From: Marinobacterium sp.
Lineage (GTDB): Bacteria > Pseudomonadota > Gammaproteobacteria > Pseudomonadales > Balneatricaceae
Assembly (NCBI GenBank): GCA_030602245.1
Contig: JAUWAC010000013.1
Span: 1-64,000, forward strand
Direction: 5' to 3'
DNA length: 64,000 nucleotides
Shown: positions 1-64,000 of the stretch, piece by piece
Layout: every line of letters begins with the position of its first letter
Numbering within the stretch: position 1 is the first letter of the stretch
Program-made: the position numbers and the translations under genes
The notes under the pieces: generated by a model
The model's database searches: none
What the model saw: the letters and a program-made list of their open reading frames with translations, nothing else
What the model was told of the DNA's origin: nothing

Positions 1-1803
1 TTCGGCCAGTCCAGCCGGCAGGGTCACGCCGCTGGAGGTGGTCACGGTCGCGGTGCCGGCGGTGATGGTGGTGACGTCGTCCAGGTCGCCGAAGGTGATG
101 GTGCCACTGCCGCTCAGATCCTGTGCAGAGGCGTCGTCCAGCTCGTCCACGACGATATCAACCGCCTCGCTAATCAGCGTGGGGCCGTCGTTGGTACCAT
201 TGATAGTGATGACAAGATTTGCTGTCTGCGCATCGTTATACCCATCAGTAATCGTATAAACGAAAGCGTCTTCCAGTGTTTCATCGACATCCAGCGACTG
301 AATAGCAGGATCACTGTTAGAGGTGAGAGCGTATGTGTAGCTACCATCTGCATACACCGTCAGCTCGCCATATTGCCCCTGCAAAACCTCACCATCAGCG
401 TCCGGAGTAACGGTATTTGTACCATTAGTAAACGAAACGACTGTAAGTACATCGCCATCTGCATCACTATCCGCAACATCACCCTCGGACGCGTTCGTTC
501 CACCGATCACGTTACCACTGGTTGAAATGACCTCCTGGCTCTCGCCGAAGCCATCTTCGGTTACCTGGTTGGCATCATCGTTGGCCACCGGCGTCGTATC
601 GTCATCGTAGATGGTAATCGTGCCTGCATCAGCGGCGGGGTTGATGGTGGCATTCTCGGCGCTCAGCAGCTGAATGCCGAAGCTTTCGGTATCGGCTTCA
701 TCCAGTTTGTCCTGAACAATGTAAACCGTCACCGGGAAGCTGGTGTCTCCCGCTGCGATCGTAACAGTGTAGGTGTGGTCCCCACTCGGGCCATCCAGCC
801 AGTCTTCGCCATGTACAGCGGTACCACCGTTGAGACGGTAGGTGATGGTTACGTCCTGATCAAAGATCTTGTCCAAAACCAGATTGAACGTCACTTCCTT
901 CAGGTTTTCCGTGTCGGAGCCTTCCAGAATGCTGACATTGTTGCCGCTGACCAGAACCGGATAATCCGGATTCGGTGTATCGGGGACATTGGGGTCTTCA
1001 GGGTCAACCGGTGTATCGACTTCGACTTCAACCTCAACAGACACGCTGACAACCGGCAGTGTCTCAATGAACGGATCTTCACCCTCAGGCTGCTCAACCG
1101 TGTAGGTCAGGCCGATGGTGTCGTATCCAGCGGTCGGGTCGACCTCTTCGGCGGTGCGGTCGAGGGTGACGAAGTCGGCACCTTCATTACCTGTAGTACC
1201 GGCGGCCGGAGCGCCCGCCGCAGTGGCTTCACCGAGAGCGGTCGGGTCCTGACCGGCCAGGATGGCGGCCTGGATGGCATCTACATCGGCGAAGGTTTCG
1301 CTGTCGGCGATCGCTTCGGAGGTATCGAACTGGTCAGCAGGTGTGTAGGTGTCAGAGGTCGCAAGCCAGCTCTGGCCGCCCTCGATGACGACCGGGCCGC
1401 CGATGTCCATTGCAATCTCGGCGCGACCATCCGGGCTGGTGCGAATCACTTCATCCGCGTAGATCTGATCGCCCGCCATCAGGACGCGTTCGGTACCGTC
1501 TGCCGCCACTGCGACGACCTGTCCGGTCACGCTGCTGACGGTGCCAATGACGTCACCCGCCGGCGCCTGGCCAAGGCCCTCAGTCGCGATACCCGCATCG
1601 GCAGCAGCCCAGCTGTCACCTCCTGCTACGGCAACGGCTTCGCCGTTGGACAGCGTGATCTCGACGCGTGCATCCGATGCCGGACGTACGATTTCGTCGG
1701 ACATGATCGCATCGCCAAGAGCAAGCACGCGCTCACTTCCATCGGCTGCGACCGCGACGGCGGTTCCTTCCAGAAACGATACAGCACCAATTGCTACAGA
1801 CAT
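1..1803 (-). CDS. LapA-like giant adhesin, N-terminal part (retention module, Calx-beta, VCBS-like repeat); continues past the window edge
   Basis: The frame is open from the ATG at 1803 to the window edge (601 codons) without a stop. Residues 1-80 and 84-150 are two related segments, each with a VAVAADG[ST]ERVL core, and match the N-terminal retention module of LapA-type adhesins. A TAAG di-alanine site follows (Ala195-Ala196), which in LapA is the target of the periplasmic protease LapG. Residues about 284-402 form a Calx-beta-like domain ending in an acidic YDDD. Residues about 404-540 are a VCBS/cadherin-like repeat ending in NGTNDGP, and another repeat starts at about 545. Such proteins are exported by a type I system and held at the outer membrane for biofilm formation. 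The transporter, LapD and LapG are not in the window. The duplicated first half of the module is unusual. Confidence 0.85.
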   Translation of the reverse strand, partial: MSVAIGAVSFLEGTAVAVAADGSERVLALGDAIMSDEIVRPASDARVEITLSNGEAVAVAGGDSWAAADAGIATEGLGQAPAGDVIGTVSSVTGQVVAVAADGTERVLMAGDQIYADEVIRTSPDGRAEIAMDIGGPVVIEGGQSWLATSDTYTPADQFDTSEAIADSETFADVDAIQAAILAGQDPTALGEATAAGAPAAGTTGNEGADFVTLDRTAEEVDPTAGYDTIGLTYTVEQPEGEDPFIETLPVVSVSVEVEVEVDTPVDPEDPNVPDTPNPDYPVLVSGNNVSILEGSDTENLKEVTFNLVLDKIFDQDVTITYRLNGGTAVHGEDWLDGPSGDHTYTVTIAAGDTSFPVTVYIVQDKLDEADTESFGIQLLSAENATINPAADAGTITIYDDDTTPVANDDANQVTEDGFGESQEVISTSGNVIGGTNASEGDVADSDADGDVLTVVSFTNGTNTVTPDADGEVLQGQYGELTVYADGSYTYALTSNSDPAIQSLDVDETLEDAFVYTITDGYNDAQTANLVITINGTNDGPTLISEAVDIVVDELDDASAQDLSGSGTITFGDLDDVTTITAGTATVTTSSGVTLPAGLAE

Positions 1804-2114
1804 GACACACCTCTCGGTCCTTTATTTATATTCATCCTGATCAGAAGCAGGATGTGAGCGCGCCGTCGCTGGTCTCAGGGGCAGACCGCACACAGGGCAC
1901 AAAGCATTGAGCAACCCTCATTAAAGCAGGTGTATCCAGTACCGCCATTGTACCCCGGTACAGCTCGCGGCCAGCCGCTCCCGACAGCCACGAATACCGT
2001 GAGCCCCGCTGCTGCAGCGCACCCAGGCCAACACCCACGCACTCCACGTAAGTCATTATTTGATCAGGGAATTCCCGATACGCGGGAGAAAGAAAAACTT
2101 TATGTCACAGTCGC
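1804..2114. other. Non-coding stretch between the adhesin gene and the tRNA cluster
   Basis: This stretch should hold the minus-strand promoter and leader of the adhesin gene. No convincing -35/-10 pair, coding frame or repeat was seen. The short open frames in it show no family resemblance. Confidence 0.4.
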
Positions 2115-2143
2115 TTGACGCTCCCGGGTCAGCTCTTTAATAT
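2115..2143 (+). promoter_or_regulatory. Sigma-70 promoter of the tRNA operon
   Basis: A TTGACG -35 box (2115-2120) and a TAATAT -10 box (2138-2143) are separated by exactly 17 bases. Transcription would begin near 2150, about 14 bases before the first tRNA. Confidence 0.75.
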
Positions 2144-2163
2144 ACGCGCCTCGGTTGAGGTGT

Positions 2164-2239
2164 TCCTCGATAGCTCAGTTGGTAGAGCAGTAGACTGTTA
2201 ATCTATTGGTCGCTGGTTCGAGTCCAGCTCGAGGAGCCA
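2164..2239 (+). tRNA. tRNA-Asn (anticodon GTT), copy 1
   Basis: A 76-base cloverleaf: the acceptor strand TCCTCGA pairs with TCGAGGA, the anticodon loop CTGTTAA gives GTT, the T-arm has GGTTCGAGTCC, and the 3' CCA is encoded. It is first in a three-tRNA operon. Confidence 0.97.
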
Positions 2240-2267
2240 ACCGCCTCATACCGTCCTTTCGGGATAT

Positions 2268-2343
2268 TCCTCGATAGCTCAGTTGGTAGAGCAGTAGACT
2301 GTTAATCTATTGGTCGCTGGTTCGAGTCCAGCTCGAGGAGCCA
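2268..2343 (+). tRNA. tRNA-Asn (anticodon GTT), copy 2
   Basis: Identical over its 76 bases to the copy at 2164-2239, with encoded CCA. The 28-base spacer between the copies is unrelated to the flanks, consistent with a tandem duplication kept identical by selection or gene conversion. Confidence 0.97.
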
Positions 2344-2351
2344 TCCCCCGT

Positions 2352-2428
<77 letters not shown>

Positions 2429-2514
2429 TCGATCAAGACCCTCTTCATATTCGTTTATACAGACGTTGCGCTCTCGTTCGTGCTGCCGCCCGACTGAGCA
2501 TCCTGCTGCCGTTC

Positions 2515-3480
2515 TCAATGCGCCAGCTCTGCCAGTCGTTTGTTGAGCTGCTCGACCTCATTGCAGACATACTCGGGAGGCAGACAGCTTTCCAGTGAGC
2601 GGGCCACAAATTCGAGGAATCCCAGGGCGGCATGCGGCAGCCGGCGATCCCGACGCACAATAAAGTGCCAGTGGCTCTGAATCGGAAAACCCTGCATCGG
2701 CAAGACCACGAGCCCGGGATGAGCGACCGGCAGCACATGGCGCGAGATGACCGATAGCCCCATGCCGGACGCCACCGCCACACGGATCGCCTCGTTACTG
2801 GCCATCTGCAATACACCCGACAACTGTACCCCCTGCCCCTGCAACCAGCTTTCGAACAGCATCCGGGTCGCCGACCCGGGCTCACGCAGAAGGAAACGCT
2901 CGGTCAGAATATCGTTGACGTGCACCGATGCTCGGGCCGCCAACGGATGGGATTCCGGCGCCACCATCACCAGTGGATTGCGCAGGAAACGCGCTGCGGC
3001 CGCATGCTCCAGTGATGGCGGATGGCTGAACACGTAGATATCGTCGAGCTGCCGTTCAAAGCGTTCGAGCACCTGCTGCCGGTTACCGATCTCAACCGTC
3101 AGATCCACCTCCGGATACGCCTGACTGAACGGGCCGAGCAGCCGCGGCAGCACGTACTGCGCCGTATTGACCAGCGCAATGCTGAAACGTCCGCGCCGAC
3201 CACCACCCAGTTCAGCCAGATAATCGCCAAAGTCTTCGAAGCGACCGGTTACATCAAGCGCCGCCCGATAGAGTTCGCGGCCCGCTTCGGTCAGTTCGAT
3301 ACCACCTCGGTCATGATGCAGCAGCGGCTCGCCGACCGACTCGCTCAGCCGCTTGAGCTGCTGGGAGACGGTGGGCTGGGTCAGGTGCAAGCGCTGAGCC
3401 GCCGCCGTGACCGAGCCGGTCTTCACGACCGTGACATACACTTCAAGCAACCTGAAGGTCAGATGGCGTAGATTCATCAC
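2515..3480 (-). CDS. LysR-family transcriptional regulator, probably controlling the divergent SbtA-like gene
   Basis: A 321-residue LysR protein. Residues about 6-65 form the winged helix-turn-helix (SVTAAAQRLHLTQPTVSQQL, then LTEAGRELY). The rest is the periplasmic-binding-like effector domain. The N-terminus resembles CbbR/CmpR-type regulators, which control carbon fixation or bicarbonate uptake. It is divergent from the SbtA-like gene with a 108-base gap, and a perfect 16-base palindrome lies 12 bases before its start codon, which suggests autoregulation plus control of the neighbour. The effector is unknown. Confidence 0.9.
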   Translation of the reverse strand: MMNLRHLTFRLLEVYVTVVKTGSVTAAAQRLHLTQPTVSQQLKRLSESVGEPLLHHDRGGIELTEAGRELYRAALDVTGRFEDFGDYLAELGGGRRGRFSIALVNTAQYVLPRLLGPFSQAYPEVDLTVEIGNRQQVLERFERQLDDIYVFSHPPSLEHAAAARFLRNPLVMVAPESHPLAARASVHVNDILTERFLLREPGSATRMLFESWLQGQGVQLSGVLQMASNEAIRVAVASGMGLSVISRHVLPVAHPGLVVLPMQGFPIQSHWHFIVRRDRRLPHAALGFLEFVARSLESCLPPEYVCNEVEQLNKRLAELAH

Positions 3481-3491
3481 ATCGATCTCGC

Positions 3492-3507
3492 ATAGATAAT
3501 TATCTAT
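3492..3507. promoter_or_regulatory. Candidate LysR operator, perfect palindrome
   Basis: ATAGATAATTATCTAT is its own reverse complement, an AT-rich dyad in a GC-rich genome. It lies between the divergent lysR and sbtA-like starts, where LysR-type regulators normally bind. Confidence 0.55.
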
Positions 3508-3588
3508 ATATAGAAGCGTGAAAAGTTATTAGATGCAATACATCCGGACTGGCAGAATCCGCTTCCGACTGAAGCAAGGAGTTCTGGA

Positions 3589-4533
3589 ATGCCGGATATA
3601 GTCGTAATGTTTTTCCTGCTCGGCGTCGTCGCCGGGCTTCTGAAATCAGACCTGACCATCCCCAAGGCAGCGTATGACACGCTGAGTCTGCTGCTGATGC
3701 TGACCATCGGCCTCAAAGGCGGGATGGGGCTGCATGGCAACCTGTCGCTGCAGCTGGTGCCGGAACTGCTGCTGGTACTGCTGCTGGGCGCCCTGATCCC
3801 GCTGCTGCTGTTCCCGCTGCTGCGCAAACTGATCCAGCTCTCGCTGGCCGACAGCGCCAGCATCGCCGCCCACTATGGCTCGGTCAGTGCCGGTACCTTT
3901 GCCGTTGCACTGGCGTACGCTGAAACGCACCAGCTGCCGATTGCGCCCCAGGCAACACTTTACCTCGTGCTGCTGGAGCTGCCGGCAATCATGGTGGGTC
4001 TGGCGCTGTTTCGCCGTTTCAGCAGCGGCGACACCAACAACCACTCAAAAATCAGCCTGCTGCATGAAACCCTGACCAACCGCGGCGTCGTACTGCTCGC
4101 CGGCGGTGTCGTCATCGGTTACCTGTACGGCCCGATGGAAGGTGCCCCCGTCACCGACCTGTTCACCAACGCGTTCAAAGCTGTACTGGCCCTGTTCCTG
4201 CTGGAGATGGGTCTGACCGCGGCGGAAAACCTGCGCCCGATTCCGTTCCGCCATTGGCGCCTGCTCTGCTTCGCGCTCGTGGCACCGACGCTGTTGTCAC
4301 TGTTTGGGATGGCGGCGGCGGCAATCGTCGGCCTTACCACCGGGGGCGCGCTGGTACTGGCAAGCCTGACCGCCAGTGGCTCCTATATCGCCGCACCGGC
4401 GGCTATCCGCGCCGCGATACCACAGGCCAATATCGGCCTGGCGATGCTGGCCTCGCTGGGCGTAACCTTCCCGTTCAACGTGCTGGTCGGTATCCCGCTC
4501 TACCACCAGATGATCACCCTGCTGATCGGCTAA
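3589..4533 (+). CDS. SbtA-like sodium-dependent bicarbonate transporter
   Basis: A 314-residue protein of about ten hydrophobic helices. It matches the SbtA family (formerly DUF897) at the start (MPDIVVMFFLLGVVAGLLKS), at LKGG in the second helix (about residue 41), at HYGSVSAGTF (about residues 98-107) and at a second inverted-repeat half containing EMGL and ASGSYIAAPAA. Cyanobacterial SbtA takes up bicarbonate with sodium; homologues in other bacteria are mostly untested. It is shorter than cyanobacterial SbtA (about 370 residues), mainly in the central cytoplasmic loop. AAGGAG at 3575-3580 is a good ribosome site for this start. Confidence 0.85.
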   Translation: MPDIVVMFFLLGVVAGLLKSDLTIPKAAYDTLSLLLMLTIGLKGGMGLHGNLSLQLVPELLLVLLLGALIPLLLFPLLRKLIQLSLADSASIAAHYGSVSAGTFAVALAYAETHQLPIAPQATLYLVLLELPAIMVGLALFRRFSSGDTNNHSKISLLHETLTNRGVVLLAGGVVIGYLYGPMEGAPVTDLFTNAFKAVLALFLLEMGLTAAENLRPIPFRHWRLLCFALVAPTLLSLFGMAAAAIVGLTTGGALVLASLTASGSYIAAPAAIRAAIPQANIGLAMLASLGVTFPFNVLVGIPLYHQMITLLIG

Positions 4534-4704
4534 CCCTCCCCGCGCAGGCGCTGCCCCCTGCCCATCCGGTAGCGCCTGCACTCAGCAATTGCTGGCAGTT
4601 CGGTCAAATATCCCATAAGCTTTGTGCCTTTGGCTTCTCTCTGGCGCTGATCCGCGACGGACCTTTCAGCGTACCCTATCGCAATCATCTGCTGGAGCCA
4701 CCAC

Positions 4705-7700
4705 ATGCTTGTCAGCTCCACCGCGTCCATGACCGCAGCAACCACCGCCATGCACGGACATTACGATCTGTGGCTCGTGTTTTTATCCTGTCTGCTGGCT
4801 GTCGCCGCCTCGGGTCTTGCGCTGACCTGTATCGAGACCGCGCGACGCGTCTCGCAATCGGTCCTGCGCCGCACGCTGCTGACGGGCGGCGTACTGACGC
4901 TTGGCGGCGGCATCTGGGCCATGCATTTCGTGGGCATGCTTGCACACTCGCTCCCTGTCCCGATCACCTTTTCACCGCTTCTGACCACCCTGTCGCTGCT
5001 GCCCGCCCTGGCCGGCGGCGGCCTTATGATGGCGGTACTGATGCCGCCGCAGCGGGATCGAAAACGCATCGGTCTGTTCGGCGTTCTGATCGCCGCTGCG
5101 ATCGGACTGATGCACTACAGCGGCATGGCGGCGATCGAGTTTGACGGCCAGATGCAGCTCAGCCCGACCGGCGTGATCGGTTCACTGCTGCTGGCGGTTG
5201 TGCTGACACCCCTCGCACTCTGGATCGCGAGCAGCACGTCGCTGGCCCGTTACCATCGCACCGCACCGCATGTAGCCGGCGCTCTGGTGCTCGGGCTGTC
5301 AATCGCCAGCCTGCATTACGCCGGCATGGCCGCGACCCGCTTTGAGCTGTCACCGACGGCGATTCCAACGCAGGACACCGATCATGAACTGTTTGCGCTG
5401 CTGCTCGCAGTGGTGACCGGCTCGCTGCTGGGCGGCGTTGCCGTGTTCAACACCCTCGTGCGCTACCGCCTGCTGGTCAACGAGAAGGAGATTCAGCAAC
5501 GCCGGCTTGAGGCGGTGCTTGATACCGCGGTCGACGGCATCATCACGATCAGCGACCGCGGGCTGGTGCAGGCACTTAACCCGGCGGCAGAACAGATTCT
5601 CGGCTGGCGGGCCGACGAGGTGATCGGCAGGAACGTCAGCATGCTGATGCCACAGCCGGACCGCGACGCACACGACGGCTACATCCAGAACTACCTGCGC
5701 TCCGGGCAGGGCAAAATCATCGGCTCCGGCCGCGAAGTGATGGCACAGCACCGCGACGGCCATCTGGTACCGATCCGACTGGGGGTCGGCGAAGTTCGCC
5801 TGCCGGGGCAACCGTCTCTGTTTGTCGGCTTTATTACCGATATCACCGCACGGCGCCGGATGGAGAATGCCCTGCGCGAGCGTGAGCAGCAGTACCGCTC
5901 ACTGATCAGCAACATGCCGGGTGTGGTGTTTCGCTGCCGCGTCGACGCCAGCTGGACCATGCTTTTCGTCAGCGATGCCATCACCGCACTGAGCGGCTGG
6001 AGCGCCGATGACTTTATCGCCGGCCGCGTGCACCTTGGCGACCTGATCCACCCCGATGATCGCCAGCGCGTCGTTGAAACGGTGGATGATGCCCTCGCGC
6101 GCGCCCATCGATACACCGTCGAGTATCGTCTGATCAACCGCGACGGCAGCGAACCCTGGGTGCTCGACAGCGGGGGGTTCGACTGGGATGAAAACGGTCA
6201 GGTGCGCTGGATCGACGGCGTACTGGTCGATATCACCGAGCGCTATCAAATGGAGCAGGCGCTGCGTGAAGCGAAACAGGCAGCGGAGGATGCCGCCGCT
6301 GCGAAGGCGACCTTCCTTGCCAATATGAGTCACGAGATCCGCACACCGATGAATGCGATCATCGGTTTCAGCGACATTCTGATGGACAGCGATCTGAACG
6401 ATGACCAGCGCCGCCACATCAACTCGATTGCCGGTGCCGGCCGCTCGTTGCTGCATCTGCTCAACGATATTCTCGACAGCGCCAAGCTCGAACGCGGCAA
6501 GCTGGAGCTGGAGTCACGCCCGTTTTCACTGCCGGAACTGCTCGACAGCGTCATCTCGACGCTCTGGTTGCAGGCACGCAACAAGGGACTGGCCCTGAAC
6601 CTGCGGCTCGACGCCGCCCTGCCGACACACCTGCAGGGGGCGCCGGACCGTATCCGTCAGGTACTGCTGAATCTGGTCGGCAACGCCATAAAGTTCACCG
6701 AGCAGGGGGAGGTAACGCTCGAGGTCACTGATAACGGCGATGGCCAGATCCTGTTCAGCATCCGCGACACCGGCATCGGCCTCGCCCCCGACGCGCTGGA
6801 ACGCATTTTCGAGCCCTTTACCCAGGCGGACGCCTCGATGAGTCGCCGCTTTGGTGGCACCGGACTGGGCACCACGATCAGCCGCCAGCTGGTCGAGCTG
6901 ATGGGCGGCGAGATTCATGCGCAAAGCACGCTCGGTGAGGGCAGTCATTTTTACTTTACGCTGCCGCTGCCGGTCGCCAGCGATCCGCTGTCATCGGCCA
7001 CACCGCCTGCTTCCCGCGCGACATCACTGCCTCCGCTGCGCATTCTGATCGCCGACGATATCGAGCAGAACCTCGAGCTGCTGCAACTGCTGCTCGAGCG
7101 CGACGGGCACCAGGTCTGGCGCGCCAGTGACGGTAATCAGGTGCTGCAGCAACTGGCCGAAAACCACTTTGATCTGGTGCTGATGGATATTCAGATGCCC
7201 AATCGGGACGGCCTCAGCACCGCTCGGGCAATCCGTGAACAGGAGCGTGACACCGGACGTGCAACACTGCCGATCATCGCGCTGACCGCCAGTGTCATGG
7301 ACAGCGACCGTCGTGCCGCTCTGGACGCCGGCATGGACGGCTTTGCCCACAAGCCGATCGAACCTGCGGCCTTGCTGGCCGAGATGCAGCGTGTACTGGG
7401 GCTGGCAAACATCAGCCACGTGGATACGGCACCGCCGATTGCGGTCTCGTCGGGTAGCCAGATCGAACTGGGCAAGGCACTGCAGCTGTGGGGCAGCCCG
7501 GCCCGCTATCTCGAGCAGCTGCAGCGCTTTATTGAGCAGCAGCGTCAACAGCCTCTGCCCGGCCCCGATCAGCCCGATCCCTGGCAATCGTTGATTCAGC
7601 GCGCCCATGCCGCCTGTGGCGTGGCGGGCAATCTGGCACTGGCGCGGTTAGCCCGACACTACGGCAATCTGGAACAGGAAGCGCGCAATCGCAACCGCGA

Positions 7701-8028
7701 ACGCTGCCGCGCGCTGATCGACACCATCACCCGACTGCTGACCGAAGCAGAAGCGGAGCTGCAGCAGTTGCGTGCGCAACAGCCGGTGACCGAGACCGCG
7801 GCCAAGCGGGAACAGTCACCGGAGCGCTTCCGCCAGCTGCTGAGCGCACTGGCCGAGCGCTGCCACCACGGCGAGCTTGACGATGAACTGCTCGACGCAC
7901 TGGAGCGTGTTGCACCCACCGAACACCTGGATGCCATGAACCGGCTGCGCCATACGCTGGAGGAGTTCGACTTCCGCCACGCGCTGGAGCTGATCGATAC
8001 GCTGAATCTGACCGAAGGGGTTGTCTGA
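4705..8028 (+). CDS. MHYT-domain hybrid sensor histidine kinase (MHYT-PAS-PAS-HisKA-HATPase-REC-Hpt)
   Basis: An 1107-residue membrane kinase. Residues about 15-240 are a seven-helix MHYT sensor with MHFVGM, MHYSGM and LHYAGM motifs, proposed in this family to bind a metal and sense O2, CO or NO. PAS domains lie at about 265-385 and 390-510. HisKA carries His543 in MSHEIRTPMN. The ATPase has LLNLVGNAIKF, DTGIGL and GGTGLG. The receiver has Asp828 in LMDIQMP. A C-terminal Hpt has His968 in AHAACGVAGN. All phosphorelay residues are present. The stop overlaps the start of the HD-GYP gene by one base (TGATG), so that regulator is the probable output. ATGs at 4705 and 4753 are both possible starts. 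Confidence 0.92.
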   Translation: MLVSSTASMTAATTAMHGHYDLWLVFLSCLLAVAASGLALTCIETARRVSQSVLRRTLLTGGVLTLGGGIWAMHFVGMLAHSLPVPITFSPLLTTLSLLPALAGGGLMMAVLMPPQRDRKRIGLFGVLIAAAIGLMHYSGMAAIEFDGQMQLSPTGVIGSLLLAVVLTPLALWIASSTSLARYHRTAPHVAGALVLGLSIASLHYAGMAATRFELSPTAIPTQDTDHELFALLLAVVTGSLLGGVAVFNTLVRYRLLVNEKEIQQRRLEAVLDTAVDGIITISDRGLVQALNPAAEQILGWRADEVIGRNVSMLMPQPDRDAHDGYIQNYLRSGQGKIIGSGREVMAQHRDGHLVPIRLGVGEVRLPGQPSLFVGFITDITARRRMENALREREQQYRSLISNMPGVVFRCRVDASWTMLFVSDAITALSGWSADDFIAGRVHLGDLIHPDDRQRVVETVDDALARAHRYTVEYRLINRDGSEPWVLDSGGFDWDENGQVRWIDGVLVDITERYQMEQALREAKQAAEDAAAAKATFLANMSHEIRTPMNAIIGFSDILMDSDLNDDQRRHINSIAGAGRSLLHLLNDILDSAKLERGKLELESRPFSLPELLDSVISTLWLQARNKGLALNLRLDAALPTHLQGAPDRIRQVLLNLVGNAIKFTEQGEVTLEVTDNGDGQILFSIRDTGIGLAPDALERIFEPFTQADASMSRRFGGTGLGTTISRQLVELMGGEIHAQSTLGEGSHFYFTLPLPVASDPLSSATPPASRATSLPPLRILIADDIEQNLELLQLLLERDGHQVWRASDGNQVLQQLAENHFDLVLMDIQMPNRDGLSTARAIREQERDTGRATLPIIALTASVMDSDRRAALDAGMDGFAHKPIEPAALLAEMQRVLGLANISHVDTAPPIAVSSGSQIELGKALQLWGSPARYLEQLQRFIEQQRQQPLPGPDQPDPWQSLIQRAHAACGVAGNLALARLARHYGNLEQEARNRNRERCRALIDTITRLLTEAEAELQQLRAQQPVTETAAKREQSPERFRQLLSALAERCHHGELDDELLDALERVAPTEHLDAMNRLRHTLEEFDFRHALELIDTLNLTEGVV

Positions 8029-9020
8029 TGGATGGCAGTAACGAAACCCGGCCCAGCATCCTGCTGGTTGATGACGAGCCTTCCAACCTCAAGGTGCTGC
8101 GCCAACTGCTGCACGAGGACTACCGGCTGCTGTTCGCCCGTTCCGGCGAGGATGCACTGACACTGGCGGAGCAGCAGCAACCGGACCTGATTCTGCTCGA
8201 CGTCATGATGCCGGGCATGACCGGCTACGAAGTCTGCGCCTGCCTGAAGGATCGCAGCCGCACCCGCACGATTCCGGTGATTTTCGTCACCGCACTCAAG
8301 GACAGCGTCGACGAAGCCTACGGTCTGGAGCTGGGTGCTGTGGACTTCATCAGCAAGCCGATCGTCCCGGCGATTCTGCGTGCACGGGTACGCACCCACC
8401 TGTCGCTGGTGCGCGCCGATGCCCTGACCGAAGCCCACCTGCAACTGATCCAGAAACTCAGCCGCGCCGCCGAATACAAGGACAACGAAACCGGCCAGCA
8501 CGTGCTGCGCATGAGCCACTACTCCCGCCTGCTGGCACTGGCCAGCGGCTTCAGCGAATCCGCCGCCAACGACCTGCTGCACGCCTCGCCGATGCACGAC
8601 GTCGGCAAGATCGGCATTCCTGACGAGATCCTGACCAAGCCCGGCAAACTGACGGCCGAGGAGTTTGAGGTCATGAAACAGCACCCGCTGATCGGTGCCG
8701 AAATTCTCGGTGACTCCAGCGCCCGCCTGATCCGTCTGGCCCGCTCGGTGGCACTGACCCATCACGAAAAATGGGACGGCAGCGGTTATCCGCACGGTCT
8801 CAGCGGCGAAGAGATCCCGATCGAGGGGCGTATTGTCGCGCTGGCGGACGTATTCGACGCCCTGACCAGCAAGCGCCCGTACAAGGAACCCTGGACGCTC
8901 GAGCGCACCCTGACCCACATCCGCGAACAGAGCGGGCGCCACTTCGACCCCACGCTGGTGTCCCACCTTGAGCGCCTGCTGCCGCAGTTCGATATCATCC
9001 GCCGCCGCTGGGCCGACTGA
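8028..9020 (+). CDS. Response regulator with HD-GYP c-di-GMP phosphodiesterase domain
   Basis: A 330-residue two-domain protein. The receiver (about 8-125) has acidic DDE residues and phospho-acceptor Asp58 in LLDVMMPG. The HD-GYP domain (about 140-325) has HDVGK (His190-Asp191) and HHEKWDGSGYP (His245-His246), the metal- and substrate-binding motifs of phosphodiesterases that hydrolyse c-di-GMP. It is translationally coupled to the MHYT hybrid kinase, so phosphorylation by that kinase probably switches its activity. All motif residues look intact. Confidence 0.93.
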   Translation: MDGSNETRPSILLVDDEPSNLKVLRQLLHEDYRLLFARSGEDALTLAEQQQPDLILLDVMMPGMTGYEVCACLKDRSRTRTIPVIFVTALKDSVDEAYGLELGAVDFISKPIVPAILRARVRTHLSLVRADALTEAHLQLIQKLSRAAEYKDNETGQHVLRMSHYSRLLALASGFSESAANDLLHASPMHDVGKIGIPDEILTKPGKLTAEEFEVMKQHPLIGAEILGDSSARLIRLARSVALTHHEKWDGSGYPHGLSGEEIPIEGRIVALADVFDALTSKRPYKEPWTLERTLTHIREQSGRHFDPTLVSHLERLLPQFDIIRRRWAD

Positions 9021-9198
9021 GCCGATGCGGCCTTCGGTAACACCCCGCTAGCGCAGAAGGTTACGCAACGAAACACGACTTAGGTCGACTCGACTTATGT
9101 CGCGTAGCGATCCGTTGTCTGTTTCCATAGGATCGGCTTCCGTTACGAATTGTAACAACCGACATCCCGGAAACATTACAACAAAGAACCACCACGTC

Positions 9199-10662
9199 AT
9201 GTCGAAGTCAGCCGAACCCAGTTACCGCGCCCAACGCAAACCACGCCATCATTTTGAAAGCCGTACCGCTTACCTGGAACACGAACTCTCCATCATGTCG
9301 CCCCGCCGCTGGGGGCTGAATCTGCCGTTCCGCGACTACCATTTCGAGATGGAGGATCTGGTTCCGGCCATCGCCGCGACGATCGGCAAGATCGTCATGG
9401 TGGCCGCGGTCGTTGCCGCCTTTGCCGCCCCGCTGGGGCTGTCCGATGCGTTCGTGATCGAGAACGTGCGCTTCGAAATGCTGATCGCAGCCCTGCTGTT
9501 CGTCATCCTGTTCTCCGGCGTACTCAATCCCAACGCCAACCTCGCCGGTACCCACGGCCCGATGATCCCGCTGATTCCGTTGATCGTCGCCTCCGGCGGC
9601 CATCCACTGGCACTGGGGGTCATGGTCGGCGTCTTCGGCCTGATCCTCAGTATCACCAAGGGCGGCACCAAGCTGATGATGCTGACCGGCGAAGGCGTGC
9701 GCGGCGGACTGCTGATCTATCTCGGCGCCGTCGGCATGATCAGTCAGGTCAAGGCGCTGTTCAGCTGGGCCGATGGCCTTGGCATGGGCCATGTCGCCTT
9801 TGCCGTGATTCTGATGACGGTGCTGATGTACGCACTGCTGGCCCGCTGGCAGATGCGCTGGCTGTCGATTCCGCTCGGCTCCGGCCTTGCCTTCGTGCTG
9901 GCGATTGCGCTTGGTGCACCGTTCGAATTTGTCACCGAACCGGGCGTACCGCACCTGAGCCCGACCTACTGGTGGGGCGAAAACAGCGGCTGGCAGATGG
10001 GCTGGCCGGACCTGAACAGCTTCATTGCCGTGGCCCCGTTTGCGGTGCTGGCCGTAGCGATGTGGTCACCCGATTTTCTCGGCCATCGCGTGTTTCAGGA
10101 GCTGAACTACCCGGACAAGGCCAACAAGGTACTGATGAACGTGGACGACACCATGGCCGTCGCGTCGGTGCGTCAGATCGTCGGCAGCACGCTGGGCGGG
10201 GGCAACCTCGCCTCCTCCTGGGGCACCTACATGATTCCGGCCGCGATCGCCAAACGGCCGATTCCGGCCGGCGCCGTGCTGACCGGCGTGCTCTGTGTGG
10301 TCGCCGCCCTCTGGGGCTACCCGATGGATCTGGCGGTGTGGCCGCCGGTACTGCGTGTCGCTCTGCTGGTCGGTGTGTTCCTGCCGCTGCTCGAGGCCGG
10401 CATGCAGATGACCCGCGATGCCAAAACCAGCCAGTCCGCCGGTATCGTCATGTTCGCGTCGGCATTCGTGAACCCGGTGTTCGGCTGGTCACTGACGATG
10501 CTGCTGGACAACCTCGGCCTCATCGGCGACAAGGAGCGCGGCAAGGATCTGGCCCATATCGACCGCTGGATCATCCCCGCCATCACCTTCGTCGTCCTGT
10601 GCGGCGTCATGTGGGCGGTGGGCATGCTGCCCGGCATCCCGGCCCTGGTGCAGGCAGAATAG
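9199..10662 (+). CDS. DUF3360-type multi-spanning membrane protein
   Basis: A 487-residue membrane protein of about ten to eleven helices after a basic N-terminal tail and an amphipathic stretch (PRRWGLNLPFRDYHFEMEDL). It resembles the DUF3360 family of marine gammaproteobacteria, a distant relative of SulP and xanthine/uracil-type permeases. The substrate is unknown. Features are an NPNANLAGTHGPM loop and a GSTLGGGNLASSWGTY segment, glycine-rich stretches typical of transport cores. The ATG at 9199 is preferred over the upstream in-frame ATG at 9097 because the extra 34 residues are polar and family-unlike. A hairpin terminator follows. Confidence 0.7.
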   Translation: MSKSAEPSYRAQRKPRHHFESRTAYLEHELSIMSPRRWGLNLPFRDYHFEMEDLVPAIAATIGKIVMVAAVVAAFAAPLGLSDAFVIENVRFEMLIAALLFVILFSGVLNPNANLAGTHGPMIPLIPLIVASGGHPLALGVMVGVFGLILSITKGGTKLMMLTGEGVRGGLLIYLGAVGMISQVKALFSWADGLGMGHVAFAVILMTVLMYALLARWQMRWLSIPLGSGLAFVLAIALGAPFEFVTEPGVPHLSPTYWWGENSGWQMGWPDLNSFIAVAPFAVLAVAMWSPDFLGHRVFQELNYPDKANKVLMNVDDTMAVASVRQIVGSTLGGGNLASSWGTYMIPAAIAKRPIPAGAVLTGVLCVVAALWGYPMDLAVWPPVLRVALLVGVFLPLLEAGMQMTRDAKTSQSAGIVMFASAFVNPVFGWSLTMLLDNLGLIGDKERGKDLAHIDRWIIPAITFVVLCGVMWAVGMLPGIPALVQAE

Positions 10663-10691
10663 CGCTGCAACCGCCGCAGACCCGACACCTC

Positions 10692-10717
10692 AACGGCGAC
10701 CACTCGGTCGCCGTTTT
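10692..10717 (+). terminator. Rho-independent terminator after the DUF3360 gene
   Basis: A 10-base perfect stem AACGGCGACC/GGTCGCCGTT with a four-base ACTC loop, followed by a short T run, 30 bases after the stop codon. Confidence 0.75.
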
Positions 10718-10843
10718 CATGTGGGTCTCTGTTCATACCCTGTAATCAGCATTACACTTATCTCTCCCTGACATCGAGAGATGCGATACACGGATGCGCG
10801 CCATCTTCCCCTTCCATCCGGCGCCGAGACCGCTGGACCTGTG

Positions 10844-12148
10844 ATGAAACAAGCTGTTATCGAAACCGCCGGCTGGCTGCTGTTCAGCGCTGTTGTGCTC
10901 GCACTGATCGCGGGACTGACCGCGTGGCTGCCCGGGTATCTGGTGGGTATTCCGATCTGGCTGGCCGCCCTGCTGCTGATCCCGCTTGTCCGGCGCAGCC
11001 AGCTGCGCCAGATCGGCATTTTGTTCGGCATCGGGCTGACGGGTTTGCTGTTTGGCATTCTCAATGGCGCCGATCCGCGCTATCTGCTGCAGGCACTCGG
11101 CGCCAATCACTCGGTGGTTGGGATGCTGATCGGGGTGAGCTTTCTGCGCATCGTCGCGCTCGCCGGCATTCGCAGTGACGAGGCGCTGCCGCACGGGCGC
11201 AAGGCGCTGTGGCACACGCTGTTCGGTACCCACCTGTTTGGCTCGGTGATCAATGTCTCGGCGGTGCTGATCGTCGGCGACCGGCTCACGGCGCAACGCT
11301 CGATGCAGCCACTGCAGGGGCTGACACTGCTGCGCAGCTTCTGCATCTGCGCGTTCTGGTCACCTTTTTTTGCATCGATGGGTCTGACGCTGGTCAGCGC
11401 CCCGGGCGCCCAGCTCGGCACGCTGATTCTGTTCGGCCTGCCGCTGGCACTGGTTGCCCTCCTCTTCAGCGCCTGGGAGATCGGCCGCCACCCGCAGGCG
11501 GCGCAGGCACAGGGCTACCCGATGCACCTGCGGGCGTTGTGGATGCCGCTGCTGCTGGCGCTTCTCGTCATCATCGCCCATCAGCTCTGGCCGACGATCA
11601 GTGTACTGACGCTGGTCACCTCGGTGGCACTGCTGTTCACGCTGATCTGGCTACCGATCCGCCGCGGCCCGGCCGGCCTCGGCGAGGCGGTGCGGCACGT
11701 ACGGGTCGGGCTGCCGACGCTCAGGGGTGAAATCCTGCTGTTTGCCGCCGCGGCCATGCTGGCGGCCGGGGTGGCGGCGACGCTGTCATCGCTGGATCTC
11801 AATCTCGCGCCCGCTCACTTCGGCCCGCTGGCCGCCTGCGTCACCGTCGTGGTACTGGTGTTGCTGGCGATGAGCGGCATGCACCCGGTCACCAGTGTCG
11901 TGCTGGCGGGCAGCGTGCTGGCCGCCGCCGACGGCGATCCGAATCTGCTCGGATTGACGCTGCTGATGGGCTGGTCGCTGGGTATTGGTCTGTCGCCGTT
12001 CTCGGGGGTCCAGCTCAGCCTGCAATCGCGCTATGGCATGAAGGCGCTGGAACTGCTGAAACTGAACCGCTGGTACGCCGGCGTCATGCTGTGCTGCTGC
12101 TTTGCGGTACTCTGGCTCTACGACGGCCTGATGGGGGCCGCGCACTAG
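10844..12148 (+). CDS. Unrecognised multi-spanning membrane protein, transporter-like
   Basis: A 434-residue protein of about eleven or twelve hydrophobic helices. I do not recognise the family. The two-halved layout and glycine-serine segments in the middle of helices (MSGMHPVTSVV, MGWSLGIGLSPFSG) resemble the ion-transporter superfamily (arsenite, citrate and C4-dicarboxylate permeases), but no signature confirms this. The ATG at 10844 begins a proper first helix; the longer frame from 10781 adds a polar, unconvincing leader. It converges with the GGDEF-EAL gene, and the two stop codons overlap by four bases. Confidence 0.6.
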   Translation: MKQAVIETAGWLLFSAVVLALIAGLTAWLPGYLVGIPIWLAALLLIPLVRRSQLRQIGILFGIGLTGLLFGILNGADPRYLLQALGANHSVVGMLIGVSFLRIVALAGIRSDEALPHGRKALWHTLFGTHLFGSVINVSAVLIVGDRLTAQRSMQPLQGLTLLRSFCICAFWSPFFASMGLTLVSAPGAQLGTLILFGLPLALVALLFSAWEIGRHPQAAQAQGYPMHLRALWMPLLLALLVIIAHQLWPTISVLTLVTSVALLFTLIWLPIRRGPAGLGEAVRHVRVGLPTLRGEILLFAAAAMLAAGVAATLSSLDLNLAPAHFGPLAACVTVVVLVLLAMSGMHPVTSVVLAGSVLAAADGDPNLLGLTLLMGWSLGIGLSPFSGVQLSLQSRYGMKALELLKLNRWYAGVMLCCCFAVLWLYDGLMGAAH

Positions 12149-14222
12149 GAGCGCACAACCTCGGACGCCCTGAAAGACGCAGCACCGGGCGCTGCATGTA
12201 CCTCGGCTACCAGATCCAGATACTCGTTGAACGCCGCACCGGGCAGTGGCCGGCTGAACAGGTAGCCCTGCAGCTCCTCACACCCCAGCGCCGCCAGAAA
12301 ATCGCGCTGGGCGTCGGTCTCCACGCCTTCGCCAACGGTCTGCATGCGCAACGCCTGCGCCATGGCGACGATGGTGCGCGTCAGGCTGGCATGATCCTCA
12401 CGCTCGGTCGCATCGCGCACGAACGCCTGATCCACCTTCAGCGTATCGATCGGATAGTGCATCACGTAACTGAGCGAGGAGTAGCCGGTACCAAAGTCAT
12501 CGATCGCCAGACGTACGCCCAGCGCTTTCAACGCGCGCAGGGTGGCCAGCGTCGCGTCGGAATCCGCGGCCAGCAGGCTTTCCGTCAGCTCCAGCTCGAG
12601 GTATTCGGCTGGCAGCTGGACTCCTGCAGTGCGCGCTGCACCTCGTCGACGAGGTGACGGTCGTGGAACTGTCGCATCGACAGGTTCACCGACACACGAA
12701 GCCCCGTGTGGCCGCGTTGATGCCAGCTGCGACAGGCCCGGCAGGCCTGATGCAGCACCCAGGCCCCGACTTCGACGATGGCGCCCATCTGCTCAAGGGC
12801 CGGGATGAATTCGGCTGGTGACACCAGCTCGCCATCCTCGCGCCGCCAGCGCAGCAGGGCCTCAGCACCAACCGGCGCGCCCGACTCGGCGGCAACCCGG
12901 GGCTGATAGAACACCTCGAACGCGTTGCGTGCGATCGCCAACCGCAGATCGCGCTCCAGCTCGAAGCGCGCCATCGCCCGTCGATTGAGTTCCGGAGTGA
13001 AAAACGCGAACCGTCCGCCCACAGCCCGCTTTGCCTGCAGCATGGCGGCACCGGCGTTTTCGATCAGTTGTTCAGCGCTGCTGCTGTCATCGGGGTAGAG
13101 GGTAATGCCGATAGCGACACTCAGCGCCGTCTCCTGCTCGCCGACTTGAAACGGCTCCGCCAGACGCGCCAGCAATCGCCCGGCCATCGCTGACGCACGC
13201 TCGCTCCCGCACCCTTCCAGTACCAGCAGGAACTCGTCACCGCCGATGCGCCCGAGCAGATGCCGCTCGCGCGCCACGTCGGCGATACGGTCACTGAGTG
13301 CCAGCAGCAGCTGGTCACCGGCGCCCTGACCCAGACTGTCGTTGACCAGTTTGAAGCGATCGACATCGATGTAGAACAGCGCACAACGCCCCTGTATCGG
13401 TTTCAGCCGCGCCACCATCTGTTCGATCAACAGCGCCAGATACTGGCGATTGGGCAGCCCGGTCAGCTGATCGTGCTGAGCGAAATAGCGGATCCGCTGT
13501 TTTTGCATCTCACGCTCGTGCGCGACGCGCTGGCGAATGATGCCATCGGCATGGCGCACGAAGACCAGCAGCGCCAGATAGAGCCCCAGCATCAGCGCTA
13601 CCACGAGCCCGATAATCAGAAACTGGGCGCGGCGAATCTCGCCCAGCAGCAGGGTCACATCGGTGTAGAGTTCAAACACCGCGATCACCGCGCCGGCGGC
13701 GTCATATACGGGGATGTAAGACGAGACCAGATCGCGCTGTTCAATTATCTGATCGAACGCGTTAAAGCGATCGCGGTAGACGACATAGCTGACGACCTCC
13801 CCGGTCAGCGCCCGCTGCACGGCCAAGTTGTCACCGTTTGGCTCACCGATCTGCGCGCTTTCAGTGGAATAGACGGTCAGTCCGAGGGTGTTGTAGATCT
13901 TGATCTTGACGACCCGCAGCCCCTTCATCTGCCGCATCACTTCGGCTTCCAGTGCGTCCAGTTCGGGGCGATGCCTGAGCTGCTCGGCGGGAATCATCGA
14001 GGCCTGCTTAAGGAAGGTGCCGTAATCGGTGCGGATCGTATTGGCAAACGCGCGGGTCAGATCGACGTTGGCTTCGGTCTGGACCCGTTTGAGGGAATCG
14101 ATGGCCACCAGATTGTAGAACCAGGCCATCGCCAAGGCGACCAGCAGAATCCCGATCAGACTCACGAGCGAGTACGCCCGGCTCAGCGGCAGCCTCTGTA
14201 GCAAGCGTCCAATCCAGGCCAT
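12145..14222 (-). pseudogene. GGDEF-EAL cyclic-di-GMP protein with a one-base frameshift in the EAL domain
   Basis: The first frame (14222-12585) encodes a membrane-anchored sensor: helix, periplasmic loop about 35-190, second helix, then a GGDEF domain (DVDRFKLVND, IGGDEF) and the start of an EAL domain (AEALLRW, VSVNLSMRQF). It ends in a frameshift stop. The downstream frame, conceptually LPAEYLELELTESLL and then DDFGTGYSSL and EGVE, completes the EAL domain to 12145. Restoring one C near 12613-12617 (AGCTG to AGCCTG on the coding strand) gives a continuous 692-residue protein with both active-site signatures. Either a recent lesion or a sequence error. It lies 89 bases downstream of hypE in the same direction. 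Confidence 0.85.
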
Positions 14223-14311
14223 AGACGATCCTCTTCCCTGGTCACATAACGCACCCCGTTCGTTGAGCCTAGACCAGCTGACCGCCTTTTGAAAACTGTT
14301 TCCGTATGATG

Positions 14312-15337
14312 TCAGCAGATTCGCGGCAATTGCTCGCCGTTGAGCCAGTCGACCATGCGGTTGCCGCCGAACAGGGTTTGCATCTGCACGAACCGGTGCG
14401 GGTCTTCGACCACCCGGCCGATGATCGCCGCCTGCTCGCCCTGCGGATGAGCCTGCATCACCTGCAGCAGCCGGTCCGCGTGCTGCGCCGGACAGATCGC
14501 GATCAGCTTGCCCTCGTTGGCCACGTAGAGCGGATCGAGGCCAAGCAACTCGCAGGCCGCGCGCACCTGCTCGCGAATCGGAATGGCACGCTCATCCAGC
14601 TGCATGCCGACCGCGGACTGCTGGGCCAGTTCGTTGAGGGTATTGGCCAGCCCCCCTCGGGTCGGATCGCGCAGACAGCGCAGCTGCGGCACCGCCTCCA
14701 GCATTGCGGCCACCAGACCATGCAGTGCCTGACTGTCTGAGCGAATCTCGCTTTCGAATCCAAGGCTTTCACGCAGCGACAGGATGCAGACCCCATGATC
14801 GCCAATCGGACCCGAGACGAGGATCATGTCCCCGGGCCGGGCCCGATCACCGGACAGTTCGATACCGTCCGGCACCACACCGACACCGGTCGTATTGATA
14901 AAAACACCGTCGGCCTTGCCGCGCTCAACCACCTTGGTATCGCCGGTGACGATCGGCACACCGGCCTGCCGTGACGCTGCCGCCATCGAATCGACGATAC
15001 GTTTGAGATCGGCCAGCGCAAAACCCTCTTCGAGAATGAAGCCGGCCGACAGGAAGCAGGGCGTTGCCCCCGACATGGCCACGTCATTGATCGTGCCATG
15101 CACCGCCAGCGCGCCGATATCGCCACCGGGAAAAAACAGCGGCGACACCACATGGCTGTCGGTCGCCATCACGACACGCCCCGGCGGCAGATTGAACCGG
15201 GCGCCATCATTGCCCTGCGCCAGCCATTCATTGGCAAAGGCGCTGGCGAACAGCTGCTCGATCAGCTCCACCATGGCCCGGCCGCCGCTGCCGTGGACCA
15301 TCTCGATACGCCCATTGGCGATATTCAGTCGACTCAT
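14312..15337 (-). CDS. hypE: Hydrogenase maturation factor HypE
   Basis: A 341-residue member of the PurM-like ATP-binding family. HypE takes a carbamoyl group from HypF on its C-terminal cysteine and dehydrates it with ATP to a thiocyanate, the source of the CN ligands of the NiFe centre. The protein ends in PRIC, the required C-terminal cysteine. N-terminal features (VHGSGGRAM, ATDSHVVSPLFFPGG, INDVAMSGA) are conserved, as is RDPTRGGLA. The start overlaps the end of hypD by four bases (ATGA). It is the last maturation gene of the block. Confidence 0.97.
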   Translation of the reverse strand: MSRLNIANGRIEMVHGSGGRAMVELIEQLFASAFANEWLAQGNDGARFNLPPGRVVMATDSHVVSPLFFPGGDIGALAVHGTINDVAMSGATPCFLSAGFILEEGFALADLKRIVDSMAAASRQAGVPIVTGDTKVVERGKADGVFINTTGVGVVPDGIELSGDRARPGDMILVSGPIGDHGVCILSLRESLGFESEIRSDSQALHGLVAAMLEAVPQLRCLRDPTRGGLANTLNELAQQSAVGMQLDERAIPIREQVRAACELLGLDPLYVANEGKLIAICPAQHADRLLQVMQAHPQGEQAAIIGRVVEDPHRFVQMQTLFGGNRMVDWLNGEQLPRIC

Positions 15338-16485
15338 GGCATCACCTCGCGGGCCTCGATTGCACGGCGCTCGATGCGCCGTCCGTAACTGTAGTAAGCG
15401 GCACAGGCGCCCTCCGATGACACCATGCAGGCGCCCAGCGGGTTATCAGGCGTACAGGGGTTGCCGAACAGTGTGCACTCATGCGGACGCTTGACGCCGC
15501 GCAGCACCGACGGGCACGCGCACGCCTTGTTTTCGCGGCCCTCCAGCGGTTCGAGGTTGAACCGGCGCTCGGCATCGAACGCGGCATATGCATCACGGAT
15601 CCGCAATGCGCTGTCCGGGATCGCTCCCAGCCCGCGCCACTCGAAACTCGCACGCCGCTCGAATACCCGCTCCACCAGACGCTGAGCCTTGCGGTTGCCA
15701 TCGCGGGTGACGGCGCGGGTGAACTGGTTTTCGACTTCGCAACGCCCTTCGTTGAGCTGTCGCACCAGCAGCAGGATCGCCTGCAACAGATCCAGCGGTT
15801 CGAAGCCGGCGATCACCACCGGGCGCTCGTATTGTGCTGGAAACGGCTCGTAGGGCGCGGAGCCGATCACGGTGCTGACGTGTGCCGGGCCGATAAAGCC
15901 GTCGAGCCGGAGTTCGCCACGCGCCGCCTCGCCGGTATTGAGGATCGCGTGCATCGCGGCCGGGGTCAGGACGTGATTGCAGAACACGCTGAAGTTGTCG
16001 AGCCCGAGGGCTCTCGCCTGCTCCAACACCAGCGCGGTCGGCGGCGTCGTGGTCTCGAAGCCGATGGCAAAGAAAACCACCTGCCGATCGGGATGTCGCT
16101 GCGCCAGCGTGATCGCGTCGGCCGGCGAGTACAGCATGCGCACATCGGTGCCTTCCGCGCGCACTTTCATCAGGCTGTCGCGGCCGGAGCCCGGCACACG
16201 CAGCATGTCCCCGTAGGTACAGAGGATGACATCGGGACGACGGGCCAGACCGATCGCCATGTCGAGCCGGCCAATCGGCAGCACGCAGACCGGACAGCCG
16301 GGCCCGTGGATCAGCCTGACGTTATCGGGCAGCAGGTCGGGTATGCCGTAGCGGAAAATGGCGTGGGTATGGCCGCCGCAGAACTCCATCAGATGGTAGC
16401 GCCGCGCCGGATCGGCCTCGGTGTGAATCAGCGCGGCGAGGGCGCGCGCCTTGTCGCCATCGCGAAATTCGTCAACATACTTCAT
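15334..16485 (-). CDS. hypD: Hydrogenase maturation factor HypD
   Basis: A 383-residue iron-sulfur protein that, with HypC, forms the scaffold on which the Fe(CN)2CO unit is assembled. Conserved cysteine motifs are visible: [23 protein letters not shown], and a C-terminal set binding the [4Fe-4S] cluster ([28 protein letters not shown]). The start overlaps hypC and the end overlaps hypE by four bases each, indicating coupled translation of hypC-hypD-hypE. Confidence 0.97.
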
Positions 16486-16760
16486 GCCTTGACCTCTGCT
16501 GATTCACCCTCGGCGCCGGCCAGCGCTGCCTCGCGGGCGGCCTGCAGCTGCCCCAGCTCGTCAAACAGCGCCAGCGTGCGCGCCGCCTCCTCCGGATCGA
16601 GCCGGTTGAGCGCGTACCCCACGTGCAGAATCACGTAGTCACCGACCTGCAGATCGTCCACCAGCGCAATATTGATCTCCTTGCGCACACCGCCGATATC
16701 GGCCAGCGCGCGCTCCGCGTCAATCAACTGTTCGATGCGGACCGGTATCGCCAGACACAT
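16482..16760 (-). CDS. hypC: Hydrogenase maturation chaperone HypC
   Basis: A 92-residue protein starting [12 protein letters not shown]. Cys2, exposed after methionine removal, binds the Fe(CN)2CO unit and the large-subunit precursor. It works with HypD during ligand assembly and is a paralogue of HupF in the same block. It follows hypF after 23 bases and overlaps hypD by four. Confidence 0.96.
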
Positions 16761-16783
16761 GACCGTTTCCCCTGTTCCTGTTG

Positions 16784-19126
16784 TTATGCTTGTTCAGACC
16801 GCTGTTTCAGCATCACCGCCCACGCCTGCCCGAGGCTGATGGCAGCATCATTGCACGGCACACGTCGCGGCAGCAGCACCTCCAGCCCCGCCGCTTCAAT
16901 CTGCCCGACCATACGCTGACGCAGCTGCCGGTTCAGCAGACAGCCACCGCCGATCGCCACCGTCTCCAGCCTGTCCTGTTCCGCCAGGGCGATGGCCCAC
17001 GCGGCCAGCGTATCGGCAAGGCGGGCATGAAAGCGCGCCGCGCCGCGCGCGGTGTCGGTTTCGCCGACCAGCTCGGCAAGCAACGGCAGCAGATCCAGCC
17101 GGGCAACAGGGGGCAGAGGGGAAAAAGGGGCTCTGCCCCCTGTTTCTTTCTCCCTGACACACGCCTCCAGCAGCATCGGCGCCTGCGCTTCGTACTGTTG
17201 ATGCTCGCACAGGCCAAGCAGCGCCGCGGCGGCATCGAACACGCGACCGAGACTTGAGGTGGGCGGGCAGTTAATCCCCCGCTCGAGCATTTTCAGCAAC
17301 GCGGCGGTCGCCGGCCGTTCAGCGAAGCGCTGCTCGATCAGATCTGTTCTGCCAAGCTGATGCAGTACCGCCAGCGCCATCCGCCAGGGCTCTCGGGCCG
17401 CGGCATCCCCGCCCGGCAGCGGCAGTGGCGCCAGCTCCCCCAGCGGTCGGTACCCGCTGCCGTCGACCCGCAGCAACTCGCCGCCTCTGAGCTGCCCGTC
17501 CCAGCCCAGACCGACCCCATCCAGCGCAAGCCCCAGCACCGGACCACCCCGGCCATGTTCAGCCATGACGGCGGCAATATGGGCGTGATGGTGCTGGATC
17601 GGCTGCAGCGGCGCGTCCAGACGCTCGCTCAACGTGCGAGCCAGTCGACTGGCGTGGAAGTCCGGGTGCAGATCGCAGGCGATCTGCTGGGGCCGGATCT
17701 CGAGCAGCTGGCACAGCGCATCGACACTGCGCTCCAGCGTACGGCAGTTGTCGGCATTATCCAGATCGCCGATGTGCGGTGACAGAAACGCGTGCCCGCC
17801 CCGTGTCAGGCAGATCGTGTTTTTCAGATAACTGCCCAGCGCCAGCACACTGGCTGGCACAAACGTCTCTTTTTTGCCGATCCATGGCGCCCCGGCCGCC
17901 GCTTGCGTATCCAGTGCCAGCGGCGCCAATCCGCGCCCGAGGCGGATCGGCATGACAGGCTCGACGCTGGCGTCAATCAGTGAGTCGTCACAGCGATGTT
18001 CGATCTCGCGATCGTGCAGCAGCAACAGATCAGCGATTCCGGCCAGTTTGTCGCGCGCCTCGCCATTGTCCGTTATCAGCGGTTCACCGCTGCGATTGGC
18101 GCTGGTCATCACCAGCAGCAGCGCGTCGGGCTGCTCGGTCCACGCGTGACCGACCGGACGCCCCCGCGCTTCATGGAACAGCAGCCAGTGCAGCGGGCTG
18201 TGCGGCAGCATGACGCCGAGGCGATCCAGCCCCGGCGCCAGCGCGTCCGTTAATCCGGCTCCGGTGCGGCGCGCTTGCAGCACGATCGGAGCGGCCGGAT
18301 GCCTGAGCCACTGCTGGCCGCTGTCGGTCAGCTCGACCACGGCGGCCAGCGAGGCCGTGTTCAGCGCCATCAGCGCAAACGGCTTGGCCGGCCGGCGTTT
18401 GCGTTGGCGTAACCGCAACACGGCCGCTTCGTTGCGCGCATCGCAGGCCAGATGAAAACCGCCGATGCCGCGCAACGCGACGATCTCACCGCGCCGGATC
18501 GCCGCCACGGCATGGGTCAGCGCGTCGCCGTGCAAGGTCTCGCCCGCGGCCGTTTCGGCCCAGAGCGCAGGCCCACAGGCCGGGCAGGCATTGGGCTGGG
18601 CGTGAAAGCGCCGGTGGCCGGGATCATCGTATTCGCGCTGACAGTCGGCGCACTGGCGGAAGCGGGCCATGCTGGTGTTGGCGCGGTCGTAGGGCAGCGC
18701 GCGGATCAGCGAGTAGCGCGGGCCGCACTGGGTGCAGTTGATGAACGGGTAGCAGTAGCGGCGATCCGCCGGATCGAACAGTTCGGCAAGACAGTGCGGA
18801 CAGACAGCGGCATCAGGCGTCACCGGCAATGCCAGCGTGCGCGCGCCCTGCTCACTGGCGACGATCCGAAACCCCGCATATGACGCCGGCGCAGGCAGTG
18901 TCTCGACCGCAAGCGAGTCGATCCGCGCCAGCGGCGGCAGCTCGGTGCGCAGGCGATGCTGAAACCGCGCCAGTTGCGCCGCCGCGCCGCTGAGCTCGAT
19001 CTGCACCCCCTGACGGCTGTTACAGACCTGACCGGCCAGTGCAAGCTCAGTGGCCAGGCGATGCACGAACGGACGAAACCCCACGCCCTGTACCTGCCCG
19101 GCGACGGTCAAACGCAGCGCCGGCAT
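16784..19126 (-). CDS. hypF: Carbamoyltransferase HypF
   Basis: A 780-residue enzyme that uses carbamoyl phosphate and ATP to make the carbamoyl group passed to HypE. Domains in order: acylphosphatase-like (1-90, [16 protein letters not shown]), two zinc-finger repeats with CPHC, CTQC, CADC and CPAC pairs (about 107-183), a YrdC-like adenylate-forming domain (about 200-385), and a Kae1-like transferase with [14 protein letters not shown]. Length and motifs are normal. The start overlaps the stop of hoxA by one base (TGATG). Confidence 0.97.
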
Positions 19127-20577
19127 CAGCCGTTCTCCAGCTCGTAGCGCTCGATTTTGGCGCGCAGCCCGACCCGGGACAGCCCCAGCTCGCGGGCGGC
19201 ACGGCTCTTGTTCCAGCGATGGCGGATCAGGGTTTCCCGCAGTATCTGTTTCTCGAGCTGCTCGACACGTTCCTTCAGCGTCCCGCTGAGATCCGCCACC
19301 TGCGCCAGCAGCGGCGCCGGTTCGCCATCGACACTGCTGCGCAACACGCGCGGGTTCAGCAGATCCGCCCCCAGCACCGGCTCCTGTGCCAGCACCAGCA
19401 TGCGCCGGATTTCATTCTGCAGCTCACGCACGTTGCCGGGCCAGCCGTAAGCCCGCAGACATTCGATCGCCTCGTCGGTAAAGCCTGCCACCGGCTTGTC
19501 GAACGCTTCCACCGCGCGGTCGAGAAAGGCGCGGGCCAGCAGCGGAATATCCCCGTCACGCTGCGCCAGCGGCGGCAGTTCCAGTGTCACTTCGGCCAGC
19601 CGGTAGTACAGATCCTCACGGAAGCGGCCGGCACGCACCTCCTCCTCGAGGCTGCGGTTGGTCGATGCGATGACACGGACATTGACCGGACGCCGCTGGC
19701 TGTCACCGACCCGGCGCACTTCGCGCTCCTGCAACACCCGCAGCAGCTTGACCTGAAACGCCGGTGAAATCTCCCCGATCTCGTCGAGGAAGATGGTACC
19801 GCCATCCGCCTGTTCGAACAGCCCGACATGGTCGTTGATGGCGCCGGTGAAGGCTCCTTTGCGATGTCCGAACAGCTCGGAGGCCAGCAGCTCGTCCGGC
19901 ATCGCCCCGCAGTTCTCCACCACGAACGGCTTGTCGGCCCGCAGGCTGTTGTAGTGCAGCGCGCGTGCGAACAGCTCTTTGCCGCTGCCGGAGGGCCCCG
20001 TGACCAGCACGGAAATGTCGAACGGCGCCACCTGTGCGACCTGCTCACAGAGGGCGTTGAGCGGACTGTCAGGCGCGCGCAGAATTTCGCTGAAATCGAA
20101 GCGTTGCCGCAGCCGCGCCTTCTTGGCCTGAACCTGCGCCTCCACCTGCGGCGTGGTCAGGCGCATCTCGGTGGCCAGCAGCGCATTTTCCTGCTCCAGC
20201 TTCACCAGCTGGCAGGCATTTTTCAACGTCAGGATCAGATGATCCGGGTGCCAGGGTTTGGTCAGATACTGGAAGATACCGGCCTCGTTGAGACCGCGAA
20301 TGATGTCCTCCGAATCGGTGTAGCCCGACAGGATCAGGCGCGCCGTCTGCGGAAAGCGCTCGCGCACCTGGATCAGGAATTCGACGCCGGTCTGTCCCGG
20401 CATCCGCTGATCGCACAGCACGGCGTGCACGCGGTGATACTCGAGCAGCTCCAACGCCTGTTCGGGGCTGGCCGCGGTCAGCACATCGAACGCCTCGTCC
20501 AGCGTACGCTCCAGCGTTTCGAGCGAGCGTACTTCGTCATCGACACAGAGCACCGTGGGGCGCGAACTGTACTGCAT
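19126..20577 (-). CDS. hoxA: NtrC-family hydrogenase transcriptional activator HoxA/HupR
   Basis: A 483-residue sigma-54 activator. The receiver (1-120) has Asp56 in LCDQRMPG. The AAA+ domain has a Walker A GPSGSGKE, the sigma-54-contacting GAFTGA loop and FLDEIGEI. A Fis-type helix-turn-helix ends the protein ([20 protein letters not shown]). HoxA of Ralstonia and HupR of Rhodobacter activate hydrogenase promoters and work in the non-phosphorylated form. The ATG at 20577 ([15 protein letters not shown]) is chosen; the longer frame would run back into hypB. Its place between hypB and hypF is the usual one. Probable target: the promoter upstream of hupS at 62.8 kb. Confidence 0.95.
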
Positions 20578-20590
20578 CTGCCGGCCCCCG

Positions 20591-21493
20591 TCAGAGCAAC
20601 ATTTCCAGCGCCTGAGCCTGCTGTCGCAGCTGCTCGATGCGCTGGCGGATCCGCGCCGTGCGGCGTCTTTCGATCCATTCAAGCCACCGCTCCATCCCCT
20701 CTCCGGAGCGGGCCGACACCTGCAGTACGTCGATCTCGGGATTGACGCGGCGGGCGTAGTCGATGCACGCGTCGACATCGAAGTCGAGATGCGGCAGCAG
20801 ATCGGTCTTGTTCAGCAGCATCAGGTCAGCGGCGTGAAACATGTCCGGGTATTTCAGCGGCTTGTCTTCCCCTTCGGTCACGGACAGGATCGCCACCTTG
20901 TGCGCCTCACCCAGATCGAACGCCGCCGGGCACACCAGATTGCCGACGTTTTCGATAAACAGAACACCGCCGTCAAGGCCGTCGAGGCGCTCCATGGCAT
21001 GACCGACCATATGCGCATCCAGATGGCACCCCTTGCCGGTATTGATCTGGACCGCACGGGCACCGGTGGCGCGGATACGCTCGGCATCGTGTGCGGTCTG
21101 CTGGTCGCCCTCGATGACGGCCAGTGGCACCCTCGTCCCCAGCCGCTCGATGGTGTGGGTCAGCAGCGTGGTTTTGCCTGAGCCCGGGCTTGACACCAGG
21201 TTCAGTGCAAACAGCGACAGCGCCTCGAAGCGGGCGCGGTTCTGCGCGGCATAGCGGTCGTTCTTGCCGAGAATATCCTGCTCGATCTGCACCATACGGC
21301 TCTGGCTCAGACCGGGCGCATGGGCACGGGCCGCCCCCTGTCCGTAATCCAGCTGATCGCCGCTGGCCACCAGCGGCGATGCATCATGGTCATGGCCGTG
21401 CACATGAGCCGGTGCAGGGGGATGCCCGTGATGATGGTGATGATGCCCTTCGATCCGGGTTTCGCCTTCGCCGCAGCCACAGACGGTACACAT
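20591..21493 (-). CDS. hypB: Hydrogenase nickel-incorporation GTPase HypB
   Basis: A 300-residue GTPase delivering nickel to the hydrogenase large subunit with HypA. The N-terminus has the high-affinity metal motif CTVCGC (Cys2, Cys5, Cys7), followed by a histidine-rich tract (about residues 17-36, including six consecutive histidines) that can store nickel. The G domain starts with P-loop PGSGKTT (103-109), and further G-domain motifs follow. It is one base downstream of hypA and 13 bases before hoxA. Confidence 0.97.
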
Positions 21494-21494
21494 C

Positions 21495-21836
21495 CTACTC
21501 TACCTCCAGATCCTTGATTCTCAGTTCGTCACCGCCGGTCACCTGCAACTGGTAACTGCCGCAGTGGGTACAGCTGTCATAGCGCCGCCTGATCGACACC
21601 GTCGCATGGCAGTTCAGGCACCAGGCCGTGCCCGGCAGATCGATGATCTCGAGGCTGGACTGTTCCGCCAGCGTGCCGCGACTGACCGCATCGAAACAGA
21701 AGCGCAGCGAGTCCGCCTCCACCGCCGCCAGCGGACCGATCTCAAGCCGAACCCGTTTCACCCGCCGGAAGTTCTGCAGCACGGCCTGCTCCTCGAGTAC
21801 CTGAATCACCCCTTCGGCGATCGACATCTCATGCAT
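21495..21836 (-). CDS. hypA: Hydrogenase nickel metallochaperone HypA
   Basis: A 113-residue nickel-binding protein. It begins [10 protein letters not shown], where His2 is a nickel ligand, and has a zinc ribbon CLNC...CTHC near residues 73-93. It supplies nickel with HypB. The ATG at 21836 is preferred over the upstream in-frame start because nickel ligation needs this exact N-terminus. It overlaps the end of hupK by eight bases. Confidence 0.96.
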
Positions 21837-22875
21837 CACTGATCCTTGTTTTGTAACCGACACAGGGGGCATGGGCCAGCACCAGATCGCTGACCAGATC
21901 CTCGACCCGTTCGCGCTCGACCACCGTGCCGCGCAGGCGCTGGCACAACGCGCCCTCAGTATGAAAGTTCCAGTCGGTCGGGGCCAGTATCTGCCACTGC
22001 TTTATGGTACCGGCCTCGAGTGCGACCCGGTGCAGCAACCAGCCGCGCGCGGTCCAGGCCCACCCGGTGCCGACCTCGGGTTCGCGGCTCTCGCTCGCCA
22101 GCGAGATGGGCTCGGCGGGCTGTGCGAGGCTGTCGATATCGTTATCGAGCTGCATCAGCAGTGCCTGCAACGTGCCGGCCACCAGCTGACCACCATCGCA
22201 CACGGCGTTCGCGGCCGCCACCGGCCCAGTGATACGACAGCCATCGCTCAGACGCGGCGCGGCGCAAAAGCCTCCGTCCCGGTCCCCGGCCAACGCCCGG
22301 TACAGCGCGGCACTTGACCCCGGATCCAGCACGGCGGTCGGCCCACCCAGCACGACCCCCTGCCAGTCGCGGCTGCGACCGTGAATCCACCATTGTTCGC
22401 TGGACGCCGACGCCTTGCTCTGCTGCCACCACGCCTGCAGGGCCGCAACGGCCTGCGCAACGGCCGCCGAGTCCTGTACCGGCTGCTCGAGCAGACCGGA
22501 CAGGCGCTGAGTGTTTCGCATCAGACGATGGATGCGGTCCTGCGATGCACGCGGATACTGCCAGTCGCGCAGCAGGCGCAGTCCGGTTTCCCGGATCCGT
22601 TCGACCCGCACCTGCTGCTCGCGCACAGCCTCGACCGCGGGATCGACCGCCACAGCGCGCGCCCGATCCAGCGCCCGGGCACCCGCAACGGCATGCGCCC
22701 GGCCACAGAGTGAAAACAGCACGCTGACCAGAGCCAGCGCCTGCGCCGGTTCCTGCCCGGCGAGCATGCGCGGAAGCTGTGCCGTCGGCCGCTGCAGATG
22801 GCTCGCAATCGCCGCAATCTGTCCGTCGCGATAGCCGACCTCCAGTGTCAGCAGGCCCGCCGCCGTCGGCTTCAC
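21829..22875 (-). CDS. hupK: Hydrogenase expression/formation protein HupK/HoxV
   Basis: A 348-residue homologue of the NiFe large subunit. HoxV of Ralstonia is thought to be a scaffold that passes the Fe(CN)2CO unit to the large subunit. Remnants of the large-subunit cysteine motifs are visible: FSLCGRAHAVAG in place of the RxCGxC motif, and APCVGYK at the C-terminus in place of DPCxxC, so the NiFe site cannot be complete. It overlaps hybE by four bases and hypA by eight. Confidence 0.88.
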   Translation of the reverse strand: MKPTAAGLLTLEVGYRDGQIAAIASHLQRPTAQLPRMLAGQEPAQALALVSVLFSLCGRAHAVAGARALDRARAVAVDPAVEAVREQQVRVERIRETGLRLLRDWQYPRASQDRIHRLMRNTQRLSGLLEQPVQDSAAVAQAVAALQAWWQQSKASASSEQWWIHGRSRDWQGVVLGGPTAVLDPGSSAALYRALAGDRDGGFCAAPRLSDGCRITGPVAAANAVCDGGQLVAGTLQALLMQLDNDIDSLAQPAEPISLASESREPEVGTGWAWTARGWLLHRVALEAGTIKQWQILAPTDWNFHTEGALCQRLRGTVVERERVEDLVSDLVLAHAPCVGYKTRISDA

Positions 22876-23348
22876 GCCCCGCCTCCGAGCGCGCGGCGAA
22901 ACAGCGCCCGCCGCTGCGGGTTTTCGGGTTGCCGTTCGGCAGCCGCTGCATTGTCGTCAGTCACCGCGGCGGCCTGTTTCAGCAGCCTCATCGTCTCCTC
23001 CGCCAGTGCCCGGGCCGCCGTCTGATCACTGAGCGCCAGGGTATCAGACAGCAGCGCCGCACTGCCCCACACAAGACCATCAGCAACGGCCACCACCCCT
23101 TCGTATTCGCCATCCGGCAAGCGCAGCAGGCAGCGCTCGCCCTTCGCGGGCCACGCCTGATCGGCCTGCGCCAGCCAGATCAGATTCAGACACCAGGGCG
23201 TGATCAATACGGCCACCGTCGTCCCGGCCGGCAAACCGTCGCAGACCAGCAGCTCCACCGACAGCGCCGGGTTGTAAAACGGCAGTGCCTGCATGCGATC
23301 ATCAGCGTCGCGGTAGTGTGCGAGCAACTGTGCCAGCCGTGGCTCCAT
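22872..23348 (-). CDS. hupJ: [NiFe]-hydrogenase assembly chaperone HybE/HupJ/HoxT
   Basis: A 158-residue soluble protein of the HybE family, chaperones of hydrogenase subunits needed before Tat export. The family core is visible in NPALSVELLVCDG and TPWCLNLIWL; the tail is alanine- and arginine-rich. The ATG at 23348 is used because the longer frame from 23498 overlaps the rubredoxin gene out of phase. It is coupled to the rubredoxin gene by a one-base overlap. Confidence 0.88.
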   Translation of the reverse strand: MEPRLAQLLAHYRDADDRMQALPFYNPALSVELLVCDGLPAGTTVAVLITPWCLNLIWLAQADQAWPAKGERCLLRLPDGEYEGVVAVADGLVWGSAALLSDTLALSDQTAARALAEETMRLLKQAAAVTDDNAAAAERQPENPQRRALFRRALGGGA

Positions 23349-23566
23349 CAGGCGTCGACCACCATGAATTGATCCCGGTCGCCATCGCAGTTCGGGCAGC
23401 GCCAGTGCTCCGGCAGCTGCGTGAACGGTGTTCCCGGCGCAACCTGCCAGACCGCGTCGCCCTCGGCCGGGTCGTACAGATACCAGCAGATCTTGCATTC
23501 CAGTTTAGACGTCGGCGCCAGACGCGCCGCATCGCCAAGGTAGCTGCCCTCGAACTGCGTGCTCAT
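23348..23566 (-). CDS. hupI: Hydrogenase-associated rubredoxin HupI/HoxR
   Basis: A 72-residue rubredoxin with the two iron-binding pairs CKIC (about residues 24-27) and CPNC (about 57-60) and the aromatic YLYDP segment. HoxR/HupI is needed for activity of oxygen-tolerant membrane hydrogenases at high oxygen, probably by delivering electrons during FeS cluster assembly. It overlaps hupH by four bases. Confidence 0.95.
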   Translation of the reverse strand: MSTQFEGSYLGDAARLAPTSKLECKICWYLYDPAEGDAVWQVAPGTPFTQLPEHWRCPNCDGDRDQFMVVDA

Positions 23567-24438
23567 GCCAGCACCTCACGAATCTCACGCAACCGCAGCG
23601 CCGAATCTTCAAGGTCTTCGAGTGCGGCGCAGGCCACCTGCGGCATGTCGATCACTTCCAGCGTATCCAGTATCAGCTGATCGGTGCTGTTGAAATACTG
23701 CACACGCCAGATTCCCGCCACGGCTGTGGCGCTGATGCGGCAGTTGCCATAGCCACGTGACAGGATGACCACCGCGCCCTGCCCCAACTGTTGGCTCAGA
23801 CAGGCATGGTCCTGCGGCGAAAACGGCAACAGCGACAGATTGACCACGTGCGGCACCTGCCGTGGCTGCGCTGCATGCTGTCGCGCCACGTCCAGCAGCT
23901 CCACCAGCACCGACGGCGCGTTCAGCACACCCGGCGCCGGGGCCTCTGCCTGCGCCGGAACCGCCTGCTCAGCAAATGCATAGCGCCGCGCACTGGCGGG
24001 CACATCGGCCACCTCGAGCCACTGCGTGATCGGTGCTCCCTGAGCATTCAGCTGCTGCAGCCACCAGACACCGGCCAGCACGGTCTCCTGCGCCCGTATC
24101 CTGACCTCCCCGTCGATCTGCAACGCCACTTCGCCTTCCCCCAGCAGCTGATGCAGCAGGTTCAACGAGCCGCCATCAAGGCCGTCCAGTGCCAGCATCG
24201 ACGGTTCCCGGCCGGCGTCCGCAGCGGCGCTGACCGCCGCATCTAGCGCGTCCTGCAGCCGCTCAAGCAGCGCCAGCGCCGCGGGCGCTGCCGCGACCGC
24301 ATCATCCTCCGGCAGTCGCGGCAGTTCATAGGTATGCATCTCCCGGGGCATCGGCATATAGCTGAGGCCATCGGCCTCCTCGCGCGAGCCGGGGCCAGCC
24401 ACGGGTGTCAGGTCGAACAGGGGAATATCCGTTGTCAT
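23563..24438 (-). CDS. hupH: Hydrogenase expression/formation protein HupH/HoxQ
   Basis: A 291-residue protein with two copies of the HupH domain (about 55-160 and 170-285), each ending in a VWWLQQLN- or IWRVQYFN-type strand. HoxQ acts with HoxO as a chaperone of the small-subunit precursor, holding it until its FeS clusters are in place. It lies between hupG and the rubredoxin gene as in other hup clusters. Confidence 0.92.
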   Translation of the reverse strand: MTTDIPLFDLTPVAGPGSREEADGLSYMPMPREMHTYELPRLPEDDAVAAAPAALALLERLQDALDAAVSAAADAGREPSMLALDGLDGGSLNLLHQLLGEGEVALQIDGEVRIRAQETVLAGVWWLQQLNAQGAPITQWLEVADVPASARRYAFAEQAVPAQAEAPAPGVLNAPSVLVELLDVARQHAAQPRQVPHVVNLSLLPFSPQDHACLSQQLGQGAVVILSRGYGNCRISATAVAGIWRVQYFNSTDQLILDTLEVIDMPQVACAALEDLEDSALRLREIREVLA

Positions 24439-24446
24439 GCTGTACC

Positions 24447-24878
24447 TCAGTGCCCGCAGGCGGATGAGCCGGTGTTCGATACGACCGGAATACCGATACC
24501 GGGATCGCGACGGGGTTCGCTGTTGAGAATGCGCGGGACTTCGCTGAGGTATTCATCCCAGTTGCGCACCCGGGACAGCGCGCCCAGATAGCGCCCTTCC
24601 CGCAGGAACACCAGCGTTGGCCAGGCGTTGAAGTTGTAGCGCCCCTGCAGGGCGTGTTCGCTGTCGCGCGCGATCAGTGCCGGTGTCAGCTGCGGGAACT
24701 GTTTCGCCAGCTCAGGCAGGATCACGGCCAGATCGAGGCTTTCGTCAAACCGCGCTGGATCTTCGGTGAAGAACAGCACCGTATACGCATGGGCGTTGAC
24801 GAAGGCGTCGAAGCCGTCTCGGGTCAGCCGCGGATAGCCGTATCGCTCGGTCAATTGCGCCAGCAAGGGATGGCTCAT
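24447..24878 (-). CDS. hupG: Thioredoxin-fold hydrogenase chaperone HupG/HoxO/HyaE
   Basis: A 143-residue thioredoxin-like protein lacking the CxxC active site, as is normal for this family; residues around NFNAWPTLVFLREG keep the cis-proline strand. It binds the Tat signal of the small-subunit precursor. Two bases separate it from hupF. Confidence 0.9.
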   Translation of the reverse strand: MSHPLLAQLTERYGYPRLTRDGFDAFVNAHAYTVLFFTEDPARFDESLDLAVILPELAKQFPQLTPALIARDSEHALQGRYNFNAWPTLVFLREGRYLGALSRVRNWDEYLSEVPRILNSEPRRDPGIGIPVVSNTGSSACGH

Positions 24879-24880
24879 GC

Positions 24881-25210
24881 TCAGGAATCCTGGTTGTCGT
24901 TCGTGGGGGATTGTGCGCGCAGATGGGGCGGCAGCTGAGGCTCGCGACCGATCAGATCGGCAAACAGACGCTCGACAGCGGCGTGATCGCCTCGGGCACT
25001 GGCCTGCAGCGCCTGCAGCGCATCGCTGACCAGCGCCGCGCGTTCGGCACTGATCTGCTCCCGCGCGGCGCCGGCAAATACCAGCAGCCAGACGCCCGGC
25101 TGCACGGCGTCCACCAAACGGGTATCAACCCAGACCCGGCTGTCACCGTCGGCACAGAGCGCCCGCCCCGTGGCAGCCTCGATGACCTGCATCGGTATGC
25201 CGATACACAT
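24881..25210 (-). CDS. hupF: HypC-like hydrogenase chaperone HupF/HoxL
   Basis: A 109-residue HypC paralogue beginning MCIGIPMQVIEA. Cys2 is the ligand used by this family to carry the Fe(CN)2CO unit, and HoxL is specific to the membrane-bound hydrogenase. The ATG at 25210 gives the essential Met-Cys start; a longer frame from 25285 runs into hupD. Confidence 0.92.
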   Translation of the reverse strand: MCIGIPMQVIEAATGRALCADGDSRVWVDTRLVDAVQPGVWLLVFAGAAREQISAERAALVSDALQALQASARGDHAAVERLFADLIGREPQLPPHLRAQSPTNDNQDS

Positions 25211-25211
25211 C

Positions 25212-25841
25212 TCAGGCCTCCCGCTCGGCGTCGCTGGCCGGCTGCAGGAAACGGATATCGCCGTGACGAAACGCCTCCTCGGCACCGGGGCGGCCGGCTT
25301 CGTAGCGGGTCAGTTCCAGCTGCTCCGGCGACAGTGCCTGCGGGGCTTGCGACCGCGGCTGCGGCTCGATACCGCGCACAGCCAGGTACTCGAGCGCCAC
25401 GGTCAGTGCCGGCTCAAGCTGTTCACGCACCGGCGCCGTGAGGCTGCCGCCAAAATCCTCGAGATGCTTGGGCTGGACGCCGATCAGCAGCAGCTCACGC
25501 GGATAGGCGCCGGTGAATTCGGCCAGCGCCAGCACCTCCTGAAAGCCGGTCTGGTGCAGACTCATCCGCTTGGCGCCCATGAATTTGGGCACCTCGTCAC
25601 CCTCGACGATTTTCATCGTGCCCGGCGCCAGGCCGTAGTCGATCGCATCGAATACGATCAGGATCCGGGCCTGCTGGACATGCTGCACCAGATAGATCCC
25701 CTGGGTGCCGCCATCGAGCAGCTGCACCCGCTCGGGAAACCGGTAGCGCTGGTTGAGCTGCTCAACACAGCGCACGCCAAAGCCCTCATCGGCCCATAAC
25801 AGATTGCCGATTCCGAGGATCAGCACCTTGTCGTTGTTCAT
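25212..25841 (-). CDS. hupD: Hydrogenase maturation endopeptidase HupD/HoxM
   Basis: A 209-residue nickel-dependent protease that cuts the large-subunit C-terminal tail after His of DPCxxCxxH, allowing assembly. Metal-binding and recognition motifs are visible: GIGNLLWADEGFGV (Glu17-like ligand), FDAIDYG and LHQTGFQEVL. The C-terminal 40 residues extend beyond HybD-like proteases. It is the first gene of the maturation block; its natural partner hupC is 33 kb away. Confidence 0.95.
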   Translation of the reverse strand: MNNDKVLILGIGNLLWADEGFGVRCVEQLNQRYRFPERVQLLDGGTQGIYLVQHVQQARILIVFDAIDYGLAPGTMKIVEGDEVPKFMGAKRMSLHQTGFQEVLALAEFTGAYPRELLLIGVQPKHLEDFGGSLTAPVREQLEPALTVALEYLAVRGIEPQPRSQAPQALSPEQLELTRYEAGRPGAEEAFRHGDIRFLQPASDAEREA

Positions 25842-26218
25842 CGCTTCACCACTGTCGCCTGTATGCATCCGCTTGACACCGGGCCTCGCCTGGCCTGGCC
25901 GGGCCGGGCCGGGAACATTTGGACCATCGTTACAAGCTCCATGCCAGCCAGCGAAACAACGGGCAGACAGGCGCCACGGCCGCTGTTACGGCAGGGGTTA
26001 CAGGACAGCGCGACAATGCAGATCGGAAAGTTTGTTTACAGGTGAGCGTAATAGCGGCAACTGTTTTTGCATCCGCCTATCGGGGCGTTTGTATTATTCA
26101 ATACAACAAGCGGTCCCGGCACCGGCACGGATCCGCTATAATCAGCAGAATTTCATCCGGATACGGCCTCGTTATCTTTTTGTTTTCCCTGCCAATAGCC
26201 TTTACCGATACGCCGAAT
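25842..26218. other. Divergent intergenic region between hupD and the pseudokinase gene
   Basis: 377 bases that must hold the promoters of both transcripts. It contains a GC-rich run of CCTGG/CCGGG units at 25883-25917, a perfect inverted repeat at 26089-26106 and a TATAAT at 26137-26142 facing the pseudokinase gene. No acceptable sigma-54 -24/-12 pair facing hupD was found. Confidence 0.5.
26089..26106. promoter_or_regulatory. Candidate operator upstream of the pseudokinase gene
   Basis: TTGTATTATTCAATACAA is a perfect 7-base inverted repeat around a four-base ATTC spacer, about 30 bases before the TATAAT at 26137. The base composition stands out from its GC-rich surroundings. The binding protein is unknown. 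Confidence 0.45.
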
Positions 26219-27637
26219 ATGACACGACTTTTCTTGTACGCGCTGTTCATGCTCGCCAGCCCGCTGGCGCAGGCCGACCTGTTTGCTCCCTTCCGCGAAG
26301 CGGACGGCAGCACCAACTGGCAGTATGTTGCCAACTTCTCCAGCGGCGTTCTGATCATTCTGCTGACGATCGTCGTCCTCGTGCTCTTCGTGACCTGGCG
26401 CCGTGCCCGCCGCTACAACCTGGCGCTTGAAGAGATCCGCGGCCACCTTGAGGAGCGCGTGCGCGAGCGCACCGCCAAGCTCGAACAGGAAGTCTCGGAG
26501 CACGTCATTACAACCCGCCTGCTGAAGGCCTCCGAGTCCTACATTCAGAATATTCTGCGCTCGATGCCTCTGGTGCTGGTGGGCCTCAACCGACAGGGTG
26601 TCATCACGCAGTGGAACCGTCGCGCCGAGCAGATCTCCGGCATCAGCGCGGAGGATGCGATCGGCAAGAACCTGTGGTCGATCTACTCGGACATTACGGT
26701 GGCGCCGCGCCATATCGAGCAGGCACTGGAGAAGGGCGAGGCGATTACGCTGCGCCACAGTCAGCCGGGCAGCTACCACTTCGATATCACGGTCTACCCG
26801 CTGGAGAACTACAGCGAGCCCGGCGTCGTCATTCTGGTCGATGACGTCACCAAGCGCGTGATCGCCGAAAACATGCTGATCCATCACGACAAGCTGTCGT
26901 CGATGGGCGAACTGGCCACGGCGATGGCCAACGATATCAATACTCCGCTGCAGGCGATCCTGTTCGACCTGCGCAGCTTCCAGGGCATTCTGGAATCGGG
27001 CCGCCTGCTGCCCAGCGGCAGCGATAACGAAGCCGCCACCGAGAAACTGCAGACACTGCTGCAGAACGCGTCGGACAACGGTCGACAGGTGGAATCGATC
27101 ATTCGCAACCTGCTGCAGTTCGCCCGCGGTCGCAGCGACAAGCCACAGCCGGCCAACGTCATCGACATTATCGAACACTCGCTGGAACAGGCACGGGAGG
27201 TGCTGTCGCTGCCGGATACATTCCCGTTCAGCGACATCCGGATCGAGCGCCACTTCGAACCCGAACTGCCGCTGCTGCCCTGCTACGTCACCGAGCTGCA
27301 GCAGGTATTCCTGAGCCTGTTCCGCCACGCTTATCAGGCACTGGCGGAAAAACAGGAAGAAGGGTTCACGCCGACGATCAAACTCTACGCCGGCGAAAGC
27401 TACGATGCGCTGTCAATCAAGGTGCAGCACAACGGTGTCGGGCTCTCCAGTGACGAGCAGATGCACCTGTTCGAGCCCTACCTGCACGATGCCAACATCG
27501 AACAGGCCGCGGCCGGCGCCGGCAAGCGTCTTTCCTTCGCGCATTTCGTCATCACCGAACAGCATCAGGGCCACATGGCCGTGACCTCGGACCCGGCGGT
27601 CGGCACCACCTTCCACATCCAGCTGGAGCACCACTGA
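26219..27637 (+). CDS. Membrane PAS histidine-kinase-like protein with degenerate catalytic sites (probable pseudokinase)
   Basis: A 472-residue protein: signal peptide (1-19, cut after AQA), short periplasmic segment, membrane helix about 40-60, coiled coil about 65-95, PAS domain about 98-210, then regions aligning with HisKA and HATPase. The H-box reads AMANDINTPL where kinases have VAHEINNPL, so the acceptor histidine is Asn238. The N-box has RHAYQA with His370 for the metal-binding Asn, and the G1 box has HNGVG with His404 for Asp. The glycine lid is GAGKRLSFA. Kinase activity is therefore unlikely; a signal-binding or partner-sequestering role is inferred. It is divergent from hupD, where a HoxJ-like kinase might be expected. 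The ATG at 26219 precedes the signal peptide. Confidence 0.85.
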   Translation: MTRLFLYALFMLASPLAQADLFAPFREADGSTNWQYVANFSSGVLIILLTIVVLVLFVTWRRARRYNLALEEIRGHLEERVRERTAKLEQEVSEHVITTRLLKASESYIQNILRSMPLVLVGLNRQGVITQWNRRAEQISGISAEDAIGKNLWSIYSDITVAPRHIEQALEKGEAITLRHSQPGSYHFDITVYPLENYSEPGVVILVDDVTKRVIAENMLIHHDKLSSMGELATAMANDINTPLQAILFDLRSFQGILESGRLLPSGSDNEAATEKLQTLLQNASDNGRQVESIIRNLLQFARGRSDKPQPANVIDIIEHSLEQAREVLSLPDTFPFSDIRIERHFEPELPLLPCYVTELQQVFLSLFRHAYQALAEKQEEGFTPTIKLYAGESYDALSIKVQHNGVGLSSDEQMHLFEPYLHDANIEQAAAGAGKRLSFAHFVITEQHQGHMAVTSDPAVGTTFHIQLEHH

Positions 27638-27638
27638 G

Positions 27639-28070
27639 TCAGCGCGACGCCTGCGACGACTGACGGCTGATGAAATCGGCCGTCACCGTATCCATGGTCG
27701 CGATGTGATTGAGCAGCCAGTGCGGCAGCAGCGTCACATATTCGCGCAGATGCCCCACATCACCGGCCGCGTGCCAGTGCCGGTGTACCTGCTCCATCTG
27801 CCCCAGCACCCGCTCATGCTCGCCGGCATGGCAACTGAGCGCCGGGAAACCGGTGCGCTGCATCTCCCGCTCTTCGTGCGCGAAGTGTGCCCGGGTGTGT
27901 TCAACCAGCGCCTGCAACGCCTGGGCGATCGCGGACCGGTCATAGCTGTCGGCCTGCTGCACCCCGGTCAGCGCCTCGAGCCGCGCGATCAGCCGGGCGG
28001 CCTCGGCGTGGTCGCTGTTCATGAAATCAAGGGCGACCTGCGGCAGGTTTTCGCGCTCGGAAAATGACAT
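27639..28070 (-). CDS. Bacteriohemerythrin
   Basis: A 143-residue four-helix protein with the di-iron ligands of the hemerythrin family: His in MNSDHAEA, HTRAHFAHEEREM, HAGEH and the C-terminal WLLNHIATMD. It binds O2 reversibly and may store or deliver oxygen. It converges on the pseudokinase gene with one base between them. Confidence 0.93.
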   Translation of the reverse strand: MSFSERENLPQVALDFMNSDHAEAARLIARLEALTGVQQADSYDRSAIAQALQALVEHTRAHFAHEEREMQRTGFPALSCHAGEHERVLGQMEQVHRHWHAAGDVGHLREYVTLLPHWLLNHIATMDTVTADFISRQSSQASR

Positions 28071-28348
28071 GGGAAGCTCCGCGAATCGTCGGCGAACAAG
28101 AAGCCTAGGATATTAACGTAGACATTCGGAGACAGTGTTGAGGCCTGTCAATTCTTATTAGACTTATGGCTAGAAATGGCCAAAAACGCCCCTGTCGTCC
28201 CGATTTGCGGTATAACGAGCGCTACTCTTTAGGTACAATGCGACGCCACCAAAAATACTCATAAAGTAGCAGTCTCTGTTCAAAGGCGATCACAAGTCTC
28301 TTTTCGAACACCTTTGGCGACATCAGCCATTCAACACTGGGGAAAAGA

Positions 28349-30583
<2,235 letters not shown>

Positions 30584-30627
30584 CCGCAGCCGCTCCACTG
30601 CGGTGCCGCCCCGTGCGGCACCCATTG

Positions 30628-30653
30628 AAAAACCGGCCCCAGGCCGGTTTTTT
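30628..30653 (+). terminator. Rho-independent terminator after icd
   Basis: An 8-base stem AACCGGCC/GGCCGGTT with a CCA loop, flanked by A5 and T6 tracts. The flanking tracts make it potentially bidirectional, so it may also stop transcription of the convergent diguanylate cyclase gene. Confidence 0.85.
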
Positions 30654-30688
30654 CGTGTCTTGCGACGGGCCGATCGAATCAGCGTGGC

Positions 30689-32305
30689 TCAGGGCTCGAA
30701 TTGTTCCTCGGCGCCGGACACCCGATAGCTGTTCTTGTCACCTTTCTTGACGACATACATCGCCTCGTCGGCGGACTCGATCAGCTGCTGAATGTTGTAG
30801 CCACTGTGGGCAGACGAGGCGATGCCGACACTGCCACCGACCCGAACGCGGGTCTGAGGATCGATCTCGATCGGCGCCCTGAACAGCGACAGCAGGTTGC
30901 GCCCCACCGCCTCGACCGCGAAGTCACCCGATACGAGCATCGAAACGACGAATTCATCGCCGCCCCAGCGCACGATGACGTCGTCGGCACGCAGCGCATG
31001 CTGCAGCCGTTGCGCGACCTCCTGCAGCACCAGATCGCCCGCCTCGTGGCCGTGCACATCGTTGACCGGTTTGAAATCGTTGAGATCGATCAGACAGAGT
31101 ATCAGCTCGCTGCCCTTCGCCTGCGCCTGCTCGATCTGCCGGGCAAACCGCTCCATGCCACCCCGCCGGTTCAGCAACCCTGTCAGCTGATCATGCGTGG
31201 CGCCATATTCAAACCGTTTTTCTGTCAGTGCCCGGTCGGAAATATCCGAGAACACCACCTCCACATAGCCGCGCTCGTCGCCCCCCTGTGACTCAATGAT
31301 GGAGAACACGCCGCGCAGCCAGATCTCCTGCTCGCCGGCCAGCATCAGATCGCAGAAGATACTGGTGTGACTGTCGCGCACCACGGCAAGAATATCATCC
31401 ACCCGCTCGGGCTCCCGGAACAACTGTGACAGCGGGCGCCCCTCCAGACAGCCGGCCCCCGGCAGCAGCTCCGCCACCATCGCCTCGAAGGCCGGATTCA
31501 CCAGCGCCAGACGGTCGGACTCGTCGACCAGTACGATACCGGCATGAGAGCCTTCGAAGATGAGCCGGAACTTGCGTTCGAGCTGGGCGATCTGCCGATT
31601 GTGTTCGGCCTCGCTGAGATAGGCCTGATGGACCTTCTCCAGCAAGGAGTTGATATTGCGCGCCAGATAGCCGATCTCATCCTGACTTTTGAGCGAAATG
31701 CCGCGCAGATGCGCCACCCCGCTCTGCTCGATCGTTTTCAGCTGACCGACCACGCGCCCGAGCGGGCGTATCACCACCCGACGCACCACCCAGAACAGCG
31801 CACCGGATACCAGCAGCAACAGCGCAAGCTGCCCCACGAGCACCGAACGCCCTCGGCCCGTCGCCAGCTGTCCGATAAAGGCAAAATCAGCATAGACCCG
31901 CAGCGTGCCGACCTGATCGGCCGCATCAAACGGTGCGTTCAGCCGGTGCACCACATCCGCCTCAACCGACTGCGTGATATCGCCGGCCGCGATCGTCGGA
32001 CCGCCGTCGATGTCAATCGCGGCACGGGCGACATAGCGACTGTCCTGCAGACCGGAGACAATTTCATCGGCCAGCTGAATATCCTTCAGATAGGCGGCAA
32101 TCGCCGCGTTACCCTCAACGACAGCCACCATTTCGCGCACCACCGCCAATGCGTGCGCACGCTCTTCCTGCTGCGCTTTCAGATAATTGAAGAAGCCGAG
32201 CACGAGGAGGAACAGCATGGCAAGGCAGAGAATGGCCAGCGCGATCTTGAGATCAAGGCGCTCGCGAAGTGTCCTTGATAACGAAAATGGTTTTGAGGTT
32301 TTCAT
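30689..32305 (-). CDS. Membrane diguanylate cyclase (periplasmic sensor, HAMP, PAS, GGDEF)
   Basis: A 538-residue protein with two membrane helices (about 20-40 and 165-185) around a periplasmic sensor domain, then HAMP (about 187-240), a coiled coil, PAS (about 250-370) and GGDEF (about 375-530). The cyclase motif WGGDEF and DLNDFKPVND are intact, so c-di-GMP synthesis from GTP is expected. The ATG at 32305 lies inside the preceding gene, giving a 53-base overlap that implies tight coupling to the periplasmic binding-like protein, probably its ligand partner. Confidence 0.92.
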   Translation of the reverse strand: MKTSKPFSLSRTLRERLDLKIALAILCLAMLFLLVLGFFNYLKAQQEERAHALAVVREMVAVVEGNAAIAAYLKDIQLADEIVSGLQDSRYVARAAIDIDGGPTIAAGDITQSVEADVVHRLNAPFDAADQVGTLRVYADFAFIGQLATGRGRSVLVGQLALLLLVSGALFWVVRRVVIRPLGRVVGQLKTIEQSGVAHLRGISLKSQDEIGYLARNINSLLEKVHQAYLSEAEHNRQIAQLERKFRLIFEGSHAGIVLVDESDRLALVNPAFEAMVAELLPGAGCLEGRPLSQLFREPERVDDILAVVRDSHTSIFCDLMLAGEQEIWLRGVFSIIESQGGDERGYVEVVFSDISDRALTEKRFEYGATHDQLTGLLNRRGGMERFARQIEQAQAKGSELILCLIDLNDFKPVNDVHGHEAGDLVLQEVAQRLQHALRADDVIVRWGGDEFVVSMLVSGDFAVEAVGRNLLSLFRAPIEIDPQTRVRVGGSVGIASSAHSGYNIQQLIESADEAMYVVKKGDKNSYRVSGAEEQFEP

Positions 32306-32696
32306 TTCCGCTGTCCTCCGGCAAGTACCCGAGCGCATTCGGATTTCTCTCCAGCAGCGCCGCGATATCTTCCGTGCGGGTCACACTCATGGGCGGGGTG
32401 GCACGCCCGGTAAGCATCAGTCTCGCCCAGTACGCGTTGACCTCGGCCACCTGCATATTGATCAGCGAGCGGTAAAACGCTTCCCGCGTCGGCGAGTCGA
32501 CCGGGGCATCGATTTTCAGCACCGGCGAACCATCGGGCAGGCTGTGGCTGCGCCCCATGTACAGATCCACCAGCTCACGCCGGCTGATGCTGTCCACCGG
32601 TGAGGCCTTGCTCACCACCACCAGAATATCGCCGGCAAAGGTGCTCGCGCTATACACCATCAGCAACAGCATGACGCCGATCAGCCTGGCGCGCAT
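32253..32696 (-). CDS. Small PstS-like periplasmic substrate-binding protein
   Basis: A 147-residue protein with a signal peptide (1-21, cut after TFA) and a single lobe resembling phosphate-binding protein domains: SKASPVDSISRRELVDLYMG, FYRSLINM, YWARLMLTGR and NPNALGYLP. Full-length PstS proteins are twice as long. Proteins of this size often sit beside membrane sensors. It starts on the last base of the porin stop codon (TGATG) and overlaps the cyclase gene by 53 bases. Confidence 0.85.
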   Translation of the reverse strand: MRARLIGVMLLLMVYSASTFAGDILVVVSKASPVDSISRRELVDLYMGRSHSLPDGSPVLKIDAPVDSPTREAFYRSLINMQVAEVNAYWARLMLTGRATPPMSVTRTEDIAALLERNPNALGYLPEDSGNENLKTIFVIKDTSRAP

Positions 32697-33957
32697 CAGA
32701 ACACAAAATCCATGCTGAGGGTGAAGGTATTCAGCGCACGGGCCGGTGTCTGTTCGCTGTCGCGCCCCCACAGATACGCTTTGTTCTCCTCAACCCAGGT
32801 ACGATCCCATTGCAGCTTGAGTGCCAGATGGGTGCGCAGATCCCAGCGCGCGCCGAGCGAAACGGTTTTCTGATCGCTCTGCACCGCATTGAGTGTGCGC
32901 TGCACGTACTCGGATAGCAGCGGCGGCACCAGAGGCGCATTGACGGTGGCCGGATCCCGGGTTGTTTTGGCGTGGGAGACGATACCGAACAGGGTGACAT
33001 CATCGAAGCGACGACTCAGCCCCGCGTACCCCCCGATATAGGGCAGGAACAGGTTGGCTTGCGAATCGAGATAGGCAAGCTCCATACTCGCTCGCCACGG
33101 GCCGTGCCTGTATTCCGCACCCAGCGCGTAATACTCGGTCACCGCATCGTCCAGCCTGAGGGCGTCCGCCAGTGCGTCGGCGCCCGTAATCGCAGGCAGC
33201 GCATCCAGTGCCGTCGTAATCAGCTCCACATTGTCATTGTGGTAATCCTGAATCGTCGAATGCGCATAGGACGCCATCAGCATCAGACGGTTCAGCTCAT
33301 AGCGCACCGAGACGCCGTAAAACGGGTCCAGCTCGACGTCATTGTGGCGACCGAAGCCTCATAGGTATTCTCGGTCACGCCAAGGTAAAGCTTGGTTGAC
33401 AGGGTACCGGGGCCGACCGGCAATGCGTATCTGAGATCGACACCGTCCATCCGTGTGATGGGAATGGCGCCGTAATAATCAACCGGCGGGCGCACCCGGT
33501 CATAGGCGAAACCGATGTGCTGATATTCCGACATCGGCAGCAGGTCGATCCCGAGCCGGCCGGCACGCAGCGTCCAGCGCGGATTGATGCGGTAGGCCAG
33601 GTAGGCCGCCTCGACGGACTCTTCAAGACCGTTTCTCGGCCGATCCTTGCCCACCAGCTGCAGGGTTGCCCGCACATCATCCGTCAGATCCGCATCCATC
33701 TGCAGCCCGAGCACCGAGTCCGCTTTGAAAGACCCGTTGCCGAACTCGCCCTCCTGCTCGAGGTGACGGCGAAAACCCAGCGCATCATCACCACCATGAG
33801 TCCACGCGAGGGTACCGAAGCCGCTGAAACGCACGCGGTCGAAAAGCTCGTCAGCCCACAGACCGGAACAGCCCGTGCTGAGAACAATCGAGAGGCCCAG
33901 CGCCGCGGATCGCAGTAATCGAGGCAGCCGACGCCTGACAGAGGGGGACGTATTCAC
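32696..33957 (-). pseudogene. Porin-like outer-membrane beta-barrel protein, frameshifted
   Basis: From a GTG start at 33957 the protein has a signal peptide (cut near LWA) and an outer-membrane barrel pattern of alternating strands (FSGFGTLAWTHGG, TLRAGRLGIDLLPMSEYQ). Reading stops at 33292 after a shift. The second frame continues the barrel from YELNRLMLMASY to a C-terminal phenylalanine (LSMDFVF) typical of Bam-recognised porins. Adding one C near 33340-33352 (GGTCGCC to GGTCCGCC on the coding strand) restores a 420-residue protein. It is the first gene of a three-gene overlapping set with the PstS-like protein and the cyclase. Confidence 0.8.
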
Positions 33958-34134
33958 ATGAGTCTGCTTCTGGCTAACGCTTTGAGCGAGTGTCACTACC
34001 TGACCCAAAACCCTCATTCCATGAGGTTTTCGACTGCATGTTACCAACAAACGACGGCCGGGGAAGTCAGCGAATGGGCATTTTTCGACCAGCAGTTGCA
34101 TCAGGATGCGTCGCGAAGTGAACTGACAGAGAGG

Positions 34135-34172
34135 AAAAAATGACGGGTGGCGCGATCGCCAACCACCCGTCA
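34135..34172 (-). terminator. Rho-independent terminator after the amino-acid ABC operon
   Basis: A 10-base perfect stem (TGACGGGTGG at 34141-34150 with CCACCCGTCA at 34163-34172) around a 12-base loop. In the minus direction it is followed by TTTTTT. It sits 22 bases after the last permease stop codon. Confidence 0.85.
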
Positions 34173-34194
34173 CTGTTCGCTGAAACGGCGGCGC

Positions 34195-34929
34195 TCAGTC
34201 AACCAGGCGGGGATCCACCTCGGCCACCTGCTCGGGGGCCTTGTAGTGCTGATAGCGGTTCAGACGGCGTTCGATCAGACGGAATGCACCGATCATGATC
34301 GCCGTGATCAGCAGATAGAGCATGCCGGCGGCGAAGAAGATCTCCAACGGCGTGTAGGTACGCGCAATGATCGTACGTGCCGCACCGGTGATATCGAGCA
34401 GCGTGATGGTCGACGCCAGCGAGCTGCTCTTGAGCATCAGGATCAGCTCGTTGCCGTACGCCGGCAGCACAATGCCGAATGCCCGCGGCAGCACGATGCG
34501 GCGGATCTTCAGGACGCGGCTCATACCGAACGCGTCGGCCGCCTCCAGCTCCCCTTTCGGGATCGCCTGAATCGCACCGCGGATCAGCTCCGCCGAGTAG
34601 GCCGCGGTGTTCAGCGTGAAGGCGATGATCGCACACCAGTACGGCTCACGCAGGATCGGCCAGAGCGCCGATTCACGAATCAGATCGAACTGCGACGAGC
34701 CGTAGTAGATCAGGAAGATCTGCACCAGCAGCGGCGTGCCGCGGAAGAAGAAGATGTAACTGAACGGCAGGATCCGCAGCCAGACGTTGCCGGATGCACG
34801 CATCAGTGCCAGCGGCACCGCCAGCATCAGGCCCAGCAGGCCGGACAGGAACACCAGCTCCAGCGTAACCCAGACGCCGTCGATCAGACGTGGGAGATAC
34901 TCCCAGATGACACTCCAGTTCCAGTTCAT
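34195..34929 (-). CDS. Amino-acid ABC transporter permease (HisM/AotM type)
   Basis: A 244-residue inner-membrane permease with about five helices and the EAA loop (ELEAADAFGM) that contacts the ATPase. It matches the HisM/ArtM/AotM family of basic amino-acid importers: FRGTPLLVQIFLIYYG and AYSAELIRGAIQAIPKG. It overlaps the partner permease by four bases and ends the operon. Arginine, ornithine, histidine or lysine is the likely cargo; the sequence does not decide. Confidence 0.92.
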   Translation of the reverse strand: MNWNWSVIWEYLPRLIDGVWVTLELVFLSGLLGLMLAVPLALMRASGNVWLRILPFSYIFFFRGTPLLVQIFLIYYGSSQFDLIRESALWPILREPYWCAIIAFTLNTAAYSAELIRGAIQAIPKGELEAADAFGMSRVLKIRRIVLPRAFGIVLPAYGNELILMLKSSSLASTITLLDITGAARTIIARTYTPLEIFFAAGMLYLLITAIMIGAFRLIERRLNRYQHYKAPEQVAEVDPRLVD

Positions 34930-35618
34930 GCCCGCGCCCCCCGTGATGCCGGATCGGCGGCACGCTCAAGCCAGGTGGTGGTCAGCGTGGCCAGCACCGT
35001 CAGGCCGAGATAGATCAGCGCCGCGGCCATGTAAAACGTAAACGGCTGCTTGGTCGAGCCGGTCGCCACGTAGGCCTGCCGCATCAGGTCATTGAGCCCG
35101 ACGACGGACACCAGCGCCGTATCCTTGAGCAGCACCTGAAACAGATTCCCAAGGCCCGGCAGCGCCAGCCGCCACACCTGCGGGAGAATGATACGGAAGA
35201 AGGTTTTCAGCGGCGTCATGCCCAGCGCCTGAGCGGACTCCCACTGCCCCTTCGGGATCGCCTGAATCGCACCGCGAAACACCTCGGTGGAGTACGCGCC
35301 GAAGGCGATCGACAACGCGGCAACACCGGCCGCGAACGCACTGATCTCGATGTAGTCGGTGTAACCGAACTGCTCGGCCACCGCCATCAGCATCATCGAG
35401 CCGCCAAAGTAGATCGTCAGGACCAGCAGCAGCTCCGGAATACCTCGGATCAGCGTTGTATAGAGCGTGGCAAGCGCACGCAACGGCCAAAAGCCGGACA
35501 GCTTTGCCGCCGCACCGAGCAGTCCGAACAGAAGCCCGAAGGCCAGACTGGCCAGCGCCAGCTTGATCGTGACCCAGGTACCCTGAAGCAGCAGGTCACC
35601 AAAACCGAGTAGATCCAT
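34926..35618 (-). CDS. Amino-acid ABC transporter permease (HisQ/AotQ type)
   Basis: A 230-residue permease with an EAA-type loop (GQWESAQALGMTPLKTF) and the motif IRGIPELLLVLTIYFGG, characteristic of HisQ/AotQ. It pairs with the HisM-like permease to form the channel. Confidence 0.92.
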   Translation of the reverse strand: MDLLGFGDLLLQGTWVTIKLALASLAFGLLFGLLGAAAKLSGFWPLRALATLYTTLIRGIPELLLVLTIYFGGSMMLMAVAEQFGYTDYIEISAFAAGVAALSIAFGAYSTEVFRGAIQAIPKGQWESAQALGMTPLKTFFRIILPQVWRLALPGLGNLFQVLLKDTALVSVVGLNDLMRQAYVATGSTKQPFTFYMAAALIYLGLTVLATLTTTWLERAADPASRGARA

Positions 35619-35673
35619 TGATCAGTCAATCCGGCCCGGCCGCACCATCAGCATGGCACGACCGGGCTGCCTG

Positions 35674-36432
35674 TCAGTAGATGGAGAACGGGAAGTAACG
35701 GGCGTTGATCTCGGCGTAGGTGCCGTTTTCAACGATCGCTTCGAGAGCAGCGTTGAACTTCTCTTTCACCGGGTCACCCTTGCGCACGGCGATGGCGATA
35801 CGGTCGTTGATATCGATATCCTCGCCCTTGAATTCAAAGCCGGCACCTTCGTCGGTACGCAGCCAGTCATACGCCGGGAACTTATCGGACAGCAGTGCGT
35901 CCAGACGGCCTGCCGCGAGATCCAGGTAGGCGTTGTCCTGGGTGTCATACAGCTTCACGCTGACCACATCGGCCAGGTTGTCTTCCAGATACTGACCGGC
36001 AACGGTGGCACGCTGCGCACCCACGGTCAGCCCCTTGAGGCCCGCTTCGGAGGTATCCAGTTCCTTGCCTTCAGGGCCGACAAACGCCAGCACGTTGGAG
36101 TAGTACGGGTTGGTGAAATCAACCACGCGCAGACGCTCTTCGGTGATCGACATGGACGCGACGATCGCGTCGTACTTGCGCCCCAGCAGACCCGGAATGA
36201 TGCCATCCCAGTCCTGTGCAACGATTTCGCAGTCAGCCTGCATCTGCGCGCACAGCGCCTTAGCGATCTCGACATCGAAGCCGATCAGCTCGCCCTGCTC
36301 GTTGGTCATGTTGAACGGCGCATAGGCCCCTTCGGTGGCAATGCGGATCTTGTCAGCCGCGTTGGCCAGAGTGCTGCCGAACGCGGTCAGAGCGACCAGC
36401 GATGCGGTGGTCAGGAGTTTGCTTATCTTCAT
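35674..36432 (-). CDS. Periplasmic amino-acid binding protein (HisJ/ArgT/AotJ type)
   Basis: A 252-residue periplasmic binding protein with a signal peptide (cut after ANA). Family motifs IRIATEGAYAPFN, GFDVEIAKALC and WDGIIPGLLGRKYDAIVASM place it with the lysine/arginine/ornithine/histidine binding proteins. A GGTGAG ribosome site lies six bases before the ATG at 36432 and directly abuts the ATG at 36438, so the start at 36432 is preferred. Confidence 0.93.
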   Translation of the reverse strand: MKISKLLTTASLVALTAFGSTLANAADKIRIATEGAYAPFNMTNEQGELIGFDVEIAKALCAQMQADCEIVAQDWDGIIPGLLGRKYDAIVASMSITEERLRVVDFTNPYYSNVLAFVGPEGKELDTSEAGLKGLTVGAQRATVAGQYLEDNLADVVSVKLYDTQDNAYLDLAAGRLDALLSDKFPAYDWLRTDEGAGFEFKGEDIDINDRIAIAVRKGDPVKEKFNAALEAIVENGTYAEINARYFPFSIY

Positions 36433-36491
36433 GGTCATCTCACCGATTTTTTCAGTTAGTGGTTCAGTTGCTTGGCACCGCGACACGCGCC

Positions 36492-37265
36492 TCAGCCATG
36501 ACTGGCCATGAAATCGCGTACGCGCTGGGAACTGGGACGATCGAACACCTGCTCAGGCGGGCCCGCTTCCTCGATCTGGCCCTGATGCAGGAACACGACC
36601 TGACTCGACACTTCGCGGGCAAAGCGCATCTCGTGGGTCACGATCAGCATCGTGCGGCCCTCTTCTGCCAGCGAGCGCATGACGGCCAGCACCTCGTTGA
36701 CCAGCTCCGGGTCGAGCGCCGAGGTCGGCTCATCGAACAGCAGTACCTGCGGCTCCATCGCCAGCGCCCGCGCAATCGCGACACGCTGCTGCTGACCGCC
36801 GGACAGGTTGGCAGGATAGACATTGCGCTTGTCGAGCAGACCGACGCGATCCAGCAGCTTCTCGCCCCGGGCGATCGCTTCGTCCTTTGACTGTTTCAGC
36901 ACCTGAGTGGGTGCTTCGATGATGTTCTCGATGATCGACTTGTGCGGCCACAGGTTGAAACTCTGGAACACGAAGCCGATCCGTGCGCGCATCCGCTCGA
37001 GCTGTCGCCGGTTGCTGGCCTGCAGGTCGCCCTGCTTGTTGCGGCTCAGCGCCAGCTCTTCGCCCGCCACCAGGATTCGACCCTGGCTCGGCTGCTCGAG
37101 CAGGTTGATACAACGCAGCAGTGTACTCTTGCCGGAGCCGCTGGAACCGAGAATGGAGATCACCTCACCGTCGCTGGCTTTCAATGAGACGCCCTTGAGC
37201 ACCTCCAGCGAGCCGTAGGATTTATGAATGTCGATCAGTTCCAGGGCAGTTTTGTTCTCGGTCAT
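36492..37265 (-). CDS. Amino-acid ABC transporter ATP-binding protein (HisP/AotP type)
   Basis: A 257-residue ATPase with Walker [10 protein letters not shown], signature [15 protein letters not shown], Walker [13 protein letters not shown] and the switch His in IVTHEM. Sequence is closest to HisP/AotP. It is the first gene of the operon. The ATG at 37265 is chosen; the longer reading begins in polar sequence. Confidence 0.94.
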
Positions 37266-37490
37266 AGCCTCTTGATCCGAACACTTTACTCCACGTCTGA
37301 CCATTTAGTCAGACAAACCTGCGATTCTGCCATCCCTGCGCGGGAAGGTCACCTGTTTTTGCGGATCAGGCAGGCACACCGGCACACCCGGGCGCCAAAT
37401 GGTGATTCAAACGCCAGCCGGATAAGTATCAGTAAAGGGATAGCCGTGAAACGCACGAATGGCAATGCGTCGGCGCTGAAACCAACGCAG

Positions 37491-37519
37491 AAAGAACGCC
37501 CCGGCAAACGCCGGGGCGT
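37491..37519 (-). terminator. Terminator after the lysE-like gene
   Basis: A 10-base perfect GC-rich stem (ACGCCCCGGC/GCCGGGGCGT, AAAC loop) at 37496-37519, 26 bases past the LysE stop codon. In the minus direction it is followed by a weak T-rich tail. Confidence 0.65.
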
Positions 37520-37545
37520 CGGGCGAGCGTCCGAATGGACCGCCC

Positions 37546-38163
37546 TCAGAGCAGGATCATCAGGACACAGGCGCCGGTCAGCAGCCCCATGACCAGATTG
37601 AACGCGCGCCAGTGGGTCGCCGTGCGCAGGATGCGCCCGATGGCGACACCGAAGCCGGCCCAGAGCGCAATCGACGGCAGGTTGGTCATACCGATCAGCA
37701 GGATCACCACCAGCGCCGAACTGAGGAACGCATCCCCGGTCAGCGTAAACGACGCGATACCGGAGATCGCCATCACCCACGCCTTGGGATTGGCGAACTG
37801 GAACGCCGCCGCCTGCCAGAACGTCAGCGGACGGCGCACACTCGACGGGTCGGTCGTATCGGGCGGCGGCGCACTGGCGATTTTCCAGGCCAGCCAGATC
37901 AGGTAAAGACTGCCCACGATCTTCAGGCCGGTCTGCAACACCGGCCACTGCTGGAACAATGCCCCGAGGCCGAGGGCGACACCGGCCATCAGCGCCATGC
38001 ACCCCACCGTAATCCCGAGCATGTGCGGCAGCGTGCGCCAAAAGCCGTGATTAGCACCGGATGCGGTCAACATCATGTTGTTGGGACCAGGCGTCGCGGA
38101 CATACTGAAGGCAAAGGCGACGATGGGTCCGGCCAGCGCGAGCAGTTCAGGATTGTTGATCAT
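37546..38163 (-). CDS. LysE/RhtB-family amino-acid exporter
   Basis: A 205-residue membrane protein with six helices and the LysE signature (TPGPNNMMLTASGANHG near residues 23-39; FQFANPKAWVMAISG in the middle). Family members export amino acids such as lysine, threonine or homoserine. It is divergent from a MocR-type PLP regulator, a frequent arrangement in which the regulator senses an amino acid or PLP-amine and controls the exporter. Confidence 0.92.
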   Translation of the reverse strand: MINNPELLALAGPIVAFAFSMSATPGPNNMMLTASGANHGFWRTLPHMLGITVGCMALMAGVALGLGALFQQWPVLQTGLKIVGSLYLIWLAWKIASAPPPDTTDPSSVRRPLTFWQAAAFQFANPKAWVMAISGIASFTLTGDAFLSSALVVILLIGMTNLPSIALWAGFGVAIGRILRTATHWRAFNLVMGLLTGACVLMILL

Positions 38164-38294
38164 GGCAACCTCCTGTTCTGCCTGACGACCGCCGTGTTCC
38201 GGACATCATCATCACCATCGCCGACGGGGCGCGAAGCGGACGGAAGCGGTCTCGACAAGCGATGATGAGCATGGGAACCTCCAAATATAGTGCA

Positions 38295-38410
38295 GATTGT
38301 ATGGATACATTTATCCTTGACCCATCGAAAGCATCCCTTTTGATGGGGTACAATCAACTCTAGACCGCTTCAAAACGGGCATCAATCAGAGTTTTGTAGC
38401 CAATACAATC
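38295..38410. promoter_or_regulatory. Repeated ATTGTAT/ATACAAT sites between lysE-like and mocR genes
   Basis: GATTGTAT at 38295-38302 is the exact inverse of ATACAATC at 38403-38410, and GTACAATC at 38348-38355 is a one-mismatch copy in the same direction. Sites 2 and 3 are 55 bases apart and sites 1 and 2 are 53 apart, about five helical turns each. They are likely binding sites for the adjacent MocR regulator. Confidence 0.5.
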
Positions 38411-38450
38411 AATTGTCACCCTGACATTTGACTCACAGAGAGCAGCAGCC

Positions 38451-39872
38451 ATGGATCTCAAAAACCGGGCCCGCCAGCGGTGCAGCTGGCTGCCGGACAT
38501 GGAGGGCACCAGCGGCCCTTATTACAAGGCGCTGGCCGAACGTATCGCCAGCGCTATCGCCAGCGGCGACCTGACGCCGGGCGAGCGGCTGCCGCCACAG
38601 CGGCTGCTGGCCGATGCACTGGAGGTCACGGTCGGTACGATCACACGGGCCTATCGTGAAGCCGAACGTCAGGGGCTGGTCGAAGCGAAAGTGGGCAGTG
38701 GCACACGGGTGCGCGGCGGTGCACCGGATACCCCGGACTTCCACCACCTGTCCCGCGCCGGGACCGACAGTATCGACCTGTCGCTGAGCATTCCCATTCC
38801 CAACCCGCTGCGCGCCGCGCAGTTGTCCAGCGTGCTGCATCGCATCGCCGACCAGAACACACAACTGGATGTATCGCTGGACTACCAGCCGGAACAGGGC
38901 AACCTGTGCCAGCGCCAGCAGCTGGCGGACTGGCTCAGCGCGCAGGGACTGCCGATGCAGGCGCAGGAGCTGGTGCTCACCGTCGGCGGTCAGCATGCGG
39001 ACTTCCTCGCGTTGCAGTCATTGATCCGTCCCGGCGAGGCGGTCGCCTCCGACGCGCTGACCTATCCCGGCATGATTGCCGCCGCACGTCAGCTCGGGCT
39101 CAAGCACCTGCCGGTGTCAATGGATCGCGAGGGGATGCGCCCGGACGCACTGGAACGGCTGTGCCAGCGCCAGCGCATCCGCCTGCTCTACCTGATGCCG
39201 GAGCACAACAACCCGACCGCAGCCCACATGTCGCTGGAGCGGCGCGAAGCGATCGTGCGCATCGCCCGCAAATACGATCTGCTGCTGCTTGAAGACGGTG
39301 TCCAGTTCGTTCGCGCAGACCAGCGCGGCACGCCGTTCTATCAGCTGGCACCGGAACGCGCGCTCTATATCTTCAGCGTATCGAAGATTCTCTCCGGCGG
39401 GCTGCGCTTCGGTGCACTGCGGGCGCCGGCCAATCTGCTGCCGCAGCTCAGTGCGGGGCTGCGCTCACAGTGCTGGTCCAGCGCCGGCCTGATGGGCGCC
39501 GCGGCCTGCGAATGGCTGACCAGCGGCGAGGCGCAGACGCTGATCGACTGGCAGTGGCAGGAGCTCCAGGCACGGCATCAGCTGCTTGAGGAACGCCTGC
39601 GCGGCTACGAGTTCCATACCCACCCGTGCGGCTTTCAGGCCTGGCTGCATCTGCCCGAGCCCTGGCGCGCCAGTGACTTCATCGAGCAGGCCGGACTGCG
39701 CGGGGTGACGCTGATCAGTCCGGAGCCGTTCTGTGTCGGCACGCAGCCAGCCCCGCAAGCGATCCGCATCTGCCTGACGCCACCGGCACAACGTGAAGCA
39801 CTGGCGATCGGGCTGGAACGTCTGGCGGACTTGCTGGCCGAGGGACCACGCTTGAGTGCGCCGCTGGTGTAA
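38451..39872 (+). CDS. MocR-family PLP-binding transcriptional regulator
   Basis: A 473-residue fusion of a GntR winged helix (about 24-95, GERLPPQRLLADALEVTVGT) and an aspartate-aminotransferase-like domain (about 110-465). The PLP-binding lysine is present (Lys312 in FSVSKILSGG), as is the preceding Asp in LLLLEDG. MocR proteins use PLP and an amine ligand as effectors rather than catalysing transamination. It is divergent from the LysE-like exporter, its probable target. Confidence 0.9.
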   Translation: MDLKNRARQRCSWLPDMEGTSGPYYKALAERIASAIASGDLTPGERLPPQRLLADALEVTVGTITRAYREAERQGLVEAKVGSGTRVRGGAPDTPDFHHLSRAGTDSIDLSLSIPIPNPLRAAQLSSVLHRIADQNTQLDVSLDYQPEQGNLCQRQQLADWLSAQGLPMQAQELVLTVGGQHADFLALQSLIRPGEAVASDALTYPGMIAAARQLGLKHLPVSMDREGMRPDALERLCQRQRIRLLYLMPEHNNPTAAHMSLERREAIVRIARKYDLLLLEDGVQFVRADQRGTPFYQLAPERALYIFSVSKILSGGLRFGALRAPANLLPQLSAGLRSQCWSSAGLMGAAACEWLTSGEAQTLIDWQWQELQARHQLLEERLRGYEFHTHPCGFQAWLHLPEPWRASDFIEQAGLRGVTLISPEPFCVGTQPAPQAIRICLTPPAQREALAIGLERLADLLAEGPRLSAPLV

Positions 39873-39898
39873 GCGGTGCTCGACAGGGACTGTCCGGG

Positions 39899-40435
39899 TC
39901 AGAAACGGGAGCCGGGCTGCTGCAGAAACTCGATCTCCTGCGGGGTCGATTCCCGCCCCAGAATCTCGTTGCGGTGGGGGTAGCGACCGAAGCGGTCGAT
40001 GATGGCCTTGTGCCTGAGTTCGGCGTCGTACTGTTCCTGCAGGCCGCTGGAGCGGAACAACTGCACCGCCACCTCGTGGATCAGCGCTGATTCGGAGTGC
40101 ATGTAGGGCATGTAGAGGAAGCTGCGCTGAATCGGCGTCAGCGCCATATCGACGCCGTGCGCCACCGCCTCCTGCGCCAGCACCAGCGCCATATCGTCCT
40201 GCGCAAAGGCTTCAGGCCGGCCGCGATGAATGTTGCGCGAAAACTGGTCCAGCACGATGATTTCGGCCAGCCGTCCATCGGCCACCCGCCGCCAGCTGAA
40301 CAGCTCGCCCTTGCGCGCCCTCTCCCAAAGCGTTCCGAAACGCGCCTCGATCGTGCGATCGAATGCCTCATCCTTTTGCCACCACTGTGTCGGCTCGATC
40401 TCGTCGAACCAGAACGTCAGCACGCTGCGGTACAT
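39899..40435 (-). CDS. DUF924 family protein
   Basis: A 178-residue soluble protein, all alpha-helical by composition, matching DUF924: LTFWFDE near the start, then IIVLDQFSRNIHRG and FLYMPYMHSES in the middle. Its fold resembles tetratricopeptide helices. No reaction is established. It converges with the mocR gene and is not clearly in an operon. Confidence 0.88.
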   Translation of the reverse strand: MYRSVLTFWFDEIEPTQWWQKDEAFDRTIEARFGTLWERARKGELFSWRRVADGRLAEIIVLDQFSRNIHRGRPEAFAQDDMALVLAQEAVAHGVDMALTPIQRSFLYMPYMHSESALIHEVAVQLFRSSGLQEQYDAELRHKAIIDRFGRYPHRNEILGRESTPQEIEFLQQPGSRF

Positions 40436-40529
40436 GCCTGCTCCCTGAACCCGTTGCTCGAGGGCTCAGGATAACCGCTGCCGCGGTCGAACGAAATGCC
40501 GGCGCCGCGGCCGCGCACGACAGGAAAGG

Positions 40530-41708
40530 TCAGCGAACCGAACGGTACACCCGCTGACTGCCCACCGGTGACAGCACGACCTGCCAGAGTTGGCCGCGTC
40601 TGGCGCGGAAAAAGCCGGCGCAGCTCATCAGGTAGTAGCGCCACATGCGCCGGAAACGCTCGTCATAACGATCCGACAACTGCGGCCAGGCCGCGCGCAC
40701 GTTATTCCACCAGGCCATCAGCGTCCTGTCGTAGTCGGCTCCGAAATTGTGCAGATCTTCGATATTGAACCGCTCCAGCGTTCCTGCAACGAGACGCGGC
40801 ATCGTCGGCAGTTCACCGTTGGGGAAGATATAGCGATCGATCCAGGGGTCGACACCGCAGCCATCGCCGTCGGTACCGATCGTGTGCAGCAGGAACAGAC
40901 CCTCCGGCTTGATACAGCGCGACACCGTATCAAAGTAGGTGCGGTAGTTCTTGTGTCCCACATGCTCGAACATGCCGACGGACACGGCACGATCATACTG
41001 CCCGCGCACATCGCGGTAGTCGGTCAGCTCAATCTCGACCGGCAGCCCGGCACAGCGCTCCCGTGCCATGGCCGCCTGCTCCCGCGAAATGGTGATCCCG
41101 TGCACATGCACACCGTAGTGCCGTGCCATATAGGCGGCCAGACTGCCCCAGCCACAGCCCACCTCAAGCACCCGCATGCCGGGTTCCAGCTTGAGCTTAC
41201 GGCAGATCAGGTCGAGCTTGGCCAGCTGGGCGCTGTCGAGATCATCGGCCTCGGCCCAGTAACCGCAGCTGTAACACCAGTGCCGGTCCAGCATCGCAGC
41301 ATAGAGATCGTTACCGATGTCGTAGTGCCGTTCGCCGACCTGGAAAGCACGCACCTGAGACTGCAGATTGAGCAGCCGGGCACGCAGATAATGCAAACCG
41401 ATAAAGACCCGTGCGCGCCCGACAATCCGGGTATCGAGGCGCGCACTGAGCAGACGGGTCATCAGCCCGGACAGGTCGTGACACTCCCACCAGCCATCCA
41501 TGTACGCCTCACCAAAGCCCAGCGACCCGCGCGTCAGAAAAGCGTCGTAGAGGCGGGTATCCAGCACCTGAATATCCCAGGGACGGCTGCCGTTGATGCG
41601 CACATCGGCCAGCTCGAGCAGCTCAGCGATGATGCCCGGTGGTGCCGCATCGGCCGCTCCATTGACACCTGTGCGGCCGCTGATCTCAAGCTCTCGCTGT
41701 CCTCGCAT
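40530..41708 (-). CDS. cfa: Cyclopropane-fatty-acyl-phospholipid synthase family protein
   Basis: A 392-residue SAM-dependent methyltransferase that adds a methylene bridge to unsaturated acyl chains of membrane lipids. The N-terminal lipid-binding part (1-135) has LGFGEAYMDGWW. The catalytic part has YDIGNDLYAAMLD, SAM motif LEVGCGWGSLA, SVGMFEHVGHKNY and WWNN. Length matches E. coli Cfa (382). It appears monocistronic. Confidence 0.93.
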   Translation of the reverse strand: MRGQRELEISGRTGVNGAADAAPPGIIAELLELADVRINGSRPWDIQVLDTRLYDAFLTRGSLGFGEAYMDGWWECHDLSGLMTRLLSARLDTRIVGRARVFIGLHYLRARLLNLQSQVRAFQVGERHYDIGNDLYAAMLDRHWCYSCGYWAEADDLDSAQLAKLDLICRKLKLEPGMRVLEVGCGWGSLAAYMARHYGVHVHGITISREQAAMARERCAGLPVEIELTDYRDVRGQYDRAVSVGMFEHVGHKNYRTYFDTVSRCIKPEGLFLLHTIGTDGDGCGVDPWIDRYIFPNGELPTMPRLVAGTLERFNIEDLHNFGADYDRTLMAWWNNVRAAWPQLSDRYDERFRRMWRYYLMSCAGFFRARRGQLWQVVLSPVGSQRVYRSVR

Positions 41709-41961
41709 TGCATTCCCTCCCCGCCCTGGCGCGAATCAATCGGTTAGACTTTTATTAAGCCTAGACAGGCGAGAACCAAACACTAAATAGGCCGTCTTTA
41801 TCGACATCATAATTTTTTGCAATTGCACAATGCGCGCAAACGACGGCGGCCCTGCCCTCTCCCCGCCAGTCTCCAGTAACCGCGATCAGGCGTTTCGATG
41901 CTGCCACGGAGGCGATAGACTTGAGCGCAGCCTTACTCAAAACCCGACAGAAGGATTGACC

Positions 41962-42264
41962 ATGTACGTCGCCATGAACCGCTTTCGTATCGCCCCCGGC
42001 AAGGAGCAGGCGTTCATCGAGATCTGGAAAAACCGCGAAACCTTTCTCGACCAGGTGCCCGGCTTCAAAAGCTTTCAGCTGCTGCAGGGCCCGACCAGCG
42101 ATGAGTACACGCTGTTTGCATCCCACAGCATCTGGGAGTCGGAGGAGGCATTCGTGAACTGGACCCGCTCTGAAGCGTTCCGCAAGGCGCACGCCAACGC
42201 GAAGCCGGCCAAGGATATCTACCTGGGTCCGCCACAGTTCGAGGGGTTCAATCAGGTGCTCTGA
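41962..42264 (+). CDS. Antibiotic-biosynthesis monooxygenase domain protein (HmoA/IsdG-like)
   Basis: A 100-residue dimeric ferredoxin-like fold protein. MYVAMNRFRIAPGKEQAF and VPGFKSFQLLQG match the ABM family; the C-terminal SEAFRKAHA segment with a histidine suggests the heme-degrading IsdG/HmoA type, but activity is not proven by sequence. A GAAGGA site precedes the ATG at 41962; a longer frame from 41830 is unsupported. The end overlaps the convergent mocR-like gene by 17 bases. Confidence 0.82.
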   Translation: MYVAMNRFRIAPGKEQAFIEIWKNRETFLDQVPGFKSFQLLQGPTSDEYTLFASHSIWESEEAFVNWTRSEAFRKAHANAKPAKDIYLGPPQFEGFNQVL

Positions 42265-43684
42265 GCCGCGGCGCCAGCACCCGCACGAGTCGATCGACCC
42301 CTCGCCGCATCGCATCCTCTGCGTCAGCAGCGAAGCCGAGCACCAGTCCGGGTCGGCCCTCGGGATCATAGAGTCGCAGCGCCCGGGCACCGACGCCTTC
42401 ACCGGCCAGTCGCTGAGCAATGGCGATGTCATCGACTGTATCGGGCAGGCCCAGACACAGGTGCATGCCGCCGCCGGCATCGATGATCGGCAGCGCCCGC
42501 AATGGCGATTCCGCCAACTGTTGTTCCAACCGTGCGCGGCGCTGCGCGTAGAGTCGCTTCATACGGCGCAGATGACGACTGTAATCGCCGCTGGCCATGA
42601 AAGCCGCCAGCGCCCGTTGCGGCAGGCTGGACAGGCCGCCATCCATGATCCGTCGCACTGCGACAAACGCCGCCACCCATGCTGGCGGCAACACCAGATA
42701 GCCAAGCCGCAGACCCGGAAACAGCGTGCGGCTGAAGGTACCGGCGTAAATCACCCGGTCCCGGGTATCCAGCGAGAACAACGCCGACAACGCCGGTCCC
42801 GCGGCAAACTCGGAATCGTAGTCGTCTTCGACCAGCCAGGCGTCGTGCCCAGCCGCCCAGTTCAGCAGCGCCAGTCGCCGATCCGCCGCCAGCGTATGCC
42901 CCATCGGGAAATTCCGTGACGGCGTCAGTACCATCAGACGCGCCGCCCCCAGTGTATCGGTGCGTGCAAGCGCCTGCTGATCGATATGATCAACGCAGGC
43001 CCCCGCCAGTCGCATCGCCTGTTCGGTACCGGAAAAACCGGGCCGCTCCAACAGCACCCGATCACCTGCGGTCGTGAGTTGGTTGGCGATCAGATACAGC
43101 CCCTGCTGCGAGCCGGAGGTGATGAGGATCTGTGACGGGGCGACCTGCATGCCGCGCTGCAGACCCAGCCAGCGAGCAATCTCCACGCGCAGCCCGGCAT
43201 CCCCCTGCGGGTCAGTTGCGGTCAGTGCCGGTGTCGAGGCGGCCGCCTGCAGCGCCCGTTGCCAGCGTCGATACGGAAACTGATCCAGCGCCGGCAGCCC
43301 CGGCTGCAACAGCCCCGGTCGTGCGCGCACCGCCGGCATCTGATCCTCATCCCCTGCGTTGTACGCGAGCGCGCCTGCGGCCCCCGAGCGCAGGCCCTGC
43401 GCCACCGGCAACGCAGCAACGAAACAGCCGGCCCCGTGCCGGCTGTGCAGATAGCCCTCGGCCTGCAGCAGCTCATAGGCGCTTTTGACCGTATTGCGGG
43501 CGATCCCGAGCTGGGCCGCCAATGCACGTGTCGAGGGCAGACGCACACCGCCCTGCACACGCCCTGACAAAATCGCCGTGCGCAGGGCCAGAAACAGCCG
43601 CCGATAGGTTGGCAGCGCCGCATCGGTGGCGTTCAGATTGAGAAACAGCCCGAGATCCGTTCGCGCCAGTCCAGACTCATCCAT
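42248..43684 (-). CDS. MocR/PdxR-family regulator lacking the PLP-binding lysine
   Basis: A 478-residue GntR-aminotransferase fusion. The winged helix (about 15-85) has GVRLPSTRALAAQLGIARNT. The aminotransferase-like part has DDYDSEFA and a PLP-site segment GTFSRTLFPGLRLGY, where Arg319 stands in place of the Schiff-base lysine. It is divergent from a pyridoxamine-oxidase-like gene, with a dyad in between. Without the lysine it may bind PLP non-covalently or sense another ligand. Confidence 0.88.
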   Translation of the reverse strand: MDESGLARTDLGLFLNLNATDAALPTYRRLFLALRTAILSGRVQGGVRLPSTRALAAQLGIARNTVKSAYELLQAEGYLHSRHGAGCFVAALPVAQGLRSGAAGALAYNAGDEDQMPAVRARPGLLQPGLPALDQFPYRRWQRALQAAASTPALTATDPQGDAGLRVEIARWLGLQRGMQVAPSQILITSGSQQGLYLIANQLTTAGDRVLLERPGFSGTEQAMRLAGACVDHIDQQALARTDTLGAARLMVLTPSRNFPMGHTLAADRRLALLNWAAGHDAWLVEDDYDSEFAAGPALSALFSLDTRDRVIYAGTFSRTLFPGLRLGYLVLPPAWVAAFVAVRRIMDGGLSSLPQRALAAFMASGDYSRHLRRMKRLYAQRRARLEQQLAESPLRALPIIDAGGGMHLCLGLPDTVDDIAIAQRLAGEGVGARALRLYDPEGRPGLVLGFAADAEDAMRRGVDRLVRVLAPRLRAPD

Positions 43685-43685
43685 A

Positions 43686-43730
43686 GTGGGCCTATCAAAT
43701 GATTACAAAGTGGATCTTATTTAGACCCAC
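43686..43730. promoter_or_regulatory. Candidate MocR operator (direct plus inverted repeats)
   Basis: GTGGATCT (43710-43717) and AGACCCAC (43723-43730) form an inverted repeat with one mismatch, and GTGGGCCT (43686-43693) is a direct repeat 24 bases upstream of the first half. MocR regulators such as GabR bind mixed direct/inverted sites of this kind. Confidence 0.5.
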
Positions 43731-43774
43731 ACAGCATCGTAGTCTAGGTGCTGTAACCGATGGAGTGAACCGGC

Positions 43775-44389
43775 ATGACCCAGTACAGACAAACCGAACG
43801 AACCCGGCTGAAGCGGGCCCCAAAACGTGCGCATTACGACACCGCCACGGTGAACGCGATTATCGACGAAGCACTGATCTGCCATCTGAGCACCGTGCAC
43901 CACGGCCAACCGCTGCTGCAACCGACGATCCACTGGCGCGATGGCGATCAGCTCTACGTGCATGGTTCCAGCCGCAACGGGCTGTTTCAGGCACTGCTGG
44001 AGGGTGCTGAAGCCTGCCTCGCGATCACACTGCTCGATGGCATCGTGTTTGCGCGTTCGGCGTTTCATCACTCGGTCAATTTCCGCAGCGTCGTCATCTA
44101 CGCCCGTGCGCGACGGGTCGATGATGTCGACGAGAAGCGTCGTGCACTGGACCAGTTGCTGGAGAAGTTCCACGCCGGCCGCTCGCAGGAGGCACGTCCC
44201 GCCAACGCTGCCGAACTGAAGGCGACCAGCGTGCTGGCGTTTACGCTGGACGAGCTGTCGGCCAAGGTTCGCAGCGGCGGCCCGATCGATGATCCTGAGG
44301 ACAGGGTGCTACCGGTCTGGGCCGGCGTACAACCGGTCACACTGCAACGTGGTGAAATCGAGTACGAACCGCCGTCCGGTGAGCCCTGA
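43775..44389 (+). CDS. Pyridoxamine 5'-phosphate oxidase-like flavin-binding protein
   Basis: A 204-residue split-barrel protein of the Pyridox_ox_2 type. The segment LICHLSTVHHGQPLLQPTIH is the flavin-contacting strand pair, followed by LYVHGSSRNGLF and ITLLDGIVFARSAFHHSVNFRSV. It probably binds FMN or another flavin; a B6-related role is suggested only by the divergent MocR regulator. The end is 18 bases before the convergent dgt gene. Confidence 0.88.
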   Translation: MTQYRQTERTRLKRAPKRAHYDTATVNAIIDEALICHLSTVHHGQPLLQPTIHWRDGDQLYVHGSSRNGLFQALLEGAEACLAITLLDGIVFARSAFHHSVNFRSVVIYARARRVDDVDEKRRALDQLLEKFHAGRSQEARPANAAELKATSVLAFTLDELSAKVRSGGPIDDPEDRVLPVWAGVQPVTLQRGEIEYEPPSGEP

Positions 44390-44407
44390 ACGGCCGGTCT
44401 GCATGCG

Positions 44408-45892
44408 TCAGCTGATCTGCGCCGACAGGGTGCGGAATTCATCCAGCGCAAACTGGTCGGTCATTCCGCTGACCATGTCCTGCAGCAGACGGCAGCGACA
44501 GTAGCGCTCCCAGATATCGAGCGGCAGCGGCGCCGCGTCAAGCATCGCAGCGTAGGCTTTTACATGCTTCGGCGGCAGGCGCTTGAACAGCCGGCTCTCC
44601 ACCAGCAGGCCGCGTCCGCCGCCCTCAACCAGCTCGGCAAACGACGCCCGGGGCAGCATCAGCAGTGGTTTGTAGTGATCCAGCAGACCGCTGATGATGC
44701 GGTAGCCCTGCAGCTCCAGCGTGGCCACCTCATCTACTGAAAATACGTGTCGCACCGCCACCTGCTTCAACGTCTCCACCGCGGCATGGCAGGGAGAGTC
44801 GTCCTCCAGCAGCGCCCGATCCAGCGCACCCTCATATACCGCCTCGACATTATCGATCCACGCCTGGGCCGCATGTTGCACCAGCGGGTGAATCAACCCG
44901 ACTCTCAGACTGACGAAAAACTCATGCTCCTTGTTGATCCGCTCGCGGCGGGCGCGCGCCAGTGCGCGCTCGACCAGCGCCGCGAACGAATGGCCACCAA
45001 AGTGCGTGCCGTCACCATCGCCAAACGGCTGCCGCAGGCGGGCAAACTGCTCGATCAGCAGGGTCGCCAGTCGCTCGCAGCTGAGGATGCCTTTGTCGAC
45101 CCCGTCCTCAAGGTCGGCCAGACAGTAGGCGATATCATCCGCCGCTTCCATCAGATAGGTCAGCGGATAGCGATGTCCCGCCGCCATGCCCAGCGTTGTC
45201 TGCATCTGTGCGACGAAGTCGCGCTCGGAAAAGTAGTAGCCCGGTTTCTTACGCAGATACGCCAGCGCAGTGCCGGCCGGGGGCTTTTCCTCAGTGGCAC
45301 AGCGGGTGTATTTGAAGATACAGGCGCTCTGGGCGTAGGTCAGATTCAGCTTCTGCAGCTGACTGATCAGCCGGATCGCCTGGGCATTGCCCTCGAAACT
45401 TTCAAGCTCGCGCAGCAGCGCCTGACGCAGCTGCTGCTCCTCTGCGCTGAGCCCGCCGCGCTGAAACGGCTCCAGCGTCGGCAGCGTATGCGTAAACCAG
45501 CGCGAGATGGCGGCTTCACCAAAGTGGCCGAATGGCGGATTGCCGATGTCGTGCATCAGACAGGCCATCTCCACCATCGATTCGATCGCCCGCTCATAAC
45601 CCGCCAGCCCCAGCGTCTGCGCTCGCTCGCCAAGCTTTTCGAACAGCGTGCGCACGATAAAACGGCCGGTCTGCTGTACCTCCAGCGAATGGGTCAGACG
45701 GCTGCGCACGGCGGCGTTATGCTCCAGCGGGAACACCTGGGTTTTCTGTTGCAACCGGCGCACCGCGGCGGAATTGATGATGCGTCCGCGGTCACTCTCC
45801 AGCTCGCGTTCAAGCCGCGACAGGCTGACAGCGCTCGGCGCCTCTCGGTTATAGGGGCGTGCGATCGAAAATCGAGTGGCAAAATCGGGCAT
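44408..45892 (-). CDS. dgt: Deoxyguanosinetriphosphate triphosphohydrolase
   Basis: A 494-residue HD-domain enzyme that splits dGTP to deoxyguanosine and triphosphate. The metal motif is present: RLTHSLEVQQ with the first His, CLMHDIGNPPFGHFGE with the HD pair, and EAADDIAYCLADLEDG with the last Asp. Length matches E. coli Dgt (505). Confidence 0.95.
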   Translation of the reverse strand: MPDFATRFSIARPYNREAPSAVSLSRLERELESDRGRIINSAAVRRLQQKTQVFPLEHNAAVRSRLTHSLEVQQTGRFIVRTLFEKLGERAQTLGLAGYERAIESMVEMACLMHDIGNPPFGHFGEAAISRWFTHTLPTLEPFQRGGLSAEEQQLRQALLRELESFEGNAQAIRLISQLQKLNLTYAQSACIFKYTRCATEEKPPAGTALAYLRKKPGYYFSERDFVAQMQTTLGMAAGHRYPLTYLMEAADDIAYCLADLEDGVDKGILSCERLATLLIEQFARLRQPFGDGDGTHFGGHSFAALVERALARARRERINKEHEFFVSLRVGLIHPLVQHAAQAWIDNVEAVYEGALDRALLEDDSPCHAAVETLKQVAVRHVFSVDEVATLELQGYRIISGLLDHYKPLLMLPRASFAELVEGGGRGLLVESRLFKRLPPKHVKAYAAMLDAAPLPLDIWERYCRCRLLQDMVSGMTDQFALDEFRTLSAQIS

Positions 45893-46024
45893 GGGGCAGC
45901 TCCTGACAGGGACCGAACCACTTTAGCGAGCCCTGTCGAGGACGGTCAAACCCCCCGCTGTCGCCGCCACGGCAGCGCGTTATAATCCGCCCTCCATTGA
46001 CCCAGCTACCGACCGGAGTCGCCC

Positions 46025-47005
46025 ATGTCCGTCACCCAGGCCATCATTCACCGCCTGACCCGTTCGAGCAACGAGAAGTCCTACAGCCTCAGCGACACAC
46101 CGCTTGCGAGCACCGAGCTTGCCAACCGTCTGCTCAGCGAGATCAAACCGCTGTTCGTGCGTCGCGCCAGCAAGCGCTACGGCTGCTTCAGTGACGAGGC
46201 GGGCACGTTCAAGGGCTTGGTGGTGAACTGGCTCGGCGAGACCCTGAACCTGACCACATTCAGTCAGAAAGCGATCGAATATCTGGCCATTGCGCTGGAG
46301 GAGCAGGATGTGGAGAGCGACGGACTCTGGCTGTTCGCCGTCGACGAGCAGGACGCGGGCCGGCTGCTGTGGCTGGTACAGCTGCGCCAGCTCGACGGCT
46401 TTGTCATCGACCCGGACAACCGCCCGGACCACTGCGAATACATCGATTTCGCCAAAACCGGCGTCTGCGCCAGCCTGAATCTGGAGCAGGTGAACCAGCC
46501 GGGCGAGAAGAAATACCTGACCGTCAGCTTCGGCTTCGGCGAGCGCCCGATGCAGAAACTGATGCTCGATTACCTGAGTTTTACCGACACCGTCGACACC
46601 ATTGCCGATACGGAACGTTTCATGGCCCTGGTCGAGGACTACAGCCGTGAAATGCCGGAGGAGACCGGCCGCCGTTATCAGAAGGAGGTGGCGGAGTACT
46701 GCATCGAGCAGGCCAAACAGGGGGAAGCGGTCAGCTACCGCGAACTCTCGGGCGAGATCGAGAGCAGCGCGCCCACCGGGCTGGACCGCTTTATCGAGGC
46801 GCGCGATCCAGAGCTGAAGGAGGCATTCATCCCCGATCGCACCAGTCTCAAGCGCTACATCCGCTACAGCGGTCGCAGCCGTGATGTGTCGATCAGCTTC
46901 TCCAACGAATCGCTGGGCAAGAACGTGACCTTCGATCCGGACAGCAACACGCTGACGCTGAGCGAGCTGCCGGCCTCACTGGTACGACAGCTCAAGGGCG
47001 AATAA
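46025..47005 (+). CDS. ndpA: Nucleoid-associated protein YejK/NdpA
   Basis: A 326-residue nucleoid-associated protein of the 37-kDa family (E. coli YejK, 335 residues). Conserved parts include KRYGCFSDEAGTFKGLV, DGLWLFAVDEQ and FGFGERPMQKLMLDYL. A TATAAT -10 box at 45981-45986 lies 39 bases upstream of the ATG. It stands alone between dgt and nhaC. Confidence 0.93.
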   Translation: MSVTQAIIHRLTRSSNEKSYSLSDTPLASTELANRLLSEIKPLFVRRASKRYGCFSDEAGTFKGLVVNWLGETLNLTTFSQKAIEYLAIALEEQDVESDGLWLFAVDEQDAGRLLWLVQLRQLDGFVIDPDNRPDHCEYIDFAKTGVCASLNLEQVNQPGEKKYLTVSFGFGERPMQKLMLDYLSFTDTVDTIADTERFMALVEDYSREMPEETGRRYQKEVAEYCIEQAKQGEAVSYRELSGEIESSAPTGLDRFIEARDPELKEAFIPDRTSLKRYIRYSGRSRDVSISFSNESLGKNVTFDPDSNTLTLSELPASLVRQLKGE

Positions 47006-47085
47006 CACCGCGGCCGCAGCGACCGCGCTGACGGCTGCGACCCGGCGTTGCCGGGCCCGGCTTCGCAGCACCGGGCCGGTCCGGC

Positions 47086-48432
47086 TCAGGCCTGGCTCGG
47101 CGCCTCATTCATCGCCGCCACCGGCTGCCTCAGCTTCGGCAGTCCGGTCAGGATCGACAGTACCGCACAGAGCGCCAGCAGCCAGCAGTAGTGGATGCTG
47201 CCGACCAGCTGCAACGGCGACAGCTTGGCAATCGATGCCGCCAGCAGCAGCTGCGCCCCGTACGGCAGTACCCCCTGCACGACGCAGGAGAAGATATCGA
47301 TCAGGCTGGCACTGCGCCGTGCATCCACCGCGTGACGCTGAGCGATATCGCGCGCCAGCGAGCCCGCCAGCAGGATCGCGACCGTGTTGTTGGCGGTGCA
47401 GACGTTGGTGACCGCCACCGCGGCGGCGATGCTGAACTCACCGCTGCGACGCCCCGGTTCGCCTTTGCCGAGCCGGCTGATACGATCGATCGCACCGGAG
47501 ACCCACGCCAGCCCCCCCTGGCTTTTCATCATCGCGCCCAGACCGCCGATCAGCAGCGACAGGATCAGGATCTCCTGCATGCTGCCGTAGCCGGCGTAGA
47601 TATCCTTGGACCACTGGGCCACGCTGTACTGCGGCTCCAGCGCCAGCCCGATGCCCCCCGCCAGCAGGATGCCAACGAACAGCACCAGCATCACGTTGAC
47701 ACCCAGCACTGCCAGCACCAGCACGACCAGATAGGGCAACACGCGCAGCAGCTCATACTCGCCCGGCGCCTCGATCTGCGCGGCACCACTCTGCCACCAG
47801 AGCCACACCAGCGTCAGCAGCGCCGCCGGCAGCGCGATGCGGAAATTGAGACGGAACTTGTCACGCATCGCACAGCCCTGTGTGCGGGTCGCCGCGATCG
47901 TCGTATCCGAGATGATCGACAGGTTGTCGCCGAACATCGCCCCGCCGACCACAGTTGCGGTCGTCATCAGCAACGACAGATCGGTGGCCTCGGCAACGCC
48001 CACCGCGATCGGCGCAATCGCGGCGATGGTGCCCATCGACGTCCCCATCGACGTGGCCACGAACGCGGTGATGACAAACAGCCCCGGCAGTACCAGTTCT
48101 GGCGGAATCACGCTGAGGCCGAAGTTGACCGTCGCATCGACACCGCCGACCGCCTTGGCCACGCTGGCAAACGCCCCGGCCAGCAGGTAGATCAGGATCA
48201 TGGTGATGATGGTGTCGTCACCGACGCCGCGGATGAACGTCTGGATGCGCTCGTTGAGCGGTCCGCGTGCCAGCAGGACCGCCAGCACGATCGCCGGCAG
48301 AATCGCGACCGGCGCCGAGATCTGGTAGAAGGCGTACTCGACATCCTGCGCCTGATACCAGAGCCCGCTGCCGACAAAAAACAGCAGGAACAGCGCCAGA
48401 GGTGCCAGCGCCAAAGGAGTGGGTTTGGTCAT
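47086..48432 (-). CDS. nhaC: NhaC-family Na+/H+ antiporter
   Basis: A 448-residue inner-membrane protein of about eleven helices. Motifs of the NhaC superfamily are visible: ATSMGTSMGTIAAIAPIAVG, VGGAMFGDNLSIISDTTIAAT and NVCTANNTVAILLAG. It exchanges Na+ for H+ or possibly carries an organic acid, as other members do. Confidence 0.88.
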   Translation of the reverse strand: MTKPTPLALAPLALFLLFFVGSGLWYQAQDVEYAFYQISAPVAILPAIVLAVLLARGPLNERIQTFIRGVGDDTIITMILIYLLAGAFASVAKAVGGVDATVNFGLSVIPPELVLPGLFVITAFVATSMGTSMGTIAAIAPIAVGVAEATDLSLLMTTATVVGGAMFGDNLSIISDTTIAATRTQGCAMRDKFRLNFRIALPAALLTLVWLWWQSGAAQIEAPGEYELLRVLPYLVVLVLAVLGVNVMLVLFVGILLAGGIGLALEPQYSVAQWSKDIYAGYGSMQEILILSLLIGGLGAMMKSQGGLAWVSGAIDRISRLGKGEPGRRSGEFSIAAAVAVTNVCTANNTVAILLAGSLARDIAQRHAVDARRSASLIDIFSCVVQGVLPYGAQLLLAASIAKLSPLQLVGSIHYCWLLALCAVLSILTGLPKLRQPVAAMNEAPSQA

Positions 48433-48688
48433 ATCGGGATCATCCCTTGAGTCGAGCCAGGCGGGGTAAGCCCGGACTTTTTGCTTGAATATCCGGGATC
48501 AGCCGGATTTTAAGGCGCAATATTATACAGCTGGCAGCTATTACAGCTAATTCCTTATGGTAATACTCGGTTAAAGGCTGGCTATAAAGGCGCCCCGCCG
48601 CGGCCGGCCCGGGTGAACACAAGACGCGATTCCGCCGATTGTCTATAATCGCCCGCACGTCCCGCCACCCGAACGATCGAGGAGTCCC

Positions 48689-49726
48689 ATGACCGACCGC
48701 CTGACTTTGACCCGCCCCGACGACTGGCACCTGCATCTGCGCGATGGCGCGGTACTTGGCCATACGGTTCCGGCCACGGCCCGGCAGATGGGACGCGCGA
48801 TCGTGATGCCGAATCTGCGCCCGCCGGTGGTCAACGCCGAGCAGGCACTGGCCTACCGCGAGCGCATTCTCGCGCAGCTGCCCGAAGGCAGCCGGTTCGA
48901 GCCGCTGATGACGCTTTACCTGACCGATAACACGACGCCGGAGATGATCGCCGAGGCGAAAGCGACCGGCAAAATCGCCGCCGTCAAACTCTATCCGGCC
49001 GGCGCGACCACCAACTCCGATTCCGGCGTCACCGACCTTGGCAAGCTCGATGCGGTCTGCGATGCGCTGGCCGAGCACGGCATGCCGCTGCTGGTGCACG
49101 GTGAAGTGACCCACAGCGATGTCGATATCTTCGACCGCGAGAAGCGTTTCCTCGATGAGATCCTCGCGCCGCTGGCGGCCCGCCACGGCAACATGAAGCT
49201 GGTGGTTGAGCACATCACCACCCGGGACGCGGCTGAGTTCGTCAACAGTCAGGGCGATAACGTCGCCGCCACCATCACCGTTCAGCACCTGGCCTACAAC
49301 CGCAACCACATGTTGGTTGGCGGTATCCGCCCGCACCTGTTCTGCCTGCCGATTCTCAAGCGCAACGTACACCAGCAGGCGCTGCAGGACGCCGCGATCA
49401 GCGGCAGTGGCAAATTCTTCCTTGGCACCGACTCTGCGCCACACGCCAAGGGCGCCAAGGAATCCGCCTGCGGCTGCGCCGGTTGCTTCAGCGCCTATGC
49501 CGCGATCGAGCTGTATGCGGAAATATTCGAGGACCTCGGCGCACTCGACAGGCTGGAAGGGTTCGCCAGCCACTTCGGCGCCGATTTCTATGGCCGCGCG
49601 CGCAACAGCGATACCATCACGCTGGTGAAGTCGCCCTGGCAGGTGCCGGCGGAAATGCCGTTCGGGGACGACATCATCGTGCCGCTGCGTGCCGGCGAGA
49701 CTCTGCGCTGGAAACTGCAGGACTGA
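48689..49726 (+). CDS. pyrC: Dihydroorotase
   Basis: A 345-residue zinc amidohydrolase of the class II PyrC type, making dihydroorotate in pyrimidine synthesis. Active-site residues are in place: DWHLHLRDG, the carboxylated Lys of [29 protein letters not shown] and [15 protein letters not shown] before the ATG is a good ribosome site, and a TATAAT -10 box is at 48644-48649. A terminator follows. Confidence 0.97.
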
Positions 49727-49734
49727 CACCCGAT

Positions 49735-49772
49735 ATAAAAAACGGGCGCGCAACAGCGGGCCCGTTTTTTAT
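49735..49772 (+). terminator. Rho-independent terminator after pyrC
   Basis: AAAAAACGGGC pairs with GCCCGTTTTTT around a 13-base loop, a few bases after the pyrC stop. The A and T tracts on both sides may make it bidirectional. Confidence 0.8.
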
Positions 49773-49865
49773 CTGCACGCGGTATGTTCTGCTGTGGCCT
49801 GTCCGCATGAGACCGGGCAGGGTGTGCGCCTCGGCAGTGCGCGCAGCGACACAGCAACTGGCGCC

Positions 49866-49925
49866 GTGACTCTGGCCGTTACTCTCGCCGTAACGACAGA
49901 CGTAACGACAAATGTAACTACAGAC
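49866..49925. repeat. Five tandem 12-base repeats downstream of pyrC
   Basis: Five consecutive 12-mers (GTGACTCTGGCC, GTTACTCTCGCC, GTAACGACAGAC, GTAACGACAAAT, GTAACTACAGAC) share a GTNAC start. The last two are close copies of the third. The array runs into the stop codon of the adjacent minus-strand gene. Confidence 0.65.
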
Positions 49926-50151
49926 GCGAGGCCCAGAGCGCCAGCTTGTGGCGCATCGACTGCTGCGATACCTGGTCCTCCGGCATCGGCTGAATCAGCT
50001 TGTCGTGCACCAGCAAGCGGTAGATATACTCGATCTTGAGCTCGGCCGAGTCGGTCGGCTCAAACACCACGGCGCCACGCTCCTCACCGTAACGCACGCC
50101 CTCCTCTATCGCCTTTTTGACCAGCTCTTTCTCGTTCTTGAGCTTTTTCAT
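49918..50151 (-). CDS. Small DUF5062-like protein
   Basis: A 77-residue basic-then-acidic protein starting MKKLKNEKELVKKA, with the central segment FEPTDSAELKIEYIYRLLVH and a C-terminal RHKLALWASRL. This pattern resembles the DUF5062 family of marine gammaproteobacteria; no function is known. A strong GGAGGTG site lies just before the ATG at 50151, which decides against the longer frame from 50184. Confidence 0.78.
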   Translation of the reverse strand: MKKLKNEKELVKKAIEEGVRYGEERGAVVFEPTDSAELKIEYIYRLLVHDKLIQPMPEDQVSQQSMRHKLALWASRL

Positions 50152-50289
50152 GACACCTCCAGTGCAACCGTGCACTTTCAGCATAGACGTTGCGCACCGC
50201 GCTGCACGGGAACGGACATCGGGCGTGAATACAGGTAGTATCGCACTGTCGAATTCGAACCCTTCACAGGCTACAACAGACGATAACGC

Positions 50290-50679
50290 ATGAAACTGAA
50301 CGATCCTTTCGGGCGCATGGCGCGCCGTCGCGAACGTGAATATGAATCCCTGCGCCAGTCACTGCTCAATGCAGGGCTGACCGAGCGCGCCAAAGCGGAG
50401 GAGCTGATCGAGTCGCTGAAAAAGCGCAGCAAGCAGGGACTCTGGATTCTGATTCCGCTCACTGCGGTAGCGGCCGTGGCGTTTCAGACCTACGCGATCT
50501 TCATTCTGGCGTTTGGCGCCCTGTTGATTCTCTGGCTCACCAACACGATGCGCCGCGGTCAGGAGTATATCGGTCGTTACATCGAGGAGGTGTGCGACAA
50601 CCCGGAATACCGGCGCGCCGACACCGGTGGTGACGAGCAGGCCGACAAGGACAGCGACCCACCCGCCCGCACCGAGTGA
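50290..50679 (+). CDS. Hypothetical membrane protein with two helices
   Basis: A 129-residue protein with a charged N-terminal helix (RREREYESLRQSLLNAG), two adjacent membrane helices (about 50-86) and an acidic, disordered tail. Unrecognised. It converges with the ytoQ-like gene. Confidence 0.65.
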   Translation: MKLNDPFGRMARRREREYESLRQSLLNAGLTERAKAEELIESLKKRSKQGLWILIPLTAVAAVAFQTYAIFILAFGALLILWLTNTMRRGQEYIGRYIEEVCDNPEYRRADTGGDEQADKDSDPPARTE

Positions 50680-50698
50680 TCGGACAGGATCAGCGCGC

Positions 50699-51142
50699 TT
50701 ACCGGGCACTGACCACGTACTGCAGCACCTCGATCACCTGCTGCGGGGTCTGTGCCCAGGCCATCGCCGCTGCATCCACTTCCTTGAGCGGATGCACGAT
50801 CTCCTCACCGTGCAGCGTGATATAGGGCTTGCCCAGCGCCGCGCAGAAACCGGCATCGAAGGCCGCATTCCACTGCTTGTACTTGTCGCCGAAACGGATG
50901 ACCGCCAGATCACAGCGCTCGATCAGCGTCTTGATCCGAATCGCGTTGACCTTGGCCGATTTGTGATCGCGCCAGTAGCCGGCACTGTCCGGTGCCAGCG
51001 CATCGCCGGCGGCATCGCTGGCATCATGATCGGTCACCGCGGATGTAAATCGGATCGGCAGGTTGCGGCTGCGGCAGCCCTCGATGATCTGTTCGCGCCA
51101 GTCGGTGTGAATCTCACCCGACAGATACACTGTCCACTCCAT
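50699..51142 (-). CDS. YtoQ family protein
   Basis: A 147-residue protein matching YtoQ: VYLSGEIHTDWRE at the N-terminus, FTSAVTDHDASD, SAKVNAIRIKTLIERCDLAVI and FGDKYKQWNAAFDAGF. The fold resembles nucleoside 2-deoxyribosyltransferases, but a reaction is not established. The ATG at 51142 starts the conserved strand; the longer frame is unsupported. Confidence 0.87.
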   Translation of the reverse strand: MEWTVYLSGEIHTDWREQIIEGCRSRNLPIRFTSAVTDHDASDAAGDALAPDSAGYWRDHKSAKVNAIRIKTLIERCDLAVIRFGDKYKQWNAAFDAGFCAALGKPYITLHGEEIVHPLKEVDAAAMAWAQTPQQVIEVLQYVVSAR

Positions 51143-51211
51143 ATCCCCTCCTGATCGGGTTGTACGGTTGTTGGGTTCTGTCTGCGGCCGCATTCTAACG
51201 TAACCCGGCCG

Positions 51212-51835
51212 CTAGAGTGCCCCGGCCCGTTCCAGCTGCGCCGCGATACCCGCGGCCAGCGCCTGATAGCCGCGAGCATTCAAATGCACCGGGTCGGACT
51301 TGTATTCCGGCGTGCGCAGCAGCTCGGCGAGCAGGTCGTCGATGAACAGCAGCTCGTACTCCTCGGCCAGCTCCCGGTACAGCGGCGCGACACTGGAGAA
51401 CAGGTTTTTCTCGGGTACGCCGATCAGCACCACCTGCGCGCCGCTGGCCCGGATCTGTTCGATCATCCGGGCCAGATTGTCGCGGGTCTGCTGCGGATTG
51501 CGGTTGCGCAGGATGTCGTTGCCGCCTTCCAGCAGCAGCACCAGCGCCGGCGATTCGCGCTGCAGCAGTGGTTGTATGCGCGCCAGCCCGGCCGCGGTCT
51601 CTTCGCCGGAAATACCCGCATTGATCACCTCCAGTCCGGTCATCCGTGCCAGCTGCGCCGGATAGCTGTGCTCCGGAGCAACGCCATAGCCGGCCGTGAG
51701 GCTGTCGCCGAATGCGACCACCCGGGCACCAGGCTCCAGTGCGGCGAGCTTGTCGTCGCTGCATCCCGCAATGAGCAGCAGCGATGTCAGCAGCAAAGCC
51801 GCGGCTCGCTGTGCCCCCCTCATATTCATTGCCAT
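51212..51835 (-). CDS. SGNH-family lipoprotein esterase (TesA-like)
   Basis: A 207-residue GDSL/SGNH hydrolase with a lipoprotein signal (LLIAGC, lipidated Cys25), differing from periplasmic TesA, which is not lipidated. Catalytic blocks: GDSLTAGYG (nucleophile Ser), NAGISGEE, GGNDIL and DPVHLN. It likely hydrolyses acyl esters or acyl-CoA in the periplasm. Two in-frame starts (51835, 51829) are equally possible. Confidence 0.9.
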   Translation of the reverse strand: MAMNMRGAQRAAALLLTSLLLIAGCSDDKLAALEPGARVVAFGDSLTAGYGVAPEHSYPAQLARMTGLEVINAGISGEETAAGLARIQPLLQRESPALVLLLEGGNDILRNRNPQQTRDNLARMIEQIRASGAQVVLIGVPEKNLFSSVAPLYRELAEEYELLFIDDLLAELLRTPEYKSDPVHLNARGYQALAAGIAAQLERAGAL

Positions 51836-51999
51836 ATAGCCCCCGTATGTCCCTGCCGGCTGTCGGTTATTCAGTCAAAATACGCTACTCTGAACTCAGG
51901 TTCACCGCCGTCACTGGCGTGTGGAACGTCATCAGTGCATGGCCGTTCACCGGGCCCAACGCCAGAGTGTAAGGCTGTACCAGGGATTTCAGTACCTGC

Positions 52000-53037
52000 A
52001 TGGAACAATTCTGGTTCTTTTTGGCGCTGGCCACCTGCATGGTGGTGCTGTTCGACTTTACCAACGGTTTCCATGACGCCTCCAACATGGTGGCCTCGGT
52101 GATCGCCTCCCGGGCCATGACCCCGGCCATGTCGGTCATCATCGTCGGCGGTTTCACCTTTCTCGGCCCGGTGCTCGGCGGCACCGCCGTTGCCAATACC
52201 ATCGGCAAGTTTGTCACCCTCGATGATCTGCCCACCCGGCTCTCACTGGTCGTGGTGATCTGCGGACTCGGTGCCGCCACCTTCTGGAATCTGTTTACCT
52301 GGTGGCGCGGACTGCCCTCCTCCTCATCCCACGCACTGGTGGGCGGACTGGCCGGTGTGGTCGTCGTTGCCGTCGGCCCGGATCACGTGCTCTGGGGCCT
52401 TGAGGCGCTGCGCGAAGGTCATCTCACCGGCGTCACCAAGGTGTTGCTGGCGCTGTTCCTGTCGCCGCTGGCCGGATTCTGGTTCGGTTTCATTCTGCAG
52501 CGCATCACCCTGTTCCTGCTGCGCCGGGCCAGCCCGCTGGTCAACCGCGAGCTGCGCGCGGCACAGTGGCTCTCCACCGCCGGCCTTGCCTTCGCCCATG
52601 GCGCCAACGATGCCCAGAAGAGCATGGGCATTCTGACCCTGTGCCTGCTGCTCAGCGGCGAGATCGACCGTTTTGAGGTACCGCTTTGGGTGATGCTGAT
52701 CTGCGCCATGGCGATTACGCTGGGCACCATCCTGGGCGGCTGGCGCATCGTCCGCACGCTGGCGTTTGCGATCTACAAAATTCGGCCGCTGCACGCGCTC
52801 AACTCGCAGCTGACATCGGGGGGTGTGGTGTTTCTGGCGTCGCTGATCGGCGCCCCGGTTTCAACCACTCATGTGGTGTCATCGTCGATCATGGGCATCG
52901 GCGCCTCCGAGCGTCCGCATGCCGTACGCTGGACCAAGGCGCGCGAGATCGCGACGACCTGGCTGGTCACGATTCCCGGCGCCGCCGTGGTGGCGATGCT
53001 TTTTTACGCCGTGCTCACTGTGACGGGGCTGGCATGA
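52000..53037 (+). CDS. PiT-family inorganic phosphate transporter
   Basis: A 345-residue membrane protein with the two PiT repeats: TNGFHDASNMVASVIASRAM near the start and FAHGANDAQKSMGILTLCL in the second half, plus SSSHALVGGLAG and STTHVVSSSIMG. It carries metal-phosphate with H+ or Na+. It is followed after 16 bases by the DUF47 gene, the usual partner. Confidence 0.94.
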   Translation: MEQFWFFLALATCMVVLFDFTNGFHDASNMVASVIASRAMTPAMSVIIVGGFTFLGPVLGGTAVANTIGKFVTLDDLPTRLSLVVVICGLGAATFWNLFTWWRGLPSSSSHALVGGLAGVVVVAVGPDHVLWGLEALREGHLTGVTKVLLALFLSPLAGFWFGFILQRITLFLLRRASPLVNRELRAAQWLSTAGLAFAHGANDAQKSMGILTLCLLLSGEIDRFEVPLWVMLICAMAITLGTILGGWRIVRTLAFAIYKIRPLHALNSQLTSGGVVFLASLIGAPVSTTHVVSSSIMGIGASERPHAVRWTKAREIATTWLVTIPGAAVVAMLFYAVLTVTGLA

Positions 53038-53053
53038 CTCAAGGACACGCGGC

Positions 53054-53698
53054 ATGACACAGACGCACCAGAAGGGCTTTCTCTCCCGCCTGCTGGATCG
53101 GATTATTCCCAGTCCGACCGACTTTTTCGGCCTGCTGGCGGAGCAGAGTCGGCTGGTCACGGCGACCATCCGCAACCTGAACCATTACATGCAGACCGCG
53201 GACGACAAAACCGCCGAACTGCTGTCACAGGATGAGCATGCCGCGGATACGCTGAAGATCGAGAACCTGCACCAGCTCAACCGCGCCTTCTCGACGCCGA
53301 TCGACCGTGAGGATATCTACCGCGCGATCGAGGCGCTGGACTGGATCGTCACCCACTGTAAAAGCACGATCAATGAGATGGTGGACCTGTCGGTGACACC
53401 TGACCATCACATGCAGCTGATTATCCGTGAACTGCTGGAGGGCAGCGAAGCGCTGGAACGGGGGTTTGCCGCCCTGCGCGACTACCCGCCTGCGGTCGAA
53501 CAGGAAGCCCACGCCGCCCGCCACTCGCACCGGCGTATCGAGCGCCTCTACCGGCACGCGCTGGCGGAGCTGTTCAAGGGCGAGGTGACGGCGGAGATGC
53601 TGTCCCGGCGCGAAATCTACCACCACATGATGGATGGTTCGCGTCGCCTGCACGCTGCCGCCAACGTGCTGCACGACATCATGGTGAAGCTGGTCTGA
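53054..53698 (+). CDS. DUF47/PhoU-like phosphate transport regulator
   Basis: A 214-residue helical protein of the DUF47 (TIGR00153) family, PhoU-like accessory proteins for PiT transporters. FSTPIDREDIYRAIEALDWI is the conserved core with acidic metal ligands. It is co-transcribed with the PiT gene and converges on the C26 gene with no gap. Confidence 0.92.
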   Translation: MTQTHQKGFLSRLLDRIIPSPTDFFGLLAEQSRLVTATIRNLNHYMQTADDKTAELLSQDEHAADTLKIENLHQLNRAFSTPIDREDIYRAIEALDWIVTHCKSTINEMVDLSVTPDHHMQLIIRELLEGSEALERGFAALRDYPPAVEQEAHAARHSHRRIERLYRHALAELFKGEVTAEMLSRREIYHHMMDGSRRLHAAANVLHDIMVKLV

Positions 53699-54364
53699 TC
53701 AGGTGCCCTGGCGCACCAGCCAGCGAAACAGTGCCAACTGTGATGGCAGGTAGAGCAAGTATTCCGGGTGCCACTGCACGCCGATCACCGGGCTGTCGCC
53801 GTCATGCTCCACCGCCTGCACCAGGCGGTCCAGATCATGCCCCACCACGCGCAGCTGACGTCCGGTGTGGCGGATCGCCTGATGGTGCAGACTGTTGACG
53901 CGCAGCCGACGCTTGCCGCAGACCTGCGCCAGCACCGAGTCCGGCGCCAGCGTCACCTGCTTGGTGGGCAAAAGCCCGGGGCGGTTGTAAGTCCGCCGGC
54001 GCAGGCTGCGGATATCCTGATGCAGGTCGCCACCGAGCACCACATTGATCAGCTGAGCACCGCGACAGATCCCCAGCAGCGGCACGCGCCGCTTCAGCGC
54101 CCAGTGGATCCAGCCGATCTCCAGCTGGTCGCGTGCCGGGTCGGCGCGGACCCTGGCCTCCAGATCACCGGCATAGTGCTCGGGACTGATATCGTTGCCG
54201 CCGCCGATCACCAGTGCATCCAGCGGCCTGCCGCTGGGCGGATGCCGTACACTGATCCGCTCCGGCACGGCGCCGGCCAGCCGCAGCGCCAGCGCCGCGC
54301 ACCACCAGCTCGGTGCCCAGCGGCGGCCGTTACCGGTTACGCCAACCCGTGGTCGTGCAGCCAT
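53699..54364 (-). CDS. Gamma-glutamyl hydrolase / class I glutamine amidotransferase-like protein (peptidase C26)
   Basis: A 221-residue protein with the C26 triad: nucleophile Cys in LGICRGAQLINV, and His-Glu in VQWHPEYL, with GGGNDISP as the oxyanion loop. PuuD of this family hydrolyses gamma-glutamyl-GABA. Its start overlaps the end of the amidoligase gene by 28 bases, so the two enzymes probably act on one pathway: one makes and the other trims or transfers an amide bond. Confidence 0.9.
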   Translation of the reverse strand: MAARPRVGVTGNGRRWAPSWWCAALALRLAGAVPERISVRHPPSGRPLDALVIGGGNDISPEHYAGDLEARVRADPARDQLEIGWIHWALKRRVPLLGICRGAQLINVVLGGDLHQDIRSLRRRTYNRPGLLPTKQVTLAPDSVLAQVCGKRRLRVNSLHHQAIRHTGRQLRVVGHDLDRLVQAVEHDGDSPVIGVQWHPEYLLYLPSQLALFRWLVRQGT

Positions 54365-55320
54365 CGATCGATAAACTCTACCCAGTCCTTGCGATTGACG
54401 CCGAGCAGCGGCTTCTGAGACGCGAGAAAACGCGCCCCCAGCTCATCCAGCGCCTGCGCCTGCTCGGCCAGCGACTCGACCACCCACCAGCGGTTCCAGG
54501 CTTCCGCCAGTGACCAACCCTCGCGCTCGATCTGGCAGTTCGGCAGACGGTAGTGAAAGGTCGGTCGCGCGTTGATACGCGGATCATCGACCGCGCGCTG
54601 TACCCGCTCGGCATCGAAGTCCGACAGCAGCGGCAGCAGATCCAGCGCCCGGTTGCGGGTCGGGTTACAGGTCAGGTAATCGGCAAAGATCTGATCGATA
54701 TCCGGCGCCTTGCGGCTCAGCAGCAAGCAGACATAGTGTTCCGGATACAGACCGACATAGGGGCTGATCTTGCGTGCGGTGTTGACCTGATGCGCTTCCA
54801 CCAGCCACCACTGCAGCAGGGCAAAGGCGCGCAGGTAGTTGAACAGGGTCGTGGCGGAGCGATCCGGGATTTCCGGGTTCACATGCACGCCGTAGGCGGC
54901 GATCAGCGACTCCTCGGTGCCCTGAGCCCCGGCCTCGCGTAACGCCTTGACCAGAGGATCGAGGCTATCCATCTGCGCGAGCGGTATCGGCGGGCATACC
55001 ACCTCGACCGGGACCAGCAGCTCGGCGGCCTGAGACAGCCGATGCAGCCATTCATCCTCGGTGCCGGCCTCCTCGCGCTCGGCGGCCTTGCGCTTGAGAA
55101 ACGCCCAGTCCAGTTCGATATTGAACGGCCCGAAGCCGTCGCACTCGATCACCTGCTCCGCTTCGGTCTGCTCGGTCACCCGCCCCTTCAGGCTCTGCTG
55201 TACCACCTCACCGGTGCGATTGAGGGTGATGCCGGAAAACTCGAGTTCAAACCCCACCTGGCGCGGGCTGCCATCAGCCTTGGTCAGTCGCGACGGCAGC
55301 CGGTATTCACTCTGCGTCAT
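54337..55320 (-). CDS. Amidoligase_2 (COOH-NH2 ligase) enzyme
   Basis: A 327-residue protein of the Amidoligase_2 family in the glutamine-synthetase/glutamate-cysteine-ligase fold. Landmarks: RQVGFELEFSG near residues 20-30 with the metal-binding acidic residues, VEVVCPPIPL, IAAYGVHVNPE and YVGLYPEHYVCLL. It is predicted to form a peptide or amide bond with ATP; the substrate is unknown. It is adjacent to and overlapping a C26 hydrolase, a pairing proposed to serve unexplored metabolite or peptide modification. The ATG at 55320 is preceded by an AAGGAG-like site. Confidence 0.9.
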   Translation of the reverse strand: MTQSEYRLPSRLTKADGSPRQVGFELEFSGITLNRTGEVVQQSLKGRVTEQTEAEQVIECDGFGPFNIELDWAFLKRKAAEREEAGTEDEWLHRLSQAAELLVPVEVVCPPIPLAQMDSLDPLVKALREAGAQGTEESLIAAYGVHVNPEIPDRSATTLFNYLRAFALLQWWLVEAHQVNTARKISPYVGLYPEHYVCLLLSRKAPDIDQIFADYLTCNPTRNRALDLLPLLSDFDAERVQRAVDDPRINARPTFHYRLPNCQIEREGWSLAEAWNRWWVVESLAEQAQALDELGARFLASQKPLLGVNRKDWVEFIDRWLHDHGLA

Positions 55321-55476
55321 CGCTTGCTCCTTGTTGTTTAAACGCGGCGATGCCCATATCGCCTGTTCGGCTCGCGCCTCCGGATTCATCCTGCGCGGCG
55401 CGCGATGAAACGTCCGGAGCCCGCTGAGCGGTCTCACCAAACTGGCACAGCCCGACGCAAAAGCCAAGCGCAGCGC

Positions 55477-56463
55477 TCAGGCTTTTCCCGTCAGCACCTC
55501 CGGATTGGCGATATGCTGCGCTGCGCCGTCAAAGAAGCGGATGACATTCTCGAATGCGGCACGGAAGTAGAGTTCATAGCTGTTGCGCTCGACATACCCA
55601 AGGTGCGGTGTGCACAGTACATTGGGTAGATTCAGCAGCGGCTCGTTGGCCGGCGTCGCCGGCTCGCACTCATAAACATCGAGCGCAGCATAGCCGGGAC
55701 GGCCGTTCGCCAACGCCCGGCGCAGTGCTCCCGACTCGACCAGCTCGGCGCGGCTGATATTGACGAACAGCGCATCCGGCTTCATCCGCGCCAGATCCTC
55801 GCTGCACACAAGGCCGCGGGTCTGGTCGGTGAGACGCAGATGCAGCGACAGCACATCTGCATCGGCAAAGAAGGCTTCCCGTGACGCCGCGGCGGCAAAT
55901 CCGTCCGCCTCGGCCCGCGCCCGGGAGCCCTCACTGCCCCATACCATCACCTGCATGCCGAACGCCTGCGCATAACGCGCCACCTGCTGGCCGATCCTGC
56001 CATACCCCCAGATGCCGAATGTCAGCCCGTTGAGCGTGCGCCCGAGTCCAAGGCAACCCGCATCCTGCCAGCGTCCACGCGCCATGTTGCTGACATAGGT
56101 CGGCAGATGGCGCGAGGCGGCCATCACCAGCGCCCAGCACAGCTCCGCCGGCGCCACCGGCGAGCCGATGCCTTCGGCCACCGCCACGCCGGCCGCAGTG
56201 CACTGGTCCAGATCCAGGTGGTTGCTGATCTTGCCGGTCTGACTGATCAGTTTCAGCTGCGGTAGTCGATTCAGCAGCGCCCGGGTGATTTTCGTGCGTT
56301 CACGAATCAGCACCAGCGCATCGGCGGCGCCGATCTGCGCCGCCAGTGCGTCGGGGTCGGTGATGGTTTCCGTCAGCACCCGGACCTCATGCCCGTTCAG
56401 CAGCTGAAACGCATCGAGATCGCGAACGACATTCTGATAATCATCCAACACGACGATTTTCAT
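55477..56463 (-). CDS. D-2-hydroxyacid dehydrogenase family protein
   Basis: A 328-residue NAD(P)-dependent dehydrogenase. The Rossmann fingerprint is GIWGYGRIGQQVA; catalytic Arg (NISRAELV), Glu (DVYECEP) and His (TPHLGYVERNS) are in place. The substrate cannot be read from sequence. It precedes the amidoligase gene by 156 bases in the same direction, so an operon is possible but not shown. The ATG at 56463 is chosen over a long unlikely leader. Confidence 0.9.
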   Translation of the reverse strand: MKIVVLDDYQNVVRDLDAFQLLNGHEVRVLTETITDPDALAAQIGAADALVLIRERTKITRALLNRLPQLKLISQTGKISNHLDLDQCTAAGVAVAEGIGSPVAPAELCWALVMAASRHLPTYVSNMARGRWQDAGCLGLGRTLNGLTFGIWGYGRIGQQVARYAQAFGMQVMVWGSEGSRARAEADGFAAAASREAFFADADVLSLHLRLTDQTRGLVCSEDLARMKPDALFVNISRAELVESGALRRALANGRPGYAALDVYECEPATPANEPLLNLPNVLCTPHLGYVERNSYELYFRAAFENVIRFFDGAAQHIANPEVLTGKA

Positions 56464-56512
56464 CGAGACTCCCTTATATCCGGCTGTTGTGCTTCGCAAT
56501 GCCCCGCAGGGG

Positions 56513-57109
56513 TCAGAGGATGTCCGCCACGCGCTGGCGCAACGCCGGCAGCAGTTGCTGCTCGAACCAGGGGTTGCGCCGGAGCCACAGATTATTACGC
56601 GGACTGGGGTGCGGCAGCGATACTCGCCGCGGCCATTCACGTGACCAGTCCCGTACCTGCTCGGTCAGGTTGCGATGGGCCGTCGGCATCAGGCTGCGTT
56701 GTGCATGCCGGCCCAGCAGCAGCGTCAGTTCAACCTGCTGCAGATGTGCAAACAATGCCGCCTGCCAGCGCGGAGCGCACTCCGGTCGCGGTGGCAGATC
56801 GCCCGCGCGACCGCGGCCCGGATAACAGAACCCGATCGGCACGATCGCCACCCGGGCGGAATCGTAAAACTGCTCCCGGCGGAGCCCCATCCACTGCCGC
56901 AGTCGATCGCCGCTCGGATCATCGAACGGACAGCCGGACTCATGCGCCCGGCGCCCGGGCGCCTGACCGACAATCAGAATACGCGCCTCAGGACTGACCT
57001 GCAGTACCGGTCGCGGCGCCTGCGGCAACTGCCCGGCACAGAGGGTACAGGCGCGAATCTGTGCCATCAGGTCATCGAACGGTGGCGTCACCGCTGGCAT
57101 CTCCTTCAT
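56513..57109 (-). CDS. Uracil-DNA glycosylase-like protein
   Basis: A 198-residue UDG-superfamily protein. CTLC near the start, ILIVGQAPGRRAHESGCPF as the active-site loop and LPHPSPRNNLW as the DNA-intercalation loop are present. The family covers enzymes of unclear base specificity, so repair of uracil is only probable. AAGGAG occurs just after the chosen ATG, so a start at a later codon is possible. Confidence 0.85.
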   Translation of the reverse strand: MKEMPAVTPPFDDLMAQIRACTLCAGQLPQAPRPVLQVSPEARILIVGQAPGRRAHESGCPFDDPSGDRLRQWMGLRREQFYDSARVAIVPIGFCYPGRGRAGDLPPRPECAPRWQAALFAHLQQVELTLLLGRHAQRSLMPTAHRNLTEQVRDWSREWPRRVSLPHPSPRNNLWLRRNPWFEQQLLPALRQRVADIL

Positions 57110-57121
57110 GTGCGCATGCCA

Positions 57122-57400
57122 TCACTGGCGTCGGCAATCGAGTGGCTGCTGGCCAAAAACGGCGTAGCGCGCCACGTCACCCTGTAGCTGAAACTCGATA
57201 TTCGCGCCGACGAAACGCTGCCCGGCTGCCGCTGACTGCGCCTGCAACAGGGTTTACCGCGGGCCGTCATTGAGTACCAGCGCCGGGCGCCACGCATCGG
57301 TATACAGATAGATCGTGAGTCACTGAATCTCCACCAGTGTCCAGTCGACGCCGATCAGCTGCTCACTGCGCTCCGGCGCCTGAGCCGCGACAATCAGAAT
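57122..57400 (-). pseudogene. Relic of an unidentified protein gene with two in-frame stops
   Basis: One reading frame gives protein-like sequence (LIGVDWTLVEIQ, LYTDAWRPALVLNDGPR, ANIEFQLQGDVARYAVFGQQ, ending PLDCRRQ then stop) but is cut by TGA and TAA. It has no start. The first piece resembles the start of a META-type domain; this is weak. It lies between the UDG-like and lipoprotein genes. Confidence 0.4.
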
Positions 57401-57810
57401 TTCAGGCGGGCGCTCGGGTCGAGCGGTTGCAACACGCCGCGCTCCAGCGCTTCATCCCGCGGCTGTGCCGATGTTCCGGGAGTGTTGGCGCCGCTGTCGC
57501 GCCGGGCGGTGCCAAGCGTACGGCCGGACTCACGCTGAATCCGTACCCCTTCTTCCTTGCCATCGAGCCACCCCTGCCGATAGGCAGGATCGCGCTCGAA
57601 CCGCGTCACATCCTTGATCGCCAGTGCCGACCCGTGACCGGCCGCGTGCAGACCGCTGTGGCGGCCGTCGTGGAAGCCGATCATATAGGCATCGCCGTGC
57701 GCCGCGTACTTCAGTGGCACCGAGCGGGATGCACAGGCTGTCAGCAGCAAGGGCAACAGGCCGCAGAGAACAGCCGCTTTCAGCAACGAAGAGAGACGGG
57801 TTCGAGTCAT
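57394..57810 (-). CDS. Hypothetical lipoprotein
   Basis: A 138-residue protein with a lipoprotein signal peptide (PLLLTAC, Cys26). The mature part has GFHDGRHSGLHAAGH and YRQGWLDGKEEG, a pattern of two similar Gly-Asp-Gly turn segments (FHDGRHSG, WLDGKEEG) as in several DUF2799-like lipoproteins. Function unknown. Confidence 0.72.
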   Translation of the reverse strand: MTRTRLSSLLKAAVLCGLLPLLLTACASRSVPLKYAAHGDAYMIGFHDGRHSGLHAAGHGSALAIKDVTRFERDPAYRQGWLDGKEEGVRIQRESGRTLGTARRDSGANTPGTSAQPRDEALERGVLQPLDPSARLKF

Positions 57811-57965
57811 GACGGTATCGATACGGCGATATAGTGGCTAAATGTCGGTATTTGAGAACAGATAGGCGCATTTAAGTCATATCAACGCGCGCGGCGGCCA
57901 TTCTGCCATGCAAACGTCCGCGAGTGTAGCGCGGCGCACTCGCACCCGTCCGCCTTGGGCACGGC

Positions 57966-58646
57966 TCAGGGTACGTGCACATAGAACCACTTGATGTTGA
58001 GCAGCATGTCGACGAACGCTGTCGGATCGTCCAGCTGGCTGAAATGAAGCCATGACTTGACGGCAAACTTCTCCGGCGCCAGTGCCATGTAGATTTCGCT
58101 GATCGTATCGCCCGACTCCCACGCCGAGACCGCGGCCAGCTCAATGACGCGCACACGCAACTCCGGCGGCAGCACCGCCATTTGCGTCACATGGGCGAGG
58201 TACTCCTGCGCCGTATTGGCCAGCTGGGCGTTGGGGCTGTTCTGATGAAAGGCGGCGTGCGCCACTTCATGCGCAACGGCACCCCGGTAATGGATGCGGT
58301 CGAACGGCAGGCCGTACATTGCCGGCACCGGATCGAGCCGGTCGATCGCCTGCTGCGACATCAGACTGATCCGGCCGGTACCGGCATCGAAACTGCCCAA
58401 CGCCCGGTAGCCGTAATGCTCCAGCGGTGCTTCGACGACGTCGATGACGATCGGCGAGGCCGGCACCACACCATACTGGCTCAGAAACCTCAGCGCCGCA
58501 GACGCGGCTGCACAGACCTCATCGCTCAGCACCCGGTCCTGACTGTTGATCTGTACCGGCACATCGACACACAGATTGGCCTGCGCCGCCGCAGGGGCAA
58601 GGAAGCCGGCCAGAAGCGCTGGCAGGATTCGGGACTTCAGCAACAT
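57966..58646 (-). CDS. Secreted HExxH protein, probable metallopeptidase-like
   Basis: A 226-residue protein with a signal peptide (cut after AQA) and VAHEVAHAAFH, a zincin HExxH motif, followed by AQEYLAHVTQM, which could give the third ligand. I do not recognise the family. The ATG at 58646 fits the GGTGAGG site seven bases upstream better than a GTG at 58658. Confidence 0.72.
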   Translation of the reverse strand: MLLKSRILPALLAGFLAPAAAQANLCVDVPVQINSQDRVLSDEVCAAASAALRFLSQYGVVPASPIVIDVVEAPLEHYGYRALGSFDAGTGRISLMSQQAIDRLDPVPAMYGLPFDRIHYRGAVAHEVAHAAFHQNSPNAQLANTAQEYLAHVTQMAVLPPELRVRVIELAAVSAWESGDTISEIYMALAPEKFAVKSWLHFSQLDDPTAFVDMLLNIKWFYVHVP

Positions 58647-58725
58647 GCGACACCTCACCGTCTACCCTGCCCTGAACAGAACAGGCTGTGGTTGCAACCT
58701 GCCAGCAGTATAGGCGAGACACCGC

Positions 58726-59034
58726 TCAGCGCAGCGCGCGGCGGACGAGGTACAGCTCCCACAGCTGTTGCCGTTCGAGCCAGAACATCGGGCTGGTCCT
58801 GAAGAAACAGGCCAGCTTCAACGCCGTATCGGCACTGATGGCGCGCTGCCCGTTGACGATTTCGTTGACCCGGCGCCGGGAGATGCCGAGCCGACGTGCC
58901 AGCTCGGCCTGGGAGATATGCAGCGGGATCAGATAGCAGCGCTCCAGCAGCCGTCCCGGATGTTCCGGGCGGCGGCCGTGCCAGACCCCATGGATCACGC
59001 GGGCGCCACCCGCCGCCTCAGTCCGGCTTGTCAT
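58726..59034 (-). CDS. HigA-family antitoxin-like HTH protein
   Basis: A 102-residue XRE-type protein. PEHPGRLLERC and SQAELARRLGISRRRVNEIV, then NGQRAISADTALKLACFF, match HigA addiction-module antitoxins. No HigB toxin is adjacent; the gene overlaps the end of hupC by 17 bases, so it is transcribed with the hydrogenase structural genes or solitary. An orphan regulator role is possible. Confidence 0.85.
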   Translation of the reverse strand: MTSRTEAAGGARVIHGVWHGRRPEHPGRLLERCYLIPLHISQAELARRLGISRRRVNEIVNGQRAISADTALKLACFFRTSPMFWLERQQLWELYLVRRALR

Positions 59035-59740
59035 CCTTGAACATGCGCCAGCCTCCCACCATGGTGGAGATCAGCGACTGACGGGACATGATGTCTTCAC
59101 GTACGGCCACGTACACATGCGTCATGACGAAGATGACGATGTACCACATACCGAGATGATGCCAGGTGTGTACATCCTGACTCTGACCAAACAGCGGGAT
59201 CACCCAGCCAAACAGCTGATCGGCCCAGCTCCCCGCCCCCAGCCCTTCGCCATAGAGCGCAAACCCGGTCACGATCATGAACAGGTTGCCGATGACGAAG
59301 AACAGGAACATCGCCAGCTGTCCCAGCGGGTTGTGGCCGATGTACTTCTTCGGCGTTTTGGCCAGAAACAGGTACCAGCGCACCTCGTGCCAGAGTTCCG
59401 ACCACCAGCGCCCGCGCCAGACCGGTACGATGAACAGCTCCCGCGAGTGGCGGTTGCCGACGCAGGCCCAGTAGATGCGACCGATAAAGGCGATCGCCAG
59501 AATGTAACCGGCGCTGAAGTGGGCGAAGCGGATGTACCCCATCAGATAGTTGTCGCTGGCCTCCCCCGGCAGCGTTGGCAACGGTGAGCCGATCAGATAG
59601 CCGCTGATCCCCAGCGTCACCACGCAGAGCACGGTCACCCAGTGCCACAGGCGCACCGGCGCCTCATACACGTAGACCGCTGTCTGCTTGCGGACCCTGT
59701 CGTCGCTGTCACCGAGTTCGAGTTGTTTTTCCAGTGCCAT
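59018..59740 (-). CDS. hupC: Ni/Fe-hydrogenase b-type cytochrome subunit HupC/HoxZ
   Basis: A 240-residue diheme b-type cytochrome with four membrane helices that anchors HupSL and passes electrons to the quinone pool. Heme-ligand histidines are in VRLWHWVTV, IRFAHFSAGY and VHTWHHLGMW. The ATG at 59740 has GGAGG eight bases upstream, preferred over the GTG at 59755. It follows hupL after 42 bases; in other hup clusters hupD would come next, here an antitoxin-like gene does. Confidence 0.95.
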   Translation of the reverse strand: MALEKQLELGDSDDRVRKQTAVYVYEAPVRLWHWVTVLCVVTLGISGYLIGSPLPTLPGEASDNYLMGYIRFAHFSAGYILAIAFIGRIYWACVGNRHSRELFIVPVWRGRWWSELWHEVRWYLFLAKTPKKYIGHNPLGQLAMFLFFVIGNLFMIVTGFALYGEGLGAGSWADQLFGWVIPLFGQSQDVHTWHHLGMWYIVIFVMTHVYVAVREDIMSRQSLISTMVGGWRMFKDDKPD

Positions 59741-59782
59741 CGCGGCATCCTCCACGGGCGCGCGTCACACGCGCCCTTGTCG

Positions 59783-61591
59783 TCAGCGGATTTTCACCCG
59801 GGTCAGCTCCTGACCGTCGGGCGACATCACATGGGTCGAACAGGCCAGACAGGGGTCGAAACTGTGCAGCGTGCGCAGGATCTCCACCGGCTCGTCCGGT
59901 CGCTCCATCGGCGTGTCGAGCAGCGATGCTTCGAAGGCGCCGATATTGCCGTTGTGATCGCGTGGGGTGCCGTTCCAGGTGGTCGGTACGATCGCCTGAT
60001 AGTTGTCGATCTTGCCATCCTTGATCGTGATCCAGTGCCCCAGTGCACCGCGTGGTGCCTCGTTGATGCCGACCCCCTGCGCCTGCTTCGGCCAGGTGCT
60101 CGGATCCCACTTCTCCACGTTGGCGGTGGCGCTGTCGCCGGCCTTGATGTTGTTCACCAGCGCATGCCAGTCATCCAGCATGGTGTCGGCGCAGAGCTCG
60201 GACTCCAGCGCACGGGCCAGCGTGCGGCCCAGCGTTGACGGCAGGAACTGCTTCAGCCCCAGCTCGAGCCCGGTGGTCTGATTGAACGCGGACAGCGAGC
60301 GGTCGACCTGTTCCTGTACGTACGCCTTACCGGATACGTAGGCGATGATGTAGCGCGCCAGCGGCCCGACTTCCATCGCATGTCCCCGCCAGCGCGGCGC
60401 CTTGATCCAGGAGTACTTGGCCGACTCATCGATCTCCTCGATGTTGGTCTTGCTGCCCTTGGTGTTGGGGCCGAGCTCGAAGTTGGGTTCGGTCACCCCC
60501 TCCCACGGATGCAGTCCCCTGGTTTCGTCGCCGCCGTAGGTGTACCAGCTGTGGCTGACGAACTCCTGAATCTGCTGCGGATCACGCACATCGACCGGAT
60601 GCACCTCGTTCCAGTTGCCACCGATGATCGCGCCGGCCGGCAGCAGATCCGTCGACTTGTCGCCCGGCACCTGGGTGTAGGTGCCGTAGGAGAGCACGTT
60701 CTGCCCGGCCAGACCGCCACCATAGAGCCAGTCCTTGTAGATACCGGCCACGGCCAGCACATCCGGCAGGTAGACGTTCTTGATAAAGGCACGGGCCTCC
60801 TGAATCCGCTCCAGCACGAAGTTCAGGCTGGTCATGTTGACCGGTGCACCGGCCGCCCCCACGTCATCCAGATTGATGGCACAGGCCACGCCGCCCACCA
60901 TGAAGTTCGGATGCGGGTTCTTGCCGCCGAAAATGGTGTGAATCTTGACGATATCCTTCTGCAGATCCAGCGCTTCCAAATAGTGCGCCACGGCCATCAG
61001 ATCCGCCGCCGGCGGCAGCTTGTAGGCCGGGTTGTCCCAGTAGCCGTTGGAGAACAGGCCGAGCTGGCCGCTCTCGACAAACTTCTTCAGCCGGGTCTGC
61101 ACGTCACGGAAGTAGCCGGGGCTCGATTTCGGATGGTGCGGCGACACCATCTGCTGCAGTTCGGAGGTCGCCTTAGGGTCGGCCTTGAGTGCGTTGACCG
61201 GGTTGACCCAGTCCAGCGCATGCAGATGGTAGAAGTGCACGATGTGGTCATGCACCTGCAGCGTCTTGTCCATCAGATGACGGATCAGGTGCGCGTTGTA
61301 CGGGATCTCGATACCCAGCGCATCCTCCACGGCACGCACCGAGGTCAGCGCGTGGGTGCCGGTACAGACACCGCAGATACGCTCCACGAAGGCCCAGGCA
61401 TCGCGCGGATCACGCCCTTTCAGGATCACTTCCAGACCGCGCCACATGGTGCCGGTCGATACCGCGTTGCGGATAATGTTGTTGTCGTCGACGTTCACCT
61501 CGCAGCGCATGTGGCCTTCGATGCGGGTGACCGGATCGACCACGATGCGACGCCCGGTATTGTCGAGCGTGCTGGCGTTCAGGTCGGTCAT
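59783..61591 (-). CDS. hupL: [NiFe] hydrogenase large subunit HupL/HoxG
   Basis: A 602-residue catalytic subunit. The NiFe site ligands are RICGVC (Cys73, Cys76) and DPCLACSTH (Cys581, Cys584). The 15-residue tail after His587 is the piece removed by HupD. It oxidises H2 at the periplasmic side. It starts inside the end of hupS (four-base overlap). Confidence 0.98.
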
Positions 61592-62682
61592 GAGTCCTGC
61601 TCTCCCTGTTCCTGGCTGCGGGTGGTCACCCGTTTGATGGCGCTGACGGCAGCGTGTGCCGCAATTGCCGCCCCGACACCGCCGGCAACGGCGGTACCGA
61701 TCTCATCGGCATTCTTTTCGATACCGAACTGCTGGATATTGGTCAGGCGATCGTAGAAAGAGCCCTTATCCCAGAACCCATCTTCCGAACAGCCGATACA
61801 GCCATGGCCGGCCTGTATCGGGAAGGATACGCCCTCGTTCCAGCGCACCGTGGAGCAGGCGTTATAGGTGGTCGGCCCCTTGCAACCGACCTTGTACAGG
61901 CAGTACCCCTTGCGCGCACCCTCGTCGTCCCACTCTTCGACGAACTGCCCGGCGTCGAAGTGCGGGCGACGATAGCATTTGTCATGGATACGCTGGCCGT
62001 AAAACATCTTGGGCCGTCCCTGTCGATCCAGTTCCGGAATTTTGCCGAAGGTCAGCATGTAGGTGATCACGCCGGTCATGACCTCGGCGATCGGCGGGCA
62101 GCCCGGCACCTTGATGATTGGCTTGTCGGTAATCACCTTGTGGATCGGCACCGCCTGCGTCGGATTCGGCCGCGCCGCCTGCACGCACCCCCAGCTGGCG
62201 CAGCTGCCCCAGGCGATCACCGCCTTGGCATCCTTGGCGGCATGCTTGAGCTGGTCAAGGAAGGGCTTGCCGCCGACGATGCAGAACATGCCATCTTCGT
62301 TCAGCGGCGGGTTACCCTCGACCGCCAGAATGTACTCACCCTTGTATTTCGCGATCGTCTGCTCCAGCGCCGCCTCGGCCTGATGACCGGCTGCGGCCAT
62401 CAGGGTGTCGTCGTAATCGAGCGAGATCATCGACAGCACCACATCCTTGACCAGCGGGTGCGCCGAGCGAATGAAGGATTCGGAGCAGCAGGTGCACTCA
62501 AGCCCGTGCAGCCAGACCACCGGGGTACGCGGTTTGGTCTCCATCGCATGGGCAATTTTCGGCGCGAAGGCGGGCCCAAGGCCCAACGCAGCCGCGGTCA
62601 GGCTGCTGTACTTCAGCAGGCTGCGGCGCGTAATCCCCTGACGCCGCATCACATCGTAAAAGGTTTCTACAGGTCGGGACAT
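61588..62682 (-). CDS. hupS: Oxygen-tolerant [NiFe] hydrogenase small subunit HupS/HoxK
   Basis: A 364-residue electron-transfer subunit with a Tat signal (TRRSLLKY, cut after IAHA at 46) and a C-terminal membrane anchor. The proximal cluster has six cysteines: 63, 65 and 66 (CTCC), 161 and 166 (GSCASWGC) and 195 (PGCPP). These equal mature 17, 19, 20, 115, 120 and 149 of Ralstonia HoxK, where 19 and 120 are the extra ones giving the [4Fe-3S] cluster and oxygen tolerance. The ATG at 62682 has GGGGAG six bases upstream. A sigma-54-type promoter lies 86 bases before it. Confidence 0.98.
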
Positions 62683-62767
62683 GCCGTACTCCCCTCGGCG
62701 CGCCACGCCTTCGACAGGCTCGGCGCCGGTTGCTTTTATCGTTCTCGGGCGGAATCGGGAGTACCGG

Positions 62768-62784
62768 AGCAAGAAACGGCCCAA
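62768..62784 (-). promoter_or_regulatory. Sigma-54 promoter of hupSLC
   Basis: On the minus strand TTGGGCCGTTTCTTGCT carries the -24 GG and -12 GC exactly ten bases apart, with the TTGC of the -12 box complete and five of seven bases of TGGCACG matched. Transcription would start near 62757. HoxA in the maturation block is the expected activator. Confidence 0.75.
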
Positions 62785-62801
62785 TTTTAAATAGCTTTTT
62801 A

Positions 62802-62814
62802 TTTCAATTGGTTA
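62802..62814 (+). promoter_or_regulatory. IHF-like site upstream of the hupS promoter
   Basis: TTTCAATTGGTTA matches the WATCAANNNNTTR consensus with one mismatch, in an AT-rich patch between the sigma-54 promoter and the candidate activator sites, as expected for IHF bending. Confidence 0.5.
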
Positions 62815-62842
62815 GTGTAACCACGACGCGATCAGGCCAGGA

Positions 62843-62884
62843 TTGCAGGTCAGTCAGCGGCCAATATGGAAGGTTGCTTGCCAG
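62843..62884. promoter_or_regulatory. Candidate HoxA/HupR binding sites
   Basis: Two TTG-N5-CAG elements at 62843-62853 and 62874-62884, 31 bases apart (about three turns). Each differs by one base from the TTG-N5-CAA site known for HupR. The second site also has several overlapping alternatives, so this is tentative. Confidence 0.35.
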
Positions 62885-62921
62885 TGCTGGAAACGGTTAA
62901 CGCGGGTGCTTTCGGGGTACG

Positions 62922-63284
62922 TCAGTCAAACCCGATCAGGTCGGCGGCATTTTTCCAGAACAGCTTTTCCCGTTGCTGCGGATCCGGGAACTGCTGCTGC
63001 GCCAGCGAGCACTGCTGATCGACGACGGCCATCCCCCTGAAGCGCCCGTCGGAACGGCGAATGGCATCAAGCAGTGCACGGTTGTCGTTTTCGCCATAGC
63101 CCGAGTTGGGGCCCACCAGCAGTGCCTGGGATACGCCATAGGTATCCAGCACCTGCAGGAACTGATCGGCGGTGGCGATCTCGTGACCGTCCGGGTGGTA
63201 GGGTGAATCCGGCTGACAGGGGAAGCGAACAGGATCGAAGATATGGTTGTGACAGTCGATCTTGCGCTCGGTGAAAACAGACAT
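62922..63284 (-). pseudogene. Internally deleted amidohydrolase (amidohydrolase_2 family)
   Basis: 120 residues. The N-terminus is a normal family start: KIDCHNHIFDP with the metal-binding HxH, then LLVGPNSGYG and GRFRGMAVVD. Directly afterwards comes FPDPQQREKLFWKNAADLIGF, which looks like the family C-terminus. About 150 residues of the barrel appear to be missing in frame, so the product is probably inactive. It could still be expressed; it is labelled a pseudogene for that lesion. Confidence 0.65.
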
Positions 63285-63566
63285 GGGCAACCTTACGGGT
63301 AAAAGCTCAGCTTACCCTCCGTGGGCGCGCGCGACCACCGGGTCCGGCCTTCACACGCCTCAGGCCCGCTGCCGGCGATCAGGTGATAGCGCCGTTCTGC
63401 TGCGCTACCCAGGCAGCATCGCCCCCGTCAATTCCCCCACACCCACACTCATAAGCCCTAACTTATACCTGATATAGCGGATATTGATTTTTATTTATCA
63501 GTGAGTCGATGCACACTTTTCCTACCTGGCGGAAACGCCGGCATTCATAAGAGAGGAGGTTTAGCC

Positions 63567-63656
63567 ATGTGGAAATTCAACGCCGCGGAGTATGACGATC
63601 AGATCGCTGGTGACTGGCCGCAGAAACCGATCCCCCTGCCGCCGATGCCCCGCTGA
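63567..63656 (+). CDS. 29-residue peptide gene with strong ribosome site and its own terminator
   Basis: An ATG at 63567 follows GAGAGGAGGT at optimal distance and opens a 29-codon frame ending at 63656: acidic N-terminal half (MWKFNAAEYDDQ) and proline-rich basic end (PIPLPPMPR). No membrane helix and no cysteine. A classic terminator starts 15 bases later, so this is a complete one-gene unit. It is unlike PqqA or the small cytochrome-oxidase subunits. Function unknown. Confidence 0.7.
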   Translation: MWKFNAAEYDDQIAGDWPQKPIPLPPMPR

Positions 63657-63671
63657 TACTGATATGACAGA

Positions 63672-63696
63672 GGCGCTCCCCCCGGAGCGCCTTTTT
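63672..63696 (+). terminator. Rho-independent terminator after the 29-residue peptide gene
   Basis: An 8-base perfect stem GGCGCTCC/GGAGCGCC with a CCCC loop, followed by TTTTT. Confidence 0.9.
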
Positions 63697-63732
63697 CGTT
63701 TCCTGCCCTATCATGGCGCGACCGATACGCGA

Positions 63733-64000
63733 TCAGCCAGCGTTTTCCTGCGGATGCAGGACCGCTTCGATCGCCTGTTCCAACGACGCCAGATTGCCTT
63801 GGGTAGCCCAGGCCGCGATCGGCACCATCGCCTGTTGCTGGGCGGTCAGCGCGGCGACGTCAGGTGCGGCCTTGCGCTCGAGCGCCTGCGCATACTGGGC
63901 ATCGGTGACCTTTTCCTTCCAGATCACGTTTTCGCCATCCTTGCTGCCGGTAATCACCAGATGTGTCATCGATGCATGCGGCGTTGCCCCGTGCCAATGA
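63733..64000 (-). CDS. Cupin-domain protein, C-terminal part; start lies beyond the window
   Basis: The frame is open from the window edge to a stop at 63733. Upstream of the internal ATG at 63969 the reading gives HWHGATPHAS, the metal-binding cupin strand, followed by MTHLVITG. The sequence resembles the small cupins called (R)-mandelonitrile-lyase-like, often near carboxymuconolactone decarboxylases. The tail (about 50 residues) is helical. Confidence 0.75.
   Translation of the reverse strand, partial: HWHGATPHASMTHLVITGSKDGENVIWKEKVTDAQYAQALERKAAPDVAALTAQQQAMVPIAAWATQGNLASLEQAIEAVLHPQENAG

Follow-up and report, generated by a model that had tools for sequence, protein, structure and literature searches.

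Three described regulators come closest to the protein considered here. DivL, from the alphaproteobacterium Caulobacter, combines PAS, DHp and CA domains and has Tyr in place of the phospho-acceptor His, with its N, G1, F and G2 boxes kept; RetS, from Pseudomonas, is a membrane protein of the kinase family with a 7TM/DISMED sensor and receiver domains; and NifL, from Azotobacter, is a soluble PAS plus GHKL protein encoded with nifA. DivL is reported to retain the kinase fold and to have a conserved, non-catalytic role (PMC4211667). RetS, described as a hybrid kinase, acts on another kinase, GacS, by blocking its autophosphorylation (PMC4866733), and NifL, which is reported to sense the redox state of FAD and ADP, traps a sigma-54 activator by contact (PMC12540587). 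Pseudo-histidine kinases are uncommon: the acceptor His is missing in 0.9% (722 of 76,471) of the HisKA domains sampled in one survey (PMC12632262). The family described below is a variant of this known kind.

The gene analysed here lies in a 64-kb stretch of DNA (hereafter the window) from a 76.6-kb contig, in a 2.39 Mb genome that is 91% complete and whose closest named relatives are Marinobacterium species. A reading made from the letters of the window (the sequence-only reading) had described its product as a kinase-like protein that lost its catalytic residues in an intact frame. Alignment with intact kinases agrees at every position it named: Asn238 replaces the acceptor His, His370 the N-box Asn and His404 the G1 Asp, and the glycine-rich G2 box has become GAGKRLSFA. 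Beyond that list, two more losses are seen: Ser366 replaces the first N-box Asn, a site at which Asn is found in 5 of 105 family rows, and the residue at H+4 (position 242) is not conserved. The frame is indeed open over its 472 codons, and the coordinates confirm that the gene is divergent from hupD (Table 1). A longer reading from a TTG at 25919 (572 aa) was discarded because relatives align from, or near, the ATG at 26219. Compared with a catalytic HisKA kinase, the protein has the DHp plus CA fold, found both by Pfam and in model matches, and lacks the acceptor His of the H-box as well as the ATP motifs (N-box Asn, G1 Asp and Gly-rich G2). These residues suggest that ATP binding and kinase activity have been lost, although they do not settle ATP binding, because DivL, whose boxes are intact, reportedly binds TNP-ATP only weakly (PMC4211667).

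Table 1. Features of the pseudokinase gene and its neighbours, in window coordinates
Feature	Position	Strand	Remarks
Pseudokinase gene	26219..27637	+	472 aa plus stop, frame open
Periplasmic family signature, residues 20-42, ahead of the transmembrane helix	26276..26344	+	consensus FKDEDGxTNWQYVANFSSG
Single transmembrane helix, residues 43-60	26345..26398	+	sequence reading; within model helix 34-114
PAS domain, residues about 104-215	26528..26863	+	Pfam, model
DHp (HisKA) region, residues about 216-330	26864..27208	+	Pfam, model
Codon 238, Asn replacing phospho-acceptor His	26930..26932	+	alignment
CA (HATPase_c) domain, residues about 331-472	27209..27634	+	Pfam; fold retained in model
Codon 370, His replacing N-box Asn	27326..27328	+	alignment
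Codon 404, His replacing G1 Asp	27428..27430	+	alignment
Degraded G2 box GAGKRLSFA, residues 433-441	27515..27541	+	alignment with intact kinases
hupD, divergent neighbour, first gene of hyp/hup accessory cluster	25212..25868	-	
HoxA-like sigma-54 response regulator	19126..20778	-	name HoxA from the sequence-only reading, by position
Bacteriohemerythrin-like gene, convergent neighbour of pseudokinase	27639..28070	-	

From the N-terminus, the protein is made up of a signal peptide (by sequence reading), a short periplasmic segment, one transmembrane helix, a coiled linker, and PAS, DHp and CA domains; the Pfam scan returned PAS, HisKA (27.0 bits, just over its cut-off of 26.9) and HATPase_c. 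The periplasmic signature has a mean column entropy of 1.36, compared with 1.40 for the PAS domain and 2.41 for the signal peptide. An AlphaFold2 monomer model built from 46 sequences (mean pLDDT 77.1, pTM 0.47) contains an N-terminal helix, a long helix spanning residues 34-114, the PAS domain, two DHp helices and a complete CA domain, in which lid residues 423-432 fall under pLDDT 50. Foldseek and VIA-align matched this model to histidine kinases and related GHKL kinases, ATP- and ADP-bound ones among them, with closely tied scores; the absence of a family from these listings was not taken as exclusion. DivL (4q20; Z 17.6, 141 residues, 2.7 Å) and RetS (6dk7; Z 17.6, 203 residues, 4.8 Å) were both matched, and the NifL-NifA complex (9qq6) is among the Foldseek matches. 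DivL 4q20 is absent from the 21 sequence matches at E 1e-3 and present in the fold searches. As modelled, then, the histidine kinase fold appears to be retained and the pocket residues lost.

We collected relatives from several sources. A search of 57 related genomes gave a match in 32, some being distant intact kinases; a scan of named genomes, with two peptide patterns that avoid the catalytic residues, found 147 relatives, of which 80 were retained; and order-level sequences were added as 20 stretches and then six more. Thirty-one of the 48 order-level matches were fetched and 17 left; one of the 31 (L151) had no usable protein and, with a fragment (L153), is excluded from the counts and the tree. 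Family counts refer to the 104 distinct members among 105 rows, and those for Ser366 and for deviations to all 105 rows. The relatives come from Marinobacterium, Nitrincola, Amphritea, Neptunomonas, Pontibacterium, Motiliproteus, Porticoccaceae, SAR92 and Teredinibacter. The sequence-only reading had proposed aligning homologues, and the substitutions prove to be conserved across genera: the G1 residue is His in 102 of the 104 members, Phe in 2 and Asp in none, which excludes chance or sequencing error. At the N-box Asn site, His (90) is joined by Tyr (6; L042 and a Porticoccaceae/HTCC2207 group), Ser (6; L022, L145 and L147-L150) and Asn (2; L135 and L146). The acceptor site is His in 69 members, Asn in 11, Tyr in 8, Gln in 8, Ser in 3, Arg in 3, and Leu and Phe in one each, and the Asp that follows it (H+1) is invariant (104/104). 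Rather than a lone decaying copy, the window's protein represents a pseudokinase family that is conserved among marine Gammaproteobacteria. No prior description of this family was recognised in the literature covered, which lies largely outside subscription journals. Two relatives that combine Phe404 at G1 with an Arg acceptor (L143 and L144) are among the most degraded members found.

The intact sister kinases, L025 and L133 (family f4, genus g19), share the domain order and the TNWQYxAN N-terminal motif, the core of the periplasmic signature, with the pseudokinase at 46-47% identity, but their H, N, G1 and G2 boxes are all intact. In a tree of 114 rows, this pair is sister to the 105-row clade (SH-aLRT 100), and the window's Asn238 sits in a 14-row clade (SH-aLRT 100) that has only Asn or Ser at this site. 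The minimum number of changes was one for the G1 Asp, three for the N-box and 12 for presence or absence of the acceptor, on what is a quick tree with SH-aLRT support only, trait columns included and a long-branch warning. A single G1 change, set against at least 12 acceptor changes, indicates that ATP handling was lost before the phospho-acceptor, which became dispensable later, on this quick tree that includes the trait columns. With an intact sister, one G1 loss and many independent His losses, the family shows directly which parts of a kinase go first and which later while its sensing and contact roles persist. The acceptor His alone is a poor marker of activity: a screen for His only would pass 69 of the 104 members as active kinases, because the His is kept in these while the G1 Asp is kept in none.

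We think it probable that the pseudokinase works without catalysis, as an allosteric partner to a second kinase or a regulator, in the manner of RetS, DivL and NifL. An ancestral intact kinase would have retained its periplasmic signature, transmembrane helix and PAS domain together with the dimerisation and catalytic folds, while ATP handling was lost, the G1 Asp going once with N-box and G2 changes alongside; the acceptor His, no longer essential, would then have been lost repeatedly. The sensor half may still shift the conformation of DHp and CA, whose surface would bind and adjust another protein, most likely another histidine kinase in a RetS-like mixed dimer, or a response regulator or activator as with DivL and NifL. 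Across the family the periplasmic signature, transmembrane helix, linker, PAS domain and much of DHp persist and the acceptor, H+4 and lid vary, which fits conformational transmission to a partner kinase or regulator. Signalling would run through shape and contact in place of phosphorylation, and non-catalytic signalling has reported precedents in DivL (PMC4211667) and in an evolved ChrS variant (PMC9491836).

The likeness to each precedent is partial. In DivL the N, G1, F and G2 boxes remain and Tyr stands for the His, whereas this family lost the boxes first and the His later, to Asn, Ser, Gln, Tyr and others; the pseudokinase therefore falls outside the DivL family, defined by a Tyr or Ala acceptor with N, G1 and G2 kept. 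It also differs from RetS in having one transmembrane helix, one PAS domain and no receiver, none being found in the Pfam scan, so that it is not a RetS-type hybrid. Unlike NifL, it is anchored in the membrane; its pocket residues speak against ADP, and across the loci compared no activator gene stays next to it. Several points count against the allosteric reading. The 69 members that keep the His may be phosphorylated in trans or from a response regulator, which does not apply to the window's protein, and no partner gene is conserved beside the pseudokinase in the loci examined. The residue-based case for lost ATP binding, the N-terminal dN/dS of 0.41 and 0.35 in two pairs and the monomeric state of the model (pTM 0.47) weigh on the same side.

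We consider it unlikely that the protein is instead a phosphatase-only or phospho-accepting variant, which would make no phosphate but remove it from, or relay it to, a response regulator. The invariant Asp at H+1 and the acceptor His of 69 members would suit such a role; however, H+4 (position 242), presumably the HisKA phosphatase position, is not conserved among the 104 members (I 32, T 20, A 15, L 12 and others), the nine intact relatives having N (7) or S (2). Also in its favour, the His is reported not to be essential for HisKA phosphatase activity (PMC12632262), but no response regulator is conserved beside the gene. Among intact kinases, none was recognised by eye in the flanks inspected at the sister locus L111, and the distant relatives L114 and L115 have a receiver-like gene nearby (by eye).

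The N-box Asn contacts Mg and the G1 Asp contacts adenine. A repurposed pocket, with His370 and His404 holding a metal or other small ligand whose binding would work the switch, is quite unlikely, and we would say the same of its family-wide form, in which the ATP pocket would have turned into a largely fixed, His-lined site for a non-ATP ligand or metal, serving as the switch of the PAS sensor, while the acceptor was repeatedly discarded. The two residues are widely kept (His404 in 102 and His370 in 90 of 104 members), with one and three changes at these catalytic positions compared with 12 at the acceptor, but several lineages lack one His (Tyr, Ser or Asn at 370; Phe404 in L143 and L144).

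The sequence-only reading had tied the protein to HoxA and the hydrogenase by position. Past hupD, the window carries hypC, hyaE-like, hupH-like, hybE, hupK-like (a name that we presume), hypB, hoxA-like, hypF, hypD and hypE genes, and the receiver domain of the HoxA-like regulator retains its Asp (LCDQRMPG, by eye). We find it very unlikely that the protein is a dedicated partner which, much as NifL with NifA, would bind unphosphorylated HoxA and bring hydrogenase expression under the control of a gas or redox signal. Several observations speak for such a partner. In all eight genomes of the window's genus, a distance of 5-11 kb on one contig separates the gene from hypE, and in seven of them a HoxA-like activator shares the contig at no more than about 10 kb; three g3 genomes have the gene 11-13 kb away from the hypE of another kind of hydrogenase, resembling a sulfhydrogenase, and in a fourth it is near hypB. 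The NifL-NifA complex in the Foldseek listing would also fit, and HoxA is indeed reported to act unphosphorylated in Cupriavidus (PMC10073562), in line with the sequence-only reading.

Among 116 genomes of the taxonomic family, the pseudokinase gene was found in 71, hypE in 54 and HoxA in 33 (cut-offs E <= 1e-60 for the gene and E <= 1e-100 for HoxA, incomplete genomes counting as absences). The gene and HoxA were not associated (present together in 21 genomes, the gene without HoxA in 50, HoxA without the gene in 12 and neither in 33; p = 0.83 by Fisher's test): 50 of 71 carriers lack a HoxA match, including G005 from the window's own genus (a draft, 87% complete), and in 12 of 33 HoxA genomes the gene has no match. 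With hypE there is a mild association of carriage, both in the family (together in 40 genomes, the gene without hypE in 31, hypE without the gene in 14 and neither in 31; p = 0.013, kinship ignored) and in 390 genomes of the order (12 both, 36 gene only, 40 hypE only, 302 neither; p = 0.02, kinship ignored), where the 48 matches are the gene or the intact sister and 2 of the 12 hypE co-carriers have the sister instead. This mildly favours some hydrogenase link, but hypE lies within 20 kb in 11 of the 40 genomes with both, draft contigs possibly hiding some. Genus g6 has a HoxA match in 0 of 8 genomes and the gene within 20 kb of hypE in 0 of 8 (on different contigs in 6), and the two g6 copies read, L008 and L009, are also without the acceptor His. 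A simple home-made scan, with a strict threshold and no positive control, gave no sigma-54 site in the hupD intergenic region, which also counts against HoxA.

The genome also has an intact candidate for the role. On another contig (C18), a PAS kinase with intact H, N, G1 and G2 boxes (P0002, soluble-looking) is encoded directly upstream of the genes for the small and then the large subunit of a [NiFe]-hydrogenase (L164:5229-9002). From their position we take these genes to be hoxJ, hoxB and hoxC, names that do not appear among the NCBIfam matches shown, and the set is apparently a regulatory hydrogenase on a contig other than that of hoxA. P0002 and the pseudokinase are both PAS histidine kinases by family; P0002 is separate, intact and apparently soluble, and fits a HoxJ/HupT-type active kinase encoded with regulatory hydrogenase genes, which the pseudokinase does not. 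In Cupriavidus, HoxJ is reported to inactivate HoxA through phosphorylation (PMC10073562). HoxA here thus has a plausible ordinary controller, and the HoxJ-like kinase is plausibly a better candidate than the pseudokinase. A third hydrogenase is also encoded on C18 (L165:8864-11180), its large subunit matching the sulfhydrogenase models ShyA/HydA below their cut-offs.

To compare neighbourhoods in relatives, the ORFs flanking 81 loci were clustered, contig ends truncating many of these loci, and for 36 of the 81 the neighbours were read by eye from ORF starts, so that names such as cydAB are recognised rather than computed. Clustering found no operon partner conserved across genera; its largest clusters consisted of the hup genes in Marinobacterium and, among Porticoccaceae/SAR92 relatives, of a set comprising an ABC ATPase, a permease and an esterase. 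The genes from hupD to hypB, plus hoxA, are common to five named Marinobacterium loci (L031-L034 and L036), and L043 has hypB only. Against a HoxA partner, the His-less L035, L037 and L041 adjoin cydAB-like genes (by eye), and L039 and L042 adjoin others. The g3 locus adjoins a sulfhydrogenase-like cluster, and three different redox enzyme clusters beside the pseudokinase in Marinobacterium and g3 may be more than chance. Elsewhere, galE and rpoA-like genes adjoin it in L066 and L079, and ABC genes in SAR92 relatives (by eye). The pseudokinase gene is an orphan, and its siting beside hydrogenase genes is peculiar to a few Marinobacterium. With no HoxA co-occurrence (p = 0.83), no conserved neighbours and an intact HoxJ-like kinase present, the tie to HoxA and the hydrogenase was not supported, and as a general role it was rejected on the co-occurrence and neighbourhood tests; a later, genus-level recruitment to HoxA may have taken place. 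A HoxA-related sigma-54 activator (37-41% identity) is encoded upstream of the pseudokinase in L035, L037, L038 and L041. A queD-like gene adjoins three intact relatives from different families (L111, L113 and L120); as a positional link to the pseudokinase it was set aside, being absent from all other loci searched (L031-L132).

The sequence-only reading had supposed that the gene is selected for another role and had proposed a comparison of synonymous and non-synonymous rates. Pairwise NG86 estimates for 19 chosen pairs (L044 occurring in two) gave a whole-gene dN/dS of 0.05-0.14 where the His is lost (8 pairs) and 0.03-0.15 where it is kept (11 pairs), and a CA-domain dN/dS of 0.04-0.14 and 0.01-0.12, respectively. 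The highest regional values were 0.41 and 0.35, for the N-terminal 66 residues in two pairs, and dN/dS was well under 1 for all domains and pairs tested; the absolute values are rough because dS exceeds 1 in several pairs. Derived consensus changes number 13 in the window's lineage and 10 in its sister group. These ratios, 0.03-0.15 over the 19 pairs, indicate purifying selection, and with the conserved substitutions they bear out selection for a role that is non-catalytic. The protein is thus a pseudo-histidine kinase, its key residues lost within a kinase fold that selection has kept. The outcome that the sequence-only reading had named against itself was seen in part: intact homologues do exist, in the sister lineage L025/L133, but relaxed selection on the window's lineage was not seen in the 19-pair dN/dS or the derived-change counts. 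That this is a decaying kinase on its way to loss, as the acceptor His lost in 35 of 104 members and the 45 of 116 family genomes without a match at 1e-60 might suggest, is hardly credible and was rejected, given that low dN/dS contradicts it, the substitutions are conserved, and none of the 71 matches listed for the taxonomic family is broken by an internal stop (G099 being partial near a contig end).

Two further features of the locus are recorded here. The stop of the bacteriohemerythrin-like gene falls 1 base past that of the pseudokinase, on the opposite strand, and a monomeric isocitrate dehydrogenase gene comes after it; among the loci searched, bacteriohemerythrin relatives lie next to the pseudokinase gene in L031 and L034 only. 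Upstream of the pseudokinase gene, at 26135-26143, a sequence resembling a -10 box (GCTATAATC) occurs once in the window, against 0.11 expected, and is kept in six aligned Marinobacterium sequences.
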